From NCBI GenBank assembly GCA_016196825.1, contig JACPWY010000072.1:62001-126000 (forward strand): 64,000 bases of DNA. The letters run 5' to 3'. This document shows positions 1 to 64,000 of this stretch, one piece after another (the stretch's first letter is position 1; every line of letters starts with the position of its first letter). The notes under the pieces are model-generated. The model made no database searches, was not told where the DNA came from, and was given only the letters and a program-made list of their open reading frames with translations. This DNA is from Deltaproteobacteria bacterium (GTDB lineage: Bacteria > Bdellovibrionota > FAC87 > UBA2466). The position numbers were made by a program, and so were the translations under genes.

Positions 1-1384
1 GTTCGGAATTGGGTTTGCGCCAATCGTTGTTACTGCTCATGGCCTTCATCACGCCAATGACCTGGCAGGGGTAGGGGTCCTTATCCGAGGCGACAAAGAG
101 AATCTCTCCTAAGGGGGAGCGATCGCTGAAAAGGCGGCGGACAATGTCGGTGCCGATGACACAGACGGGACTCCCCTGATCAATGTGATAGGGCGTGATC
201 GGACGCCCACTTTCGAGCTCTCGGTTGACAATTGTGAGATACGGAGCCTCGACCCCGAAGACCGCAACATCATTGTCCGAGCTTTGGCCTCCGTAGGTGA
301 TGGTGCTGCCCCAATCGGTGAGGACCGGACTGATGAGCTCCACTTGGGGGAAAATACGGGGGATTGTCTTCACATCCATTTCGTTGTCGAAGGACATGAA
401 AGGGGGACCGGTGAGGTCGACCGCCTTGGCGTGCCAGTTGTGGTGGCCTCGCACCACCACGCGATTGATGCCCAGATCCTTGTAGCTCTCTATAATTCGA
501 TCCTTGATGAATTGACTCACCGTGATCATCGCCAGAACCGCCGCGATGCCGACCGTGACGCCAATGAGTGTGAGAAACGCTCGTCGCCTGTTTCTATTGA
601 GATTCTCCAAGGCCACCGGCAGCACTCCTCGGATGAGACGGGGCCAGGAGAGCGGAAGCGGGGCGGCCCGTTCGGCCCCTTGCGTGTCAGCCACTGGCCG
701 AGACGAGGTGGTGACCTCAAGCACTCCGTCTCGGATCTTAAGGCGTGTTCTACAACGGGCCGCGATCTCGGGCGAATGGGTGATGAGAATGATGGTCTTG
801 CCGCGCCGATTGAGCTCCTCAAGGAGCCCCATGATGTTTTCCGCGTTCTTTGTGTCGAGGTTTCCGGTCGGCTCATCGGCCAAGATCAGATCCGCGTCAT
901 TCATCAGAGCTCTCGCCACCGCTACGCGCTGCTGCTCCCCACCGGAAAGCTGATTGGGATGGTTGTCGATTCGGTGCTCTAGCCCTACCGTCCGAGCGAG
1001 CTCCTGAGCCCGGGCCCTTTGCTCCTCGGTGACCCGTTTGCGCTCGCAGGGGTAGCTCGCGGGCAACACGATGTTTTCAGTGACCGTTGCACGGGCCAAG
1101 AGATAGAACTGCTGGAAAACAAAGCCAATGGTTCGATTGCGAATCGCGGAGAGCTCGTCCTCTCCTAGCTGTGTGACGTCGAGGTCGTTCAAGAAGATGC
1201 GCCCCGATGTTGGTTTCAGGAGGCATCCGAGGAGGTAGAAGAGAGTGGACTTCCCGGAGCCTGAAGGTCCCTCGATGGCGACGAAATCACCGCGATTGAC
1301 GGTGAAGGAGACGTTGTTTAAAACGCGTACGGTCTGGTGCTCCGTTTTGTAGTCGAAAAAGAGATTTTCGGCTTTCAGAATCAT
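1..1384 (-). CDS. macB: MacB-like ABC transporter, fused ATPase-permease (C-terminus off the window)
   Basis: The inner-membrane component of a tripartite exporter; ATP hydrolysis would drive MacA/TolC-dependent export of a peptide, lipid or drug. Reading from the ATG at 1384, residues 1-225 form an ABC domain with Walker A GPSGSGKST (about 39-47), signature LSGGEQQR (about 146-153) and Walker B LILADEPTG (about 167-175). A first membrane segment follows at about 270-292, then a periplasmic MacB-type domain that is cut at base 1 (461 codons visible; MacB is usually about 650). It overlaps macA by 4 bp (ATGA), so the two are probably translationally coupled. Family assignment is firm; the substrate is unknown. 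Confidence 0.93.
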   Translation of the reverse strand, partial: MILKAENLFFDYKTEHQTVRVLNNVSFTVNRGDFVAIEGPSGSGKSTLFYLLGCLLKPTSGRIFLNDLDVTQLGEDELSAIRNRTIGFVFQQFYLLARATVTENIVLPASYPCERKRVTEEQRARAQELARTVGLEHRIDNHPNQLSGGEQQRVAVARALMNDADLILADEPTGNLDTKNAENIMGLLEELNRRGKTIILITHSPEIAARCRTRLKIRDGVLEVTTSSRPVADTQGAERAAPLPLSWPRLIRGVLPVALENLNRNRRRAFLTLIGVTVGIAAVLAMITVSQFIKDRIIESYKDLGINRVVVRGHHNWHAKAVDLTGPPFMSFDNEMDVKTIPRIFPQVELISPVLTDWGSTITYGGQSSDNDVAVFGVEAPYLTIVNRELESGRPITPYHIDQGSPVCVIGTDIVRRLFSDRSPLGEILFVASDKDPYPCQVIGVMKAMSSNNDWRKPNSE

Positions 1385-2265
1385 GAGTGTTTGTCGGGGA
1401 GCGCTGCGAAATCGACCATCTGAACGCGGTCGCCCTGTATGAGGCCGTCGAGGATCTCAAAGGCCGATTCGTTGCGCAGTCCAACCCTCACCGTGCGCTT
1501 CGTGCCATCGGCCAGGGTGACAAAAAAAACCTCATCCTTTTTTTGAACGTATTCGTGAGGGAGAAGAAGCACGTTGGTGCGCTTTTCCGTGATGATGTCG
1601 ACGAGACAGGACATTCCGGGACGGAGATCGCGATCCTTGTCCAGGACCTCGATGCGGACATTGAATTCCACCGGATCACCGGCGCGGTTCCAGTTCCCCT
1701 TTTCTTTCGCGGCGATGGCGATGTCTCGAATGATGCCATGGTAGGCGTGCTTCGGAACAGCCATAGCCTTGATGAGCGCCTCGCCCCCGCGCCGAATCTT
1801 CGCCACATCGGTTTCGGGGACATCGGAGGTGACGATGAGTTTTGTCAAGTCATCTACCCGTGCAATGGCGTTTCCGTCCTTACCCGTCTCAACGTATTCG
1901 CCCTCGGTTTTCAAAACCTGCACGACCTCACCGTCAAATGGGGCGAGCATCGGGTAGACCTCTTCGCCGCCCCTTAAACTCTGCACAACGCTCACAAGCG
2001 GCATGCCGGCCGTCACTCGTTCTCCCAGGGTGACGAAGATCTTCTTCACGTAGCCACTGTAAGGCGGCGCGATGATGGCGCGGCGCAAGGGCATGAGCAT
2101 GCCGGCGACGGTCACACGCTGGACCAGTTCTCCGCGTTTCACCTCGCCGAGATTGGTGTCGTTGCTGTTGGTTGATGAGAGCCAGCGGCCCAGGAGCGAA
2201 TGGTTGCCAGCCACCAAGGCCGCGCTCATTCCTACAAGCGCCCACTTAATGAGAGGTAGTTTCAT
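1381..2265 (-). CDS. macA: MacA/HlyD-type periplasmic adaptor without the coiled-coil hairpin
   Basis: The membrane-fusion protein expected to link MacB to the outer-membrane channel. It has 294 residues, an N-terminal membrane anchor (about 1-22) and two biotinyl-lipoyl half motifs (around APPYSGYVKKI and APFDGEVVQV), followed by a beta-barrel domain and a membrane-proximal region. The halves are separated by only about 30 residues, and the part outside the motifs is about ten residues (near SLRGGEEVYP), where MacA/AcrA proteins usually carry a long helical hairpin that meets TolC. The gene overlaps the upstream tolC-like gene by 20 bp and macB by 4 bp. The family call is good; how it contacts TolC without a hairpin is open. 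Confidence 0.85.
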   Translation of the reverse strand: MKLPLIKWALVGMSAALVAGNHSLLGRWLSSTNSNDTNLGEVKRGELVQRVTVAGMLMPLRRAIIAPPYSGYVKKIFVTLGERVTAGMPLVSVVQSLRGGEEVYPMLAPFDGEVVQVLKTEGEYVETGKDGNAIARVDDLTKLIVTSDVPETDVAKIRRGGEALIKAMAVPKHAYHGIIRDIAIAAKEKGNWNRAGDPVEFNVRIEVLDKDRDLRPGMSCLVDIITEKRTNVLLLPHEYVQKKDEVFFVTLADGTKRTVRVGLRNESAFEILDGLIQGDRVQMVDFAALPDKHS

Positions 2266-3511
2266 AAAGGTTGCCCCCGTAGTAAAGAGTCTTGGCCTCG
2301 AGATCGCTCAGCGTAAACGCCGTTGTGAGAGCTTGAACACGAGCTGAGAGAAGATTGTTAAGGCTGGTCACGAGATCGAGGTAGCTAACGGCACCGTCGG
2401 CGTAGTCGCGCCGAATGACAGTGTAGGTCTCCGTTTCAAGGGCCAGAAGTTCCTGTGACGTTTTGGCGCTCAGCCTCATCTGGGCGACATACTTCATCAA
2501 AGAGAGGATGGAAGACTGGAGAGAAAGAAGTGTGTCCTGTTGTCGGGCGGCTTCGAGATCAGCAGACGCTCGGGCGACGGCGACATTACGAGATCGAACA
2601 CCCCAATCAAGGATGTTGTAGTTGAGACCGAGGAGAAGATTACCGTTTACCCCTTGGGTGGCGGTGAAGGACTGCGCGCTGCCCAGATAATTGGTGTTCG
2701 AATAGTTGAGCCCCGCTGTGAGATTGAGTTGCGGCCGGTTCTTTCGCTGCTCAAGTTTTACCTCGAGATCGTTGATCTGATTTTGGAGAACGGCCATTCG
2801 CGCCTCAAAGGTCTTCTCCAGGGGCGGCGTGGGCCCGGCGAATTGGGCGGGCTTGGCGGCGGGGATCGGCTGGATTTCAGCCGAAAGTGGGATGGCCAGA
2901 ATGCGGGCGAGGTCATTTCGCGCTTTGGTCACTGAGGTCTCGGCCGACAGGACATCCATCTTCGTCCGTTGCATCTGGGAATTGAGCCTTAGGAAGTCTT
3001 TCCGGGTCTTGAGCCCCTGACGGTACTGTGTAGACACGATCTCAAACTGTTTCTTGAGGGTTTCGAATTGTTCATTCGAAACCGCGAGGAGCAGCGTTTG
3101 GAGCGAGAGCTGGTTGAACGTCTGAATCACATCGAGCGTGAGCTGATCCCGCGCCCTCTGCCAATCGAGCTCGCTGAGAGCCTCTTGAAGTTTGGCGCTC
3201 TCAATGCGGGTGAGGGACGTGCCGTTGTCATAGAGATTCTCGGTGAGGGTCATCCCCAGTGAACTTTGCCAAGGATCTGCGCCCCCGGCGGGGCTTTGAT
3301 TGATGAGTCCCACACCTACTGAGACATCCAGCGAAGGCAGAAGCGCTGAGTGGGCGTTGGCCTCCTTTAAGACCGCCGCCTCTTTCTTGAGGCGCGCTTG
3401 GCGCAGAGTGGGACTATTCTCAACGGCGATGCGAATGAGGTCCTCTAACGGGGTGGGGGCCGCCTGTGTCAGACCCGATACCATTATCAAGAAAAGGGTG
3501 AGGTGATTCAC
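2246..3511 (-). CDS. tolC: TolC-family outer membrane efflux protein
   Basis: The outer-membrane channel of the exporter encoded with macA and macB. The reading frame opens with TTG at 3526, but GTG at 3511 is preferred: GGGAG lies 5 nt ahead of it, and the product then starts with a clean signal peptide (MNHLTLFLIMVSGLTQA). The mature protein is largely helical, with the two repeated OEP domains of the family, and its 421 residues fit TolC-like proteins (420-500). It is the first gene of the minus-strand operon tolC-macA-macB. Substrate unknown. Confidence 0.88.
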   Translation of the reverse strand: MNHLTLFLIMVSGLTQAAPTPLEDLIRIAVENSPTLRQARLKKEAAVLKEANAHSALLPSLDVSVGVGLINQSPAGGADPWQSSLGMTLTENLYDNGTSLTRIESAKLQEALSELDWQRARDQLTLDVIQTFNQLSLQTLLLAVSNEQFETLKKQFEIVSTQYRQGLKTRKDFLRLNSQMQRTKMDVLSAETSVTKARNDLARILAIPLSAEIQPIPAAKPAQFAGPTPPLEKTFEARMAVLQNQINDLEVKLEQRKNRPQLNLTAGLNYSNTNYLGSAQSFTATQGVNGNLLLGLNYNILDWGVRSRNVAVARASADLEAARQQDTLLSLQSSILSLMKYVAQMRLSAKTSQELLALETETYTVIRRDYADGAVSYLDLVTSLNNLLSARVQALTTAFTLSDLEAKTLYYGGNLYETTSH

Positions 3512-3547
3512 GGAGCTCCCATTCAAACGGACGCTATTGGACTTGGC

Positions 3548-3558
3548 TCGGTGACCGA
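3548..3558. promoter_or_regulatory. Short dyad upstream of the efflux operon
   Basis: TCGGT and ACCGA flank a single central G (11 nt). The dyad lies in the 125-bp gap between the divergent tolC-like gene and the 219-residue gene, about 37 nt before the tolC-like start. It could be an operator, but short dyads like this also occur by chance. Confidence 0.22.
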
Positions 3559-3636
3559 TATTTTACTGGAAAAGTTGGGGAAACGCATGCCCACGAAATA
3601 GCCTCAAGAATTGATGCAACACACCGATAAGAGGGC

Positions 3637-4296
3637 ATGTCATCGAGAATGCTAGTCATTTTGGTATTGGTGGCAACTCTGGGAACGGCCATTACTGGGG
3701 AGACATTGAAAGCTCCTCGGCGTCCGAAAAGACTCGTGAACACCAACCCTGACACCGAGTCGACAGAGTTTGTGGAGCCGGCGCCGCTCCAATTGGCCGG
3801 AGGAATCGTGCTCGGGCCGCAAATCCCCAGCACGGGCACGGCCGTCGTCGCCTACGGCGCGGAATTTTTGGGGCTCACTGGAAATGATCGCAAGATCCAG
3901 TGGGGGGTAGGTGTGTTGCAATCGGCGAGTCAGCAGAGCTTGGTCGGAGCCTATCTCACGACGGCGTCCACCCTTACGCTCTTCACTGGTCGCGTGGGAA
4001 TCGGAGTCGACATGAATGAACGTGTAACGCTTTATTTCAGCGGCATTGGTGGATTCTTCTTTTCCACCAGCGGGTATTCAATCGCAACGGCGAGTTCAAC
4101 AACTGCCGTAGCGAGTCCTGGCAACAAAGGCGCCTCCCTTGGCGCGGCGTTGAGTGTTGACGTGAAGGTGGCGCCGCGCATCTCGGTTGCGGGCCAAATA
4201 GACACTCAGACGCTTATCACGACGAGTGATTCCTATAACCCCAGCGCCGTGTTTGGTGTGTCCCACATCCTGGGCACTGTTCGGTTTTGGTTCTAA
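3637..4296 (+). CDS. Secreted, probably outer-membrane beta-barrel protein of unknown function
   Basis: 219 residues. A signal peptide (about 1-22, core LVILVLVATLGTAITG) is followed by alternating hydrophobic/polar strands, Gly- and Ser/Thr-rich turns and a C-terminal aromatic residue (ends RFWF), the usual signature of an outer-membrane barrel. No family was recognised. An in-frame ATG at 3649 is an alternative start that would give a shorter signal peptide. It is transcribed away from the efflux operon and converges on the next lipoprotein gene with a 2-bp gap. Confidence 0.7.
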   Translation: MSSRMLVILVLVATLGTAITGETLKAPRRPKRLVNTNPDTESTEFVEPAPLQLAGGIVLGPQIPSTGTAVVAYGAEFLGLTGNDRKIQWGVGVLQSASQQSLVGAYLTTASTLTLFTGRVGIGVDMNERVTLYFSGIGGFFFSTSGYSIATASSTTAVASPGNKGASLGAALSVDVKVAPRISVAGQIDTQTLITTSDSYNPSAVFGVSHILGTVRFWF

Positions 4297-4298
4297 AT

Positions 4299-5009
4299 TC
4301 AGCTTCCAACCGATGAGGAGGCGTGGGCCGACGTGTAGTCGTAGGACATCGATCCGCCTTGGGATGCGGCCGCCTGGTCGAGGCTCTTGGAATAGGTGCG
4401 CGTCGCGTAGATCTCAACGGCGGCATCCACGGAGAGATCGCTGAGCTCGCTTGAAGAGAAACTCACCGACGTGGCCCCCGAGGCGCTGGTCGATTTGAGC
4501 GCAGTGCTCGATTTGGCTGTACTCTGTGAAGCGGCATAGGTGATGTAGACGGTCACCGATTCATCAGCCGTGATGGCCGGCGTGAAGTTGATCGTGACGC
4601 CAGAAGCGCGCGAGACGGAGCTCGGGGGCGAGCTCAGGGCCACCGTGTTTTTATTCTCGATCTTGTTCACGAAGTCTTTGCTATTGTTGTCGGTGAAAGT
4701 GAACGTATTGGCGGCGGTGTAGCCCGACTTCGATCCATTGTAGGCCGTCCCCAGAAGGGTCGAGGCCGAGAGATCCATTGAGTCCACCTTGATATTGCAT
4801 TTGCCGTCCATCTTGAGGGTCGTTCCGGTGACGCCAGCCAATCGGAATTGCGCTCGAGTCGAGGTCTCGTCCTCCTTGGTATCGTAGGAAGCGCTGTAGG
4901 ACTGATAGATCTTGTCCTGGTTCACATCGGTGCAATTGGCCGTGTCGATAGAGCACGCCGAAAGAAGCACTGCCGCCAGGAGTCCAAAAAGATGTGTGAG
5001 AGTTTTCAT
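4299..5009 (-). CDS. Ser/Thr-rich lipoprotein of unknown function
   Basis: 236 residues with a type II signal peptide: Lys near the N-terminus, a hydrophobic core, and a lipobox LLSAC at about 15-19, so it is probably a lipidated envelope protein. The mature part is low in Cys and rich in Ser, Thr and Ala with strand-like alternation, as in Ig-like or adhesin-like domains; no family was identified. There is no Shine-Dalgarno sequence. Instead a TATATC hexamer (complement of 5017-5022) lies 7 nt before the ATG, so the message may be leaderless. Only 23 bp separate it from the divergent oxidoreductase gene. Confidence 0.78.
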   Translation of the reverse strand: MKTLTHLFGLLAAVLLSACSIDTANCTDVNQDKIYQSYSASYDTKEDETSTRAQFRLAGVTGTTLKMDGKCNIKVDSMDLSASTLLGTAYNGSKSGYTAANTFTFTDNNSKDFVNKIENKNTVALSSPPSSVSRASGVTINFTPAITADESVTVYITYAASQSTAKSSTALKSTSASGATSVSFSSSELSDLSVDAAVEIYATRTYSKSLDQAAASQGGSMSYDYTSAHASSSVGS

Positions 5010-5013
5010 ATTG

Positions 5014-5028
5014 GTCGATATACTCGAC
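5014..5028. promoter_or_regulatory. Compact divergent promoter with overlapping -10 hexamers
   Basis: The 23 bp between the two divergent ATGs hold TATACT (5019-5024, + strand, 8 nt before the ATG at 5033) and TATATC (complement of 5017-5022, 7 nt before the ATG ending at 5009). GTCGA (5014-5018) and TCGAC (5024-5028) make an inverted repeat around them. Neither start has a Shine-Dalgarno sequence. No good -35 is visible on either side; each would lie inside the other gene. Confidence 0.45.
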
Positions 5029-5032
5029 TTCC

Positions 5033-6010
5033 ATGAAGGGTATCAAGATCGGAATCGTTGGGCTTGAGTACGGGGCGAAGGTCTTGGCGCCGGCCTTCCG
5101 CAAGGACCTCCGCTGTGAGGTGGTGGCGTTAGCCGCGACCAGACTTGAGAAGGCCATATCGGTGGCCCAGAGGCTCGGTGTTCCAAACGCCTTCGGCGAT
5201 TATGAGTCGCTTCTGGCCTCGGGCATCGACGCCGTGGCGATTGCAACACCGCCCGCTGCCCAAGTTGTCATCGCGAAGAGCGCATTAAGAAGGGGTATCC
5301 GCGTCTTTGCCGACAAGCCGCTGGGGGTGACTCCCGCTGACACCGAGGCGCTTTTAGCGCTTTCCCGGGGGCTCACGACGATGGTGGACTTTGAATTTGT
5401 AGAGAGCGCTCCGTTTCAACGCTTTCGGAAATTGGTGAAGGCAAGAGGCGCAGTTGAACTTTCGGTCGAGTGGCGCCTGGAGACGTATGCAGCCAAGATG
5501 CGACTGGAGAGTTGGAAGACGCGAGCAACTGAAGGAGGCGGTGCGCTTCACACGTTCGGATCCCACATCTTTTACAATCTGGAATGGTGCTTGGGGCGAA
5601 TGGACTCGCTCACAGCGAAGACCTTCAAACGCCCGGATGATCCTCGAGACACGCACACGGGTGTGGAATTCACAGCGGGTTTTGTGAGTGGCAGTCGGGC
5701 CCAGGTCTTTCTCGACACCGCTGCTTCCGCGGAGAGCGTGCACACGTGGCGATTTGACCAGGTGGAGCTTGCGAATCGGAGCAAGGATTACCTCGGTGGA
5801 TTCACGGTGTCACAAGGGGGGAAGGTAACCTTTGAGACGCCGCCCAGCCCCGAAGATGGCAGAATTGCGGCGGTGGCCTCTCTTGTGGGGCGCTTTGTCG
5901 ACGGGATCTTGGGAAAAGGGCCGAGTGAACCGAGCTTTGCCGCCGGCCACAGGGTGCAGGTTCTCATCGATAAGGCCTTTCAATCTGAAGGGCGCCTCGT
6001 TAGAGTCTAA
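5033..6010 (+). CDS. Gfo/Idh/MocA-family NAD(P)-dependent oxidoreductase
   Basis: 325 residues. The N-terminal Rossmann fold starts with a GIVGLEYG variant of the GxGxxG motif, and the conserved DKPLG (family EKP, the catalytic Lys segment) occurs at about 95. The C-terminal alpha/beta domain follows. The family oxidises, reduces or isomerises sugars, inositols or bilin-type substrates. The GT2 gene starts 3 nt after its stop and other sugar genes follow, so a role in nucleotide-sugar or glycan modification is a reasonable inference. The true substrate cannot be read from sequence. Confidence 0.87.
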   Translation: MKGIKIGIVGLEYGAKVLAPAFRKDLRCEVVALAATRLEKAISVAQRLGVPNAFGDYESLLASGIDAVAIATPPAAQVVIAKSALRRGIRVFADKPLGVTPADTEALLALSRGLTTMVDFEFVESAPFQRFRKLVKARGAVELSVEWRLETYAAKMRLESWKTRATEGGGALHTFGSHIFYNLEWCLGRMDSLTAKTFKRPDDPRDTHTGVEFTAGFVSGSRAQVFLDTAASAESVHTWRFDQVELANRSKDYLGGFTVSQGGKVTFETPPSPEDGRIAAVASLVGRFVDGILGKGPSEPSFAAGHRVQVLIDKAFQSEGRLVRV

Positions 6011-6012
6011 AA

Positions 6013-6798
6013 ATGGAAAAAACGGACACGATCGACGTCGTCATTCCAGTCCACTTTGAAGGGAAGAATATTATCCCGACGCTCGCGGCCTTAAAGAGCG
6101 GCGTCAAACACCCGATTCGCGTTTTGATCTGCTACGACACCGACGAAGACTCGACCCTAGCCTTCCTGAACCACTCGACGGCGAGTGGCATGGAGATCGT
6201 CAGGGTGAAAAACACGGGGCGGGGTGTGCATGGTGCAGTCATCACCGGATTTCGCTACGGGAATGGGCGGGCAGCCATCATGTACCCAGCTGATGACACT
6301 GCAAACGGCGACATCATCGACACCCTGATACGGGAGTTGCAAAAGGGGGCGGACGTCGTGGTGCCGAGTCGCTTCATGCGCGGGGGCTGCATGGTTGGGT
6401 GCCCATGGCTCAAGGCCATTCTTGTGCGCGCCGCCGCGCTCACGCTTCACTATGTGGCGCGGATTCCCGTCCATGATCCGACGAACGGGTTTCGTCTCTT
6501 CTCCCGGCGCGTGATTAGTGAGATCGAGATTGAATCGACAGAGGGTTTTACCTATAGCCTTGAGTACCTGGTAAAGGCCCATCGGTTGGGCCTTAAGATC
6601 GTGGAGGTGCCGGCAAAGTGGTTTGAGAGAAAGGCCGGAAAGAGCCGGTTCCGGATCTTTGGTTGGGCGAAGGCCTATCTCACCTGGTATTGGTATGGGT
6701 ATGCGACGACCTTCTTGCGGAAGGGCCCCGAGACCGTGACAGTCAGAAAAAATCTTGCCGCCGTCAGACCCGATTCATCTGCTCAGCCCGTTTTGTAG
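6013..6798 (+). CDS. Family 2 glycosyltransferase, polyprenyl-phosphate mannosyltransferase-like
   Basis: 261 residues with a GT-A fold: nucleotide-binding start VVIPVHFEGKNI, acidic metal/donor site PADD (about 93-96), and the conserved VPSRFM and DPTNGFRLFSR segments typical of DPM1-like polyprenol-phosphate glycosyltransferases. There are no long C-terminal membrane segments, although a hydrophobic stretch occurs at about 140. It probably transfers a sugar to an undecaprenyl carrier or a growing surface glycan. It follows the Gfo/Idh gene by 2 nt. Its 3' end overlaps the convergent dehydrogenase gene by 35 bp. Confidence 0.88.
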   Translation: MEKTDTIDVVIPVHFEGKNIIPTLAALKSGVKHPIRVLICYDTDEDSTLAFLNHSTASGMEIVRVKNTGRGVHGAVITGFRYGNGRAAIMYPADDTANGDIIDTLIRELQKGADVVVPSRFMRGGCMVGCPWLKAILVRAAALTLHYVARIPVHDPTNGFRLFSRRVISEIEIESTEGFTYSLEYLVKAHRLGLKIVEVPAKWFERKAGKSRFRIFGWAKAYLTWYWYGYATTFLRKGPETVTVRKNLAAVRPDSSAQPVL

Positions 6799-8008
6799 AT
6801 GAAGGAGTGCGCTTAATAGGCGATTGGGAGAGGTCGGGCGTCGGAGTCCACACCCCCCAACAATCCACAAATGGACGGTTCCCCAGTTTGAGGTCCCGAT
6901 ACTCCGTGTGTGGAACGCCGAGGATAAATCCATCACTCGTCTTCAAGATCTCATCCAATTTGGCGTGGGTGGGTTGATAAACGTCGGTGTCGAGAACCAC
7001 AGCCATTTTCGTGCGTAGCACCTTTCTCACCTTGTATGAAAGTGATTCCCGCGTGTCGTCGTGGTCTGGCTTAAAGGCCATGCCGAGAAGCCCGATTCGT
7101 TTCCCCTCAAGTCCCTGCATTTTACTTTCGAGTTGCTCAACGAGGAAGGTCGGCAACCCCTCGTTCACGAGCATCGCCGCGTGGCCTAGAAAGTAGTTGT
7201 TATTGTACGAGGCCGAGAGCTGCATTGTGTCTTTGAAGAGACAGGGGCCGGCGGTGAGGCCGGGCCGCGCAAGATTCTTCAAGCGCGGGTAGTTGTGCGT
7301 GAGGGCATGGTAGATACGTTGGAAGTCGGCTCCGCAACTTTCGGCAATCATGTAGTGCTGGTTGGCGATCGCGAAATGGATGTAGCGCCAGGTGTTCGAA
7401 AACAGTTTGGCGAGCTCCGCCTCTCTTGGAGTGAGACGCAGGATTTCGGGGGCGATCGCGGAGAAAAGCTCGGCGGCCCGATCCTCGGCGTCGGCCTCAA
7501 AGGCAGAAACGATCTGGGGAAAATTATAGATCTCCTCGATTGCGTAACCTTGGGCGACCCGTTCGGGGCAAAAGGCGAGCTTGAGTCCGGGCTTTTCCTT
7601 TTTGAGGTGCTTCCAGATGAGCTCGGTGACTCCAGGGGCGAGGGTGCTTCGAAGCACGAGAAGCTGAGAGCTGTTAAGGAACGGGAGGTATTGATCGATG
7701 ACGTCGGTGACGTCCGACACGCGCGGATTGAGGTGGTTGTCCACCGGGGTACCCGTGACCACGATCACGACATCGCTGTCCTTGAGGACGGCCCCATCAG
7801 TCATGGCCGTGAGGAATTTGCCGATCACCGATTTCAAAGCCTCCTCACCGCCAGCCTCGACGAACGGCATGATGCCATCGTTGACCATCTTGACGGCGCG
7901 AGCGTTGATGTCGACAAGCGTGACCGCATAGCCGCGGGAGGCAAAGGTGATCCCGAGTGGAAGGCCGACGTGGCCGCAGCCACCCAAGATGGCAATGTGC
8001 GTTTTCAT
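6764..8008 (-). CDS. UDP-glucose/GDP-mannose dehydrogenase family (WecC-like UDP-sugar dehydrogenase)
   Basis: 414 residues. The N-terminal NAD-binding domain begins ILGGCGHVGLPLG; the central domain carries the catalytic-cysteine segment (GPCLFKDT) with the nearby Lys; the C-terminal UDP-binding domain includes KPDHDDTRES. The family makes two successive NAD-dependent oxidations of a nucleotide sugar to the uronic acid, for example UDP-ManNAc to UDP-ManNAcA. The substrate is not certain. It is transcribed against the neighbouring sugar genes, and no Shine-Dalgarno sequence is visible. It probably feeds the same glycan pathway. Confidence 0.88.
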   Translation of the reverse strand: MKTHIAILGGCGHVGLPLGITFASRGYAVTLVDINARAVKMVNDGIMPFVEAGGEEALKSVIGKFLTAMTDGAVLKDSDVVIVVTGTPVDNHLNPRVSDVTDVIDQYLPFLNSSQLLVLRSTLAPGVTELIWKHLKKEKPGLKLAFCPERVAQGYAIEEIYNFPQIVSAFEADAEDRAAELFSAIAPEILRLTPREAELAKLFSNTWRYIHFAIANQHYMIAESCGADFQRIYHALTHNYPRLKNLARPGLTAGPCLFKDTMQLSASYNNNYFLGHAAMLVNEGLPTFLVEQLESKMQGLEGKRIGLLGMAFKPDHDDTRESLSYKVRKVLRTKMAVVLDTDVYQPTHAKLDEILKTSDGFILGVPHTEYRDLKLGNRPFVDCWGVWTPTPDLSQSPIKRTPSSTKRAEQMNRV

Positions 8009-8100
8009 TGCGATAGGGTATCAAAGGGATCTCAAACGTCAAAAAAGGAGAGAAGCTAGTAAGCGCTGCATCATTTGCAGAGGGCGGCCTACTCCTGGTT

Positions 8101-8130
8101 TTGCCTTTTCCCGAGAGGACGCGTTAAACT
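8101..8130 (+). promoter_or_regulatory. Candidate promoter placing the transcript start at the epimerase ATG
   Basis: TTGCCT (8101-8106), an 18-bp spacer and TAAACT (8125-8130). The -10 ends 8 nt before the ATG at 8139, which would give a leaderless message. Each hexamer matches the sigma70 consensus at 4 of 6 positions. Confidence 0.4.
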
Positions 8131-8138
8131 AACGAGCT

Positions 8139-9122
8139 ATGATTCTAGTCACGGGTGGAACCGGTTTTATCGGCGGGGCGGTGGTGCGGGCCCTGGTGGC
8201 ACGCCGTGAGCGCGTCCGCACACTCGACAATGACTGGCGTGGGTCGCGGGCGAGTCTTTCGGACATCGCGGAAAAAATCGAAATCGTGAATGGTGACATC
8301 CGGGATCCCTTGGTAGTGTTTGAAGCGAGTCGCGGTGTTAAGAGCGTAATTCATTTAGCTGCCGTGAACGGCACGGAAAATTTTTACAACCGACCTGACC
8401 TGGTGCTTGAGGTAGGGGTCAAGGGGATCGTGAATGTGATCGACGCCGCCCGCGCCAGCGGCGTTGAAAATCTTTTCGTCATGTCGACCTCCGAGGTTTA
8501 TCAGACGGCGCCGATTGTTCCGACCGATGAGAGCGCGCCGATGGTAGTGCCTGATCCGTTGAACCCGCGCTACAGCTACGGTTCGAGCAAGATCATCAGT
8601 GAGATGCTGGCGCTGCATGCTTCAAAAATTGCGCGCACATGCGTGGTGCGGCCGCACAATGTCTATGGGCCGCGCATGGGGTTTGAACATGTGATTCCGC
8701 AATTCGTGGGTCGGATGCTCCCTCTGATGAAATCGAGCGGAACGATTCGATTTCCAATTCAGGGGACCGGTACGGAGACACGATCATTTTGTCACATAGA
8801 CGATTTTGTGAGGGGTTTTTTGGTTGTTTTCGATCGAGGCGAAAATCGGAACATCTATCACGTGGGGTCCGAAGAGGAGACGTCCGTCTGCACTTTAGCT
8901 GAGAAGATTGCACGCTATTTCGGGCGTGAGATAGAGATCCAAACGACTCCCCTCACTCAAGGAAGCACCCCACGTCGGTGCCCGAATATTGGAAAAATTA
9001 AAAAACTGGGGTTCAAACCTCAGATCTCATTAGACGAGGGTCTCCAGTCGACCATCGCCTGGTATGAGAAGAACCAACCGCCTGCAACAAGGAGCGAAGA
9101 ACATGTCATGGCCCAAACCTAA
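8139..9122 (+). CDS. Extended SDR NAD-dependent epimerase/dehydratase
   Basis: 327 residues. It opens with the NAD-binding GGTGFIG and has the extended-SDR catalytic Ser/Thr segment (MSTSEVY) and the YGSSK (YxxxK) active site. The VRPHNVYGP and HIDDFVRG segments are typical of UDP-glucose 4-epimerase/dTDP-glucose dehydratase-like enzymes. It acts on nucleotide sugars in the cytoplasm; the reaction cannot be fixed further. The methyltransferase gene begins inside its 3' end, so the two form an operon with a 20-bp overlap. Confidence 0.9.
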   Translation: MILVTGGTGFIGGAVVRALVARRERVRTLDNDWRGSRASLSDIAEKIEIVNGDIRDPLVVFEASRGVKSVIHLAAVNGTENFYNRPDLVLEVGVKGIVNVIDAARASGVENLFVMSTSEVYQTAPIVPTDESAPMVVPDPLNPRYSYGSSKIISEMLALHASKIARTCVVRPHNVYGPRMGFEHVIPQFVGRMLPLMKSSGTIRFPIQGTGTETRSFCHIDDFVRGFLVVFDRGENRNIYHVGSEEETSVCTLAEKIARYFGREIEIQTTPLTQGSTPRRCPNIGKIKKLGFKPQISLDEGLQSTIAWYEKNQPPATRSEEHVMAQT

Positions 9123-10419
9123 AAAGCTCAGCATTGGGAGTCACGGCAGCGTAGTGGTGGATGAATGCCAGGTCTGCGCCTCGACGGATTTGAAATCGAT
9201 CTTGTTTGTCGGATTCCTTCCGCCCGTGAATACCATGCAGCCTATCGGAACCCGGCCGCAGGAGCAGCCTAGCTATCCGGCTGAAGTGCTGATGTGCCAG
9301 AGGTGCAAGCTGGCGCAGATCGGGCTCATCGTGGATCCCAATATCCTTTTCCCGCCCCACTACGCCTATACGAGCGGCACCACGAAGATTCTGCGGGAGA
9401 ATTTCACGCAGATGTACGAGGAGGTGATGAGCTCCTATCCGCTGAAAAAGGATGATTTAGTCGTTGATATTGGCGGCAATGACGGCACGCTCCTGAGTAA
9501 TTTTCAAGCCAATCACAGGGTCTTCTGCATCGAGCCGACTAATGCGGGTCTGCTGGCCCGAAACCGAGGCATCGAAACGCTGACGGCGTTCTTTGACGCC
9601 GAGGCGGTGAACCATACGCTGAAAGAAAAAGGAAAAGCGAAGCTCATCACGATCACCAACTGCTTCGCCCATATGGAGGATGTGCACACGGTCGTTGAGG
9701 GGGTGATGAACCTTCTCACCGATGACGGTATTTTCCTGACCGAGTCTCACTACCTTCTGCCGCTCGTTGAGACAGTGCAGTACGACACAGTTTACCACGA
9801 GCATCTGCGCTACTACTCAGTCGAGAGTCTCAAGTACCTGCTCGAGATGCACGGCCTTGAGATCATCCGAGCGAAACGAATCCCGACTCACGGGGGAAGC
9901 GTGCGCGTCTATTCAGCCCGCAAGGGAAAGTATCCGGTCGATGGAAGTGTCGCTGAGCTTCTCAGAGCCGAGAAGGTCGGACTCAGCGACGAAGCCCTTT
10001 CGAAGTTCAAAGAGGCTGTCGTGAATTCCAAGCTCGGACTGCATGCGCTTCTCAAAGACATCAAGGCCAAGGGGGAGCGAGTCTACGCCGTGGGCGCTCC
10101 ATCGCGGGCGGCGACTCTAGTAAACTACGTTGGACTCGACGCGGGAATTCTCGATTGCGTCTTGGAGATTAAGGGCTCCTACAAGATCGATAAGTACATG
10201 CCGGGCACGGTCGTGCCGGTGTTTGAAGAGTCGCGGCTCTTCACCGATCAGCCCGAGTACGCGTTGATGCTCTCCTGGCACATCGCCGATGAGCTGATGC
10301 CGAAGCTGATCAGTAAAGGCTATAAAGGAAAATTCATCGTGCCACTTCCGGTGCCAAAGGTGGTTGCACGCCAGCATTGGATGGCTCGGACCGACTCCTA
10401 TGTCGACAAAACGCTCTAA
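9103..10419 (+). CDS. SAM-dependent sugar C-methyltransferase with zinc-binding N-terminus
   Basis: 438 residues. The reading frame extends upstream to 9064, but ATG 9103 is preceded by a GGAG site at the right distance. Two Cys pairs near the N-terminus (CQVC, CQRC) form the putative zinc-binding domain of TylC3/NovU-type C-methyltransferases. A Rossmann SAM domain follows (VVDIGGNDGTLL), then the HEHLRYYS segment typical of the family, and a C-terminal domain. These enzymes methylate deoxy-keto sugars on NDP carriers. With the epimerase and dehydrogenase next to it, it probably makes a branched or methylated sugar for the surface glycan. Confidence 0.88.
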   Translation: MSWPKPKKLSIGSHGSVVVDECQVCASTDLKSILFVGFLPPVNTMQPIGTRPQEQPSYPAEVLMCQRCKLAQIGLIVDPNILFPPHYAYTSGTTKILRENFTQMYEEVMSSYPLKKDDLVVDIGGNDGTLLSNFQANHRVFCIEPTNAGLLARNRGIETLTAFFDAEAVNHTLKEKGKAKLITITNCFAHMEDVHTVVEGVMNLLTDDGIFLTESHYLLPLVETVQYDTVYHEHLRYYSVESLKYLLEMHGLEIIRAKRIPTHGGSVRVYSARKGKYPVDGSVAELLRAEKVGLSDEALSKFKEAVVNSKLGLHALLKDIKAKGERVYAVGAPSRAATLVNYVGLDAGILDCVLEIKGSYKIDKYMPGTVVPVFEESRLFTDQPEYALMLSWHIADELMPKLISKGYKGKFIVPLPVPKVVARQHWMARTDSYVDKTL

Positions 10420-10966
10420 GAGCTCTCAGGAGAAAGACGAAATTCGAGACCCTCGCGTGGGACCGAAGACAACTCTCCTTAAGACGCCGTGGTGTGATCT
10501 CGTCGAAATGCGCGCTAATATCGATGACGGCCATGGCGAGCAGGCGTTTTACGCCATCGAGTCCAATGATTATCTCGGGGTTGTTGCTGTCACACCACAG
10601 GGGCTGTACCCACTTGTGCACCAACTGCGGCCCGTAGCAGGCTTTGTGACCTGCGAGCTTCCAGCAGGAACGGTCGAGACCGGCGAGACTCCAGAGGCCG
10701 CTGCTCGTCGGGAGATGTTGGAAGAGACGGGGCTTCGTGTGCGCAAATTGACGAAACTTGGCACCCACTGCTCCGACTCAGGCCGGCTCACAAACCGCAT
10801 TCACAGTTTTTTCGCGGAGACAGATTCACCGGATCCCAATTTCAAACCGGAACCGGGTCTCACGGTCGAATATGTCAGTAAATCCGAGCTCATTCGGCGC
10901 GTGAAATTGGGGGAGATCCACCAGTTGCTCCACGTAGGCGCCGTCCTATTGGCGCTTTTGGATTAG
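10400..10966 (+). CDS. NUDIX hydrolase
   Basis: 188 residues from ATG 10400; the longer frame from 10364 lies in the methyltransferase gene. The full Nudix box is present (G-x5-E-x7-REMLEETG, about residues 80-102), so it hydrolyses a nucleoside diphosphate linked to another group. It has an N-terminal strand-rich domain like that of ADP-ribose pyrophosphatases, an assignment that is only tentative. It overlaps the methyltransferase gene by 20 bp, so it belongs to the sugar operon and may clear nucleotide-sugar by-products. Confidence 0.87.
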   Translation: MSTKRSKSSQEKDEIRDPRVGPKTTLLKTPWCDLVEMRANIDDGHGEQAFYAIESNDYLGVVAVTPQGLYPLVHQLRPVAGFVTCELPAGTVETGETPEAAARREMLEETGLRVRKLTKLGTHCSDSGRLTNRIHSFFAETDSPDPNFKPEPGLTVEYVSKSELIRRVKLGEIHQLLHVGAVLLALLD

Positions 10967-10991
10967 GGTGCTCGCACGGTGGAAGTCGGCG

Positions 10992-11006
10992 ATGTATCCG
11001 ATACAT
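10992..11006. repeat. 7-bp inverted repeat after the NUDIX gene
   Basis: ATGTATC and GATACAT face each other across one base, 25 nt after the NUDIX stop and about 35 nt ahead of the next candidate -35. No clear T-run follows, so an operator is more likely than a terminator. Confidence 0.4.
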
Positions 11007-11041
11007 TTCTCACGTTGATTCCCTCCAAAAGGAATTGCCCA

Positions 11042-11071
11042 TTGAGACACGGCGATGGAACCGGCTAATAC
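11042..11071 (+). promoter_or_regulatory. Candidate promoter close to the start of the 281-residue gene
   Basis: TTGAGA (11042-11047, 5 of 6 matches), an 18-bp spacer and a weaker TAATAC (11066-11071), ending 7 nt before the ATG at 11079. There is no Shine-Dalgarno sequence, so the message would be almost leaderless. Confidence 0.35.
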
Positions 11072-11078
11072 AGGTCCC

Positions 11079-11924
11079 ATGAAGCTTTACAAACTTGTTG
11101 TGGTGGCTCTGCTCTCCCTCTCCTCTTGGGGGGACATCGGTTTGATCTACCAGCCCTCCGATGGGCGCTACGCCACCGTCTATGAAGACCGAGGCCAGGT
11201 AATCTACCGACGGTGTCTTAACGCCGACATCAACGAGCTCAATCGTCGGTGCCAGATGCCCGCAGGCCAACAGCCCTTTCCGCTGGATCAAGGCACGTTC
11301 TCCGTGCGACTGAGAGCTCTATTCAAGGTTCCCGAAAAGTATCAAGGCGTCGATGGACTGGAACAGATTCAGAGAGAGATAGGCTTCTATCAAAACCGCT
11401 TGCAGGACGACCTGTCCGAAACCAACCGTGCCGCGTTTGAGGAAAAGCTGAAGCCCCTCACTGCCGTGCAAAATAGACTTATCGACATCAATTCCACGAT
11501 TCTGGCGTTTCTCAAGGACGGTCGCGATCGCACCATCGAGCACGGTCTCGACGAACATTCCGAATTCATCAAGCTTGCCTACACGCGGTTTCCGATCTGG
11601 TTTGATGGCGAAAAGCGCTGGTATGTGTCCTCCCCGGGCCTTCCCAACCGGGAGATTCGCAATGCGTGTCTCAAGCCCTGGCGCCTAATGAACGGCGGCG
11701 ATCTCTCGGGCACGCCGGTCAATGCCCAACTCCCCGGGCGTCTCGGGATTCTTCAATCGCCCCTGGCCGCGAAGGTGCGCGCCGGCCGCAGCGTTTGGAC
11801 CGGCTACTACAACGACTACGGCAGTCCGGCAGGCGTCATCGGTCGTCCCGCCGACAACGTGCCGAATCTTGAAGTCCTCGCTCCCCCTCACATCAACCTC
11901 ACCGCCATCTGCATCTGGGAGTAG
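11079..11924 (+). CDS. Secreted protein of unknown function
   Basis: 281 residues from ATG 11079, which gives a proper signal peptide (MKLYKLVVVALLSLSSWG). An upstream in-frame ATG at 11055 would spoil it and has no better ribosome site. The mature protein has a Cys-containing N-terminal domain, a central charged helical stretch (about 85-150, coiled-coil-like) and a C-terminal domain rich in Trp, Gly and Pro. No family was recognised. It stands alone between the sugar operon and the LpoB-like pair. Confidence 0.72.
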   Translation: MKLYKLVVVALLSLSSWGDIGLIYQPSDGRYATVYEDRGQVIYRRCLNADINELNRRCQMPAGQQPFPLDQGTFSVRLRALFKVPEKYQGVDGLEQIQREIGFYQNRLQDDLSETNRAAFEEKLKPLTAVQNRLIDINSTILAFLKDGRDRTIEHGLDEHSEFIKLAYTRFPIWFDGEKRWYVSSPGLPNREIRNACLKPWRLMNGGDLSGTPVNAQLPGRLGILQSPLAAKVRAGRSVWTGYYNDYGSPAGVIGRPADNVPNLEVLAPPHINLTAICIWE

Positions 11925-12036
11925 ACCGCATTGTCCCCGGCAATCACTTTCCTTCCGCCTCCGGCGCCGGACGTTGCCCCAACGAAACTACCAATCGCTT
12001 CCATAAACTACCGTGACGCGTCGAGTAGTCTAGCCT

Positions 12037-12066
12037 TTGCCAACCGAACGCGCCGCGCGCTATACT
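12037..12066 (+). promoter_or_regulatory. sigma70-type promoter of the LpoB-like operon
   Basis: TTGCCA (12037-12042) and TATACT (12061-12066) are each one mismatch from consensus, with an 18-bp spacer. The start would fall near 12073, leaving a leader of about 19 nt that contains the ACGGAGG ribosome site before ATG 12092. Confidence 0.62.
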
Positions 12067-12091
12067 AAATCCCTTCCCTAACGGAGGTTCC

Positions 12092-12688
12092 ATGAAGCGC
12101 AGTTTGTTCCTCTTCCCCATCCTTTCTTGGCTCCTCGTTTCCTGCGGTGAGCGCCAATTCACGAAGGGTGAATACGACGATATGTCCGAGGAACGTCATC
12201 TCGATGACAAATTCAATGAAACCGACATGCGCAATATCGCGGATACGATGGTAGCCTCCCTTGCTGGCAGCTGGGTGGTGAAGGACGCGAAGAAGCCACC
12301 TGTCGTTCTCATCACGCTCGTGAAAAATCGCTCCGAAGAGCATATCGACATGAAGAGCATGACCGACAAGCTCCGTGTGAGTCTTGTGAAAAGCGGCAAA
12401 TTTCGATTCACCGAGAAGGAGGTGCGCCAGGAATTGCAGGAGGAGCTCGCCTATCAGGGAGAGTCGGGCTATGTCGATCCGGAGTCGGCCAGGAAGAAGG
12501 GGAAGCAGATCGGCGCTAACTATTTTCTGACCGGAGAGATCACCAGTCGGGTTCAAGAGGTCGGGAGCAAGAAGTACGTGTATTATAAGTGCACCTTCAA
12601 TCTTGTTAACATCGACACAGGAATCCTCGATTGGACCGACGAAAAAGAATTGCGAAAGTATTATCAGAAGCGCTCTGTGGGCTTCTGA
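12092..12688 (+). CDS. LpoB-like penicillin-binding-protein activator lipoprotein
   Basis: 198 residues. A lipobox (LLVSC, Cys about 18) marks an outer-membrane lipoprotein. The folded domain matches the LpoB family pattern: a strand VVLITLVKNRS, a charged helix (MTDKLRVSLVKSGKF) and the C-terminal WTDEKELRK segment. LpoB reaches across the periplasm to activate PBP1b-type peptidoglycan synthases. The start has a strong ACGGAGG site and a good promoter ahead of it. The next lipoprotein gene overlaps its last 58 bp. Confidence 0.82.
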   Translation: MKRSLFLFPILSWLLVSCGERQFTKGEYDDMSEERHLDDKFNETDMRNIADTMVASLAGSWVVKDAKKPPVVLITLVKNRSEEHIDMKSMTDKLRVSLVKSGKFRFTEKEVRQELQEELAYQGESGYVDPESARKKGKQIGANYFLTGEITSRVQEVGSKKYVYYKCTFNLVNIDTGILDWTDEKELRKYYQKRSVGF

Positions 12689-13860
12689 TCCTCGGGTGTG
12701 CGAACTACGCCTCGCGCATCCGCGAGCCCCGCAGTTACATCGAGTTTGGCCGGTATGATGCTGCCATTGAAGATCTGAAAGCGCTCGTAGAGCGTGATGA
12801 CAATGATCGGCTTCTGTACCTCATGGATCTGGGCATCGCCTACCACGCGGCCGGCCTCTACAGCGAGGCGATTGAGACCTTCCTTAAGGCCGACAAGCTG
12901 GCCGAGATCAAAGACTACACGAGCCTTTCGCAGGAAATTGGAAGCTTTATTCTCAACGACAATCTGAAGTTCTACCAGGGGGAGAACTTCGAGAAGGTCT
13001 TGATCAATACCTATCTTGCCATCGATTACACACTCGCCCACCAGTGGGATGATGCGCTGGTGGAGTGTCGGCGGGTGAATCAAAAAATCGATCGGATGAT
13101 CAATGAAGGTGGTCTGCCCTACGAACGAAATGCCTTCGCTAAATATCTCGCGGCCACACTCTTTGAAGCCCGTGGGGAATACAACGACGCGTTTGTCGAT
13201 TACCGACAGCTTTTGAAGTGGAATGTTGATCATCGGTATCTGGCGGAGTCGCTCCTGAGAATGAGCGACCGCCTCAAATCCTCCCAAGAGCTCGCTGAGT
13301 ACAAACAGGAATTTGGAAAGCGGAATTACCGCCTCGACAAGGGTCAGGGGGAGCTTGTCTTGATCCTGGAGCAGGGGAAGAGTCCTTATAAGGTGCCCTA
13401 TGAAGGATTTAATCTCATTCCGCGTTTTCAGAAGAATTACTACTCGAGTCTGAGCGGAGTCTTAAGGGTGGGAGAGCGAACAGCCGAGAGCCACCCCTTT
13501 TTCGACATCGAGCAGGTGGCGATCAAAGAATTGAACGATAAGATCGGGCGCATTATGGCGAAAAAGATTGGGGGCACCGTCGCCAAGGCCGTCATCGCCG
13601 ATCAGATCTACCAACGTGACAAGGCGCTCGGAATCTTAGCTTGGATTGCGATGCGGGCGACCGATCAGGCGGACCTACGGAGTTGGAGCACGTTGCCAGC
13701 CCGTCTCCAGCTTGCCCGGCTTGTCGTTCCGGCTGGACGACACGATGTCAGTCTTGATAGGGTGAGCCTCTCGGGCCATAGGAGCGTGGCCTTTCAATGG
13801 CATAATGTTGTTGTTCAAAGCGGTGAATTGGTTTTCCTCAACTATCGGATGACGGATTGA
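12631..13860 (+). CDS. TPR-like lipoprotein encoded with LpoB (COG3014-like)
   Basis: 409 residues from a TTG at 12631. This start gives a Lys/Arg-rich n-region, a hydrophobic core and lipobox LILGC (Cys about 23); no ATG precedes the lipobox. Helical repeats follow (about 40-220), one with the TPR-like ALVERDDNDRLLYLMDLGIAYH. The C-terminal half is strand-rich. Pairing of such a lipoprotein with an LpoB homologue is familiar from COG3014-type gene pairs, an assignment made from memory. A role with peptidoglycan synthesis is inferred from the 58-bp gene overlap. Confidence 0.7.
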   Translation: MDRRKRIAKVLSEALCGLLILGCANYASRIREPRSYIEFGRYDAAIEDLKALVERDDNDRLLYLMDLGIAYHAAGLYSEAIETFLKADKLAEIKDYTSLSQEIGSFILNDNLKFYQGENFEKVLINTYLAIDYTLAHQWDDALVECRRVNQKIDRMINEGGLPYERNAFAKYLAATLFEARGEYNDAFVDYRQLLKWNVDHRYLAESLLRMSDRLKSSQELAEYKQEFGKRNYRLDKGQGELVLILEQGKSPYKVPYEGFNLIPRFQKNYYSSLSGVLRVGERTAESHPFFDIEQVAIKELNDKIGRIMAKKIGGTVAKAVIADQIYQRDKALGILAWIAMRATDQADLRSWSTLPARLQLARLVVPAGRHDVSLDRVSLSGHRSVAFQWHNVVVQSGELVFLNYRMTD

Positions 13861-16484
13861 TGAAAGAGCTCCCCCCACAATATCTGCCCCAGGATGTGGA
13901 AAAACGGATCTATGAACAATGGATGACGGCCAAGATTTTTGAGGCTAGCGAAACGCATAAGAAAAGTTATACGATCCTCATGCCGCCTCCCAATGTCACC
14001 GGGGTGCTGCACATTGGGCATGCTTTGACATGCACCCTTGAAGACGTCCTCACGCGCTGGAAGCGCATGTTGGGCTTTAATGCCCTTTGGTTGCCCGGGA
14101 CCGATCACGCGGGAATAGCCACGCAGATGGTGGTGGAGCGAAAGCTTTTCTCTGAGGAAAAGAAATCGCGGCACGATCTTGGTCGGGAAGAGTTTTTGAA
14201 GCGGGTGTGGCAGTGGAAGGAGGAGTCGCAGACCACGATTCATTCCCAGATCAAGATGCTCGGCTCGAGCGTGGATTGGACGCGCTTGAGGTTCACGCTG
14301 GATGATCAGGCCTCGCGCGCCGTGCGAGAGTGCTTTGTCCGGTTATTTCATGAGAATTTAATTTATCGCGATGAGGCGATGATCTCGTGGTGCCCGCGGT
14401 GCCGTACAGCGCTGAGTGATCTCGAAGTGAAGTTCGGCGAGCGCAAGGGGAAACTGTGGCACATTCGTTACGCGCTGAAAGGCGATGCGAAAAAGTTTTT
14501 GGTGGTTGCGACGACGCGGCCCGAAACGTTGCTCGGGGATACCGCCGTGGCGGTACACCCCGATGACAAACGGTACAAGGAGTTTCACGGAAAGACCGTG
14601 GTGTTGCCTCTCATGGGACGTGAGATTCCCGTCATCTGCGATGAATACGTCGATAAGGAATTTGGAACCGGGGCGCTCAAGATCACGCCAGGGCACGACC
14701 CTAACGACTACGCTATCGGGAAGAAGCACAAGTTACCGATCCTCACGCTGTTTGATGATGGGGCGAGGATCAATGAGGTCGGCGGAATCTACAAGGGTCT
14801 TTCGCGTGAGAAGGGGCGCGACACAATCGTTGAGGACCTTAAGAAAGCGGGCCTCTTTGAGAAGGAACAGGATCATTCGTCAAATGTGGGCGCCTGCGAT
14901 CGCTGCCAAACTGTCGTCGAGCCGCGCGTGAGTCGGCAATGGTTTGTGAAGGCCGAGGTCCTGGCCGCTCCGGCGATTAAAGCCGTCGAGGATAAGCGGA
15001 TTCGGATCGTCCCCGAGGAGTGGGAAAAGACCTACTTCAATTGGATGCGCAATATCCGCCCCTGGTGCATCAGCCGGCAGCTCTGGTGGGGGCACCGCAT
15101 TCCCGTGTGGTACTGCGGCAGTTGCAGCCATGTGATGTCAGCGACGGAGACGCCCAAGGCGTGTGACAAATGTCGTGGCACGGCTCTGACTCAAGATGAG
15201 GATGTCCTAGACACCTGGTTCAGCTCAGGGCTTTGGCCCCTTTCGACGCTCGGCTGGCCAGATGAGACCGAGGACCTGAAGCGTTTTTATCCGTCGGATG
15301 TGATGGAGACAGGGTTTGACATCCTCTTTTTCTGGGTAGCGCGGATGGTGATGCTCGGGATGCATTTTAAGAAGGAGATCCCCTTTCATACCGTCTATCT
15401 CCATCCGATGGTGCGAGATGAATTTGGTCAGAAGATGTCGAAGACCAAGGGAAACGTAAAGGATCCCCTGGAGATTATCCACACTAAAGGCGCCGATGCG
15501 CTTCGGTTCACGCTGTGTGCGATGGCGGTCCATGGGCGCGATGTGCTTTTGAGCGACGCCCGGATTGAGGGGTACCGAAACTTCGTCAATAAGCTGTGGA
15601 ACGCGACGCGATTTGTAATAATGCATTTTGGGGATGTGACCCGATCCAACGTTCGGCTCACCGACCCCGTAAATGGTTGGATTCTCACGCGTCTGAACGA
15701 GACGAAGCGCGAGATGAATGCACAGCTCGAGCAGTTCCGGTTTGATGAAGCAGCTACTACGCTCTACCATTTTGTCTGGAACGATTATTGCGACTATTTC
15801 ATCGAGTTCATCAAGCGGAAGGGGGAGATCGATTCGCGAAAAGGATTGAAGGATTCTACGGCTCTTGAGGTGCTCGAGGAGATTCTGCGTTTGGCGCACC
15901 CGATCATTCCGTTTGTCACCGAGGAGCTTTGGAGCCATCTGCCGCTTAAGTCCGATGCGAAGTGTGTGGCGGTGGCGCAATATCCTGTGAAGCCCCTCAT
16001 CGGTGATTTCCCAGAAGCTCAGGCACAGGTCGGGAAGATGATCGAAGTGATGAACGCGGTCCGGCGCGTGCGCGGGGAAAACAATGTCGCGAACAACCAA
16101 ACTGTTGAAGTGAGGGTGTTTGCCGAGGAGAAGGTGAAGGCGGTCTTCCGGCCTTTGATGGATTGCTTGGCCGACGTCACCGGCGCCTCTCGTCTGACGC
16201 TACTCGATCCGTCGGAGGAGCTTGCGTTTGCGAATGAAAAGCTCGCGGTGGTGGGATCGATGAACATTCGCGTGGCGCTGCCTCAAGGAGTGGGGGGTGA
16301 TGCGGCCGGCGATGCTCTGCGGGAGTTGCAGGAGGCGCGGGCCGCGCTCAAGAAAGTGACGGAGTTACTTGGAAGGGCGGGCTTTGCGGATAAGGCACCG
16401 GCTGCGGTCGTATTGAAAGAACGCGAGAAAGAGCAGATGCTCCGCGTGCGCATTGAACAGCTCGAAAAGACGACGGGAAAATAG
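13860..16484 (+). CDS. valS: Valyl-tRNA synthetase
   Basis: 874 residues. It charges tRNA-Val in the cytoplasm. HIGH occurs at 51-54 in the context PPPNVTGVLHIGH, the editing (CP1) domain lies in the middle (ATTRPETLLGDTAVAVHP), and KMSKT occurs at about 525-529, close to the adenylate site. The C-terminus ends in a helical arm typical of ValRS. ATG 13860 shares its first base with the upstream TGA, so the gene is coupled to the lipoprotein gene before it; a TTG one codon earlier is less likely. Length fits the family. Confidence 0.98.
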   Translation: MKELPPQYLPQDVEKRIYEQWMTAKIFEASETHKKSYTILMPPPNVTGVLHIGHALTCTLEDVLTRWKRMLGFNALWLPGTDHAGIATQMVVERKLFSEEKKSRHDLGREEFLKRVWQWKEESQTTIHSQIKMLGSSVDWTRLRFTLDDQASRAVRECFVRLFHENLIYRDEAMISWCPRCRTALSDLEVKFGERKGKLWHIRYALKGDAKKFLVVATTRPETLLGDTAVAVHPDDKRYKEFHGKTVVLPLMGREIPVICDEYVDKEFGTGALKITPGHDPNDYAIGKKHKLPILTLFDDGARINEVGGIYKGLSREKGRDTIVEDLKKAGLFEKEQDHSSNVGACDRCQTVVEPRVSRQWFVKAEVLAAPAIKAVEDKRIRIVPEEWEKTYFNWMRNIRPWCISRQLWWGHRIPVWYCGSCSHVMSATETPKACDKCRGTALTQDEDVLDTWFSSGLWPLSTLGWPDETEDLKRFYPSDVMETGFDILFFWVARMVMLGMHFKKEIPFHTVYLHPMVRDEFGQKMSKTKGNVKDPLEIIHTKGADALRFTLCAMAVHGRDVLLSDARIEGYRNFVNKLWNATRFVIMHFGDVTRSNVRLTDPVNGWILTRLNETKREMNAQLEQFRFDEAATTLYHFVWNDYCDYFIEFIKRKGEIDSRKGLKDSTALEVLEEILRLAHPIIPFVTEELWSHLPLKSDAKCVAVAQYPVKPLIGDFPEAQAQVGKMIEVMNAVRRVRGENNVANNQTVEVRVFAEEKVKAVFRPLMDCLADVTGASRLTLLDPSEELAFANEKLAVVGSMNIRVALPQGVGGDAAGDALRELQEARAALKKVTELLGRAGFADKAPAAVVLKEREKEQMLRVRIEQLEKTTGK

Positions 16485-16502
16485 TCTGTCTTAAGACAGA
16501 CT
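16483..16502. repeat. Perfect 20-bp palindrome over the valS stop codon
   Basis: Two 10-nt arms with no spacer (half-site AGTCTGTCTT), starting on the second base of the TAG stop. It is AT-rich in its centre and has no T-run behind it, so it is more likely a protein site or a processing signal than a rho-independent terminator. It lies 57 bp before the lolC/E start. Confidence 0.6.
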
Positions 16503-16559
16503 CTGCAACGGGGAGACGATGGACGTTTCAACAACAAGTGAGATGGCGAGGACTTCCCG

Positions 16560-17723
16560 TTGAGCAGGTATCTCGGCTCACTTCTTCTCAAGCGCTATTC
16601 TATTCCCCGCGGAAATTTGACGACGTTTGCCATGGGTGTCGCGGTGCTCGGGGTTGCTATCGGAATTGCGCAATTGATGTTGGTGCTGTCTGTGATGTCT
16701 GGCTTTGAGGACATGCTGAAGACGAATTACACGCGGATCACCTCCGACCTAGTTGTTTTTGGCGAGGGTGTGAAGGAGGCGGACATTCGCAAGGACAAGC
16801 GGGTCTTGGCAACGACCGAATCCTATTTTTCCCAGGCGCTTTTGACGGGGAAGGCGAGCGTGGCCGGAGTGGTGCTGGAGGGGATTGATCCGAAAACCTC
16901 GGAGAGCGTGACCAATTGGCATTCGGTGATGCAAAAAGGGCCGGTGAAAGTAATGGGAGATTGGATTTGGCTCGGCTATGCGTGTGCGGAGAAGTTGGGC
17001 GTGGGGGTTGGGGAGCAGGTCGAGATCACGCTCTTTGATGGGCGAAAGCGGAAGGCGGTTCCGGTGACGGTGGCTGGGATCACAAAGTTTGGGATTTACG
17101 ATCACGACAAGCGCTATGCGCGAATCGACAACGCGCTCTTTATTCGACTATTCGGCGCCAGGAACCCCATCTATAAGCTGAAGCTGGTCGCCCGGGTAGA
17201 CCCGGAGGGTGTGAAGCCGGCTTTGCAGAAGAGACTTGGGCGATCGGCGCACATTCGGTTGTGGAATGAGCTCCACAGGAATCAGTTCTTGGCGGTGCAG
17301 CATCAGAAGAAATTGTTGTTTTTGGTACTTCAGATCGTGATCGCGCTCGCTGGGATCAATGTCGTGAATCTGTTGGTGATGAACACCCATTTTCGCAATC
17401 GAGATTTGGCGATCTTGAGGGCGATGGGAATGCCGCGAATATCGGTGTTTAAGATCTTTCTCACGCAGGGCCTTCTGATTGGTCTGTGTGGTGTCGTTGG
17501 CGGCGTAGCTCTTGGAGTGGTCGTATGCTTTGTCGTCGAGCATTTCCAGCCGAACATTTTGAGTGAAGCGGTCTATAATGTGACTCGGCTTCCGATTGTG
17601 ATTCAGCCGCTCGACGTGGTAGCGCTCTCGGCGGCGGCGCTCTTTCTTTGCCTAGTGTTTAGCGTGTTCCCGGCTTGGCGGGCCACGAGGCGTTCGCCGA
17701 TGGAGGCGTTGAGGAATGAGTAG
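16560..17723 (+). CDS. lolC: Lipoprotein-releasing ABC permease LolC/LolE
   Basis: 387 residues from a TTG at 16560. The FtsX/LolE topology is clear: one N-terminal membrane helix (about 20-46), a large periplasmic domain (about 47-255) and three helices near the C-terminus (about 260, 305 and 355). With LolD it extracts lipoproteins from the inner membrane for LolA. Only one LolC/E-type gene occurs here, so a homodimer (LolF-like) is possible. The ATPase partner lies downstream beyond an unrelated AAA/DUF4143 gene. Confidence 0.9.
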   Translation: MSRYLGSLLLKRYSIPRGNLTTFAMGVAVLGVAIGIAQLMLVLSVMSGFEDMLKTNYTRITSDLVVFGEGVKEADIRKDKRVLATTESYFSQALLTGKASVAGVVLEGIDPKTSESVTNWHSVMQKGPVKVMGDWIWLGYACAEKLGVGVGEQVEITLFDGRKRKAVPVTVAGITKFGIYDHDKRYARIDNALFIRLFGARNPIYKLKLVARVDPEGVKPALQKRLGRSAHIRLWNELHRNQFLAVQHQKKLLFLVLQIVIALAGINVVNLLVMNTHFRNRDLAILRAMGMPRISVFKIFLTQGLLIGLCGVVGGVALGVVVCFVVEHFQPNILSEAVYNVTRLPIVIQPLDVVALSAAALFLCLVFSVFPAWRATRRSPMEALRNE

Positions 17724-17801
17724 GGGAGAGACGGAGACCTGTTTACCGTCATCCCGATACGTCGCAGCATCGAACTGGGTCGAAGGCATCCGTTGCTAAG
17801 A

Positions 17802-17842
17802 AACTATATTTGCGTTTGGTGCGACTAAACGCTAATATAGTT
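17802..17842. repeat. 16-nt inverted repeat overlapping the ATPase promoter region
   Basis: Arms at 17802-17817 and 17827-17842, with one mismatch and a 9-nt spacer. The right arm contains TATAGT (17836-17841), a good -10 hexamer ending 7 nt before ATG 17849. The conserved core is GCGTTT...AAACGC. The position suggests an operator or autoregulatory site, or the end of a mobile unit carrying the ATPase gene. Confidence 0.65.
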
Positions 17843-17848
17843 ATTGAC

Positions 17849-19006
17849 ATGATGACTTCTCTTCGAAAACGCAACTATTGGGTTGAAAAAATTGAGGAAT
17901 TACTGGCCCTTCGCTCCGTTCTCTGGTTGAGCGGGGTGCGGCGGTCCGGCAAGACTACATTGTGTCAATCGTTAGAACGGGGGGAGTTTTTTGATTGTGA
18001 GTTGCCTCGTGTACGCACGCAATTGGAGGATCCCGAGACCTTTTTCAAGAGACTGAGTGGCAAGAGAGTCATCTTGGATGAGATTCAAAGACTGTACAAT
18101 CCGAGTGAGGTTCTCAAGATCGCGGCTGATCATTTTCCCAAGGTGCAGGTCGTTGCTACCGGTTCATCCACTTTGTCGGCCAGGCGCAAATTCAAGGATA
18201 CGCTGACCGGACGAAAGTATGAACTGTGGCTGACCCCCTCTATTTGTCGGGATCTTGACGATTGGGGAAATCTGAACCTTTCCACCAGGATGGTCAGAGG
18301 AGGCTTGCCTCCCTTTCTACTCTCGAAAAGCGGCCTCGATCGGGACTTTCAGGAGTGGCTTGATTCCTTTTGGGCTAAGGACATCCAGGAACTATTTGTT
18401 ATCGATAAGCGAGCAGCCTTCTTTCGATTTTTGGAATTGCTCTTCAGACAAAGCGGCCAACTCTTTGAGGCGCAGGCCTTCTCGGCTCCGTGCGAGGTGT
18501 CAAGACAGACCATCATGAACTATCTGGATATTCTGGAGACGACCCATCTTGCCACGGTCCTCAGACCTTACGTCGGGGGGAGTGCAGCCGAGATCAAGAG
18601 CCAGCCAAAGGTTTACGGTTTTGACACTGGGTTCGTGTGCTACTTCGCTGGAATTGATGAGCCCGACTCGGAAGAAAAGGGTCAGTTGCTCGAGCACCTG
18701 ACACTGAATGAGCTGCAAGCCAGGTTTCACAGGGACACTCTTTTCTACTGGAGAAACAAGGCGAAAAACGAGATTGATTTTGTTGTGAAGCCAGGCCGCG
18801 GAAATGCGGTCTATGCTATAGAGTGCAAAAATCGATACAAAAACTTTGATCCATCTGCAATGAATGCGTTCCGGAAGTTCCACCCGATTGGGAGGAATCT
18901 TTTGGTGGCTTTGGACGTTGACGAGGTCAGTGAAAGAAGAGTCGGAACGCTAGACCTTGTCCAATGTCCCCTCAATGCCCTCGCGAAGCAGTTGGTATCT
19001 CAGTGA
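17849..19006 (+). CDS. AAA ATPase with DUF4143 domain, lodged between lolC/E and lolD
   Basis: 385 residues from ATG 17849; an upstream extension to 17810 runs through the inverted repeat and is unlikely. An AAA_14-type ATPase with Walker A GVRRSGKTT (about 29-37) and Walker B RVILDEIQ (about 73-80) precedes a winged-helix region and a C-terminal DUF4143 domain. That domain shows the PD-(D/E)XK-like pattern Asn-Glu-Ile-Asp...Glu-Cys-Lys (about 300-330). The family is widespread, often horizontally moved, and of unclear function. It splits genes that normally act as one unit and looks lower in G+C, which suggests transfer. Confidence 0.88.
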   Translation: MMTSLRKRNYWVEKIEELLALRSVLWLSGVRRSGKTTLCQSLERGEFFDCELPRVRTQLEDPETFFKRLSGKRVILDEIQRLYNPSEVLKIAADHFPKVQVVATGSSTLSARRKFKDTLTGRKYELWLTPSICRDLDDWGNLNLSTRMVRGGLPPFLLSKSGLDRDFQEWLDSFWAKDIQELFVIDKRAAFFRFLELLFRQSGQLFEAQAFSAPCEVSRQTIMNYLDILETTHLATVLRPYVGGSAAEIKSQPKVYGFDTGFVCYFAGIDEPDSEEKGQLLEHLTLNELQARFHRDTLFYWRNKAKNEIDFVVKPGRGNAVYAIECKNRYKNFDPSAMNAFRKFHPIGRNLLVALDVDEVSERRVGTLDLVQCPLNALAKQLVSQ

Positions 19007-19085
19007 TTGCCAACAGCAATGCCAAGGCTAAGCTAGACCTGAAAATGACCATGCGTTCGCTAACCTAAGAGGAAAAGGGGCACGA

Positions 19086-19778
19086 GTGATGGAGCAGCCG
19101 CTCATAGTTGCCAAGGGCATCGCGAAGAAATTTTCTACCGCCTCCGCCGCCGAGGTGCTGAAGGGCGTAGACCTCACCGTCAAGGTCGGGGAGAAGATCG
19201 CAATCATCGGAAAAAGCGGCGCGGGGAAGAGCACTCTGCTTCATGTTTTGGGGACGCTCGAAAAGCCGACCGCGGGTGAGATTCTTTTTGAGGGGGAGGA
19301 TGTCTTTTCCTATGATGACACTAAGCTCGCCCAGTATCGCAACGCCAAGATCGGTTTTGTGTTCCAGTTTCACTATCTGATGCTCGAATTCACGGCCCTT
19401 GAGAACGTGATGATTCCGATGCTGCTAGGAGGGGTGAACCCGTCTGATGCTCGGCGAGAAGCGCTCGATCTTCTGGGGCTTGTGGGCCTGTCCCACCGGG
19501 TGGCGCACAAGCCGAGCCAGCTTTCGGGGGGGGAGCAGCAACGAGTCGCTATCGCCCGGGCCCTTTCGCGTTCGCCGAAACTGCTGTTGACCGACGAGAT
19601 GACCGGAAACCTCGATGGGGAAACCGGCCGGGCGATTCTGGACCTTGTCGACTCGATCCAAAGAGAGCGGGGGATGACGCTCATCTCTGTGACGCATGAC
19701 GACCAAGTTGCAGCTCGGAGCCCCTTCGTCTACCGTCTCGAGGCTGGCACTCTCGTGGCGAAAACCCCTTTTGGTTGA
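19086..19778 (+). CDS. lolD: Lipoprotein-releasing ABC ATPase LolD
   Basis: 230 residues. GTG 19086 and ATG 19089 are adjacent in-frame starts; the GAGG and AGGGG stretches upstream favour either. Walker A IGKSGAGKST ends at residue 50, the signature LSGGEQQR lies at about 146-153, and Walker B LLLTDEMTGNLD follows at about 167 (Met replaces the usual Pro of DEPTG). LolD energises lipoprotein release by LolC/E. The partner permease lies 1.4 kb upstream, separated by the DUF4143 gene. BamA follows after about 50 bp. Confidence 0.92.
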   Translation: MMEQPLIVAKGIAKKFSTASAAEVLKGVDLTVKVGEKIAIIGKSGAGKSTLLHVLGTLEKPTAGEILFEGEDVFSYDDTKLAQYRNAKIGFVFQFHYLMLEFTALENVMIPMLLGGVNPSDARREALDLLGLVGLSHRVAHKPSQLSGGEQQRVAIARALSRSPKLLLTDEMTGNLDGETGRAILDLVDSIQRERGMTLISVTHDDQVAARSPFVYRLEAGTLVAKTPFG

Positions 19779-19827
19779 GGCACTTCGGGTTTACATCGCG
19801 GATTTCAGACGGTACTATCGCCCCACG

Positions 19828-22164
19828 TTGAACTGCAATAAATACGGCAACTTATTTCTAATTCTTCTTGTGCTTTGGCTGCCGGGCGCCTGGGCCGCCG
19901 AGAGCCAAATCGTGGGGGTCGCGATCACGGGCAATCGTAAGATCGAAACGGCCGCTATTCTCACCAAGATCAAATCCAAAGCGGGGCTGCGTTACGTGAA
20001 AAGACTCGTGAGCGACGACATTCGAGCGCTGTTTGCGATGGGCTATTTTGAGAAAGTCGAAGCGTTTGAAGACGATGTCCCTGGCGGAGTAACGATTCAG
20101 TTTGTCGTGGTGGAAAAACCGGCTATCCGCACGGTCGAATTCGAAGGTTTTGACGCCATCGATCGGGACGAAGCCAAAGAGCTCGTTCAGGTGAGGGAGT
20201 TTGAAGTTCTGGACATCCACAAGATCAATGTGTCTGTCGAAAAGCTCATCTCGAAATACGAAGAGAAGGGGCATTACCTGGCCGATGTGCGCTACGCGAT
20301 CGATGTTGATGAAAAAAAGAATGAGGCCAAGGTCACCTTCCGTGTGGAGGAAAACGACAAGGTCAGCGTGAAGAAGATCAATATCATCGGGAACAAGGTG
20401 ATCTCGAGCGATGAGTTGATGGGAGTGATGCAGACGCAAGAAGGTGGCCCCTTTTCCTGGATGACGGGCAGTGGAGCCTACCGCGAGGCGGTCTTCGACC
20501 GCGACATCGCGGCGATGACCTTTTATTACGGCACCCTTGGATACGTGAAGGCGCGGTTCGGAAAGCCCGAAGTGTCGGTGAGCGAGGACAAGAAATGGAT
20601 CTACATCACCTTCTCGGTGGAGGAGGGCGATCAGTATTGCGTTGGGAAGGTCGATTTTACGGGTGAACTTCTTTATGCGCGGCAGGATCTGGCCAGCGAT
20701 CTTAAGCTCAACACGGGCGATGTATTCAATACCGAAGTCCTGCGCCGAGAGACGCTCAAATACACCGAAAAATACTCGGACCTGGGCTATGCCTTTGCGA
20801 ACGTTGTTCCTCAACCCAACCTGCATGACGACACGAAAACGGTTGATATCACCTTTGACGTCGATAAGGGCGAGCGGATCTACATTGGTCGAATCACGGT
20901 GACCGGCAACACCCGGTCCAAGGACAAGGTCGTTCGGCGCGAGCTCAAGATCAATGAGGGCGAGCTCTACAACGGGAGTAAGAAGCGCGAGAGCCGCGAG
21001 AATGTGCTGCGGCTCGGATTTTTTGACAGCGTAGAGTTTCACCAGAGTGCCAGCAAGGTCGACCCTAGAGTCGTCGACATCGAGATCAAGGTGAAGGAAC
21101 GTTCCACTGGACAGCTCGTCATTGGTGCCGGCTACTCCGCGGGCGGCTATAGCGGCTTCATGTTCCAGGCCCAGCTGGCTCAGAACAATTTTTTGGGCAA
21201 CGGCCAGTCGGCGAGCTTCACGGCAAACGTTCAGACGGGAACCGCGAGCCGGTATGACTTCAATCTTGGCTTCACGGAGCCCTATGTCGGATACAGCCGC
21301 TGGACTCTAGGAACCGATCTCTATCAGACCCGTCGTGACGTCTATTCAGCGTTTGCTGTTCCGATCTACACGGAGAACCGGACGGGTTTTGACCTGAAGC
21401 TGGGCCACCCGGTGTTCGAGTTCACGAATTTTTATCTCACCTATCGCCTTGAGAATATCTATCTGCCGCCGGAAACGGTGCTCGATTCGATCCTCTTTGA
21501 TCGCAACCAGATCAACGGCATCACCAGTTCGGCCAACGCCAGCATCGTCTACGATCGGCGTGACGATCGCTTCGATCCGCGGTCGGGGTGGTTCTGGAGT
21601 CTGTCGGAGGAGTATGCGGGGCTCGGTGGCCACCATGTCTTTTTCCGGACTAAGGCCAATCTCAAATTTTTCCAACCTCTCTTTTGGGATCTTATTTTCA
21701 GAACTAATATCGAAGGCGGTGCGATCTCGCCTATCGACGGATGGACGGTGCCGATCAACGAACGGTTCATGCTCGGAGGGCTGCAGAGTTTGAGGGGTTA
21801 TGATCTGTGGAGCATTGGTGAATCGCGTACGGTTTCCACGAATCCCGAAGCTCTCTCCGTCGAAGCGAGGAAGAATGGTGTGGGGGGCCAAAATATTGTC
21901 ATTGGCGGTCTGAACCAGCTCCTCCTCAACGCTGAGATCGAGTTTCCGATCTTTAAAGAAGCTCGCATCCGTGGCGTGATCTTTTTCGACGTAGGCAACG
22001 CGTTCGACGGCCGGTTGTTTGATCGCGATCCCACATTTTACGCCGATGTTGGCTATGGAATTCGGTGGTTTACGCCAATCGGTCCCTTGCGTTTCGAATT
22101 TGGCTATCCTATCGTTAAGTCGGGTGCGCCCAAATTCAATTTTACAATCGGCCCGGCATTTTAA
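19828..22164 (+). CDS. bamA: Outer membrane protein assembly factor BamA
   Basis: 778 residues from a TTG at 19828, which opens a signal peptide (core LFLILLVLWLPGAWAA); the frame runs further upstream into lolD without a plausible start. POTRA domains fill the first half (repeated V-x-G-N-x pattern, for example IIGNKVISSDEL and VTGNTRSKDKVV), and the second half is the 16-strand barrel with LRGYDLW in loop 6 (about 650). It inserts barrel proteins into the outer membrane. The skp-like chaperone gene follows by 10 bp, a common pairing. Confidence 0.96.
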   Translation: MNCNKYGNLFLILLVLWLPGAWAAESQIVGVAITGNRKIETAAILTKIKSKAGLRYVKRLVSDDIRALFAMGYFEKVEAFEDDVPGGVTIQFVVVEKPAIRTVEFEGFDAIDRDEAKELVQVREFEVLDIHKINVSVEKLISKYEEKGHYLADVRYAIDVDEKKNEAKVTFRVEENDKVSVKKINIIGNKVISSDELMGVMQTQEGGPFSWMTGSGAYREAVFDRDIAAMTFYYGTLGYVKARFGKPEVSVSEDKKWIYITFSVEEGDQYCVGKVDFTGELLYARQDLASDLKLNTGDVFNTEVLRRETLKYTEKYSDLGYAFANVVPQPNLHDDTKTVDITFDVDKGERIYIGRITVTGNTRSKDKVVRRELKINEGELYNGSKKRESRENVLRLGFFDSVEFHQSASKVDPRVVDIEIKVKERSTGQLVIGAGYSAGGYSGFMFQAQLAQNNFLGNGQSASFTANVQTGTASRYDFNLGFTEPYVGYSRWTLGTDLYQTRRDVYSAFAVPIYTENRTGFDLKLGHPVFEFTNFYLTYRLENIYLPPETVLDSILFDRNQINGITSSANASIVYDRRDDRFDPRSGWFWSLSEEYAGLGGHHVFFRTKANLKFFQPLFWDLIFRTNIEGGAISPIDGWTVPINERFMLGGLQSLRGYDLWSIGESRTVSTNPEALSVEARKNGVGGQNIVIGGLNQLLLNAEIEFPIFKEARIRGVIFFDVGNAFDGRLFDRDPTFYADVGYGIRWFTPIGPLRFEFGYPIVKSGAPKFNFTIGPAF

Positions 22165-22174
22165 AGGAGAGACT

Positions 22175-22699
22175 ATGAAAGCGTTGGTGGCGTTTTTAGG
22201 ATTGGCGTCTGTGGTTCTGGCGGCCGAAGCGCCGGCCTCCTTCAAGGTGGGTTACGTCGATTTGCAGAAGGCGATGCAGACGGTCGATGCCGGCAAGACG
22301 GCCAAGGCCGACCTCGAAAAAGAGATTGCCGCGAAAAAGGTAGGGTTAGAAAAACGCCAGGCCCAGCTCCAAAAAGAGGCCGAGGCTTTCGAGAAGCAGG
22401 TCGCGCTTCTCGATGGCGCGAAGAAGCTCGAGCGTCAGCAGGAGCTCCAGAAAAAATTTGCGGAATTCCAGAAGGAGGCCCAGGAGACCCAGATGCAACT
22501 CCAAGGAAAAGAGCGTGAGCTCACGCAGCCCATTCTATCGGAAATGCGCGCCATCATTGAGGGCCTGGGCAAAGAGAATAATTTTCAATTAATCGTCGAG
22601 AAGAATGAAGGCGCGGTTTTGTACGCCGAGGCCGGAGCCGATCTCACGCAGCAGCTCATCGAAAAATTCAACGCTAAGAAAAAAGAAAAGAAGAAGTAG
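22175..22699 (+). CDS. skp: Skp/OmpH-family periplasmic chaperone
   Basis: 174 residues from ATG 22175, preceded by AAAGGAG. A signal peptide (about 1-16) precedes a short strand (FKVGYVDLQKAMQ), a long charged coiled coil (about 40-125, rich in Lys, Glu and Gln) and a C-terminal segment ending in a run of Lys. This matches Skp, the trimeric 'jellyfish' chaperone that holds unfolded barrel proteins for BamA. It is encoded directly after bamA. Confidence 0.9.
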   Translation: MKALVAFLGLASVVLAAEAPASFKVGYVDLQKAMQTVDAGKTAKADLEKEIAAKKVGLEKRQAQLQKEAEAFEKQVALLDGAKKLERQQELQKKFAEFQKEAQETQMQLQGKERELTQPILSEMRAIIEGLGKENNFQLIVEKNEGAVLYAEAGADLTQQLIEKFNAKKKEKKK

Positions 22700-22721
22700 A
22701 GTTCAGTGTTCATACAGGCTC

Positions 22722-22949
22722 TCAAATCATTAAGAGGCTGAGCAGCACTATCAGCATGACGGCGAGGAGCCGCATGACCCAAGGGTTTCCTGCGTCGAAA
22801 CGATCCAGCCAATCGATGGCGAGCGGTCGAGATCGGGCGGCTGGGGCTTGCTTCACAAAATTCACCTTCACGACATTGGTCGGCGTTGGCGGAGTTCCTA
22901 GAAGCTGAGACATGTCGATCTCTTGAGTGTCGTCTTCGTTGTGAGGCAC
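22722..22949 (-). CDS. Small tail-anchored membrane protein of unknown function
   Basis: 75 residues from a GTG at 22949, which has GGGAGG about 9 nt ahead and lies 2 nt after the stop of the upstream lipoprotein gene, so the two are coupled. A second start at 22913 (ATG) is possible. A short charged and Pro-rich soluble part is followed by one membrane segment at the C-terminus (VMRLLAVMLIVLLSLLMI). No family recognised. Confidence 0.6.
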   Translation of the reverse strand: MPHNEDDTQEIDMSQLLGTPPTPTNVVKVNFVKQAPAARSRPLAIDWLDRFDAGNPWVMRLLAVMLIVLLSLLMI

Positions 22950-22951
22950 GG

Positions 22952-23659
22952 TCAGTTGCCTCCCGTGATCGTGGTCCACTTCGAGAACTTGGCTGAAAAT
23001 GTACCCACCTTCTTTACATGGGTGTCGGACGGACTCATGTAATTTTGGCAGGGGACGACCGTGTCGGGCGCTGTCGGGCAGATCGTTCCGGAGCCGGGGA
23101 AACCGATCACCGTACAAGTCACATATTGCTGTTTGCAGGCCGTGTCGCCACTTGAGCGAATGCGATAGTAGAGCGTGCCACTCAGATTATCGAGAAATCG
23201 ACTCGCCGACACTCGGGTCACGAGTGAATCATCGGCGAAGATGACGTCGAGGACGGTGTCACTTTGGTATCCCGTTCCTGGAAACGAAACCTGCTGCGCC
23301 CCCCAAAAACCATATTGGTCCTCAAAGCCAAAAAGAAGTGAGCCCGAAATATCGGTGGCGCGGCTGGCGCTCATGGTGAGCTGAAGCAGCGGGTTTCCAA
23401 CCAGTGGTGGAAAAACGTTGATCGCCATGTCACGAAGGGCTGAAAAACTGGTCACATCGGTGAGATTCACTCCGACAGCGCGCGAGAGATCGGGGATGCG
23501 CGAGTCGAGATTGGCTCCGGGCGTGGGAATGGGAGAGGAAACAGGCCCTGCCAGGGGCGTGGGCGTGGGAACGCCAACAGTTGTTCGGCCGGTATTACCG
23601 CAGGCAGACAGAAGAAGGCCAAGCGCCAGCCACTGAATGCACCGTATCCACTTCAACAT
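22952..23659 (-). CDS. Pro/Thr-rich lipoprotein of unknown function
   Basis: 235 residues from ATG 23659, preceded by GGAGG; the frame runs further upstream to 23743 without a better start. A lipobox LLLSAC lies at about 15-20. A Pro/Thr/Gly-rich linker (about 25-55) leads into a strand-rich domain with several Cys in its C-terminal third (CKQQ, CTVIG, CPTAP, CQNY), which may form disulphides. It forms a pair with the small membrane protein. No family recognised. Confidence 0.75.
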   Translation of the reverse strand: MLKWIRCIQWLALGLLLSACGNTGRTTVGVPTPTPLAGPVSSPIPTPGANLDSRIPDLSRAVGVNLTDVTSFSALRDMAINVFPPLVGNPLLQLTMSASRATDISGSLLFGFEDQYGFWGAQQVSFPGTGYQSDTVLDVIFADDSLVTRVSASRFLDNLSGTLYYRIRSSGDTACKQQYVTCTVIGFPGSGTICPTAPDTVVPCQNYMSPSDTHVKKVGTFSAKFSKWTTITGGN

Positions 23660-24003
23660 TATCAACCTCCACAAACGGTGGGGGACAGACGGGAGTCCCC
23701 GGGGCCTAATGTTGCAAGGGTGGGACCAGGGGGCGCCCCGCACGGGGCTAATGACCTCAAGGCAGTTTTCGTTTTCGCCTTCAGTCAGCGACGAGTTTTA
23801 GCGCTGTGTATTCCACCGGAATATCTAAAGCGATGGAGCTCTTAGACCGGTGGGAACGAGTGTCTATTTCTTCGACGGCATTTGGCCAAAAATGGGACGA
23901 AGGGAAACTGAAACTGGTCGACGCGCCCCGTAATTTTTTTTAGGAACTTTCGTTGCCGGTTTGAAAAGACTCTAATACTTTTGTTTTGATCCTGGACAAC
24001 TGA
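23660..24003. other. 344-bp divergent intergenic region
   Basis: No gene is supported here. Close to the lipoprotein side there is a GGGGAC/GTCCCC inverted repeat (23681-23700, 8-nt loop) and a perfect GGGGCGCCCC palindrome (23730-23739), both of which would lie in the lipoprotein leader. Near the desaturase side TTGAAA (23961-23966) and TTTGAT (23985-23990), 18 bp apart, make a weak promoter candidate. An eight-T run lies just before 23942 without a clear stem. Confidence 0.5.
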
Positions 24004-24855
24004 GTGACAAAACGCCTGCACTTCGGAAATGTTTTCCTGATCGGGTTGACCCACGCCTTGGCCTTGGCTGCAATCCCCTTTTTCTCCTGGAAGGCGCTTC
24101 TTGTCTGTCTGGGAATGCTTTACACGATCTGTCCTATCGGCGTGAACATGACGTACCATCGTCTTCTTACACACCGTGGCTTCAAGGTTCCGACGTGGTT
24201 TGAATACGTTCTTTCGACGATCGCTGCGATGTCGGCCCAGGGGCCGATGATGTTGTGGGTGGCTGAGCATCGTCTCCATCACCAGTTTTCCGATTCTCCC
24301 GGCGAGGATCCACACACCCCACAGGACGGGCTCTTTCACGCCCACATCGGCCACCTTTTTTATCATAAGGATTTCGAGGATCGGCCCGAGCTTTGGCAGA
24401 AATACGTGCCGGACCTGCTCAAACATCCCTACTATCGGTTTCTCGACAAGTATTTCTTCATCTTCGTGCTGTTGCCCATCCCGTTTCTCTATTGGGCAGG
24501 TGGCATTTCCTTCGTGATGTGGGGCGTGTTTGTGCGCATTGTTCTCATGTGGCACACGAGCGGCAGTGTGAACTCTCTGTGCCACAGATTTGGTTATCGG
24601 ACCTACGAGGCCAAAGATCTTTCTCGTAATTTCTGGCTAGTTGGTCTCGTGGCGGCCGGAGAGGGCTGGCACAATAACCACCACGCCTATCCCACATCGG
24701 CGCGCCATGGCCTTAAGTGGTGGGAATTGGACGCCACCTATGGGTTGATCCGGCTGGCCGAGCTTGTGGGCCTCGCTACCGATGTCAAACGCCCTGTTGG
24801 TCTGCCGTCAATCCCTCGATTCCTCGTCCCCTCCGCCCTCGGCGCTGAGATCTGA
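24004..24855 (+). CDS. Fatty acid desaturase (acyl-CoA/acyl-lipid delta-9 type)
   Basis: 283 residues from a GTG. All three histidine boxes of the membrane di-iron desaturases are present: HRLLTH (about 43-48), HRLHH (about 80-84) and HNNHH (about 223-227), with hydrophobic segments between them as in stearoyl-CoA desaturases. It introduces a cis double bond into a saturated acyl chain, tuning membrane fluidity. A ferredoxin gene follows, a possible electron donor, though it appears to have its own promoter. No cytochrome b5 domain is fused. Confidence 0.93.
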   Translation: MTKRLHFGNVFLIGLTHALALAAIPFFSWKALLVCLGMLYTICPIGVNMTYHRLLTHRGFKVPTWFEYVLSTIAAMSAQGPMMLWVAEHRLHHQFSDSPGEDPHTPQDGLFHAHIGHLFYHKDFEDRPELWQKYVPDLLKHPYYRFLDKYFFIFVLLPIPFLYWAGGISFVMWGVFVRIVLMWHTSGSVNSLCHRFGYRTYEAKDLSRNFWLVGLVAAGEGWHNNHHAYPTSARHGLKWWELDATYGLIRLAELVGLATDVKRPVGLPSIPRFLVPSALGAEI

Positions 24856-24868
24856 ATCAAGCGCGCAT

Positions 24869-24897
24869 TTGGCTTAGCCTGGTTTTCTTGTTATGAT
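24869..24897 (+). promoter_or_regulatory. Candidate promoter of the ferredoxin gene
   Basis: TTGGCT (24869-24874), a 17-bp spacer and TATGAT (24892-24897). The predicted start near 24904 leaves a leader of about 32 nt containing GAGGAGG before the ATG at 24936. Confidence 0.5.
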
Positions 24898-24935
24898 CGT
24901 CTACGATTTTTTAGCTCATTTGAGGAGGAGATCTC

Positions 24936-25280
24936 ATGTCTTACGTCGTCACTCAGCATTGTGTGGATTGCAAATACACCGATTGCGTCGCGGTCTGTCC
25001 CGTTGATGCTTTCCATGAAGGCGACCGCATTCTTTACATCAACCCGGACACCTGCGTGAACTGCGATGCCTGCGTTCCGGCCTGTCCGGTCGAGGCGATC
25101 TACGCGGAAGAAAACCTCCCGTCTCAATTTGCCGCCTACCTGGCGATGAACGCGGATCAATCCCGTGCGGGCCTCCCCGTGATCAACCAGAAGAAAGATC
25201 CGATGCCCAGTGCGAAGCCTCTCGACGAGCTTAAGAAGCTCGACGCCCAAGGGTACATTCCACCCAATTGGAAGGTCTGA
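24936..25280 (+). CDS. fdxA: FdxA-type ferredoxin (7Fe)
   Basis: 114 residues. The N-terminal Cys set (HCVDC...DCVAVCP) has the spacing of a 3Fe-4S site and the second set (CVNCDACVPACP) that of a 4Fe-4S site, as in FdxA-type 7Fe ferredoxins. A short charged C-terminal tail ends in PPNWKV, as in many FdxA proteins. It carries electrons in the cytoplasm; the partner is unknown, and the neighbouring desaturase is a candidate. A strong GAGGAGG site sits 6-8 nt ahead of the ATG. Confidence 0.92.
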   Translation: MSYVVTQHCVDCKYTDCVAVCPVDAFHEGDRILYINPDTCVNCDACVPACPVEAIYAEENLPSQFAAYLAMNADQSRAGLPVINQKKDPMPSAKPLDELKKLDAQGYIPPNWKV

Positions 25281-25299
25281 AGGCGAGTATCGAGCCATC

Positions 25300-26010
25300 T
25301 TGCCCCCCACTCCTAGTCGCACCCAACGAATTCCATTCTTGGATGCCGCGCGCGGCATGAGTGTTGTAATGATGGTCTTCTATCATCTCATTTGGGATAT
25401 CCACGCCTTTTGGCCCGTTCCCTATTTTCAATTCCCGCTCAAGGTCTGGCTTTTCGGCGGGGGCCTTATCGGTGGAAGCTTTCTCTTCATATCAGGGCTG
25501 GCGGCGGGGCTGACCTTTCGGTCGGGGTCGCGAGAAAAGATTCTGAAAGGGGGACTCAAGATCTTTGCGGTCGCGCTTTTGGTTTTTGCCGTTTCGATCT
25601 TCGCCTTACCCGGGAGCCCTATTTATTTCGGCATTCTCCACTGCATCGGCGCGAGCTTAATCCTTGCTTCGTTCCTCGCCGGCCGACCGAAGGCTACTTT
25701 GATCGCCTTCCTTTTGGCGATGGCGATTGGGTGGGCGACGGAGTTCATTCCGGGCCGCTCGCCGTGGGTGGCGTGGCTTGGGATGACTTATCCGGGTTTT
25801 GACACCGCCGATTACTTTCCGCTCTTTCCCTGGGGGGGCGTTCTTTGGGGTGGGCTTTTTCTTTCGGGCGCGTTTGGGGGTTGGGCCGCCCGGTTACCCC
25901 AAAACCCGCCGCACACCCTTGTGTTTTTGGGCCGCCAGTCTCTCCTTATCTACCTCCTTCACCAGCCTATTCTGGTGGGCACCGTGAACTTCCTGAAGAC
26001 TTTGTGTTAG
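25300..26010 (+). CDS. DUF1624 (heparan-alpha-glucosaminide N-acetyltransferase-like) membrane protein
   Basis: 236 residues from a TTG at 25300, the first start after the ferredoxin stop. It begins PFLDAARGMSV, the conserved opening of DUF1624 proteins, and then alternates about seven membrane helices with short loops. The FYHLIWD motif near residue 40 is a hallmark of the family. Members are thought to move acyl groups across the membrane, as in HGSNAT, but the bacterial substrate is unknown. It lies 19 bp after the ferredoxin gene. Confidence 0.82.
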   Translation: MPPTPSRTQRIPFLDAARGMSVVMMVFYHLIWDIHAFWPVPYFQFPLKVWLFGGGLIGGSFLFISGLAAGLTFRSGSREKILKGGLKIFAVALLVFAVSIFALPGSPIYFGILHCIGASLILASFLAGRPKATLIAFLLAMAIGWATEFIPGRSPWVAWLGMTYPGFDTADYFPLFPWGGVLWGGLFLSGAFGGWAARLPQNPPHTLVFLGRQSLLIYLLHQPILVGTVNFLKTLC

Positions 26011-26021
26011 CTTTGAGCCTG

Positions 26022-26038
26022 ACCCGCGGCCGGGTTTT
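26022..26038 (+). terminator. Weak hairpin after the DUF1624 gene
   Basis: ACCCG and CGGGT pair around a 4-nt CGGC loop and are followed by TTT, 11 nt after the stop. The stem is short, so termination would be partial. Confidence 0.35.
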
Positions 26039-26162
26039 GGCAGTTCTTAGCCAAAAACGCTCACTGGCGCAGTATTTACGCGCTGTGTTGACTCAAAAAT
26101 CGCGCCCCACTACTGTCAGTTTTTCAGGTTTAGGACACGTCTCGGCGGTTACGGGGAATCCT

Positions 26163-28625
26163 ATGAAGAAGTTTCTTTTGTTATTCATTTCAGTGGTTTA
26201 TTTCGCCGGCTGCTCGCAGAAGGCCATGGTGCGGGTCAAGCGCAATGAGTTTAACCTCCCCACCATAGAGGTGGTGGCGGCCAAGGATGCTCGCGAGGCG
26301 GACTACCACGTGTTCTTCCAGCAGGGCTACGAGCAGGCCACCGACCGAATGATTCAGATGGATGTTCTGCGCCGGCTCCCGACCGGACGCCTGGCCGAGC
26401 TCTTAGGCCCTCCGGCGATGGAGAAAGATGCCCTAAACTACGGTGTTGGCTTCCCTTATGCTGTCGACCGATCCTTTGAAGCCATCCAGAAATATCCCGA
26501 AGTCGTGGCTGCCCTCAACGCCTACGCCGATGGCGTGAACTCCTTCATTGACCAGATTGCGGTCCGAAAGCCGGATGTGCTTCGGATCTATCGTGATTTG
26601 GCCCGCAACGCGGATTATCGGCCTGAGCACTGGGTGGCGCGCGACTCGGTCGCAATGGCCAAGGCCATGACCTTCTTTCTATCCAGTTCCCTAGAGGAAA
26701 AGCTCCATTTCGGACTCTTTGGGGTCCTCAACTTTGGGATCGATTTCGCGACTTTGCCGGTGAGGATGGGGGAATACTTTGACACCCGTCCCATTGAGAA
26801 GACTTTCATCGTGGGCGACCGCGGGGGCCAATCGGATGTCGCGCGCCGAACACCAGCGGCCGCTTCCAAAGTCTCCAGTGACGCCTTCGCGGTCCTCAAG
26901 CACATGCCCAAAGGCTGCTTGAATCTCGGCTTTCCGTGGCCCGATTGCGCGAAGCCGGGCCCGATGGGCAGCAATAATTGGGTGGTCAGCGCCCGCTATG
27001 CGGGCACCGGGGCCAATCTTCTCGCCAATGATCCCCATCTGCCGCTCACGTTTCCGACGATGTTTTATGAAAACGCCCTCAACTCAAAACTGGCGGGGGG
27101 CACGGTATCCGTGGCGGGCCTGCATGTGCCGGGCGGACCGGGGATCATGATTGGCCACAATGGCGCGATGGGGTGGGGGTTCACAAACCTTGCGGCCGAT
27201 GTGGACGATGTTTACTTTGAAGAGCTCAGTGCCGACGGTAAGTCGGCCAAATTTGGAAACACCTGGGTGCCGCTGGAGGTAGAGACGATCGAAATCGGTG
27301 TCCGATTGGGGACGGGCGTCGTGGAACGGCGGCCGATCAATATACGTTGGGTGGTTCACACCTACGCTGGCGACCAGGCGTACCGCTCGCATCGCCGGCC
27401 CATCTTCTCTGATCACCATCCTCAGTTGAAGGATGCGCTCTATCAGATTGAGCAGTTCTCCGACATGAAATACGCCATGAGCTATCGGTGGGTTGGCTTT
27501 GAGCCGACGGTCGAAGTTGCCGCGGTCTTCAATATGAATCGGGCGCAGACGATGGAAGAGATGCGCTCGGCGATTCAGCTCTTCAGCGTGGGAACGCAGA
27601 ATATTGTGTACGCTGATAGAAAGGGAAACATCGGCTACATGGCGCACGGCCTCTTCCCGAAGCGGCGCTATCTCTCGAAGGATTATCCTCCTTTTGTGCC
27701 GGTCGTGGGCCACACCGAATGGGACTGGGACGGATACCAGGAAGAGGTGCCGGAAAGCATAAACCCCGAGAAGGGTTATGTGGTGAGCGCCAATAACGAC
27801 CCCTGGGGCTATTCGGGCGATGATCGCAATTACGAGCACTATTTGGGCTATGGATTTTCAACCGGCATTCGCGCTGCCAGAATTGAGGGCCTCATCCAGC
27901 AACGGCGTGGCAAGTTGGACGTGGAGGCGATGAAGACCATCCAATTCGATCACCACGATCTCTTGGCCGTGCGGTTTATCGAGCAGTTGAGCAAGCTCGA
28001 TCTCAAGTTAGGGGAGAAAGAGGGGGCCTACCTTTCGCTGCTGAAGAGCTGGAATGGTGACTCGAATCGCCGGCGGCATGAACCGCTCATCTGGAATCGA
28101 TTAATTCAGGCTCTTCTACGTCGACACTTTGGCGAAAAGTTCCGAGCGGGGAGTGAAAAGCTTTTCAACCTCGATCAGTTCATCCAGTCGTCAGAGGCTT
28201 TGAAAACCATGTACCACAAGATCAACGATGGCCTTGAAGGGCGGGCAACGGGCCTGGCTCTGAATAAGATCAAAGCTCTTTGGACAACCGCTTTCAGTGA
28301 TGTCTCCAAATGCGCCGATGAAGAAAATCTCGAGGGAAAGACCTGGGGCGAGGTGAGCCACATGGCCTTCACGAGTCCACTCGCCGATATCTTTCCATCG
28401 TTTGCGGCCTTTCCGATTGAGCGCGATGGGACGTTTGATACCGTGGATGTGGCGTGGGGGGCTTACGGCCCGAACTTTCGGCTCATTCTGAGACTGAGTG
28501 AGGATGGGATAAAGGGCGAGAACGTCTTGCCCGGTGGAAATTACAGTCCAACCGACACCACTAGGCTCTACCGTGAGCTTCTCATGTGGCGCGACGGCAA
28601 ATACCGGCCGCTGGTATCGTACTAA
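26163..28625 (+). CDS. Penicillin acylase-family lipoprotein (N-terminal nucleophile hydrolase)
   Basis: 820 residues from ATG 26163, which opens a lipoprotein signal peptide (FAGCS, Cys about 18); the 106 codons upstream in the same frame lie mostly in the preceding gene and are rejected. The G-SNNW motif at about 269-273 marks the usual Ntn cleavage site with Ser 270 as nucleophile, separating a small alpha subunit from a large beta subunit. Homologues hydrolyse penicillins or acyl-homoserine lactones; the substrate here is unknown. Lipidation would place it in the periplasm or outer membrane. A GGGGA site precedes the ATG. Confidence 0.92.
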   Translation: MKKFLLLFISVVYFAGCSQKAMVRVKRNEFNLPTIEVVAAKDAREADYHVFFQQGYEQATDRMIQMDVLRRLPTGRLAELLGPPAMEKDALNYGVGFPYAVDRSFEAIQKYPEVVAALNAYADGVNSFIDQIAVRKPDVLRIYRDLARNADYRPEHWVARDSVAMAKAMTFFLSSSLEEKLHFGLFGVLNFGIDFATLPVRMGEYFDTRPIEKTFIVGDRGGQSDVARRTPAAASKVSSDAFAVLKHMPKGCLNLGFPWPDCAKPGPMGSNNWVVSARYAGTGANLLANDPHLPLTFPTMFYENALNSKLAGGTVSVAGLHVPGGPGIMIGHNGAMGWGFTNLAADVDDVYFEELSADGKSAKFGNTWVPLEVETIEIGVRLGTGVVERRPINIRWVVHTYAGDQAYRSHRRPIFSDHHPQLKDALYQIEQFSDMKYAMSYRWVGFEPTVEVAAVFNMNRAQTMEEMRSAIQLFSVGTQNIVYADRKGNIGYMAHGLFPKRRYLSKDYPPFVPVVGHTEWDWDGYQEEVPESINPEKGYVVSANNDPWGYSGDDRNYEHYLGYGFSTGIRAARIEGLIQQRRGKLDVEAMKTIQFDHHDLLAVRFIEQLSKLDLKLGEKEGAYLSLLKSWNGDSNRRRHEPLIWNRLIQALLRRHFGEKFRAGSEKLFNLDQFIQSSEALKTMYHKINDGLEGRATGLALNKIKALWTTAFSDVSKCADEENLEGKTWGEVSHMAFTSPLADIFPSFAAFPIERDGTFDTVDVAWGAYGPNFRLILRLSEDGIKGENVLPGGNYSPTDTTRLYRELLMWRDGKYRPLVSY

Positions 28626-28646
28626 GAATGCCGCGATCTTCCGTGA

Positions 28647-29057
28647 CTACTTTGCTCGATTTTCGCGCACGAGTCTGTAGTGATCGTGAAGGGTGAGGTT
28701 GAACTCGGAAAGCGGGGCCACAGCCTTGCCGCGATATTGGGTCAGGCAGTGGTAGCAGATCCCGACGCTGTCCACGCCCCGAAAGATGAGATAGTCGAGA
28801 GCGGTGACCACTAGAAGAGAGATTCCGTACGTCCAGTAGGCCGACACCACACCCACAATCAAAATGCCAATACCGATGTTTCGGTTGAAGTCTTTGTGCT
28901 TGTAAAGATCGCGGCAACCGCATACCGGGCATTGTTCCAGGGATTCATTGGGGAGGAGAAAGGGAAATGGGGACCTCAGACACTCGGGGCATTGAGCCTG
29001 GAAGGAATTCACCGAAACGGTCTTTGTACAATGGGGACAACTCAAGGATACCTCCAT
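28647..29057 (-). CDS. Zinc-ribbon membrane protein of unknown function
   Basis: 136 residues from ATG 29057; the frame extends far upstream only because it overlaps the next gene. Three Cys pairs (CPHC at 7-10, CPEC at 23-26, CPVC at 43-46) form zinc ribbons, then one or two membrane segments (about 60-90) and a last pair (CYHC, about 101-104). Its start shares one base with the stop of the preceding membrane-protein gene, so both are translated together. Confidence 0.75.
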   Translation of the reverse strand: MEVSLSCPHCTKTVSVNSFQAQCPECLRSPFPFLLPNESLEQCPVCGCRDLYKHKDFNRNIGIGILIVGVVSAYWTYGISLLVVTALDYLIFRGVDSVGICYHCLTQYRGKAVAPLSEFNLTLHDHYRLVRENRAK

Positions 29058-29800
29058 CACGAAAACACCCCATGGTAGCTCAGAAGATAAAGGCTGACGA
29101 TTTCGCCGATGAGCACCATCACTACCATCACGTAAAGAAGACCAGTGGCCGATTGAGTGGAGGAGAGCTTCACGGTCTCCCAAAGAAAAAAGGACAGGAC
29201 AAGAGGAGCGATGAGGCCCCACACGTATCGCATCAATAAGAAAAGCCCCACCGTTGAGGCCATGAGCCAATTGAGGTTATGCCCACTCACGCTGGCTACG
29301 AGAAAACAGGTGGAGAACAGAAAGCGGATACCGAGCGCGACAAAGAGAAAAAGGCAGGCCTTTCGGAGTTCGGTGATGGAGAGCTTGGGTTGATTAAGGT
29401 ACCAGTGGCCCAGGCACATGGCCCCCATCGCGGCGCCGAGCATGAGCGAAGATTGTATGAGCGTGAGAACGGTCAAAAGAGAAAAGACAAGAAACACCGC
29501 TGGCGAGTCAACTGCGAAAATTTCAATGGCGATGAGAAGGGTCAGCACCAAGTGAACTCGGCTTGCGAGGATCTGCTTCTCAGCGAAATAACAAGCGAGC
29601 GTCGCGACGAGTGCTAAGGCCGCAACTAAGGCCCAATAGTTGGGGAAGAGCCACAGAGCCGGAAGAAGGAGGGGGAGGGCGCCGAGGCCATGGTACAGGA
29701 AATAGCGCCTGGTCACGGCTGGTTGGTTGATGACAAGAAAGTGGGCAAACACCCCCGCTACGAGGCACAAGATCACAAGAAAAAACAGATGAGACAACAT
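29057..29800 (-). CDS. Polytopic membrane protein of unknown function
   Basis: 247 residues with about seven to eight hydrophobic helices, short loops and few charged residues until the C-terminus. There is no recognisable motif. It is the distal part of the acyl-CoA dehydrogenase/EtfBA run, starting 11 nt after etfA, and its stop overlaps the zinc-ribbon gene. A link to acyl-CoA oxidation is possible from context only. Confidence 0.72.
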   Translation of the reverse strand: MLSHLFFLVILCLVAGVFAHFLVINQPAVTRRYFLYHGLGALPLLLPALWLFPNYWALVAALALVATLACYFAEKQILASRVHLVLTLLIAIEIFAVDSPAVFLVFSLLTVLTLIQSSLMLGAAMGAMCLGHWYLNQPKLSITELRKACLFLFVALGIRFLFSTCFLVASVSGHNLNWLMASTVGLFLLMRYVWGLIAPLVLSFFLWETVKLSSTQSATGLLYVMVVMVLIGEIVSLYLLSYHGVFS

Positions 29801-29811
29801 CTCGTTGGGCG

Positions 29812-30762
29812 CTACCCTTTGAGCTTCTTGAGCTCCGCGGTCAGAAGCGGCACGACCTCGAACAGATCGCCCACAATGCCGTAGTCCGCCTTTTGGAAAA
29901 TCGGGGCCTCGGCATCCTTATTGATGGCGACGATCACCTTTGAGGTGCGCATGCCGGCCAAGTGCTGAATCGCGCCAGAAATGCCGCAAGCGATGTAGAG
30001 CTTCGGGCTGACGGTCTTTCCGGTCTGACCGACTTGCATGGCGTGGGGAGCGTAGCCGGCATCGACCGCCGCCCGGCTCGCGCCGACGGCGGCACCGACG
30101 ACCGCGGCGCATTCGTGGAGAATCTTGAAGTTGTCCGCGCTTTTTAACGAACGACCGCCTGAGATGATGATGTCGGCTTCGGTGAGCTCGACCTTCTTCG
30201 CGGCGGAGGCAATGACCTCGGCCACTTTGGTGCGAATGGCCCCGGGTGTCGCCGCGACCCTTTCTACTGTGCCGGCGGCCGTTTTGCCCTCAGATGACAC
30301 GACATTGGGCCGCAGGGTGAACATCGCGGGGGATTTGAGAAACTCGACGCTTTTAGAGCACTTGCCGGCGAAGACTGGGCGGCGCACGGTGAGCTTGCCA
30401 CTGGCAAGGCCGAAGCTCGTGCAATCGTTGGCCACGCCCACGCCAAATTTGGCCGCGAGCCGTGGCATGAAATCCTTGCCCTGACCACCCGAAGCGATGA
30501 CCTCGGCTCCTTGGGAGGAGAGGTAGGCGTGAGCGGCGTTGGCGTATCCTTCCGTCGAATAATCTTTGAGATCGGCATGCTCGAGGACGATGATCTTGGA
30601 GGCTCCGGCCTTGGCCAGATCGCCAGTTATGGCATTCAGATCGCCACTGCCCAGAACGAGTGCAGTGACTTCCTGGCCCTGCCGGCCAAACTCCGCAACG
30701 ACCTCTGCGCTGACGCGCTTGAGCTTCCCATCTTTGTGTTCCGCAACGACGAATACTTTCAT
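29812..30762 (-). CDS. etfA: Electron transfer flavoprotein alpha subunit
   Basis: 316 residues. The N-terminal domain matches the ETF fold (VFVAEHKDGKLKRVSAE), and the C-terminal FAD-binding domain carries the typical SGGRSLKS, GQTGKTVSP and ISGAIQHLAGM motifs plus NKDAEAPIF. With EtfB it passes electrons from acyl-CoA dehydrogenase to ETF-ubiquinone oxidoreductase, which is not in this window. The gene overlaps etfB by 4 bp. Confidence 0.96.
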   Translation of the reverse strand: MKVFVVAEHKDGKLKRVSAEVVAEFGRQGQEVTALVLGSGDLNAITGDLAKAGASKIIVLEHADLKDYSTEGYANAAHAYLSSQGAEVIASGGQGKDFMPRLAAKFGVGVANDCTSFGLASGKLTVRRPVFAGKCSKSVEFLKSPAMFTLRPNVVSSEGKTAAGTVERVAATPGAIRTKVAEVIASAAKKVELTEADIIISGGRSLKSADNFKILHECAAVVGAAVGASRAAVDAGYAPHAMQVGQTGKTVSPKLYIACGISGAIQHLAGMRTSKVIVAINKDAEAPIFQKADYGIVGDLFEVVPLLTAELKKLKG

Positions 30763-31529
30763 ATGACCTTTGCCTCTTCTCGGAGCCGCTTCACAAGCTC
30801 AGCCACCTGTGCTGGGATTTCGCCCGACAACTTGATCCCCGCCTTGCGTTCGGGTGGAAGTTCATAGTCGAAATCTTTGAGAAGCGGTGAATCGCTGAGT
30901 CCGAGGTCGGAAGGGCTGTAGACCTTCACGGTTTTCTTCTTTGCCGCCATAATGCCGGGGAGGGAAGCGTAGCGAGGGGCGTTGATACCCTTTGTCATCG
31001 CGATCACACACGGTGTGTTCATGGCGATTTTATGCCGGGCCGAACCATCGACCTCTTTTTCCACTGTCACGCTCTTTCCGTCCGTTCCAAATTCCACTTT
31101 GCTCACCGTCGACGTGGAGGGCCAGTTCAGAAGCTCGGCCGTATAGGCAAATACCACACCCTGGTCGTCATCGATCGCTTGCTTACCGGAGAAGATCACG
31201 CTTCCATTCTCCTTCTTGACCACCTCAGCCACCGCCTTGGCGATGCTGACGTTGCAGCTCGTCTCCCACCTTACATGGACAGCTGTATCTGCACCCATCG
31301 CAAGGCCTGTGCGCAGTGCCTCGACCGCTCTATCGGGTCCGACCGTGACGACCGTGACCGTACCGGTCTTAAGGAAAGCCTTGGCCCGCAAGGCCTCTTC
31401 GATGGCGAATTCATCGTAAGGGCTCACAATCCACTTCACATCGTTGGTCTCGATGCCGGACTTATCGCCCTTGATGCGGATCTTGGTCTCGGTGTCAGGG
31501 ACTTGCTTGATACAGACAAAGATATTCAT
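30759..31529 (-). CDS. etfB: Electron transfer flavoprotein beta subunit
   Basis: 256 residues. It starts with NIFVCIKQVPDTETKI, the classic EtfB opening, and has the AMP-binding region (GPDRAVEALRTGLAMGADTAVHV) and the family signature near QAIDDDQG. It forms the heterodimer with EtfA. The gene sits 3 nt after the acyl-CoA dehydrogenase stop and overlaps etfA by 4 bp, so the three are co-transcribed. Confidence 0.96.
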   Translation of the reverse strand: MNIFVCIKQVPDTETKIRIKGDKSGIETNDVKWIVSPYDEFAIEEALRAKAFLKTGTVTVVTVGPDRAVEALRTGLAMGADTAVHVRWETSCNVSIAKAVAEVVKKENGSVIFSGKQAIDDDQGVVFAYTAELLNWPSTSTVSKVEFGTDGKSVTVEKEVDGSARHKIAMNTPCVIAMTKGINAPRYASLPGIMAAKKKTVKVYSPSDLGLSDSPLLKDFDYELPPERKAGIKLSGEIPAQVAELVKRLREEAKVI

Positions 31530-31532
31530 GGA

Positions 31533-32681
31533 TTAGTCTTTCAGAAGAGCACGGGAGATGACGATGCGTTGAACCTGTGAGGTGCCCTCATAGATCTGCA
31601 CGAGCTTCACATCGCGCATGATCTTCTCTACAGGGTATTCTTTCGTGTAGCCGTAGCCACCAAAGATCTGAACCGCATCGGTCGCGACCTGCATCGCCAT
31701 GTCGGCGCTGAAGCGTTTCGCATGGGCCGACATGAGATTAGCCTCGGCATGGCGCTCCTGATCGAGGAGCCAGGCCGCTTTGTGACACATGAGCCGGCCG
31801 GCCTCGATGGATGTGGCCATATCGGCGAGCATGAACTGAATGCCCTGGAAGTTGGCTATGGGCTGGTTAAATTGTTTGCGCTCCTTCGCGTATTTGATCG
31901 CGTAGTTCATCGCGGCGCGGGCAGCGCCCACTGCGCCGGCTGCGATGGGCGGTCGCGTGTGGTCGAGGGTAGTGAGCGCAATGCGAAAGCCTTCGCCGAC
32001 CTTTCCAATGAGGTGGCTCTTCGGCACACGGACATTGTCAAAGGTGATGGCGCGTGTGTCGCTCGCCCGTTGCCCCATCTTGTTCTCGGGTTTGCCGAGC
32101 GAGACACCCTTCGCGTCGGCAGGCACCACGAGACAGACGATTCCTCTGGCTTTGAGTTCCCTATTCACAGTTGCAAACACGGTGAACTGATTCGCGAAGC
32201 CGGCATTGGTGATCCACATCTTAGAGCCGTTGATCACCCAGTGGTCACCGTCCTCTTTGGCGTGGGTGGAGAGGGAACCGGCATCTGAACCCGAGCCCGG
32301 CTCGGTGAGGCAGAAGCTCGCGAGGATAGGGGATTTGAGAAACGGCGCCACAAACTGTTCGATCTGTTTGTCGGTGCCGTTCAAAAGAATCGGGTAGAGG
32401 CCGAGGTTATTGACCGAGATCGAGGTCGTCATGCCGAGGCAACCGGCGCCGAGCTCTTCGTTGATGATCACATCTTCTAAGACACCCAGCCCAAGTCCGC
32501 CGAGGTTTTGCGGAATGGCGAGATTCATGAGCCCGAGCTCCCACGCCTTCTTGATGAGCTCGTGGGGAAACTCGCCGCTTTCATCATATTTCGCGGCGAC
32601 CGGGATGATGTCATTGTCTACGAATTTCCTAACCATCTCTGCGAGCGCGAGCTGGTCGTCAGTGAGGGCAAATCCAATCAC
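31533..32681 (-). CDS. Acyl-CoA dehydrogenase
   Basis: 382 residues from a GTG preceded by AGGGAG. The three domains of short/medium-chain acyl-CoA dehydrogenases are clear: N-terminal helices, a beta domain with the flavin motif CLTEPGSGSDAGS and WITNAGFA, and the C-terminal helical domain ending near QIYEGTSQVQR, where the Glu is the catalytic base. It oxidises an acyl-CoA to the enoyl-CoA and reduces EtfBA encoded downstream. Chain-length preference cannot be told. Divergent from gpmI. Confidence 0.95.
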   Translation of the reverse strand: MIGFALTDDQLALAEMVRKFVDNDIIPVAAKYDESGEFPHELIKKAWELGLMNLAIPQNLGGLGLGVLEDVIINEELGAGCLGMTTSISVNNLGLYPILLNGTDKQIEQFVAPFLKSPILASFCLTEPGSGSDAGSLSTHAKEDGDHWVINGSKMWITNAGFANQFTVFATVNRELKARGIVCLVVPADAKGVSLGKPENKMGQRASDTRAITFDNVRVPKSHLIGKVGEGFRIALTTLDHTRPPIAAGAVGAARAAMNYAIKYAKERKQFNQPIANFQGIQFMLADMATSIEAGRLMCHKAAWLLDQERHAEANLMSAHAKRFSADMAMQVATDAVQIFGGYGYTKEYPVEKIMRDVKLVQIYEGTSQVQRIVISRALLKD

Positions 32682-32775
32682 GGTGTCTCCCTGGAGGCGG
32701 GTTTTCTAAAATCGCTTGATTCAATAAGCCGTTAAAAAATAGGCATTTAGTGTCCAATTTTCAATCTTTTCTTGC

Positions 32776-32781
32776 TAAATT
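32776..32781 (+). promoter_or_regulatory. Candidate -10 box of gpmI, 7 nt before the start codon
   Basis: TAAATT matches four consensus positions and lies 7 nt upstream of ATG 32789. There is no Shine-Dalgarno sequence, so a leaderless message is likely if this box is used. No clear -35 was found in the AT-rich stretch upstream. Confidence 0.32.
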
Positions 32782-32788
32782 ACAGTAG

Positions 32789-34309
32789 ATGCCACCGCCC
32801 GCCCCCCGTCCGCTCGTTCTGATGATCTTGGATGGATTTGGCGTGAACCCCGAAACAAAATGGAACGCCGTAGCAATCGCTCGGATGCCACACTACAGAA
32901 GGCTCCTCGAGCGTTTCCCCCACAGCACTCTCGACGCATCGGAATCCTTTGTAGGTCTGCCCAAGGGGTTTATGGGGAATTCAGAAGTGGGGCATCTGAA
33001 TATTGGCGCCGGGCGGGTGGTCTACCAGGATTTCTCTTTGATTTCGAAAGCGATTGAGGACGGGAGCTTTCTTAAGAACGCGGCTCTTTGTGAAGTGATG
33101 AATGGTTGCCGGGCGCTCCATCTGATGGGGCTTGTGTCCGACGGCGGCGTGCACAGCCACTTGAGCCATTGCCTGGCCCTCATCGATATGGCCAAGCGGC
33201 AGGGGGTGAAAAAGATCTGGATACATGCCTTCACCGACGGACGCGACACGAGCCCGACGAGTGGTTGTGGATTTGTGAAGACGATTGAAGATTACGCCAA
33301 GGCTTCGGGTGTGGCTCGGATTGCAACCATTTTAGGGCGCTTCTACGCCATGGATCGCGACAAACGGTGGGAACGCACGGAAGCGGCGTATCGCGCGATT
33401 GTGGAGGCCCGGGGACCCCGATTTGAAAAGGGCGCAGACTATGTGAAGGCGGCCTATGCGAATACTGGTGATGAATTCATCGACCCGGGGGTGGCCGCAG
33501 ATTATTCCGGCGTTCAGGAAGGGGACGGAGTCATCTTTTTTAATTTTCGCGCCGATCGCGCGAGGCAGCTGTCGCGGGCCATGACAAGCAGGGAGTTTCG
33601 GGAGTTCGAGCGGTCAAATGTGAATCTGTCTGGGTTCGTCTGCATGACGCCCTATGATTCTACTTTGGGGCTGCCGTACGCGTTTGAGAAGGCGAAGATT
33701 CGCAACACGCTCGGCGAGATTGTCGGCCAGAAGGGGTGGAAGCAACTGCGCATCGCTGAGACGGAAAAGTATGCCCATGTGACCTATTTTTTTAATGGCG
33801 GCGAGGAGAGGGAGTTTCCCGGCGAAAAACGGATCTTGGTGCCTTCGCCGCGAGATGTGAAGACATACGATCTCAAACCCGAGATGGCAGCGCGAGAGGT
33901 GACGGAAAAGCTGATGCGAGAACTGGAGAGTGGGCAATACCGATTCTTGGTCGTGAATTTCGCGAACCCCGATATGGTGGGCCACACCGGGCTGATGAAT
34001 GCCGCCGTTCGGGCGCTTGAGGTCGTGGATGAGTGTGTGGGTCGAGTGGTTGCTTGGATAGAACGTTCCGGGGCGCTGGGAATTCTGACCGCCGATCATG
34101 GCAATTGCGAGAAGATGATGGGGGATGATGGCGAGCCACTCACCTCCCACACATTATTCCCCGTCCCCTTCATCGTGATCGATCCCCTCAGAAAGCCCGA
34201 GGTGAAAGCCGGCGGGCGTCTATGCGATATCGCGCCAACTATTCTGGCCCTTTGGGGTGTTCCGCAACCGGCTGAGATGACTGGGAATTCCCTCATCGGG
34301 AGCCGATAA
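32789..34309 (+). CDS. gpmI: Cofactor-independent (2,3-bisphosphoglycerate-independent) phosphoglycerate mutase
   Basis: 506 residues. The nucleophile Ser 65 sits in GNSEVGHLN and the metal ligands in LMILDGFG (about 11-18), TADHGNCEKM (about 431-440) and GGVHSH are in place, so both phosphatase-like and transferase domains look complete. It interconverts 3- and 2-phosphoglycerate in glycolysis. The gene seems to be monocistronic, divergent from the acyl-CoA dehydrogenase operon. Confidence 0.97.
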   Translation: MPPPAPRPLVLMILDGFGVNPETKWNAVAIARMPHYRRLLERFPHSTLDASESFVGLPKGFMGNSEVGHLNIGAGRVVYQDFSLISKAIEDGSFLKNAALCEVMNGCRALHLMGLVSDGGVHSHLSHCLALIDMAKRQGVKKIWIHAFTDGRDTSPTSGCGFVKTIEDYAKASGVARIATILGRFYAMDRDKRWERTEAAYRAIVEARGPRFEKGADYVKAAYANTGDEFIDPGVAADYSGVQEGDGVIFFNFRADRARQLSRAMTSREFREFERSNVNLSGFVCMTPYDSTLGLPYAFEKAKIRNTLGEIVGQKGWKQLRIAETEKYAHVTYFFNGGEEREFPGEKRILVPSPRDVKTYDLKPEMAAREVTEKLMRELESGQYRFLVVNFANPDMVGHTGLMNAAVRALEVVDECVGRVVAWIERSGALGILTADHGNCEKMMGDDGEPLTSHTLFPVPFIVIDPLRKPEVKAGGRLCDIAPTILALWGVPQPAEMTGNSLIGSR

Positions 34310-34349
34310 CCTCCTAGGGGCCCTAACGGAAACTTTATGTGAGAGTCTA

Positions 34350-34378
34350 TTTACTGCGGTGAGCGTATTCGTTAAATC
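34350..34378 (+). promoter_or_regulatory. Weak candidate promoter of the phosphate transporter gene
   Basis: TTTACT (34350-34355), a 17-bp spacer and TAAATC (34373-34378), ending 6 nt before the GTG. Both hexamers are weak. A TAGGG-G-CCCTA dyad (34315-34325) lies upstream, just after the gpmI stop. Confidence 0.3.
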
Positions 34379-34384
34379 GTTTCC

Positions 34385-35821
34385 GTGGACAGTATTTTTC
34401 TTGGGATCGTCGCCGCCCTGACCTGGCAACAGCTCGCCCTTCTCGGTGGAGCTCTCGCCCTGGCCTTTGGTTTCGAATTTGCCAATGGATTTCATGATTC
34501 GGCGAACGCCGTGGCTTCGGTCATTTACACGCGCACGCTCAAACCCACCACCGCGGTCGTATGGTCAGGAATGTTTACGTTCCTGGGGACGCTGATTGGT
34601 GGCGTGGGCGTGGCCTACGCGGTTGTGCACCTTCTGCCGGTCGAGGTGCTCGTTCAGGTGAACACGGGATCGGGGATTGCCATGGTGATGGCACTCTTGG
34701 TCGCAGCCATCATCTGGAATGTCGGGACCTGGTATTTCGGGATCCCGGCCTCGAGCTCCCACACGCTGATCGGCTCGATAGTCGGGGTGGGGATGGCCAA
34801 TAGCCTTATGGTCCATGGGCATGTCTTGAACGGGGTGAATTCCTCTAAACTCACTCAGGTTGCGCTGTCGCTTCTCATTTCTCCTGTCGTGGGGTTTTTC
34901 CTCTCGGCGCTTCTCCTTTTGGTCGGCAAATGGTGGAACCCCGATCCGAGACTGCATACGCCTCCTGCGCAGAATGCTCTTCCGCCGAGCTGGATCCGGA
35001 GCACCCTTCTTGTCACCTGCACCGGGGTGAGTTTTGCGCACGGGTCAAATGACGGTCAAAAGGGAATGGGGCTTATAATGCTGATCCTCATCGGGCTTTT
35101 GCCAGCGCAGTTCGCTTTGAATCTCGAGATGGAGGTCCCCGCCGTTCGTCGGGAAATTCAGAAGTTGAAGTCCGACCTGGTGGCCCACGCGCCAACGGGC
35201 CGACCTCACATCATTCTTGCGACCTACGCCGGTTCAGACATGGGTCCGGAGCGTACAGTGAATCTCGCCGACAAGCTCATAGTGGATCTCACGGCGATAG
35301 AAAAGTTTCGCCAGATACCTGAAGAAAAACGATGGAACTTAAGGCAGCAACTCTTCGCGGTGTCGAGTGGGATTTCGCGATTCATCGAGTCCCACCCGAA
35401 TATGGAACGGAGCGAGCGCCGTCGGCTGCTCACTGTGAAGGCTAGACTGCGTGAGTCGGTCGAATACATACCACAGTGGGTGATCTTGGGCGTTGCGCTC
35501 TGTCTTGGACTGGGAACGATGGTGGGGTGGCGACGAGTGGTGACGACTGTCGGTGAGAAGATTGGAAATGCTCACCTCACCTACAGCCAAGGGGCGGCCG
35601 CTGAGGTGGTGGCCATGGGAGCTATCGGGCTTGCGGATGTAGCGGGGCTTCCGGTGAGTACGACGCATGTCCTGTCGTCGGGTGTGGCGGGGACGATGCT
35701 TGCCAACCGATCGGGCCTCAATCGTTCGATGGTGAAGACGATTGCATTAGCATGGATTCTGACCATTCCCGTATCGATGCTCCTGTCAGGCGGACTGTAT
35801 TGGATTTTTAGCCGGTTTTAG
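34385..35821 (+). CDS. pitA: PiT-family inorganic phosphate transporter
   Basis: 478 residues from a GTG. The two PiT signatures are present: GFHDSANAVA (about 35-44) and the second-half GLADVAGLPVSTTHVLSS (about 415-432), with GSNDGQKGMG about 220. About ten membrane helices are split by a long cytoplasmic loop (about 245-355). PiT carriers take up phosphate (often metal-phosphate) with protons or sodium. Its 3' end overlaps the convergent cyclase gene by 4 bp. Confidence 0.92.
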   Translation: MDSIFLGIVAALTWQQLALLGGALALAFGFEFANGFHDSANAVASVIYTRTLKPTTAVVWSGMFTFLGTLIGGVGVAYAVVHLLPVEVLVQVNTGSGIAMVMALLVAAIIWNVGTWYFGIPASSSHTLIGSIVGVGMANSLMVHGHVLNGVNSSKLTQVALSLLISPVVGFFLSALLLLVGKWWNPDPRLHTPPAQNALPPSWIRSTLLVTCTGVSFAHGSNDGQKGMGLIMLILIGLLPAQFALNLEMEVPAVRREIQKLKSDLVAHAPTGRPHIILATYAGSDMGPERTVNLADKLIVDLTAIEKFRQIPEEKRWNLRQQLFAVSSGISRFIESHPNMERSERRRLLTVKARLRESVEYIPQWVILGVALCLGLGTMVGWRRVVTTVGEKIGNAHLTYSQGAAAEVVAMGAIGLADVAGLPVSTTHVLSSGVAGTMLANRSGLNRSMVKTIALAWILTIPVSMLLSGGLYWIFSRF

Positions 35822-37275
35822 GCGACCTTCTTGAGATCGTTGGCCAGAGTGTAATTGCAGTCGCGGCAAAAGAAATTGAAAATGCCGTTGGAGGCGGCCT
35901 CGATGCTCATGACCTTAGCGCAATGAGGACATTCCACTATTCCGGTGGCCGTTGCGCCGCGTTCCCGCACGAGTTGGTAGACTTTGATCACATCATTTTC
36001 AAAGCCCTTCAGCTGTTTTTCTCCCAGGAGCTCAAAATCGAAGAGATCTTGTGAAACCTGTCTGACGACGTCGCGGCTGACGACGATTTGATTGGGAGTG
36101 GCTGAACTGCACAGGCGGTTGGCCATGTTGATTCCGGGGCCAATGGCGGTGTAGGTGCGAAAGTATTTCTCACTTCCGTAGAAGCCAACGTTTGCGTAAC
36201 CGTGTGACACTCCGATGCGAATGTCCAACGGGCGTTTCCAGTAGTCGAGGTATTCGTCTTTGTGCTCGGTGATATTCACTCGGATTTCCAACGCCGCCCG
36301 CAGGACGCGCTCGATGTAGTCGGGGTGAGCAATTGGGTTATTGGAAAACGCAAGTACGCCGTCTCCCAGAAACTTATCGATGGTGATGTCATATTTCAGG
36401 AGGGTGCGGATGGTGTCATCCATGAACATCGATATCACCTTGTTCACATCGTCTTTATCGATCCGAGTCACCCGTTCCGTCGATCCGACGATATCAATAA
36501 AGATGACACAGATCTGGGCACGTTGGGTCCCCCCCTCGAGTTTTTTTTCCCCGGTGCGTATGGCGCGAACGACCTGTGGGCTAAACTGCATGCTTAAAGA
36601 CGCTAGGTTAATCGCCTCCTGAGTCTTCACTTTGATGACCTGGTCCCTTCCTAAGACCTCCTTTTCAAGCGCGAGGCGGTTTTTGAGCTCCGAGAGACGG
36701 AGGTTGTCCTGATATCGGCGAATGACCAGGGAGATGATGAGAGTGGAGGAAATGAAAAAAAGGCTGACGAGGAAAATGCTCCAACCGCCGGCAAACCAAG
36801 CCAGGTAGGTCGCCCCCACGAAAAAAAGACCAAAAATACCTACGCTGGCTAGAAGGCTGAATCGGAACGAGAGCGGAAAGAACAGCAGCATGGCGATGCA
36901 GGCTAGATTGAGGCCGGCATAGTAAGGCGACACGGGCCCGCCAGTTTGGAGAGTCATGATGGTGATGAAGAGGCTGCAGACAAACGTGAATAGGACGGCA
37001 AGAATCTGTGCGCTTCTCAACGTCCGAGCCCGTGGCGCGGAAAAATGAATGCCGAGGCATGCGAGAACGGTGAATATCCGATAACTCAAGAAAAGCCACT
37101 TGTGCTCGGGGGCAAATACGAGGTCACAGATCCAAAAGGCCATATACAGTGGCATGGCCAGATTGCTGGTGACGACCTGGATCTTGGACTTGAGCTCCTC
37201 GAGCTGTTCCTGCTTGCGTCGGAAGTGCAGCTCGTCCTCGATGGGAAGGCTTTGGTTTTCAGGATTGGGAACCAT
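35818..37275 (-). CDS. Membrane-anchored class III adenylate cyclase with C-terminal zinc ribbon
   Basis: 485 residues. An N-terminal module of about five to six membrane helices (about 35-200) and a linker helix precede a class III cyclase domain (about 255-440). Metal Asp residues are in FIDIVGST and KFLGDG, the base-binding Lys is in KFLGDG, and a Thr occupies the adenine-selecting position (RTYTAIG); the transition-state Asn and Arg are in INMANRL. The C-terminal 45 residues carry CPHC...CRDC, a zinc ribbon not usual in this family. The gene overlaps the methyltransferase gene by 17 bp and is its downstream partner. Confidence 0.9.
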   Translation of the reverse strand: MVPNPENQSLPIEDELHFRRKQEQLEELKSKIQVVTSNLAMPLYMAFWICDLVFAPEHKWLFLSYRIFTVLACLGIHFSAPRARTLRSAQILAVLFTFVCSLFITIMTLQTGGPVSPYYAGLNLACIAMLLFFPLSFRFSLLASVGIFGLFFVGATYLAWFAGGWSIFLVSLFFISSTLIISLVIRRYQDNLRLSELKNRLALEKEVLGRDQVIKVKTQEAINLASLSMQFSPQVVRAIRTGEKKLEGGTQRAQICVIFIDIVGSTERVTRIDKDDVNKVISMFMDDTIRTLLKYDITIDKFLGDGVLAFSNNPIAHPDYIERVLRAALEIRVNITEHKDEYLDYWKRPLDIRIGVSHGYANVGFYGSEKYFRTYTAIGPGINMANRLCSSATPNQIVVSRDVVRQVSQDLFDFELLGEKQLKGFENDVIKVYQLVRERGATATGIVECPHCAKVMSIEAASNGIFNFFCRDCNYTLANDLKKVA

Positions 37276-38746
37276 TGTTCTGTTTGGCTCCGAGTTTTGT
37301 CACGTTACAAAACAGGTTGACCTTCTCCTCCTCCTCTTCCACGGAGACCGTACCGGGGAGATGTCCAAAGAGGCGCCGTAAGTCATCCTCTGAGCGGTAG
37401 ATCAACTCCCAATCCATGACCAATTCCATCATGCGTTGGGAGGGATTCTTGACGTCGAAGTTGCCGATGATCATGGTGCCGTTTTCACGGACGCCCCGAA
37501 ACAGGCGGTCAGCTGCCATCAATACAACCGGGTCGGAAAAGTAGTCGAACAGCCCGGCAGAGTAGACCATGTCGAAATCACTTTCCGGCAGTCCACGCAC
37601 GATGATGTTTTTAATAGCGAGGTTCAGATACTTGAACTTGAAATTAGAGGGATACTTCCGGGTGAGTTTCATCATTCGGCGTTGGGCCTCTTGGAGGGCT
37701 CCGAGATCCTGATCGAGAAGAACAACTTCAAGGTTATACCTTCTCAAGTCCGGTTCTTCTTCCATAAGGAGCTCGATCTCTTTCGCCGGCCCACAGGCGA
37801 CGGAAATGATCTTGAGCGGCCGATCCCCTTGAGTCACAAGCAGGAGGTCCTTGATTTTGTTCTTGAGATAGTGCGCGCGGTTTTGGACCGCCTTGGTCGC
37901 TGACTCCTGCATGAAGTACTGGTGAACGCACTTGGCAAACAACGAGTCTCCAGCGTGTTGGTTGTCATAGACGATGGACATCATTTGATGATCGCCCGCA
38001 TAGCCCAATGGTTTCTTAAAGGCGCGATCTGCGAGCGGTGACCGATAGACAAGGTGTCGGAGCTTGTCGCGGAGGTAATCGACACAATCGCGGATTTGCT
38101 CTTCGTCGAGTGTCTGGAATTCCCGCTGAATGGCTTCATAGATGGCGGGGATCTCATTTCCAATCCAACCTCCGATGACCTGGGCAATGTTATCCCTGAG
38201 TGCCATGACGTCGGGTCGTTCCCAATCGAGATCATTCTCCAGACTCTCGCAGTTTTCTTGAAGCGTCTCCAACCAGTCTTTGACCTCGAGTACCTTCTGT
38301 TTGAACAGAGCCGGTATAGCGCTGTGTCGTTGTCTCTCTTCCTTGTGGGAGTCTAAAATCGTAGCTGCCTTGTCGATCGCCGAGATCAGAAGGGTGTCGA
38401 GTGGTTCACCGATGACCTCGAGCGCGACTGAGTTCGGTGTCATGTGAGTGACCTTATCCGCGGGCGGCGAGAGCGTCTGACTTCTTGTCACGCGGAGGTG
38501 GTAGGTTCCTATGTCCATACCATCGTAGGTTAGGGCGATTTCAGGGAATTCCTCTCCAATCTCCAACCGCAAGGCGGTCCGAGCCAGAAGACCGAAGGGC
38601 GTGTAGTTGATGACTTCGAGCTGAGAGTTCCGGATTGTTAAATAACAACGGTTCTGAGGCAGGCTGATTCGTTCCTGCCGCACCAAGTAGTTCCTAGGGG
38701 AACGTTCTTCACTGACTGTGATCGTTTCGTGAACGGTTTCTTTCAT
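37259..38746 (-). CDS. PilZ-like domain/SAM methyltransferase fusion, possibly fatty-acid (PhcB-like)
   Basis: 495 residues from ATG 38746, preceded by GGAGG; the frame extends upstream to 38845 but lacks a site there. Residues 15-115 look like a PilZ-type beta barrel (YLTIRNSQLEVINYTPFGL with N-x-T-x-x-G), though the RxxxR motif is imperfect. A helical region (about 130-230) leads to a methyltransferase domain with KPLGYAGDHQM at about 285, SVACGPAKEI and a DQD-type acidic end at about 350-380. The GYAGD segment recalls enzymes that methylate 3-hydroxy fatty acids; that link is from memory and tentative. The cyclase gene overlaps its end. Confidence 0.75.
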   Translation of the reverse strand: MKETVHETITVSEERSPRNYLVRQERISLPQNRCYLTIRNSQLEVINYTPFGLLARTALRLEIGEEFPEIALTYDGMDIGTYHLRVTRSQTLSPPADKVTHMTPNSVALEVIGEPLDTLLISAIDKAATILDSHKEERQRHSAIPALFKQKVLEVKDWLETLQENCESLENDLDWERPDVMALRDNIAQVIGGWIGNEIPAIYEAIQREFQTLDEEQIRDCVDYLRDKLRHLVYRSPLADRAFKKPLGYAGDHQMMSIVYDNQHAGDSLFAKCVHQYFMQESATKAVQNRAHYLKNKIKDLLLVTQGDRPLKIISVACGPAKEIELLMEEEPDLRRYNLEVVLLDQDLGALQEAQRRMMKLTRKYPSNFKFKYLNLAIKNIIVRGLPESDFDMVYSAGLFDYFSDPVVLMAADRLFRGVRENGTMIIGNFDVKNPSQRMMELVMDWELIYRSEDDLRRLFGHLPGTVSVEEEEEKVNLFCNVTKLGAKQNNGSQS

Positions 38747-38773
38747 ATGCGGCCTCCAGGGGAATCCGTAAAT

Positions 38774-38789
38774 CTCTTCGGATGAAGAG
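38774..38789. promoter_or_regulatory. Dyad in the gap between methyltransferase and Crp-like genes
   Basis: CTCTTC and GAAGAG flank a 4-nt spacer, 28 nt from the methyltransferase start and 49 nt from the regulator start. It is in the right place to control both divergent genes and is a natural candidate for the site of the Crp-like protein itself. It does not match the E. coli Crp consensus. Confidence 0.4.
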
Positions 38790-38838
38790 TGAATAAGCTT
38801 TATAGGAACAAATGGATTGGCCGATAAGGACATAGGGT

Positions 38839-39528
38839 ATGTCATTCGCGAACTACTTTTGGGAGCACCCTTTGCTCAAGCCGTTTGTCCGTGAGCTCGA
38901 GCCAGGGGAGTTTCTGTTTCACCAGAATGATTTGGCCGATTCGATGATAATTGTGCTTTCAGGCCTTGTGGAACTGGTGACCGAAACCGGGAAGAGGCCC
39001 CAAATCATCACCTTGATCGAACCTGGGCAGTTTCTGGGTGAACAGACGCTGATCAAGGACGAACCGGCCAAGAGAGTTTTTGGGGCGCGCGCGCGAAGTT
39101 CCGTCAGGGCCGTGGAGTTGTCCAAAAAGATCGTGGATGAGATTCAGGTCGAACACCCCCCACTGCTGATCGATCTTTTGAAGGGGATCTTTTCTATTGC
39201 CAGTGAACGGGTGGGGCGCGCGAATCAGATCATTGCGGCGCTGCGCACGACCAACAATGAGGTGCGTTTGCTTTCGCTACTCCTGTATTTTGCCAAACAC
39301 ACCGGTGTTCGCGGGCTCCGTGGAACCGACGTTCTCATGGGCGTTTCGACGATCCATTTTTATTTGGATATGAGCGATCGCGATATTCAGGAGATCCTGG
39401 AACGGTGCCAAGAGTCCGGTCTCATTATGTTTGGAGCCAAAGGTGTCATTACGATCCCCGACCTATCTGCGCTCACGGCCGCGCTCGACACACTGAAAGC
39501 GGCACCCCCTTCGGCCCAGGCCGCCTGA
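38839..39528 (+). CDS. Crp/Fnr-like regulator with cyclic-nucleotide-binding domain
   Basis: 229 residues. A cNMP-binding barrel (about 20-115) with LEPGEFLFHQNDLADSM and the GQFLGEQTL turn leads to a long dimerisation helix (about 125-150) and a winged-helix region ending DLSALTAAL. Its recognition helix (MSDRDIQEILERCQESGL) is weak compared with classic Crp, but the overall layout fits. It faces the methyltransferase-cyclase operon, which makes a cyclic-nucleotide loop likely. An AAGGA site lies 9 nt ahead of the ATG. Confidence 0.82.
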   Translation: MSFANYFWEHPLLKPFVRELEPGEFLFHQNDLADSMIIVLSGLVELVTETGKRPQIITLIEPGQFLGEQTLIKDEPAKRVFGARARSSVRAVELSKKIVDEIQVEHPPLLIDLLKGIFSIASERVGRANQIIAALRTTNNEVRLLSLLLYFAKHTGVRGLRGTDVLMGVSTIHFYLDMSDRDIQEILERCQESGLIMFGAKGVITIPDLSALTAALDTLKAAPPSAQAA

Positions 39529-39657
39529 AATCATTTACCCTTGCTAATGAGGTCATACAGTCAACGGCCGACGCATCTGGGCTGACGCGATGTATTATAG
39601 ACCCTTGGAATTCTTCGATTTTTTCAAGGTTCCTTCCGATAAGGGACTTGAAGAACT

Positions 39658-41385
39658 ATGTCAAAAGGGAAGCTCGGAGAAATGCTTGTCAGCCAGGGCC
39701 TTATCAAGGCCGACCAGCTGCGCGTCGCGGTTGCCGAGGCGCAAAAGAATAAGGCCCGCTTGGGCACGACACTCGTGCGCCTGGGGCACGTCAACGAGAA
39801 GGTCCTCGCGACGTTCCTCTCCCGACAGTATGGTATCTCCGCGATTTCGCTCGATGACGTGGACGTCAACCCAGAGCTGGCGAAGCTTGTTTCGCGTAAC
39901 CTCTGCGAACGCCATGTGCTCGTGCCGGTGGGCGTCGAGAATAATCGCCTCAGCATTGCCATCTCCGATCCGACTAATGTGACCGCCGTCGATGATGTGC
40001 GCTTCATGTGCAACATGGATGTGAATATCTTCATCGCGGCGGAATCATCGATCAAAGCGCTCATTGATCGCATATACGGCGCAGCCGCCGGTGCGGAGCT
40101 CGACAAGGTGATCGAAAAAGAGGGGGAGGACAGCAGCCTCTCCAGTGTTGAGATCGGTGTTCAAAAGGGGGCCGCCGAAATTGAGGACGATCAGGTCGGA
40201 GAAAAGCCGATCATTCGGCTCATCAACAAACTTTTTCTCGAGGCGATACGGCGAAAGACGAGCGATATTCATATCGAGCCGTACGAGCAATTCAGCCGCG
40301 TGCGATTTCGAATCGATGGCGCGCTTCACGAGATCATGCGTTTGCCGGTGCAGGTGAAGAATGCTGTGCCAGCGCGCATCAAAGTCATGTCACAGCTCGA
40401 CATCTCAGAGAAGCGCCTGCCCCAGGACGGCCGCATCCAGGTGCGCACAAAGACTGGCAAGATAGACATTCGCGTCTCGATTCTCCCGACGATTTTTGGG
40501 GAAAAGGTGGTGATGCGTCTGCTCGATCAGGGTAACACCACGCCCGATCTCGCCAAAATGGGCTTTGAAGAGGAACAGCTCAAGGTGTTTCAGCGAGCCG
40601 CGAGCCAACCCTATGGCATGCTTCTCGTCACAGGCCCCACGGGCAGCGGAAAATCAACGACACTTTATGCTGCGCTGTCATCGCTGAACGCAATTGATGT
40701 CAATATCTCGACCGTCGAAGATCCCGTGGAATACAACATGATCGGCATCAACCAGGTACAGATGAAGGATTCCATAGGTCTGAATTTCGCCGCGGCCCTG
40801 CGCTCCCTTTTGCGTCAGGATCCCGACATCGTCATGGTTGGCGAAATTCGAGATCATGAGACTGCGGAAATTGCGATTAAGGCCGCACTTACGGGTCACA
40901 TGGTATTTTCGACCCTGCACACCAATGATGCACCCAGCACGGTGAGCCGACTTTTGCACATGGGGATAGAGCCCTTTCTCATCACGGCGTCGCTGCTCCT
41001 GGTTCAGGCCCAGCGACTCATTCGGATCAACTGCGAACACTGCCGCGAACCCGACGCTAAGGTCAGTCGTGAGGATCTTCTGGCGGCGGAGGTGCCAGAG
41101 AATTGGCTCGAGGGGTTCACACCGATGCGCGGACGTGGCTGCGATAAATGTGGAAAGACCGGGTACAAGGGGCGGCGCGGAATCTACGAGGTAATGTATT
41201 TCAACGAGCGACTCAGAAACTTGATCGTGAAAGGGGCTAATGCCGATGACTTGAAGGCTGCCGCCGTGGAAGAGGGGATGATCACGCTCCGGCGAAGCGG
41301 GATCATGAAGATGTACCGAGGCGACACGACGTTGGAAGAGGTGCTCAACAACTCTCGGCCAGACGGAGATTTCAAAAAAGTATGA
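39658..41385 (+). CDS. pilB: Type IV pilus assembly ATPase PilB with MshEN-like N-terminus
   Basis: 575 residues. Residues 4-55 hold two tandem copies of the MshEN pattern (KLGEMLVSQG..., RLGTTLVRLG...), known to bind c-di-GMP in MshE. The ATPase domain has Walker A GPTGSGKST (about 326-334), Asp and His boxes (DPDIVMVGEIRD, STLHTNDAPST) and the C-terminal tetracysteine zinc site (CEHC and CDKC). It drives pilus extension from the cytoplasm. It overlaps pilT by 4 bp and heads the operon. Confidence 0.95.
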   Translation: MSKGKLGEMLVSQGLIKADQLRVAVAEAQKNKARLGTTLVRLGHVNEKVLATFLSRQYGISAISLDDVDVNPELAKLVSRNLCERHVLVPVGVENNRLSIAISDPTNVTAVDDVRFMCNMDVNIFIAAESSIKALIDRIYGAAAGAELDKVIEKEGEDSSLSSVEIGVQKGAAEIEDDQVGEKPIIRLINKLFLEAIRRKTSDIHIEPYEQFSRVRFRIDGALHEIMRLPVQVKNAVPARIKVMSQLDISEKRLPQDGRIQVRTKTGKIDIRVSILPTIFGEKVVMRLLDQGNTTPDLAKMGFEEEQLKVFQRAASQPYGMLLVTGPTGSGKSTTLYAALSSLNAIDVNISTVEDPVEYNMIGINQVQMKDSIGLNFAAALRSLLRQDPDIVMVGEIRDHETAEIAIKAALTGHMVFSTLHTNDAPSTVSRLLHMGIEPFLITASLLLVQAQRLIRINCEHCREPDAKVSREDLLAAEVPENWLEGFTPMRGRGCDKCGKTGYKGRRGIYEVMYFNERLRNLIVKGANADDLKAAAVEEGMITLRRSGIMKMYRGDTTLEEVLNNSRPDGDFKKV

Positions 41386-42470
41386 TGACGCTGGCGCAAC
41401 TCTTGAGGGCCATGTTGGATAATAAGGCGTCCGACCTCCACCTCACGACTGGCTCGCCACCCACCTTTCGCGTGCATGGCAGGATCCTACGGGCGAAGAC
41501 TGTCGCGTTAGGCCCGTCCGATACCAAGGAGCTGTGCTACAGCGTGCTCACCGACGTCCAGAAGGCGCGCTTTGAAGAGGATAAACAGCTCGATTTCTCA
41601 TTCGGTGTTCGCGATTTGGCTCGGTTCCGAGGCAACGTCTTTTATCAACGGGGCGCTGTCGCAGGGGCCTTTCGTCACATTCCCTTCCAGGTGCCCAAGC
41701 TCAGTTCCCTGGGGCTTCCCCCTGTGCTCCAGACTCTGCTGACGAGACCCCGAGGGCTAGTGCTCATTACGGGCTCAACCGGTTCTGGAAAGTCCACGAC
41801 GCTAGCGGCAATGGTGGATGCTCTGAATGACACTGAGAGTTTCCACGTGCTCACGATCGAGGATCCGATCGAGTACATCCACCAACACCGCAGTTGTCTC
41901 GTGAATCAACGCGAGGTGGGGCAGGATGCGAAGGAGTTCAGCGGCGCTCTGAAGGCCGCTTTGCGAGAGGACCCCGATGTCGTAATGCTCGGTGAAATGC
42001 GCGATCAGGAGACGATCGAAACGGCTCTGACACTTGCGGAAACCGGACATCTTGTGCTTTCCACTCTTCACACCAACAGCGCTTACCAGACGATCTCCCG
42101 AATCGTGCAGGTGTTTCCCTCTGAGCAGCAGGATCAGATTCGTATGCAGTTGTCCCTCGTGCTCGAGGGGATCGTCACCCAGTCTCTGTTGGAGCGCGCC
42201 GATGTGAAAGGGCGAATAGTGGCGGTCGAGGTTTTGATTCCCAACGCGAGTATCAGGAACCTCATTCGCGAAAACAAATTATTCCAGATACCGTCGGCGA
42301 TGCTCGTCGGCCAAGAGCAGACAGGGATGATCACCATGAACCAGAGCCTGATGCTGCTGGCGAAGAAACGGATGATTCTCCCCGAAACTGCGATCGAGAA
42401 CAGCCCCGATCCTGAGGAGCTCATCAAGCAGATCACCGACTACAGGAAGAAAGTGGCGGCGGGTGGCTGA
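41382..42470 (+). CDS. pilT: Type IV pilus retraction ATPase PilT
   Basis: 362 residues. Walker A GSTGSGKST (about 130-138), Asp box (DPDVVMLGEMRD), His box (STLHTNSAYQT) and the PilT-specific C-terminal AxIRNLIRE motif (ASIRNLIRENK) identify the retraction ATPase rather than PilU. It shares 4 bp with pilB and 1 bp with pilC, so the three are translated in series. Confidence 0.96.
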   Translation: MMTLAQLLRAMLDNKASDLHLTTGSPPTFRVHGRILRAKTVALGPSDTKELCYSVLTDVQKARFEEDKQLDFSFGVRDLARFRGNVFYQRGAVAGAFRHIPFQVPKLSSLGLPPVLQTLLTRPRGLVLITGSTGSGKSTTLAAMVDALNDTESFHVLTIEDPIEYIHQHRSCLVNQREVGQDAKEFSGALKAALREDPDVVMLGEMRDQETIETALTLAETGHLVLSTLHTNSAYQTISRIVQVFPSEQQDQIRMQLSLVLEGIVTQSLLERADVKGRIVAVEVLIPNASIRNLIRENKLFQIPSAMLVGQEQTGMITMNQSLMLLAKKRMILPETAIENSPDPEELIKQITDYRKKVAAGG

Positions 42471-43687
42471 TGCGCTACCGATATGTCGGTGTGAATCGCC
42501 AACAAGAGAAGGTTTCGGGGGTTGTCGAGGCCATCGATGAGATTGAAGCGAAGATGCGCATCCGGGCGCTCCAGGTACGCCCCCATAGCCTCACCGTTCT
42601 CGGTGACCGCGTCTCAAAGGCTAGTTTCAACTTCAGTCTATCCAAACCCATCGACCTCAAAGGAATGGTCATCTTCACCCGGCAGTTCTCTTCACTCATC
42701 GACTCTGGTGTCCCGATCGTCCAGTGTCTCGACATTCTCCAACAACAGGAAAAGCGGGTAGCGTTCAAAGCCATCCTTCAGAAGGTGAAGAGTGACATCG
42801 AAGCGGGATCGGGTCTCGCGGAGGCGCTTTCAAAGTATACGAGTGTATTCAATGAATTCTTCATCCGCCTCGTCGAGGCAGGAGAGGTGAGCGGCACTCT
42901 TGATAAGTCACTGAAACGCGCGGGTCTTCAGCTTGAGAAATTAGGGAAGTTGCGATCTAAAGTGGTCAAGGCCCTGATGTACCCGATCATTACGCTCGTT
43001 GTGGCGCTCGCTGTGATGATCTTCCTTTTAGTGAAGGTCATTCCGGAAGTGTCGAAGCTCTATAAAGACTCAAGTGCGCAATTGCCCGAGGTCACCCAAT
43101 TCGTTCTCGCTCTGTCAGCCTGGGTCCAAAGTTATTGGGTCTTTCTCGTCTTGGGACTTGTGGGGAGCGTGTTTGGCACACTCTTCTCCTACCGTGTGGA
43201 GAAGGTGCAAAGGGTAGTGGACCCGCTCCTATTGCGCATCCCCGTCCTGGGAAGCCTGATAAAAAAATCGGCGATCGCCCGTTTCACACGCACGATGGCG
43301 ACACTAGTTCAGAGTGGCGTCCCGCTTCTCACGGGTTTTGGGATCTGTTTGCGGATTATTCAAAATCTGGCGATCCGCGACGTCGTGGCAGCGTCGATGA
43401 GCGGCGTACAGGAGGGCAAGAGCATTGTGCACGGGCTGTCAAAAGGGGGGTTTTTTCCTCCCATGGTGCTTCACATGATTTCGATTGGTGAGATGACCGG
43501 CAAACTCGACGATCTCCTCGCGAAGGTGGCCGACATTTACGACGATGAGGTCGATGATGCCGTGGATGCGATGACGGGACTTCTTCAGCCGATGCTGATC
43601 GTGGGTGTCGGCGGAATCGTAGCGTTTCTCTTACTCTCAATGTACCTGCCCATCTTTCAGCTCGCTGAAAAGGCGACGGGGGGGTAG
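42470..43687 (+). CDS. pilC: Type IV pilus inner-membrane platform protein PilC
   Basis: 405 residues with the two repeated GspF domains: the first half has FTRQFSSLIDSGVPI, the second ARFTRTMATLVQSGVPLL. Three hydrophobic helices occur at about 168-195, 220-240 and 375-395. PilC couples PilB and PilT to the growing pilus. Its ATG overlaps the pilT stop (TGATG). Confidence 0.95.
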   Translation: MRYRYVGVNRQQEKVSGVVEAIDEIEAKMRIRALQVRPHSLTVLGDRVSKASFNFSLSKPIDLKGMVIFTRQFSSLIDSGVPIVQCLDILQQQEKRVAFKAILQKVKSDIEAGSGLAEALSKYTSVFNEFFIRLVEAGEVSGTLDKSLKRAGLQLEKLGKLRSKVVKALMYPIITLVVALAVMIFLLVKVIPEVSKLYKDSSAQLPEVTQFVLALSAWVQSYWVFLVLGLVGSVFGTLFSYRVEKVQRVVDPLLLRIPVLGSLIKKSAIARFTRTMATLVQSGVPLLTGFGICLRIIQNLAIRDVVAASMSGVQEGKSIVHGLSKGGFFPPMVLHMISIGEMTGKLDDLLAKVADIYDDEVDDAVDAMTGLLQPMLIVGVGGIVAFLLLSMYLPIFQLAEKATGG

Positions 43688-43690
43688 GGC

Positions 43691-45391
43691 GTGCGATTCC
43701 TTGAGCGGTTTATTCTGACTCGAAAGAACCCGGGCATTATCGAGGGAACCCAGTGGTTTCTCCTCGTGAGGTTGATTGTTCTTTTTCTCGCTCTGGCCTG
43801 GATCGTCGTGGCTCAGGCCCTGGGCACATGGTCAGCTGTCAATTCCGAAGCGGCCTACGGGATTTTAGCCTTCGCATTTTCTTTTACGATGCTGACCGCT
43901 CTGGCGCTTGAGCGCCTCACGCCGAACTTTCTGTTGCCCGGCGTTCAGATCGCCTTCGACGCCATCGTGACCGGGCTGTGGCTCAGATGGCTGGGCAGTG
44001 AGGGCGGCGCCATTTCGCTTTTCTTCATCATCCAGATCTTGGCGTCAGCCCTGACCTTCCAGAAGCGAGGAGCGTGGTTCTCTTCGCTCTCGGCGAGCCT
44101 TGCGTTCGCGTGCTTCACTGGGCTTTCCGGCGGTTGGGTGTCGCTCTTGGTGTATGGGAGCCTTTTTTGGGTGATAGGCGGTACGGGAGGGTACCTTGCC
44201 GAGGAGCTGAGTCGAACCGCCGCGACACTCGCGCGCAAGGAGCGCACCATCGTGCGGCTCACTGAGTTGCAGGAGCAGATCCTCACCTATCTCCCGACCG
44301 GTCTTCTGACAGTCGACCATGATCTCAAGGTGAATTTTGTCAATCCGGAAGGGGCCCACATTCTGGGGCTTTCGCCCTCACAGCTTGTGGGGGGGCGGCT
44401 CGATGTCATGGCGCCGCAGTTGTTGCCTTTCTTTTCCGTAGTCGAGTCCGAGGTCATCGCAACGGGCGAACTGGGGCGCGATCTTGAGGCGGCCACTACC
44501 GGATCGCGCAGCCACCGATCGATTTTTGTTCATTCGAAGAACGACAGTCGACGGCTTCAGCAACGGGTAGAGGTGGGGAGTCGTGTGTTGCGCGGCGATG
44601 TGTCCGATCTAGGGCCTGCGATCGAGGGCTCTGGGCTTCTCAGAGCCAATGCACGCGGTGGAAGGATTCTTATTTTTCAAGATGTGACTATTGTCGATAG
44701 CCTCGAGGAGCGGTTGCGCCAGAATGAAAAATTGGCTGCGGTCGGTCAACTCGCCGCGGGGATTGCTCATGAGATCCGAAACCCTCTTGCGAGCATGAGT
44801 GCGAGCATTGAGATGCTCAAAGAAAGTTACCCTGCCCCGCGCGATGAGAACCATCGCCTCATGGAGATCACCATTCGCGAAATCGATCGCTTGAACGGGC
44901 TCATCACCGAGTTTCTCGAGTATGTGAAACCGGACAAGGTGACCAAGGTTATTTTCGACGGAAACCATCTCATCGAAGAGGTCGTGGAGGCTGTGAGGCG
45001 ACGAAAGGATCGGCCGCCAGGAAGTGCCTTGGAGGTGTCCATTCAGGGGCGGCTCGAACTTTTGGGCCACCGGGAGAAAATCAAGGGGGTGTTGCTCAAC
45101 CTTCTGATCAATGCTGTTCAGGCCATCGGCCCACACGGGCGAATCGAAATTGGGGGGAAACAGGAGGGGGGCCGCACCGTAGTGTGGGTCGTGGATAATG
45201 GCTGTGGAATGAAGGAGGAGGTGAAGATTCATCTCTTTGAGCCATTCTTCACAACGAAACCGAAGGGGACGGGGTTAGGGCTTGCGATCGCCTACAAGGT
45301 GATCGAGGCCCACGACGGAGCTCTGACCGTGAAGAGCGAAGTTGGGAAGGGGAGTCGCTTCGAGATCTCTCTTCCTGGGAGGGACGCATGA
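43691..45391 (+). CDS. pilS: PilS-like membrane sensor histidine kinase
   Basis: 566 residues from a GTG 3 nt after pilC. About six hydrophobic helices (20-190) come first, then a coiled linker, a PAS domain (about 200-320) and HisKA/HATPase modules. The phosphoacceptor His 360 lies in GIAHEIRNPLASM, and the N, G1 and G2 boxes (NLLINAVQAI, VDNGCGM, GTGLGLAIAYKV) are complete. It normally phosphorylates PilR to switch on pilin. No pilR follows; a porin-like gene overlaps its stop by 4 bp. Confidence 0.9.
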   Translation: MRFLERFILTRKNPGIIEGTQWFLLVRLIVLFLALAWIVVAQALGTWSAVNSEAAYGILAFAFSFTMLTALALERLTPNFLLPGVQIAFDAIVTGLWLRWLGSEGGAISLFFIIQILASALTFQKRGAWFSSLSASLAFACFTGLSGGWVSLLVYGSLFWVIGGTGGYLAEELSRTAATLARKERTIVRLTELQEQILTYLPTGLLTVDHDLKVNFVNPEGAHILGLSPSQLVGGRLDVMAPQLLPFFSVVESEVIATGELGRDLEAATTGSRSHRSIFVHSKNDSRRLQQRVEVGSRVLRGDVSDLGPAIEGSGLLRANARGGRILIFQDVTIVDSLEERLRQNEKLAAVGQLAAGIAHEIRNPLASMSASIEMLKESYPAPRDENHRLMEITIREIDRLNGLITEFLEYVKPDKVTKVIFDGNHLIEEVVEAVRRRKDRPPGSALEVSIQGRLELLGHREKIKGVLLNLLINAVQAIGPHGRIEIGGKQEGGRTVVWVVDNGCGMKEEVKIHLFEPFFTTKPKGTGLGLAIAYKVIEAHDGALTVKSEVGKGSRFEISLPGRDA

Positions 45392-46410
45392 AATCTCTCC
45401 TCTGTGCCGCCCTGTTGGCAACGCTAGCTCTAGCGGAGGACGATATAGGGCAACTGGTGGAGCAACATGAGCCCACCGAAGCTGCGTCTTCGGGCGAAAT
45501 CCATCACACGGCGTTTGAGGCCCTGGCCGATGTGCAATACGCGACAAACGGGCCCGTCCAGCAGGGTTTTTCGATTTCGAGACTGTGGTTTGGAGTGACC
45601 GGGAGAATCGACTCAACCCTCGACTACAGATTCTTTGCGACCGAGACTCGCGATCTCTCCGCCATCCAATTGCCCTTTCTCCTGCCGCGCGAAGTCTCCT
45701 TGGGGATTCACAATCTGGCCGAGTCGGGGGCATCGATTCGTGTGGGGCTCTTTCGCCCTTGGCTGAACCCCTACTGGTCTGAAATGCGGATGGAGTTTCC
45801 CGGTTACTTTGGAATCCACAGCACACTTCTTCAGGGGGAGCAGATGGGAGTGGAGGGAGTGTATCCCATCGACAGCCACATCGAGGTGGGAGTGGGGATG
45901 AACAACGGCAATGGGGTCTTTGCTTTGAACACCAACAACTCTCGCGGGTTCACATTTTTTGTGAGAAGGCCCAGGCGCGGCGAGGACAAACCGATCGGCT
46001 GGGGCGCGAGCATCTACTCGTTCCGTCAATCGGCAGCCGGTGCGTCAAATTACCGAGAGAATTGGGTGGGCAATCTCTTTGCGGAAATTGAGAGTGCGGG
46101 TTACGGGGTTAAGGCGGGCTTCGAGTTTGTGTGGGGGGGCTATTCAGACAATGCCTCGAGCTATTCTCCACAGGGGTGGGCTGGTCACCTGTACTTGCCT
46201 TTCCTCGGCGGAAACCGCCTGATGCTTCGAGCGGAACTCCTCAACAATTCGCCCGATCTGGGTGGCCGCACCTACAAACGATTTGAAATGGGGCCTGTAT
46301 TTCACCCCACCTCGTCGACAACACTTTTTCTCACCGAACAATACACCGAGCCCGGCACGACCTCAGGGGAGGTCTCGACTTTCCTTCTGCTGCGCGCAGA
46401 GGTGTTCTGA
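45388..46410 (+). CDS. Porin-like outer membrane protein
   Basis: 340 residues. A signal peptide (about 1-16) precedes alternating strand segments with aromatic girdles and Gly/Asn-rich turns, and the protein ends in a Val-Phe pair, all typical of 16-18-strand porins related to phosphate-selective OprO/P. No specificity can be read. It takes the position usually held by pilR and is translationally coupled to pilS (ATGA), which makes co-expression with the pilus operon likely. A CGATGCATCG palindrome (46420-46429) follows its stop. Confidence 0.78.
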   Translation: MKSLLCAALLATLALAEDDIGQLVEQHEPTEAASSGEIHHTAFEALADVQYATNGPVQQGFSISRLWFGVTGRIDSTLDYRFFATETRDLSAIQLPFLLPREVSLGIHNLAESGASIRVGLFRPWLNPYWSEMRMEFPGYFGIHSTLLQGEQMGVEGVYPIDSHIEVGVGMNNGNGVFALNTNNSRGFTFFVRRPRRGEDKPIGWGASIYSFRQSAAGASNYRENWVGNLFAEIESAGYGVKAGFEFVWGGYSDNASSYSPQGWAGHLYLPFLGGNRLMLRAELLNNSPDLGGRTYKRFEMGPVFHPTSSTTLFLTEQYTEPGTTSGEVSTFLLLRAEVF

Positions 46411-46477
46411 TCTCTGATGCGATGCATCGTTATGTTTCCCGGTCTGAACGCCGATAGGGAAACGAAGGAGTGCGTCG

Positions 46478-47302
46478 GTGTCGGACAGGAAGACGCGGGA
46501 GACCGATAAGATCAAGTTTTTTGAAGTGGGGACGGAGGGGGAGATCCGCCCCGCATTTCCCGATCCCAAGACTCACCAAACCGAGGAGGTGCGGGTCAAC
46601 AGCACCGCCTCCCTCATTCTCGATCAGCTCGACCAGATCAGGCCCAAAGTCGAAAATCTCACGAGCGGTGACAAGGGGTTCACCACTGAAGAGGCGAGTG
46701 TCCTGAAGAAATACCTGGCGCTGCGCGAGGCCGAGGTTGAGGACCTGCGTGAAAGCCTGAAGCAGTATCAGGAACACTTTCAAAAGGTGACAAGTGACGT
46801 GGCTCTTCTCACCGAAAAGAACCATGAACTGGCGCGAGAATGTGAGTCGCGCCGAAGGGCGGCGGAATTCGCCAAGAGCGATCTGACGAAGGCGCGGGGT
46901 GAGCTTGAAGCCAAGATGGTGGCCATGGCCACTGAGTTTGAGGAGCGCCAGAGGGCGCACATTGGGATCGAACACACGTTGGAGGACCTGGAGAGAAAGA
47001 AGAACGAATGGAAAGGCGCCATCGCGGAGGACCTCCGGCGCATCCGACTCAAGGAAAAGGAAATCGAAACCAAGCATGAGATGCTGAAACGAGATTCCCA
47101 GGTGCTTCTCGACTCAAAGGATCGGCAGCTTTTGGATCTGAAACGCAAATGTGACGCTCTGGAACTTGAGATGGAGACGATGGAGGAGCGCGTGCGAACG
47201 TTGAGCACTCAGCTCACGAACGTAGACGCCCGAAAAAAGCGACTGCTGGAAACCCTTAAACTCGCCATGTCTCTCATCGAAGGGATCGAAAAGTCGGAGT
47301 AA
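46478..47302 (+). CDS. Long coiled-coil protein of unknown function
   Basis: 274 residues from a GTG preceded by AAGGAG. After a short N-terminal part, residues 60-260 are almost entirely charged heptads (Glu, Lys, Arg, Leu, Gln), a long parallel or antiparallel coiled coil. There is no signal peptide or membrane segment, so it is cytoplasmic. Its neighbours are pilus and signalling genes; a scaffold role is a guess. The GGDEF gene follows after 9 nt. Confidence 0.7.
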   Translation: MSDRKTRETDKIKFFEVGTEGEIRPAFPDPKTHQTEEVRVNSTASLILDQLDQIRPKVENLTSGDKGFTTEEASVLKKYLALREAEVEDLRESLKQYQEHFQKVTSDVALLTEKNHELARECESRRRAAEFAKSDLTKARGELEAKMVAMATEFEERQRAHIGIEHTLEDLERKKNEWKGAIAEDLRRIRLKEKEIETKHEMLKRDSQVLLDSKDRQLLDLKRKCDALELEMETMEERVRTLSTQLTNVDARKKRLLETLKLAMSLIEGIEKSE

Positions 47303-47311
47303 GCTTCAGAT

Positions 47312-48652
47312 ATGAAAGTGGCTGCTCAAAACAAGGCGCTGGACGCGCCCAGGGAGAATCGACTCCAGGTCGTGATCTCGGTAGTCGACGACCTTCTCGA
47401 CACTCAATACCACCACCACCTGGCCCAGGATGACCTTGTACTCGTCTGGTGTGCCTCGATCGCGGAGGTGGTCCAATCGGTGGGAACGTTTGCGTACGAC
47501 GTCGCGGTTCTCGATGTCAGCAGTGAGCCCGAACCGCTCGAATCCATTCGCCTCATCAAGAATCGCTCGCCGCGCACAAGCCTGATCGTGCTCAACACGA
47601 CCCCCGATTCAGTGGATGTGATTGAAGCCTTTCGGTTGGGGATCCATGATTACCTCATCAAACCGGTCAATACCGAGACGCTGGGGTGGTCTATTCGTCG
47701 CGCGAACAGGAGTTTGCAGGCAATCCAGCCTGAAATCGGATCCGATTGGGCCGTATTTCAAACCGTGCACGAAATCAAAATTTCCGACAATGCCGAGCGG
47801 ATGCAGGCTCTAGTCCGAGAGCAGGTCGGAAAGCTGGTGATGGGCGAGGGAAGCCTGTGGTTAGGCAGCGAGTCGCTCAACGCTTTGGAGGCCCAAAAGG
47901 AAGAGGCGGTCCGCAGGTTCGCTGAAAAACACCCGAAGCTTCTCGAGGAGGCGTTTGAAAGCGAGCGTGCCAACCACCCAGAGACCTGGTTTGAGGGTGG
48001 CCTGGGGTGGATTCCTCTGAGGGAGATGTGGATGGGCGGGCTTTTCCTCTGGGGGGTGGGCCCCGTGTCAGCCGCGGTGTTGTCGCGGGTGGAATTCCTC
48101 GTCCGAAGCCTAGAAATATCGCTCGAAAGTCACCGCCGGTACTTGGAGGCCAAGAAGCTCACCTTTATCGACGATGTGACCCACCTTCATAATGCGCGTT
48201 ACCTTTCCATCGTGACACACCAACTCGTGGTGAGCCAGAAGCGTTTTGCCGTGCTCTTCATTGATGTGGACAAGTTCAAAGGCGTCAACGACAAGCACGG
48301 ACATTTGGTGGGGAGCGCGCTCCTTGTTCAGATGGCGCGCATCTTAAAGAATGACTTAAGGCCGAGTGACACCGTGTTTCGTTACGGAGGCGATGAGTTC
48401 ATCGCTATTCTACACGACCAGACTCGTGAAGAGGCGGTTGAGGTGGCCGAGCGTCTGAGGCAGGGGGTTGAGAAAAAACGTTTTTTGGCGTGCGGCGTTG
48501 AGGTGCGAATCACTATCAGCGTGGGCGTGGCTCTCTTCCCGGATGATGGCGCTTCGGAGAATGCTATCGTTGATTCGGCCGATAAGGCGATGTACCAAGT
48601 GAAGGTGTCGGGCCGCAATTCCGTCTTTTCCTTCCGTAATGAAAAAAATTAA
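47312..48652 (+). CDS. Response regulator with GGDEF diguanylate cyclase domain
   Basis: 446 residues. An N-terminal receiver domain (about 15-135) has the acidic pair (VVDD), phosphoacceptor Asp (VAVLDVS), Thr and Lys (YLIKPV). A middle domain (about 150-280) is GAF-like. The C-terminal GGDEF domain has an intact active site (YGGDEFIAI, about 357-365) and an I-site RPSD five residues before it, so it should make c-di-GMP and be subject to product inhibition. No EAL domain. It overlaps the phosphoesterase gene by 14 bp. Confidence 0.93.
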   Translation: MKVAAQNKALDAPRENRLQVVISVVDDLLDTQYHHHLAQDDLVLVWCASIAEVVQSVGTFAYDVAVLDVSSEPEPLESIRLIKNRSPRTSLIVLNTTPDSVDVIEAFRLGIHDYLIKPVNTETLGWSIRRANRSLQAIQPEIGSDWAVFQTVHEIKISDNAERMQALVREQVGKLVMGEGSLWLGSESLNALEAQKEEAVRRFAEKHPKLLEEAFESERANHPETWFEGGLGWIPLREMWMGGLFLWGVGPVSAAVLSRVEFLVRSLEISLESHRRYLEAKKLTFIDDVTHLHNARYLSIVTHQLVVSQKRFAVLFIDVDKFKGVNDKHGHLVGSALLVQMARILKNDLRPSDTVFRYGGDEFIAILHDQTREEAVEVAERLRQGVEKKRFLACGVEVRITISVGVALFPDDGASENAIVDSADKAMYQVKVSGRNSVFSFRNEKN

Positions 48653-49712
48653 ACTGATCATGTCCGACTTCCATGTGGGCCGAGGCCCGTGGGGCGCCAA
48701 TGGGAGCTACAACATTCTCGAGGATTTCTTTCAGGATGGGAAATTCAGAGAGCTTCTCAGATACCACTCTCAAGGCGAGTACGCAGACGCCGAGGTGGAG
48801 CTGATCTTCAATGGCGACATTCTCAATCTCATTCAGTGCGACTTTCACGGCCATTACCCCGTGATCATCACCGAGACCGTATCCACCCACAAGTTGGCGA
48901 ATATCATCAAGGGTCACCCCGTTTTCTTCAAGGCGTTGAAGGAGTTTCTCTCTCAAAAAAAGCACTTTCTCACCTACGTCATTGGCAATCACGATCAGGA
49001 GATGCTTTGGCCGAAAGCGCGCGAGCAATTTGAGAAGGCGATCGGGGCGGAAGTGAACTGGCGAAACATTTACTACCAGGTTGACGGCATTCACGTGGAG
49101 CATGGCCATCAGTATGAGGCGGTCAACCGAATCGATCCCAGTCGCCTTTTTCTCACAGAGAATCTGCCGGAGCCCATTCTCAATTTGCCGTGGGGGACCC
49201 TCTTCACGATTCAGTTCCTGCTCAAGGTGAAGGCCAAAAGGCCGGCGCTCGATAAGGTGAGGCCCTTCAAGGCGTTGCTGTGGTGGAGTCTGGTCCACGA
49301 CACGTATCTCACTCTCTCGAGCCTCTTCAAATTGGCCTGCTATTTTCTCTCGACCCGCTTTTCCAAGAACCGCTACCGGCAGAGCAGCCTCAAAATGACG
49401 CTGAAGATTCTCAAAGAGGCGTCGGTCTTCCCTGAGCTGGCCGATTCCGCGCGCCAGATCCTGCGATCATCCGAGCTTCACACCGTCGTTTTTGGTCACA
49501 GCCATGTGTATATGTATATTCCCGTGGCCGAAGGGAAGACCTACATCAACACCGGGACCTGGACCGATATCATCTCAATGGATATCGAAAGCTTCGCCCG
49601 TCAGAACCGGCTGACCTACGTAAGGGTTGAGTATGATGGCGAGACAGTGACCCCGCTTCTGCGTTACTGGATCGGCGTCATTCCCGTGGAAGACGACGCT
49701 ATTGCTTCTTGA
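48639..49712 (+). CDS. Calcineurin-like metallophosphoesterase (LpxH-related family)
   Basis: 357 residues. Metal-binding motifs are complete: SDFHVG (about 8-13), NGD (about 65), GNHDQEM (about 115), GHQYE (about 155) and GHSHVYM (about 285). It resembles the UDP-2,3-diacylglucosamine pyrophosphatase group but is about 110 residues longer than LpxH, so another phosphoester substrate is possible. It overlaps the GGDEF gene by 14 bp; its 3' end overlaps the convergent cytochrome gene by 14 bp. Confidence 0.82.
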   Translation: MKKIKLIMSDFHVGRGPWGANGSYNILEDFFQDGKFRELLRYHSQGEYADAEVELIFNGDILNLIQCDFHGHYPVIITETVSTHKLANIIKGHPVFFKALKEFLSQKKHFLTYVIGNHDQEMLWPKAREQFEKAIGAEVNWRNIYYQVDGIHVEHGHQYEAVNRIDPSRLFLTENLPEPILNLPWGTLFTIQFLLKVKAKRPALDKVRPFKALLWWSLVHDTYLTLSSLFKLACYFLSTRFSKNRYRQSSLKMTLKILKEASVFPELADSARQILRSSELHTVVFGHSHVYMYIPVAEGKTYINTGTWTDIISMDIESFARQNRLTYVRVEYDGETVTPLLRYWIGVIPVEDDAIAS

Positions 49713-50679
49713 AGGCGATGACGGTCCCCTTGCCCTTGCGAAAACGATGGATGGGCTCGAAGGGGCCAAACTTGTGCTCCTCCTCCGAGAAGGGATCATT
49801 GAAGGGGCCGTAGGCATAGTCGAGCGGCTTGTCGATCAAATCCGGATAATCGTGACTGATGTCAACGAGTGGACGCGGGTGAATGCGATCATCGTCGATG
49901 AAGGCCGCGACGTCGTACGCCTCTTCGTCGGTGAGAAGCGGTTTCTTCCAGGATGTCCCAAAGGGCATGTTGTATTTGATAAACGCCGCTGCTTTTCGCA
50001 CCCGGTGCATGCTCGAGCCAATCGAAAAACTCTCCGGGCCCCAGAGAGGGGGATAGAGATAGGCTCTGTGGTCAAGGAGCTTGCCCTCTCCATTGTCACC
50101 GTGGCAGCGGGCGCAATGGGTTGCAAATACGTGGCGCCCTTTTTCGGGACTCGCTGCACGCGCAAGAAGCGGCGGTTCAAGAAGGTCGTCGCCAATGAGC
50201 CGCTCCCCGACCGTCGTCGATTCCCCGAGCCAGCGCATATAAAGCATCAGCGCCTTGATCTCCCGCCCGTCGAGCGGCAGAGGCCGGCCATGGTGGGGCC
50301 GCTCAATACACTGATTGATTCGATCACTGAGAGTGATGAAGTTGGCGTTGCGGTCCCGGTACTGAGGATAGCTGCCGTGAGCCGATCGCAGTGAGCCGCC
50401 AAAGAGCCGGGTGCCAGCGTCGAGATGGCAGTTCTGGCAGTTCGTTCGATTGCCGAGATATTGGCCGACAGACCCTTGCGGGCCTAAGTAAAGCGCGGTG
50501 TTTCGAAAAAGCTCAAAGCCGTAGCGGATCTCATTTGACACCCGATCCTGCGGTAGGTCCTCAACCGATCGCTTTGGGCTGATCGGAAAGAGAGCATCGG
50601 GGAGCCAGGCCAAGAAGGCACGAGCATCACCGCGAGCACACATCGGCACCAACAGAAGAAGAAGCAAAATGACATGCAT
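49699..50679 (-). CDS. Dihaem cytochrome c, thiosulfate dehydrogenase (TsdA)-like
   Basis: 326 residues from ATG 50679. An in-frame ATG three codons earlier lies inside a perfect TATAAT and is rejected. The signal peptide (MHVILLLLLLVPMCARG) sends it to the periplasm. Haem sites are NCQNCH and HCARCH (about 84-88 and 192-196 numbered from the earlier ATG). Between them INQCIERPHHGRPL recalls the TsdA segment with the distal Cys ligand of haem 1. TsdA joins two thiosulfates to tetrathionate. The haem-binding class is firm; the substrate is an inference. Confidence 0.85.
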   Translation of the reverse strand: MHVILLLLLLVPMCARGDARAFLAWLPDALFPISPKRSVEDLPQDRVSNEIRYGFELFRNTALYLGPQGSVGQYLGNRTNCQNCHLDAGTRLFGGSLRSAHGSYPQYRDRNANFITLSDRINQCIERPHHGRPLPLDGREIKALMLYMRWLGESTTVGERLIGDDLLEPPLLARAASPEKGRHVFATHCARCHGDNGEGKLLDHRAYLYPPLWGPESFSIGSSMHRVRKAAAFIKYNMPFGTSWKKPLLTDEEAYDVAAFIDDDRIHPRPLVDISHDYPDLIDKPLDYAYGPFNDPFSEEEHKFGPFEPIHRFRKGKGTVIAFKKQ

Positions 50680-50686
50680 GACATCC

Positions 50687-50736
50687 ATTATAGATCATCG
50701 CGCGCCCTTGCCCCAGGCTGCGAAGGGTGCGATACG
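50687..50736. promoter_or_regulatory. Divergent promoter region of cytochrome c and plsC
   Basis: On the minus strand a perfect TATAAT (complement of 50687-50692) ends 7 nt before ATG 50679 of the cytochrome gene. On the plus strand TTGCCC (50708-50713), a 17-bp spacer and GATACG (50731-50736) end 6 nt before the plsC ATG at 50743. Neither gene has a Shine-Dalgarno sequence. The plsC hexamers are weak. Confidence 0.45.
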
Positions 50737-50742
50737 TTGCCC

Positions 50743-51459
50743 ATGGCGTTAATCCACCGAATTTTGGTCATTTTCGGTCTGGGCTTTTGCGTCGTCTGGT
50801 CCCTGATATGCACCCTGCCGCTCATCATTTTTCGCCCCGTGGCGAATCTCATCGGTCCATTCATCCAACGCGGGTGGGGTCTCGGATGCCTGGCGTTCAT
50901 GGGAGTTCGGGTGACAACACTCCACGAGAACCGTATCCCTCAAGTCGGCGTGGTGATCGCCCCGAATCATGAAAGCATGTTCGACATCCTCGTGATGGCC
51001 TCGCAAAAGAAGAATTTTCGCTGGATCTCTAAGAAGGAGGTGGGGCGCATTCCTTTCATTGGCGCTGCGATGCGATCCCTTGGGGCCTACTTCTTGAAGC
51101 GGGATAGGAGCGGGTCCGACATGAATGTGATGAAACTCGTTGAAAAGGGGCTTCGCCAGGGCCACTCGGTGGTTATTTTCCCGGAGGGGACGCGGTCCGT
51201 GGATGGCAACCTTTTACCACTCAAAAAAGGAGCGTTTCGGACGGCCCAGAACGGGGGTGTGCGGGTATTGCCGGTGGGGCTAGCCGGCACGATGGGGATT
51301 GCCAGCAAGGGAAAATGGCCATCGGTTTGGGGACACAAGGTGGTGGTGAACTATGGCGAACCCTTCACTATTGGGCCGACCGAGGAGCTCCAGGTTGCAA
51401 TCGCCCGCTTTCACGAGACTCTTTTGGCCCTGATTCTCGAGGCGAGACGCCACCTTTAA
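50743..51459 (+). CDS. plsC: 1-acyl-sn-glycerol-3-phosphate acyltransferase
   Basis: 238 residues from ATG 50743; the frame continues upstream to 50674 into the divergent gene. One or two N-terminal membrane helices (about 5-30) precede the acyltransferase motifs NHESMFD (75-81) and FPEGTR (146-151), with GAYFLKRDR between. It adds the second acyl chain in phosphatidic acid synthesis at the inner membrane. It is divergent from the cytochrome gene and followed by secA. Confidence 0.92.
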   Translation: MALIHRILVIFGLGFCVVWSLICTLPLIIFRPVANLIGPFIQRGWGLGCLAFMGVRVTTLHENRIPQVGVVIAPNHESMFDILVMASQKKNFRWISKKEVGRIPFIGAAMRSLGAYFLKRDRSGSDMNVMKLVEKGLRQGHSVVIFPEGTRSVDGNLLPLKKGAFRTAQNGGVRVLPVGLAGTMGIASKGKWPSVWGHKVVVNYGEPFTIGPTEELQVAIARFHETLLALILEARRHL

Positions 51460-51483
51460 CACCCGCCTGAGGGGTGCTATATT
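51455..51483 (+). promoter_or_regulatory. Candidate promoter of secA
   Basis: TTTAAC (51455-51460), a 17-bp spacer and TATATT (51478-51483), ending 6 nt before the ATG at 51490. The -35 overlaps the plsC stop. With no Shine-Dalgarno sequence at secA, the message may be leaderless. Confidence 0.42.
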
Positions 51484-51489
51484 CGTCCG

Positions 51490-54009
51490 ATGATGCAGGA
51501 TTTTGCGCGCAAGATATTTGGCAGCCGAAATGATCGCGAGGTGAAACGCCTCTGGCCTATCGTGACCCAAATCAATGCGCTCGAATCGTCGTTGACCCCC
51601 CTCTCTATGGAAGCACTGAGTGCTAAAACCGGAGAGTTCCGGCAGAAGCTCGCCAATGGTGCAAAGCTCGATGACATTCTGCCTGAGGCCTTCGCGGTTG
51701 TGCGCGAGGCCTCTCGGCGCATTCTCAACATGCGGCATTTTGACGTACAGCTGATCGGTGGCATGGTTTTGCATCAGGGGCGCGTGGCGGAGATGAAGAC
51801 CGGCGAAGGAAAAACACTGGTTGCCACTCTGCCCGTGTATTTGAATGCCCTAGAAGGGAAGGGCGTACACGTCGTCACCGTGAACGACTACCTCGCCAAG
51901 CGCGATGCTCAGTGGATGGGCCAGATATATCAGGGGCTGGGACTCTCCGTGGGCATCATCGTCCATGGATTGAACGACACCGAACGGCGGCAGTCGTACA
52001 TGTCGGACGTCACTTACGGCACTAATAACGAATATGGATTCGATTACCTACGTGACAACATGAAGTTTCGCCTGGATGAGTACGTCCAGCGGGATCAAAA
52101 TTTTGCTATCGTCGACGAAGTGGACTCGATTCTGATCGACGAAGCGCGCACGCCGCTCATTATCAGTGGTCCGACCGATGATTCGACAGACAAGTACTAC
52201 CTCATTAACTCGGTCATTCCCCAACTCAAGAAAGAAGAAGACTACACTATTGATGAGAAGGCGCGCTCAAGCGCTCTGACCGAGGCGGGTGTCACGAAGG
52301 TAGAGCAGGCGCTTCGGGTGACGAACATGTACGCCCCCGAACACCTGGAGATTGTGCACCACGTCCATCAGGCGCTGAAGGCGCATGTGATCTTTAAGCG
52401 CGATGTGGACTATGTGGTGAAGGACGGTGAGGTGCTCATCGTCGATGAATTCACGGGTCGTCTGATGCCGGGTCGCCGCTACAGTGACGGCCTCCACCAG
52501 GCGCTTGAGGCCAAGGAGGGGGTTAAGATCGAGAACGAGAACCAGACCCTCGCTACGATCACGTTCCAGAACTATTTTCGCATGTACAAAAAGCTCTCGG
52601 GTATGACCGGCACCGCCGACACCGAGTCCGCTGAGTTCGACAAGATCTACAACCTGGAAGTGATGGTGATTCCGACGCACCGACCGATGATCCGAAAGGA
52701 TCATGGCGATCAGATCTATAAAACGGTCAAGGCGAAGTACAACGCCGTGGTCGAGGAGATCAAGGGTCTTCACAAGGAGGGGCGGCCCGTTCTCGTTGGC
52801 ACGATCTCCATCGAAAAGTCGGAGTATCTGTCGGCGCTTCTGAAGCGCGCCGGCGTTCCGCACGACGTCTTGAACGCCAAACAGCACGAGCGGGAGGCGG
52901 AGATTGTGGCACAGGCGGGGCAGCCCGGCACTGTGACCATTGCCACCAACATGGCCGGCCGAGGGACCGACATTGTTCTGGGCCCCGGTGTCGCCAATAA
53001 GGGTGGGCTTCACATTGTTGGCACGGAGCGCCATGAATCTCGCCGCATCGATAATCAGCTCCGCGGCCGTGCGGGTCGTCAGGGCGATCCCGGTTCCAGC
53101 CGATTCTATCTGTCATTGGAAGATGATCTCCTGCGCATCTTCCAGGGTGAACGGATCAAGAGCATCATGGAGCGGCTCAAGATGGAGGAGGATGTCCCCA
53201 TCGAGCACAACCTGATCTCGCGCCAGATCGAGGGGGCGCAGAAAAAGGTGGAGGCCCACAACTTCGATATCCGCAAGCACCTTCTTGAATATGACGACGT
53301 GCTTAATAAGCAGCGAGAGGTGATCTATATGCTTCGCCGGTTAATTCTCCAGGGCGAGAACAACCGGGAGCTGATCCTCGACATCGTGAAGGAGCAGGTG
53401 GACGGGATCGTCGACACGGCTTGTGTCTCTAGCGATCGACGAGAGTGGGATAAGAAAGGGCTTATTGAATCATTACAATTTCTCTTCGATAACGGCCTTG
53501 GGGTCGATGAGAAATTGATCGAACACGCTGAGACGCGCGACGCGCTGAAGGACGAGATCTTTCAACGGGCCACCGCACTCTACACTGAGCGCGAGGGCAA
53601 GATGACGCCCGAGATCATCCGAAGCCTCGAGCACATCATCTATCTGGGATCGCTCGATCAGCACTGGAAAGAGCACCTTTTGAACATGGACCACCTCAAG
53701 GAAGGGGTCGGGTTGCGCGGTTATGGCCAAAAAGATCCGCTCGTTGAGTACAAGAAGGAGGGGTTCGCCCTTTTTAAGATCCTCGACGAACAGGTGAAGA
53801 CCGATGTGATCTCCAAACTCTATCGGGTCCAGGTGACGCGCGAAGAGCAGGTCGAGAGCCTGGCGCCGAAAAAACAGGTGATGAACTTCAACCACGGCGA
53901 TGCGCCGGAGGGTGTGCGGGAACCCGTGAAGGTGGACAAGACGCCGGGAAGAAATGATCCCTGTCCTTGCGGCAGCGGAAAAAAATTCAAAAAGTGCCAC
54001 GGAGCCTAG
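51490..54009 (+). CDS. secA: Protein translocase ATPase SecA
   Basis: 839 residues. Walker A TGEGKT at about 104-109, the [14 protein letters not shown] Walker B region at about 210-225, the preprotein cross-linking domain (ending near GMTGTADTE), NBD2 with the [10 protein letters not shown] arginine-finger motif at about 525, and the C-terminal SEC-C zinc motif [13 protein letters not shown] are all present. It pushes preproteins through SecYEG. Length is in the usual range for bacteria outside the enterics. Confidence 0.98.
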
Positions 54010-54020
54010 GAGATTATCCC

Positions 54021-54527
54021 ATGCTGTCGCTGTGTCCGAAATGCCACCATGAGATCGAACACGAGGATTATCTCTTTGAGGTCACCTGCTCCTGCGGTGC
54101 GCACTTCAACCCATTTATGACAACACAGGATTCGCAGAGTCCTATGAGTCATCAGGCGAGTGAGCTGGTGCTCGCGGCAAAGACAATCAACGTGCCAGAG
54201 CCAACGAACAACACAGAACGTTTTTCGGAGAGCGAAGCGGCCTTCTCAGCGATCCGCGAATTTGGGGAGGGGCTTTCCACCAATGGCAAATTGAAGACGC
54301 CCGAGCCTTCTGCGGCGGCACTATCAATGGGGCCATCGTCCGCCATTATCTCCGTGCGTTCGGAGCTGGCCACAAGGGGCGAGCCGCTCGCACCAGTGAT
54401 GAAGGCGCTCAATGATCTTGCGATGCAAAGAGGCGCCTCAGTGACTCTGGTTCAATGGCAGATTCTCAATGATTCCCGCACCGTGATAGCCTCGGCCACC
54501 CTCGCCAAAGCTGAAAAGAGATCCTAA
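54021..54527 (+). CDS. Small protein with N-terminal zinc finger, unknown function
   Basis: 168 residues from ATG 54021, 11 nt after the secA stop; the frame opens inside secA but nothing supports an earlier start. Two Cys pairs (CPKC, CSC with a nearby His) within the first 35 residues form a zinc-ribbon-like knuckle. The rest has a Ser/Pro-rich middle part and a short folded C-terminal domain. No family recognised. Probably co-transcribed with secA. Confidence 0.65.
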   Translation: MLSLCPKCHHEIEHEDYLFEVTCSCGAHFNPFMTTQDSQSPMSHQASELVLAAKTINVPEPTNNTERFSESEAAFSAIREFGEGLSTNGKLKTPEPSAAALSMGPSSAIISVRSELATRGEPLAPVMKALNDLAMQRGASVTLVQWQILNDSRTVIASATLAKAEKRS

Positions 54528-54556
54528 AACACCGTCGCATCGAGAAAGGGACACTT

Positions 54557-54709
54557 ATGACCATATCGAAACGCACGCTGACGAGGACGCACAAAGGAGG
54601 CCCCGCAGGCGGGCCTGTGGGCCCGTCGAGGACGCCGACTGCGGAGGACGAAGCTCAGCGGGCGTTGCAGATGGTCAGAATGGCTCTTTCTCAATGCGAG
54701 GGTGTTTAG
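54557..54709 (+). CDS. Possible 50-residue protein ahead of rsmD
   Basis: A 51-codon frame starting after AAAGGGA and ending in a TAG whose next base begins the rsmD-like ATG. The product is basic at its N-terminus, Gly/Pro-rich in the middle and helical at the C-terminus. The DNA is G+C-rich and could also form stems such as GGGCC/GGCCC. Without homologues this may be a leader peptide or no gene at all. Confidence 0.35.
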   Translation: MTISKRTLTRTHKGGPAGGPVGPSRTPTAEDEAQRALQMVRMALSQCEGV

Positions 54710-55204
54710 ATGTCGGCCCCGCGCGCGGCACCCGAGATCCGGCCACTCACCAGCATCGCACTCAAGAGCTGTCTCGACACTTTGCGGCCCCGGTTGGCGG
54801 AGGCCTCGGTCTGTGATCTCTTCGCGGGAGCGGGCCGGTTTGGTGAGGGGTGTCTCAAGGAGGGTGCCGCACGCGTGGTCTTCGTCGAGAAGGACGCGCG
54901 CCAGATCGGAGCGCTCAAGAAAATCCAAAGCGGTACGGTGGTTGCGGAAGATGTCTTCCAATACCTCGTGCAGTGCGGGGAAGAATTCGACATCGTCTTC
55001 GCGGACCCACCATTTCCAGTTTGGAACGAGACCTTTGCCGCACAGCTCAGCGGAAGCGTCCTTCCCAGACTCGCTGTGGGGGGTATTTTCCTTGTGAAAA
55101 TGCCCAAACGAGTGCTATTTTCGCTCGCAATTCCAGGCCTAAAAATCATGAAATCTTCAGAGTTCGGAGAATCCAAACTTTCTTATTGGGAGCGGGTGTC
55201 ATGA
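54710..55204 (+). CDS. rsmD: RsmD-like 16S rRNA (guanine-N2) methyltransferase, short N-terminus
   Basis: 164 residues. The Rossmann SAM site (CDLFAGAGRFGEG, about 35-47), the acidic loop (VEKD) and the catalytic NPPY-type motif as ADPPFPVW (about 98-105) match RsmD, which methylates G966 of 16S rRNA. The N-terminal RIIGG..RGR segment usual in RsmD is missing: the protein starts just before the RPLTSIALKSCL helix. The gene overlaps coaD by 4 bp, as is common for this pair. Confidence 0.75.
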   Translation: MSAPRAAPEIRPLTSIALKSCLDTLRPRLAEASVCDLFAGAGRFGEGCLKEGAARVVFVEKDARQIGALKKIQSGTVVAEDVFQYLVQCGEEFDIVFADPPFPVWNETFAAQLSGSVLPRLAVGGIFLVKMPKRVLFSLAIPGLKIMKSSEFGESKLSYWERVS

Positions 55205-55710
55205 TCGTCGAAAACCGTGCGATCTACCCTGGTACTTTTGATCCGATAACGTTGGGCCATGTCGACCTCATCAACCGCTCGTTGCAGGTGATTAATGAAA
55301 TCGTGATCCTTGTGGCACACTCGAAGAAGGATCCGCTTTTCGACGCCGAGACTCGTAAAGAATTGATCGCTACCTGTTTCAAGAACGATCCGCGCGTGAA
55401 GGTTGAGGTCTATGAAGGACTCCTGGCCGATTATGCTCGCCGCAATAATATCAAAGTCGTACTCCGCGGCTTGCGAGGGGTGAGCGATTTTGAATATGAG
55501 TTTCAGATGGCGACGATGAACCGTCGCATGTACCCCGATCTCCAGACGCTGTTCCTCATGGCATCGGAAAAGTTTTTCTTCGTCAACTCGACACTCGTGA
55601 AAGAGGTCATTTCCCATGGGGGTGACGTTTCGGAGCTGGTCCCCAGTCATGTTGAGAAGAAACTGAAGGAGGCTCTGTGCTCAGGTTCTCGCAGCGCTGT
55701 GAATCCCTAA
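55201..55710 (+). CDS. coaD: Phosphopantetheine adenylyltransferase
   Basis: 169 residues from ATG 55201 (overlap ATGA with rsmD); the long upstream frame is a shadow of rsmD. TFDPITLGH (about 12-20) contains the nucleotidyltransferase (T/H)xGH motif, and VVLRGLRGVSDFEYEFQMA and the late VNSTLVKEV segment complete the CoaD pattern. It converts 4'-phosphopantetheine to dephospho-CoA. It overlaps the aminotransferase gene by 34 bp. Confidence 0.96.
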   Translation: MIVENRAIYPGTFDPITLGHVDLINRSLQVINEIVILVAHSKKDPLFDAETRKELIATCFKNDPRVKVEVYEGLLADYARRNNIKVVLRGLRGVSDFEYEFQMATMNRRMYPDLQTLFLMASEKFFFVNSTLVKEVISHGGDVSELVPSHVEKKLKEALCSGSRSAVNP

Positions 55711-56858
55711 AATCGAGTTCCATCATGGAGATTTCGGCCAAAGCCGCCGAATTGAAGCTTCAGGGCTTTGACGTCATCAGCCTTGCGGCCGGTGAACCCG
55801 ATTTCAATACACCCATTGAGATTCAGAACGCGGCCACAAAGGCCATGGCGGACGGGATAACCAAGTACACGCCCGCGCCTGGCTTTCTCACCCTCAGGCA
55901 GGCCGTCGCCGACCACGTGACGCGTGAAAACGATTTTCCAGTCGAGCCCAGTGAGGTGGTGATCACCTGTGGCGCAAAACATGCGCTCTACACGGCGATT
56001 CAGTGCCTTGTGAACCCGGGAGAGGCCGTGCTGGTTCCGACACCCGCGTGGGTGAGCTACGGCGCAATAGTTGAGCTCGCTGGAGGTTACATCATTCCTC
56101 TGCCGCTTCTCGAAGAGGATGGGTTTCGTCCGAATGTGGAGCGCTGGAAGGGGATGGCTCTGCCGTCAAATGTTCGGGGAATCATTCTGAACTCACCCAA
56201 CAATCCCACGGGGGCGGTCTATAGTCGCGATGATCTCATGAAGCTCGTGAGCTGGGCGCTTTCGAGGGATCTGTGGATCATCTCGGATGAGATCTATGAA
56301 AAGATCACCTACGATCAGCTCAGGCACGTGAGTGTCGCGAGCCTCGGGCCCGAGGTGAAAGGGCGCACGGTCACGGTGAGCGGATTCAGCAAAAGCCACT
56401 GCATGACCGGGTGGCGTTTGGGGTGGACCATCACCGAGAAGGACCTGGCGCAGAAGATCTCAGCCTTTACGAGTCAAAGCATTAGCCACGTCACGAGCTT
56501 TGCCCAAATGGGGGCTCTCACGGCGGCCCGCATGGGCCATGGTGTTGTCGATAAAATGGTGAGCGAATTTGACGCCCGTCGCCAGTATGTAGCGAGTCGG
56601 CTAGACAAATGGAGCGGCGATGTGGCCTACACCATGCCCCACGGCGCGTTCTACTTTTTCGTTAATTGCTCGAAGCTCCTTTCTCGCAAAGGGGTGAATG
56701 ACGTGCAGATGTGCCGCGATCTTTTGGCTAACCAGCACATCGGCCTTGTGCCCGGAGCCTCGTTCGGCTCTTCGGGCTACGTTCGGCTGAGCTATGCCAC
56801 ATCGATGGAGAATCTCCACCGCGCCCTCGACCGTTTCGAAGATTACCTGCGGACCTAG
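55677..56858 (+). CDS. aspC: Class I aminotransferase, aspartate aminotransferase type
   Basis: 393 residues from a GTG. The fold-type I PLP enzyme pattern is complete: AAGEPDFNTP near the N-terminus, NSPNNPTGAVYS (about 175), the PLP Lys 239 in SGFSKSHCMTGWR, and a C-terminal Arg that binds the substrate carboxylate (YVRLSYA). It most resembles the bacterial AspB type (Igamma). The product would transaminate aspartate and oxaloacetate; some relatives accept prephenate. It overlaps coaD. Confidence 0.9.
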   Translation: MLRFSQRCESLKSSSIMEISAKAAELKLQGFDVISLAAGEPDFNTPIEIQNAATKAMADGITKYTPAPGFLTLRQAVADHVTRENDFPVEPSEVVITCGAKHALYTAIQCLVNPGEAVLVPTPAWVSYGAIVELAGGYIIPLPLLEEDGFRPNVERWKGMALPSNVRGIILNSPNNPTGAVYSRDDLMKLVSWALSRDLWIISDEIYEKITYDQLRHVSVASLGPEVKGRTVTVSGFSKSHCMTGWRLGWTITEKDLAQKISAFTSQSISHVTSFAQMGALTAARMGHGVVDKMVSEFDARRQYVASRLDKWSGDVAYTMPHGAFYFFVNCSKLLSRKGVNDVQMCRDLLANQHIGLVPGASFGSSGYVRLSYATSMENLHRALDRFEDYLRT

Positions 56859-56864
56859 GGCACT

Positions 56865-58253
56865 TCAAAACGAGTGACCGAGCTCGACGTAGGCGTTGAC
56901 GCCCTCGCCGTTTAAAGCGGCGTCGCCACGGACGATGAAGTTGCCGTTCCAGATGAGTCGCAATCCAAAGCCGGCTGAGGCGTGAAGCGGCAGGAGTTGG
57001 AGCGGGAAGAGGTTGTTCCACACGCGGCCCACATCGAAAAAGGGGACTATCCCTATGGTGAGCTCCTGCTTAGCGAAATCGAAGGTCACGGGGTCCCACC
57101 TGAGCTCAACGCCATAAACAAAACGAAAATTGTCGATGAATCGGTTGGCGTCATAGCCACGCAGGTAACGATCGCCACCGAAGTGGATTGTGGCACTCTC
57201 GCCTCCCACGCCATCGAGCTCATAAAAAGGGACGGTGCCCGTGAGCGTTTCGAGAAGCAGACGATGCGCGAAGATCAGATCCTGGTGGAGTGTGATGTAG
57301 TGGCGGAAGATGTAGGTGCCCCTGAAGAATTGGTAGTCGCTCCCCAAAAGCTGGGAATAGACATTGAACTGCAATTCCGATGTGGTGCCGCGCGAAGGGT
57401 AGGGCTCGTAATCCGTCGTGTCGCGCACCATCGCAAGCCCCAGGTAATGGGTACGGCCTCCCGCGATTCCGACGGGATTTTCAGTAGCCAGCAGCGACCC
57501 CGTGGGTGGAGAGACCGTCAGCCACCTGAGGCCAAACACAGGGCCGACGCGGTAGTAGCGGTCAAGGTAGCGCAAGAGCCTCAGAGAAAGCGTGGGCCCC
57601 GCGCGCACGAAATTGTAGTAACCGGCCTTGAAGAGATTGGAATCAACGACAGAGTTGTTGGTGATGCCGTAGTATTTCAGCGCGATATCGCGATCATAAT
57701 TGAGCAGCGTGGTGATTCGGTAATTGCTGCCCCAGGCGCGAGGCGCATCCACCTTGATAAAGTGTTTGTAGCGCCCTTTGTCGCTCGCCAGGATCGTAAA
57801 TTCCGTTTGAAGCTTGTGCGGGTCGGTCCGGCCAAGGTTTCGGATGAGGCCGTTCAGACCCAGATGAAATCCGTTGCTGTCGGTCGGCAAGATCAGCGGC
57901 AAGCCCTGGAGGGTCCACGGGTCCCCCATCCATCTGAAGGAGTTGCGTTTGACGATACGGTCCACTCGGCTTGCGACCTCTTCGGAAAACTTCTGAAGAT
58001 CGTGGCCGACCGTCGCTAAAGCGTTGGGCTGATCCGGTTCCGACCGTTCAGGCCCAGGTACTCCAGCGCCTTGTATTTCCAATTCATCGCGGTAGCGCCG
58101 AATATCCTCAATTGACTGGAGTCGGTTCTCAGGGGCGTGGGACGAGTGCGGACTCACCTGCCGCGTGGGGGGCGGCTTTGGTTTTTTCTTGGGTTTTCCG
58201 AGAGCGGGAGACCATGCGATCACCAAGATGCAGATGGTCAGAAGGAGGCGCAT
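56865..58253 (-). CDS. Omp85-family barrel protein apparently lacking POTRA domains
   Basis: 462 residues. A signal peptide (about 1-19) is followed by a basic, Pro-rich linker and a helical part (about 45-115), then a barrel of about 16 strands. The loop-6 motif of Omp85 proteins is present as GGDRYLRGYDAN (about 355-366), and the final strand ends in Phe. POTRA domains, needed by BamA and TamA to bind partners, are not seen. A TACAAT hexamer lies 15 nt before the start. Function unknown; a surface-antigen or lipid-linked role is possible. Confidence 0.82.
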   Translation of the reverse strand: MRLLLTICILVIAWSPALGKPKKKPKPPPTRQVSPHSSHAPENRLQSIEDIRRYRDELEIQGAGVPGPERSEPDQPNALATVGHDLQKFSEEVASRVDRIVKRNSFRWMGDPWTLQGLPLILPTDSNGFHLGLNGLIRNLGRTDPHKLQTEFTILASDKGRYKHFIKVDAPRAWGSNYRITTLLNYDRDIALKYYGITNNSVVDSNLFKAGYYNFVRAGPTLSLRLLRYLDRYYRVGPVFGLRWLTVSPPTGSLLATENPVGIAGGRTHYLGLAMVRDTTDYEPYPSRGTTSELQFNVYSQLLGSDYQFFRGTYIFRHYITLHQDLIFAHRLLLETLTGTVPFYELDGVGGESATIHFGGDRYLRGYDANRFIDNFRFVYGVELRWDPVTFDFAKQELTIGIVPFFDVGRVWNNLFPLQLLPLHASAGFGLRLIWNGNFIVRGDAALNGEGVNAYVELGHSF

Positions 58254-58295
58254 GAGGAGGTCGCGTTCATTGTAACAGGCAGTGCGCTAAACGCG

Positions 58296-58886
58296 CTACA
58301 AATGGAACGCGATTCCAAAGGAGAGGAAGGGGCCCGAGAGATCGAGTGACGCACCGCTGTCGAGGAAGGTCGCGGTGCCACTCGTGAGATTGCCAAGGTT
58401 CGCCAAGCGGTAGCCGCCTTCAAAGATGAGCCAAACAGCGCGGACGAAGCGAATCGTGGCCTGAGCTCGGGCTTGGTATTCGAGGCTTTTTGTGGCGGAG
58501 TAGGCACCTGCTGCTGCGGCCACAGGATAGAACACGCCACCGGAAATGAGCCAGAAGACTCGTTGATTCCCACCGTGGAGACCGAGCTCGGCCCCTACGG
58601 TTTGGTAGCTCAATTGGTCGGTCACCGTGGTGCCCGCCGCGTCGTCATAGCGGCGATCGGAGAGCCAGTATTCATAGCGGGCCCCGAGTGCGATGCGGCT
58701 ACCCACTTCGAAGTAGTAGGCAAGTGAAGCGACGTACGAATTGGTGGATTGCTTTCGGGAAAAGGTAGCGTTTGAGAGGGTGTCGACCGAGGAATTCACG
58801 ATCGGGTAGGTGCCCGTCAAATGGATCCAGTGGCTCGCAAACGCGCTTGCGCCCATGAAAGCGAGGACTACAAGAAGGCGTCCCAT
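58296..58886 (-). CDS. Small outer membrane beta-barrel protein of unknown function
   Basis: 196 residues. A signal peptide (about 1-17) precedes eight or so alternating strands with aromatic belts, in the OmpW/OmpX size range, and the last strand ends in a hydrophobic pair. The family was not identified. It lies 42 bp upstream of the Omp85-like gene on the same strand, so the two may be co-transcribed. A GAAAAT hexamer 6 nt before the ATG is a weak promoter hint. Confidence 0.72.
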   Translation of the reverse strand: MGRLLVVLAFMGASAFASHWIHLTGTYPIVNSSVDTLSNATFSRKQSTNSYVASLAYYFEVGSRIALGARYEYWLSDRRYDDAAGTTVTDQLSYQTVGAELGLHGGNQRVFWLISGGVFYPVAAAAGAYSATKSLEYQARAQATIRFVRAVWLIFEGGYRLANLGNLTSGTATFLDSGASLDLSGPFLSFGIAFHL

Positions 58887-58924
58887 CGGATCATTTTCGC
58901 ACGATCAGCCAGGAACGCAATTCT

Positions 58925-59392
58925 TCAGAATTGGCGTGGCGCCGTGTGGGTTGGAAAGCTGAACACACGAGTCGGATTCACCGGACGCCGGGGATTGACC
59001 AGTGTGGGAGTTGCTCCGCCGTGGTATCCGCCCTGTTGTCCGCCGCAGCCACAGTTGGGACCGGTGTGGAAAGTTCCTCGGACGCTCGCGCGAAAGAAAC
59101 CGCTGCCGCAGCCACGGCCCCAATGGCAGTGGTTAAACTGGGGCGCTGCTACGTAAGCCATGCAGTTGTTGTAGCAGGGTCGGTAGCCAATGGCGTAACC
59201 GCCTCGCATCCGCCAACGGATCTTGGTGCGTGTGCGAACGCGAGTGTAGCTGCAGCAACCATCGTCATAGGTGCGGTACACACTGCGGGTTCTGACCACC
59301 AAACGGCCACCGTGGCGCCCAGCCATTGCATCCGTGGCAAAAAATTGGCTGGCGACTATCGATATCAAAAAGAGAAAAAGGCTCAATCGCAT
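58925..59392 (-). CDS. Secreted Cys/Gly/Arg-rich protein of unknown function
   Basis: 155 residues from ATG 59392, which has a GGAG site 5 nt ahead (a GTG two codons earlier would overlap that site). A signal peptide (about 1-24, ending TDAMA) precedes a mature part with eight Cys in the middle, many Gly, Arg, Tyr and His, and a Pro/Thr-rich tail. Repeated R-x-R elements (RTRSVYRT, TRVRTRTKIRWRMR) give a strong positive charge. It may bind metal, polyanions or cell-wall polymers. No family recognised. Confidence 0.68.
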   Translation of the reverse strand: MRLSLFLFLISIVASQFFATDAMAGRHGGRLVVRTRSVYRTYDDGCCSYTRVRTRTKIRWRMRGGYAIGYRPCYNNCMAYVAAPQFNHCHWGRGCGSGFFRASVRGTFHTGPNCGCGGQQGGYHGGATPTLVNPRRPVNPTRVFSFPTHTAPRQF

Positions 59393-59549
59393 ACTCACTC
59401 CATAATAAAACGCGCGGGCCTTGGGCGCGTACTCTCACGGCGAGCGTTAAGAGCAAGCGCCATGCCACGTCACAATGTGCCTAATATCGTACCTGTTTTT
59501 GCTGCCGGGGTGTTGCTCCGCCGACGGCAGTGACACTTTTTGCCACGTT

Positions 59550-60269
59550 CTAGAGCGTGGAGCTCAAGCGCTTCAAGGCCCGTGAGGCGGTGGCGAGGGC
59601 GGGCTTCACATGGGGTTTGAGCCTCTTCCATTGTGCGTTCAGGGCGCGTGTGACCCGCGGGTGGGGGCCAATCAAATCGCCCAGCGTGGCGAGGTCTTGC
59701 CAACGCCCTAAGAGGTCCTGGAGTTCGTGAAGCGATTTCGGGTTGTAGCCAAATCGTTTGAGGACATACCGCGCGCGTTTCACCGAAATTCTCAATTGGT
59801 GCCGGTCCGTTTGGGATTTCGGCAGCCCCCCTTCCAGCTCCTTTCTCAAACGCTCGATGCGGGGAATCAGTGTCGAAGAAGAGAGGCGATTGGTGTCACG
59901 AATGGCTTCGCGGATCTGCTTTCGGACTCGATCTCGTTTTCGCCCCTTCAAAGCGGGTGGAATCCTCAGGCGGGCCCGCTCCCGCTCCTTCCTAAGCGAG
60001 GCCACAGCGAGTCCTAATTCCTGCGCATCCGTGATGGCAACATCGTATTTTCGCTGTTCGCCCAGAAGCGATGCGATCTTCTTAAGGTCTCGCCGGGCTT
60101 TTTTGATCGCGCGCGTGCGCTGTTCTTTTGGAATGAGCCAGAGCTGCGACCGCACACGCCGGATGAGGACACGGAGTTCGTGAACATTCTTTATCGACGG
60201 GCTTTTCCGTGTTTTGCGGGCAGACGCGTCAAGACTCTTCAGGTCGTTCTGCGTGACTAAGGTCTGCAT
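59550..60269 (-). CDS. CHAD-domain protein
   Basis: 239 residues from ATG 60269, favoured because a TATTTT hexamer ends 7 nt ahead; a TTG at 60278 is the alternative. The protein is a helical bundle rich in Arg and Lys, with the conserved His of the CHAD pattern in NVHELRVLIRRVRS and DRHQLRISVKRARY. CHAD domains bind polyphosphate, often with a CYTH domain that is missing here. It may take part in polyphosphate or storage-granule handling. Confidence 0.87.
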   Translation of the reverse strand: MQTLVTQNDLKSLDASARKTRKSPSIKNVHELRVLIRRVRSQLWLIPKEQRTRAIKKARRDLKKIASLLGEQRKYDVAITDAQELGLAVASLRKERERARLRIPPALKGRKRDRVRKQIREAIRDTNRLSSSTLIPRIERLRKELEGGLPKSQTDRHQLRISVKRARYVLKRFGYNPKSLHELQDLLGRWQDLATLGDLIGPHPRVTRALNAQWKRLKPHVKPALATASRALKRLSSTL

Positions 60270-60311
60270 TTCAGGCAAAATACTGTCTCACCTTCAACTA
60301 GGAGATAACCC

Positions 60312-60668
60312 ATGAAACTTGTATTTGTCATGTTTGTCGGAGTGGCCGCCGCTCTGAACGCGGCGACGCCGAAAGAGGTTTGTGATTCCCTGGCCAAGGC
60401 GGCACAGGCCGACAATTTCAAGGCCTTCGCCGAAATGAGCGTTGGTCATCAAGGCAAGCAGGAGAAGAGCTTTCACTCGATGCACAAGGACAGGATGGCG
60501 GCGCTGAAGAATCTGACCTGTGGAAACGAAACGGTGGCCGGAAAACACGCCATCGTTGAGACAGCGGGCCCGACCGAGAAACGCCTCATTCCGTTTTTGG
60601 AAATGGACGGCACGTGGAAGTTTGATGTGGCGACCTATAAGACCTTCTATCGGCACGAGAAAAAGTAG
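60312..60668 (+). CDS. Small secreted protein of unknown function
   Basis: 118 residues. A signal peptide (about 1-17) precedes an alpha/beta mature part with two Cys (VCDSL, LTCGN) that could form a disulphide, in a fold like NTF2-type or DUF4878 proteins, an idea from layout only. AGGAG lies 8 nt ahead of the ATG. It diverges from the CHAD gene with a 42-bp gap and is followed by a hairpin. Confidence 0.7.
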   Translation: MKLVFVMFVGVAAALNAATPKEVCDSLAKAAQADNFKAFAEMSVGHQGKQEKSFHSMHKDRMAALKNLTCGNETVAGKHAIVETAGPTEKRLIPFLEMDGTWKFDVATYKTFYRHEKK

Positions 60669-60677
60669 GTCCTCATC

Positions 60678-60701
60678 CGGGGTCCCTATCTTGGGGCCCC
60701 G
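60678..60701 (+). terminator. Hairpin terminator after the 118-residue gene
   Basis: A 9-bp G+C-rich stem (with one G-T pair) and a 6-nt loop, 9 nt after the stop. The T-run behind it is broken, so the terminator is probably only moderate. Confidence 0.5.
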
Positions 60702-60702
60702 A

Positions 60703-60729
60703 TTGACTCTTACCTTTGGTAAAGATACT
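60703..60729 (+). promoter_or_regulatory. Candidate promoter of the coiled-coil protein gene
   Basis: TTGACT (60703-60708), a 15-bp spacer and GATACT (60724-60729), ending 8 nt before ATG 60738. No Shine-Dalgarno sequence is present. It begins right after the hairpin, so one unit ends and another starts here. The spacer is short. Confidence 0.35.
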
Positions 60730-60737
60730 TCGAATAA

Positions 60738-61727
60738 ATGGTTGGGCTTTTTCAAGCGTTGGCACTTTCGGTGATCGTCTATTCTGCGACGACACCCCCT
60801 CAGGATCCAAAGTCCCCGAAGAAGGCCCCCGTGAGTGCGCCAGCGCCCAATCTGCCGCCCGCAAGCCCGTTTCCGGGACCGGTTCAGCAGCAACAGCAGC
60901 AGTATTCTGAGCCAGCCCCGCGTCCTTATGTTCCACCAGTGATGGTGAAGGGGCCAGAGCCTCTTCCCAAGCTGCCTTCTGTTGACACCTTCAAGAAGAA
61001 ACCAAACTCCGCAATCACTCATTTGAAACCCGCCCTTTTCATGACGACCTACGAAGGGCTGAGGCGTAGCACCCTATTCGGCAAGCCGGATCCCCTACTC
61101 GCCGACAGCCTGGCGATGAGTGAGTTGATTCTCACTCTCGAGACGGTGCGCCGAGAAGCCCTCGATGACATCGTGACCAGCACGTTTGAACACCAGGGCA
61201 ACCTTCTGAAGATTGAGACGAACCGCCGGCTTCATGAAAAGAATGAGCGGCTAAAGGCTCTGGGCAATGGGACGATCTCGCAGCAGGAATATGACGAATC
61301 CTTGGCGCGGTTGATGAGGGCCAGGCGTCACGCCACGGTTTCGCAGTGGCGCACTGAGGAATTCAAGACTGACCTCAAGATCACAGACCTTAAACTCGCG
61401 CGTATAAAGGGGGAACCGTTTGAACTGCTCGATCTCGCCAAAGCGTACGCCCGGCTGTGGGAGATCCGCCTCAATAAGGTGACGGCCCAGCAGGCCGAGG
61501 CGCAGGTCGATTTTGACCTGCAGACGGCGGCATACAATCGATTGAAGCTGCTCCTAGAGAAGAAGGCCGTATCTGAGGCCGATGCTATTCATGCCCAGAT
61601 TGATTACGAACAGGCGGAGGTTGTCATGAAACTGGCCGCTGAATTGGTGGCGCAGATAGCGAAGTTTCACGGTGATGCACTTGAAATTGTGAAGCAATTA
61701 GAACACAGTAATGCCACTAACATTTAG
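60738..61727 (+). CDS. Periplasmic coiled-coil protein of unknown function
   Basis: 329 residues. A signal peptide (about 1-17) is followed by a Pro/Ala/Gln-rich low-complexity stretch with six Gln in a row (about 50-60), then long helices from about 115 to the end, including heptads that resemble the TolC or HlyD hairpin (QAEAQVDFDLQTAAYNRLKL). No barrel or lipoyl domain is seen. It may be part of an envelope-spanning complex; no family recognised. The following gene lies 28 bp downstream. Confidence 0.68.
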   Translation: MVGLFQALALSVIVYSATTPPQDPKSPKKAPVSAPAPNLPPASPFPGPVQQQQQQYSEPAPRPYVPPVMVKGPEPLPKLPSVDTFKKKPNSAITHLKPALFMTTYEGLRRSTLFGKPDPLLADSLAMSELILTLETVRREALDDIVTSTFEHQGNLLKIETNRRLHEKNERLKALGNGTISQQEYDESLARLMRARRHATVSQWRTEEFKTDLKITDLKLARIKGEPFELLDLAKAYARLWEIRLNKVTAQQAEAQVDFDLQTAAYNRLKLLLEKKAVSEADAIHAQIDYEQAEVVMKLAAELVAQIAKFHGDALEIVKQLEHSNATNI

Positions 61728-61755
61728 GATCGGTCTTCGGGGATTGGGGGGAAAT

Positions 61756-62571
61756 GTGAAATCGGAACGGGTTGTCTTGGGGCTTGTTTTGTTCTGTTTC
61801 GCCGCTGTTGCGGCGCCGGGGGGAAACCTCTCGGAAAATGCGACCGTGCTCGAGCGGGTGAGAGCAAAGTATTGGACGAAATACTCGGGCGCACCGCTGG
61901 CGAATTTGGGATCGCCCTTTACGACCGGGCTGGATGGTTCCACCAATTCAAAAAACCAGAATGGCGATAACCTTGTGACGTTGGGTTATCAGATCAATTC
62001 CACGTTTCGTCCTGGGATCGGAGTGCCTTTTAACTTTCTCCCGATCACACGGGACGTTATCCAGGTAAAGCCCATTTATGTGGGGCTCACAGACTTTACG
62101 ATTCTCGAGGCGGGAAATTTAACGGTGCACGGCGATGCCCGAGTCTATTTGCCGATTGGCGATGTCGCGGCCCTTCAGGATGTCCGAACGGGGTTTCGCG
62201 CGAGTCAGCTCGTGCTTTACCGAATTCCGGACTCCAACTGGCTCGTCGGCTCATCGTCATACGTTCGCACGTATAAGTACGGGGATAACGGCAACGGTTT
62301 CCGGCCGGATCTCGAGGTCTTCGTCTCGCCGTTTGCTTCGTATCGAATGACCGATCGGCTCTACGCGGTTCTGTGGGCCGACGTTCTTCAGCTCACGCAC
62401 AGCTATGGAGAGGGTGTGGGGCTGACGAATGCCTTGATGGATATTCAGCCTGGTATTCGCTGGGACGTGACCGAATCGATTCAGGTCAATCCCTATGTGA
62501 ACATCATCCCCGGTGCTCTGCGCTGGGACAACATCAGCTGGGGCCTCGCTTTGAACGCGGCCCTCACGTAG
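61756..62571 (+). CDS. Outer membrane barrel-like protein of unknown function
   Basis: 271 residues from a GTG at 61756 preceded by GGGGGGAAAT; the ATG at 61711 lies inside the preceding gene. A signal peptide (about 1-20, ending FAAVAA) and strand-rich alternation with aromatic residues and Gly/Asn turns suggest a barrel of about 12 strands. No specificity known. Probably co-expressed with the coiled-coil protein ahead of it. Confidence 0.7.
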   Translation: MKSERVVLGLVLFCFAAVAAPGGNLSENATVLERVRAKYWTKYSGAPLANLGSPFTTGLDGSTNSKNQNGDNLVTLGYQINSTFRPGIGVPFNFLPITRDVIQVKPIYVGLTDFTILEAGNLTVHGDARVYLPIGDVAALQDVRTGFRASQLVLYRIPDSNWLVGSSSYVRTYKYGDNGNGFRPDLEVFVSPFASYRMTDRLYAVLWADVLQLTHSYGEGVGLTNALMDIQPGIRWDVTESIQVNPYVNIIPGALRWDNISWGLALNAALT

Positions 62572-62578
62572 GGTTGGT

Positions 62579-63223
62579 TCACTTCAGCGAAGAGGAAAAC
62601 TCGACGTGCTCGCCTTCGTTCTTCTTTGCGGACGTCGAAAATGAGAATGAAGTACTGCGTTCGAGCTTCTTGAGTTCGTGAGACGCGCAAGTAACGACGT
62701 GGCTACGCCACTGGTTGCTCAGGCGACTCTTCAGGCAGATCAGAAGTTCGGCCGAGCGAGCGAAATGGCCTCTCGGCAGAGAGGCGGCCAGTCCCCCAAT
62801 CGCACGATTAAACGCATCGGTGGAGAGGGTCGCCTCATTTCGGGGGGTCGAGTAGCGCATGTGCAGGAGGAATTCGATTTCGGGTGATGAACTGCGGTCG
62901 CTCTGTGCCACCCGTTTTCCGGAACCGCTCACCTCGACGAGACCGGTCTCTTTATCCTGCTGTTCGATTTGGGTCTTGAGCACAGGTATCATCACTAAAT
63001 GATATTTGGTTGGTCCGGCAATTCTGTGAGCCACCAGAGCTTCGAGAGTAATGGTGATCTGCTGACCGCTCTTTAGGCCGCTGAGCTCCTGGCCCCTCTT
63101 AATGTACCTCTGGCGGATGTTTTCTTTCACCTCATCGCGGACGTCGGAGATGTCGTATCGAACGGTGGCAAACGCGGGGGTGAGGATCACGGTTAACGCC
63201 AAGAATGTGAACGAGACTTTCAT
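62579..63223 (-). CDS. Secreted protein of unknown function
   Basis: 214 residues from ATG 63223 preceded by GGGAG; the reading frame extends to 63316 without a better start. A signal peptide (about 1-19, ending TPAFA) precedes an alpha/beta mature part and a Ser/Lys-rich C-terminal tail. Two Cys (CLKSR, CASHE) are near the end. It converges on the barrel-like gene with a 7-bp gap. No family recognised. Confidence 0.68.
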   Translation of the reverse strand: MKVSFTFLALTVILTPAFATVRYDISDVRDEVKENIRQRYIKRGQELSGLKSGQQITITLEALVAHRIAGPTKYHLVMIPVLKTQIEQQDKETGLVEVSGSGKRVAQSDRSSSPEIEFLLHMRYSTPRNEATLSTDAFNRAIGGLAASLPRGHFARSAELLICLKSRLSNQWRSHVVTCASHELKKLERSTSFSFSTSAKKNEGEHVEFSSSLK

Positions 63224-63354
63224 CGAGGCTCCCTTGTGAGAGCGGGATTGTGCCAAAATGCGAGATACAAAAACAATAGAAAACTGACGCCAGGCGCAAT
63301 GACAATTTTTGTCCAAAACCGGACATTCCGAGATTCAATCGAGAAGGAGGATGC

Positions 63355-63846
63355 ATGAAGGGATTGCTCATGGCTTTGACGATGGCGGGCACAACGGTGA
63401 TGGCGGGGCAAAACTATACGTTGGAAAAGTTGGCCCACATGGACCAGACTGAGCTCAACACTCTTTACGCACAATCCTCGACTGGAATTGCTCCGACCAC
63501 CGACACGCGCGGCAAGGCGGTCTTCTTCCCTGGTTCCTTTCTGGCGACGCCTACGACCGTTCTCGCAAGTCTCATCTGGCAGGGGAAGACCTTCTCCTCT
63601 GATGGCACCGTTCTGATGAATAAGGTGTTTGGATTCCACGCCATCAAGGCCAAGGTCTACCGGGGGACAAGCCTCTTTGATGGCCGCGAGGCCACCATTG
63701 TCGATTACAGCGAGACTTCGCTCGTAGCTGGCTGGGTCCGGGACGAGATTCGGGAGGTCAGCCCTGGGGTGTACCTCGGGCGGGCGTATGCGCGGACGTT
63801 TTTGGGCCCCTATTTTCTGCTGAATTTCGCGCTCTCAACACACTGA
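63355..63846 (+). CDS. Secreted protein with a VRDEIREV-type C-terminal segment, unknown function
   Basis: 163 residues, preceded by AAGGAGG. A signal peptide (about 1-17, ending VMA) leads into a lipocalin-like strand-rich domain. The segment FDGREATIVDYSETS...WVRDEIREVSPGVYLGRAY resembles a pattern seen in small proteobacterial secreted proteins, which I recall without a name. A ligand-binding barrel is possible. A terminator follows its stop. Confidence 0.72.
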   Translation: MKGLLMALTMAGTTVMAGQNYTLEKLAHMDQTELNTLYAQSSTGIAPTTDTRGKAVFFPGSFLATPTTVLASLIWQGKTFSSDGTVLMNKVFGFHAIKAKVYRGTSLFDGREATIVDYSETSLVAGWVRDEIREVSPGVYLGRAYARTFLGPYFLLNFALSTH

Positions 63847-63852
63847 ATATCG

Positions 63853-63873
63853 GGCACGAGCTGTGCCATTTTT
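63853..63873 (+). terminator. Rho-independent terminator after the 163-residue gene
   Basis: GGCAC and GTGCC pair around a 5-nt loop and are followed by ATTTTT. It starts 7 nt after the stop codon, a typical position for an intrinsic terminator. Confidence 0.65.
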
Positions 63874-63920
63874 GGCCCAGTATATTTGTGACGGATATTG
63901 TAAATATTCTGCCAAATCTC

Positions 63921-63946
63921 TATAACTCCGCCTTTACGGAGTTATA
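63921..63946 (+). promoter_or_regulatory. Hairpin that hides the ribosome-binding site of the last gene
   Basis: Perfect 10-nt arms at 63921-63930 and 63937-63946 flank a 6-nt loop. The right arm contains GGAG (63938-63941), the only Shine-Dalgarno sequence ahead of the ATG at 63949, and ends 2 nt before it. Folding would block initiation, so the structure may work as a thermosensor, a riboregulated switch or a protein site. Confidence 0.55.
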
Positions 63947-63948
63947 CG

Positions 63949-64000
63949 ATGTTGAAATCCCTAGCCTCTCCCCTTTCTCTGGCCTTTGCCGTCGTGGTCT
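63949..64000 (+). CDS. Start of a secreted protein gene (cut by the window end)
   Basis: Only 17 codons are visible. They form the first part of a typical signal peptide (one Lys, then a hydrophobic core LASPLSLAFAVVV). The start is preceded by GGAG inside a hairpin and follows a terminator, so it heads its own transcript. Nothing can be said of the mature product. Confidence 0.55.
   Translation, partial: MLKSLASPLSLAFAVVV

Follow-up and report, generated by a model that had tools for sequence, protein, structure and literature searches.

A DUF4143 gene separates lolC/E from lolD

The window analyzed here is a 64,000-nucleotide stretch of a 3.54-Mb genome in 74 contigs. It contains, in one orientation, valS, a lolC/E-type permease gene, an AAA_14/DUF4143 gene, lolD, and a bamA-type gene (Table 1). 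A first-pass annotation, made from the sequence alone, had pointed out that a 385-residue AAA_14/DUF4143 gene splits lolC/E from lolD. This was borne out, and the gene is intact. There was no partner gene for it within the lolC/E-lolD gap. The 78-nt spacer that follows lolC/E is neither a repeat nor a REP element, as it is present in only one copy in the genome.

Table 1. Features of the lolC/E-DUF4143-lolD region (window coordinates)
Feature	Position	Strand	Remarks
lolC/E-type permease gene	16560..17723	+	left neighbor
Spacer, lolC/E to palindrome	17724..17801	+	78 nt
Left arm of private palindrome	17802..17817	+	AACTATATTTGCGTTT
Right arm of private palindrome	17827..17842	+	AAACGCTAATATAGTT; 1 mismatch
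-10-like hexamer TATAGT	17836..17841	+	in right arm, 7 nt before ATG; predicted leaderless transcript; by eye
AAA_14/DUF4143 gene	17849..19006	+	385 aa; PDC-S01-type; motifs intact
Walker A, GVRRSGKT	17933..17956	+	residues 29-36; invariant G29, G34, K35
Walker B	18065..18082	+	residues 73-78; acidic pair D77 E78; invariant
Winged helix-turn-helix	18410..18568	+	residues 188-240; recognition helix 219-231; model; HTH_11 E 2e-4
PD-(D/E)XK-type nuclease core	18692..18829	+	E282, D310, E325-x-K327; at least 90% conserved; model
lolD ATPase gene	19086..19778	+	right neighbor

We found that the DUF4143 gene is A+T-rich, as it had appeared by eye. Its GC content is 50.3%, the second lowest of the 38 long genes in the window (median 55.8%), and its GC3 is 58.4%, the third lowest (median 67.2%).

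We compared the locus with relatives that lack the insertion, a check that the annotation had proposed. In 13 of 13 relatives from the same family or the same order (L011-L023; all that could be examined), lolC/E and lolD adjoin with no DUF4143 gene between them. The two genes either overlap or are separated by anything from a few nt up to some tens of nt. The family is patchy: DUF4143 genes were found in 26 of 39 relatives, and the number of matches in a genome ranged from 0 to 31. The source genome has about 29 such genes. The homologues nearest to this copy (44-54% identity) come from other families of the same phylum, and a search of 291 genomes found no close homologue in its own family. 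Based on the 13 relatives without the gene at this place, the patchy family, and the nearest homologues in other families, we conclude from sequence comparison that the gene is a lineage-specific acquisition. Horizontal transfer is the simplest account of its presence there.

The predicted protein combines an ATPase, a winged helix-turn-helix, and a nuclease-type domain

The protein belongs to the AAA_14/DUF4143 family. It matches both Pfam AAA_14 (PF13173; residues 23-130, E 9e-19, 68.1 bits, cut-off 27) and Pfam DUF4143 (PF13635; residues 177-328, E 5e-31, 107.9 bits, cut-off 28.1), each above the curated cut-off. As a single gene it also matches the PADLOC profile PDC-S01 (E 3e-49), which places it in a candidate defense family.

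A structure model (pLDDT 89.9) contains a P-loop ATPase, a winged helix-turn-helix (HTH), and a C-terminal PD-(D/E)XK-like core. The motif D310..E325-x-K327 and the strand pattern in the model assign this core to the PD-(D/E)XK superfamily and make it a predicted nuclease; the region also has weak NERD and DUF234 matches. The Walker A/B and nuclease-type residues (G34, K35, D77, E78, D310, E325, and K327) are all present, and the window copy looks intact. Assignment of the PDC-S01 domain to the PD-(D/E)XK superfamily is stated in PMC12988326.

The best PDB fold match of the model was 2qen (E 8.7e-9, TM 0.46-0.50, 14% identity), with further fold matches to Cdc6/Orc1, RuvB, Avs4, and Apaf-1. 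The sequence profile matched 2fna (E 2.4e-8), which we take to be SSO1545. The MNS clade is marked by a P-loop ATPase plus winged HTH with the 2qen/2fna fold, and the window protein is a possible member: the E-values were significant and the HTH_11 match supports a winged HTH, but the TM-score was about 0.5. The likeness to these STAND-type archaeal ATPases (2qen, PAB2304; 2fna) lies in the fold and profile matches. However, the TM-score is partial, the identity is low, the matched proteins are archaeal, and the nuclease domain lies outside the comparison.

The palindrome at the window promoter is private

We found the inverted repeat at the promoter as it had been described, with arms of 16+16 nt (17802-17842), one mismatch, and the -10-like hexamer covered. 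It ends 6 nt before the ATG at 17849, and the loop between its arms is 9 nt. None of 200 dinucleotide shuffles of this promoter, and none of the 257 genes of the second control set, reached its score.

The first-pass annotation had proposed looking for the same palindrome before other DUF4143 genes. It was not there; the sequence is private to the window gene. The full palindrome had a single occurrence in the 3.54-Mb genome with up to 3 mismatches allowed, and neither arm was found elsewhere in the genome at fewer than 2 mismatches. The next best arm match had 2 mismatches, with no excess over a reversed-pattern control. The first-pass annotation had held that a palindrome present only once would speak against its proposal. 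The palindrome is literally present only once, but this was the wrong test, since most copies of the gene in this genome have their own, different palindromes.

Palindromes precede many DUF4143 genes

Most DUF4143 promoters of the source genome (~29 genes) contain their own, different inverted repeat that reaches the start codon. An example is CATGAGTAAAGTGAT-6-ATCACTTTACTCATG, in which the final three letters are the start codon. To score inverted repeats we took the best one at -60 to +9 around the start codon, with a threshold of at least 9. Start codons were assigned by rule: the ATG closest to Walker A that left 14 codons or more in between, or the first ATG for controls. The controls were neighboring genes, unmatched for AT content; AT content was controlled for by dinucleotide shuffles of each gene.

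The first set comprised 116 distinct genes from the source and related genomes. Of these, 44% reached the threshold, versus 2.1% of 240 neighboring genes (p = 7e-23). By dinucleotide shuffling, 38/116 genes were at p <= 0.01, where about 1 was expected, and 19/28 scored copies of the source genome were at p <= 0.05. Named genomes from many phyla supplied most of the 83 genes in the second set, which also took in two plasmids' worth of other taxa and one gut phage contig. The threshold was reached by 29% of these genes and by 2.7% of controls (p = 2e-17). In windows along 199 genes, such repeats were present in 37.7% of genes at -60 to +9 versus 1.5-5% just outside, and in 0-3% in coding-region windows. 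The excess is confined to the promoter and start codon. More than half of the sampled genes fell below the strict threshold, some of them with direct repeats or weak dyads.

These sequence comparisons indicate that a palindrome, each with its own sequence, precedes the gene in many sampled members of the family. We found no description of a family-wide palindrome rule in the literature searched.

Some promoters had other arrangements instead of, or besides, one dyad. The L058 promoter has tandem direct repeats (GTCTAAATTACA..TTGAC, twice), and the L057 promoter has CACTGAC three times. In one subclass (promoters of L183, L199, L237, L239, L207, and L223), many palindromes have ATCATGAT at their center, and some members of the family may have a common core around this sequence.

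The two arms change together and stay with the gene

We compared the pairing of each gene's own arms with that of arms dealt among genes. Among 78 genes, dereplicated at 50% identity and compared at a fixed register, pairing was better for own than for dealt arms (z 6.1, 0/300). Long palindromes with related cores are found in most members of the window gene's subfamily. The core GCGTTTGGTnnnACTAAACGC is common to this gene and L259, and L264, L286, L287, and L288 have an ACTTTAC-type core in common. Own halves in this subfamily paired at 79.5% of 20 symmetric positions versus 54% for dealt halves, and the maximum of 5000 deals of right halves among genes was 73.5%. The palindromes were picked by an inverted-repeat search, so the pairing shows privacy and not the existence of the palindromes. 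By this sequence measure, the arms change together in the window gene's subfamily.

The palindromes are also kept when the surroundings differ. Seven Roseobacter-type homologues on alphaproteobacterial plasmids (70-89% identity) all have CCTTGCAA..TTGCAAGG-t-ATG, with different genes around them and unrelated sequence upstream. Two Thermus loci likewise have a palindrome in common and different upstream sequence: TT_P0211-type DNA at another Thermus locus keeps TTGTCTTTCCGCTACTGAATGACTATCATTCA[AG]GTATG. (We equate TT_RS11170 with TT_P0211 on the basis of its position and its description rather than a locus-tag table.) The one hint from expression also concerns TT_P0211, an AAA_14/DUF4143 gene, which was previously reported to be 6.6-fold up in wild-type Thermus with a plasmid, and only when Argonaute was present (PMC4406477). 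Because of this dependence on Argonaute, the induction may be indirect.

We also compared recognition helices with operator sequences across genes. The trend was positive and not significant (Mantel p = 0.095 with 10 genes and 0.14 with 91 genes).

DUF4143 promoters are of a predicted leaderless type

A -10-like hexamer ended 6-8 nt before the ATG in 53/112 DUF4143 genes versus 17/240 controls. Shine-Dalgarno-like motifs were nearly absent, with 2/112 versus 49/240 in controls. Promoter statistics of the second set went in the same direction. Because the hexamer is close to the ATG and Shine-Dalgarno-like motifs are so rare, we predict that DUF4143 genes are transcribed without a leader. In the commonest register, the dyad is centered 15 nt before the ATG, so that the partner of the ATG is a CAT that closely follows the -35.

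DUF4143 genes are found as solitary, probably mobile units

Thermus thermophilus megaplasmids differ in the presence of the gene. In three of them (L159, L245, and L247), a DUF4143 gene lies between pxpA and CRISPR repeats. In four others (L242, L243, L244, and L246), pxpA runs straight into the CRISPR array. With about 1.34 kb, the inserted unit is little longer than the gene itself (1.22 kb); gain and loss are not polarised at this site. The alignment of filled and empty Thermus sites had no visible target-site duplication or terminal repeats, and in 29 genes there was no second arm copy 3' of the gene, with matches no better than shuffled. We rejected an insertion sequence or transposon, as the unit is a single non-transposase gene with no arm copies downstream and no target-site duplication in Thermus.

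At the sensitivity used, the family was found in 305 plasmid records versus 6 in a phage collection. We found no defense-island context at four other DUF4143 loci, where the neighbors were mostly ordinary, unrelated genes.

The first-pass annotation had offered two options for the window gene. One was that the gene is mobile cargo and encodes a protein that binds the palindrome at its promoter. This is the better supported of the two, although only in part: the patchy distribution, the nearest homologues in other families, the empty sites, and the odd base composition with low GC argue for mobility, while binding of the protein to its own palindrome is something we infer. The other option, a regulated ATPase in an essential operon, is compatible with the data, but nothing points to a role in lipoprotein transport.

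Several arrangements of copies were also seen. Five DUF4143 genes lie in about 6.5 kb of one contig of the source genome (L044; G000:C28:8000-20568), and two of these are truncated (L044:5988-6812, without Walker A, and L044:10503-10889). Two other copies in this genome lie directly 3' of tRNA-Arg and tRNA-Cys genes (L052:4294-4368 and L054:3908-3981). On Roseobacter-group repABC plasmids (L158 and L248), a DUF4143 gene directly follows repC.

A proposed private operator at a self-contained module

We suggest, with a probability of roughly 0.7, that the DUF4143 (PDC-S01) gene is a self-contained, horizontally moving one-gene module that represses itself through a private palindromic operator at a leaderless promoter. 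Sequence analysis supports the anatomy of the module, a palindrome at a fixed place with a private sequence for each gene, and correlated arms, and likewise the insertion between lolC/E and lolD and the leaderless-type spacing. The palindromes lie over promoters and differ in sequence from gene to gene, which suggests that each gene is switched by the protein it encodes.

The module would consist of a minimal leaderless promoter inside the private operator, followed by a gene for a protein in which an AAA_14 ATPase is joined to a winged HTH and a nuclease domain of PD-(D/E)XK type. On entry into a cell, the gene would need no ribosome-binding site and would be transcribed from its own promoter. 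Dimers or larger oligomers of the protein would bind the palindrome via the winged HTH and cover the -10 and the transcription start, so that expression of the protein would be held low. A trigger, perhaps invading DNA, would pull the protein off the palindrome and expression would rise. The released ATPase-driven nuclease would then act on nucleic acid, and the benefit could be defense or selfish maintenance.

Other explanations of the palindromes are less consistent with these results. DUF4143 promoters are AT-rich, and palindromes might be a chance by-product of this. The shuffles, the position profile, the symmetric variation, and the conservation across genera rule this out at the family level, and we consider its probability negligible. 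The arms are long and near the start codon, as expected of an RNA hairpin that controls translation or termination. However, the predicted transcription start coincides with the ATG or precedes it by a few nt. The left arm, which in the commonest register is just after the -35, would therefore usually lie upstream of the transcript; a role in RNA is highly improbable. Binding of a host regulator, rather than the encoded protein, is hardly more credible, given that about 29 genes in one genome have different sequences, that the window arm is nowhere else at fewer than 2 mismatches, and that the sites accompany the gene from one genus to another.

The palindrome could also be a cleavage or recombination site that moves the gene, as in a minimal homing or transposing element, with its promoter position secondary. 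This would fit a gene that moves as a ~1.3-kb unit with almost nothing else, a protein with a nuclease-type domain, and a conserved stretch that begins near the palindrome in Roseobacter and Thermus. It is improbable nonetheless: the second arm copy downstream, the target-site duplication, and the terminal repeats are all missing from the genes and alignment described above, the place of the palindrome is fixed relative to the -10 and ATG, which fits regulation, and a nuclease that cuts its own promoter would be costly. Lastly, the unit might be purely selfish or addictive (toxin-like), with autorepression making it harmless while it spreads. This rivals the defense reading only and is compatible with a private operator. 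The many matches in some genomes (up to 31), the solitary position among unrelated genes rather than in defense islands at the loci looked at, the truncated copies, and the many plasmid and few phage records at this sensitivity are in its favor. The standing of PDC-S01 as a PADLOC defense candidate, fourth most common across prokaryotes in PMC12988326, is against it, and we regard a purely selfish unit as somewhat unlikely.

Relation to known systems

PDC-S01, with about 39,000 loci, ranks fourth among defense systems across prokaryotes, and validation is pending for most defense candidates of its kind (PMC12988326). The window gene resembles it as a single gene whose product joins an ATPase to a domain of the PD-(D/E)XK superfamily, with family HMM matches of up to E 3e-49. 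It differs in its promoter rule, which we did not find for PDC-S01 in the literature searched; an antiviral role is a candidate function only.

We infer autorepression by the winged HTH of the DUF4143 protein on its private operator, with M.SsoII and C genes as precedents. M.SsoII is a methyltransferase whose binding to a site found only in its own system represses its gene and inhibits the enzyme (PMC6100179). The likeness is an enzyme that doubles as its own repressor via an operator-like palindrome, but M.SsoII is an unrelated protein, a methyltransferase with an N-terminal regulator domain. Controller (C) proteins of restriction-modification systems have leaderless transcripts and control their own genes (PMC4824078). 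Their genes, too, belong to a mobile module and combine a leaderless transcript with an operator at their own promoter; in contrast, the C protein is a separate small regulator and not a domain of the effector. AbiE is reportedly autoregulated too, but by a separate regulator protein. RptR represses a defense locus at promoter repeats (PMC12255303). The repression is similar, but it is exerted by a separate regulator protein and at shared rather than private sites.

The private-operator architecture is new as a variant of known autoregulatory logic; the protein family itself is known. A palindrome found gene by gene across many phyla gives a direct handle on the very common PDC-S01 family. It predicts the target of the winged HTH, the transcription start, and independent regulation of paralogues in one cell. 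Private operators would show how a one-gene module is able to settle at nearly any site, an essential operon included, and bring its own control.

A broader possibility, which we consider doubtful, is that PDC-S01 proteins are effectors locked to a DNA address and belong to a naked mobile class that includes some Fic genes. The operator would be a safety lock: the palindrome would hold the ATPase-nuclease inactive on its own gene until competing DNA removed the protein. Members of the general class would be solitary effectors with their own winged HTH and a private operator over a leaderless promoter.

Fic genes had been meant as a negative control. In related genomes, 7/24 of them had an inverted repeat scoring at least 9 at -60 to +9, which weakens any claim that the palindromes are exclusive to DUF4143 genes. 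This suggests that the design is not exclusive to the family and that there is a broader class. The Fic genes with strong inverted repeats were L320, L305, L306, L307, L311, L304, and L309, and several Fic genes have an apparent C-terminal winged HTH. In L320, the repeat is CATATTTGCTGCTA..TAGCAGCAAATATG and ends on the ATG.
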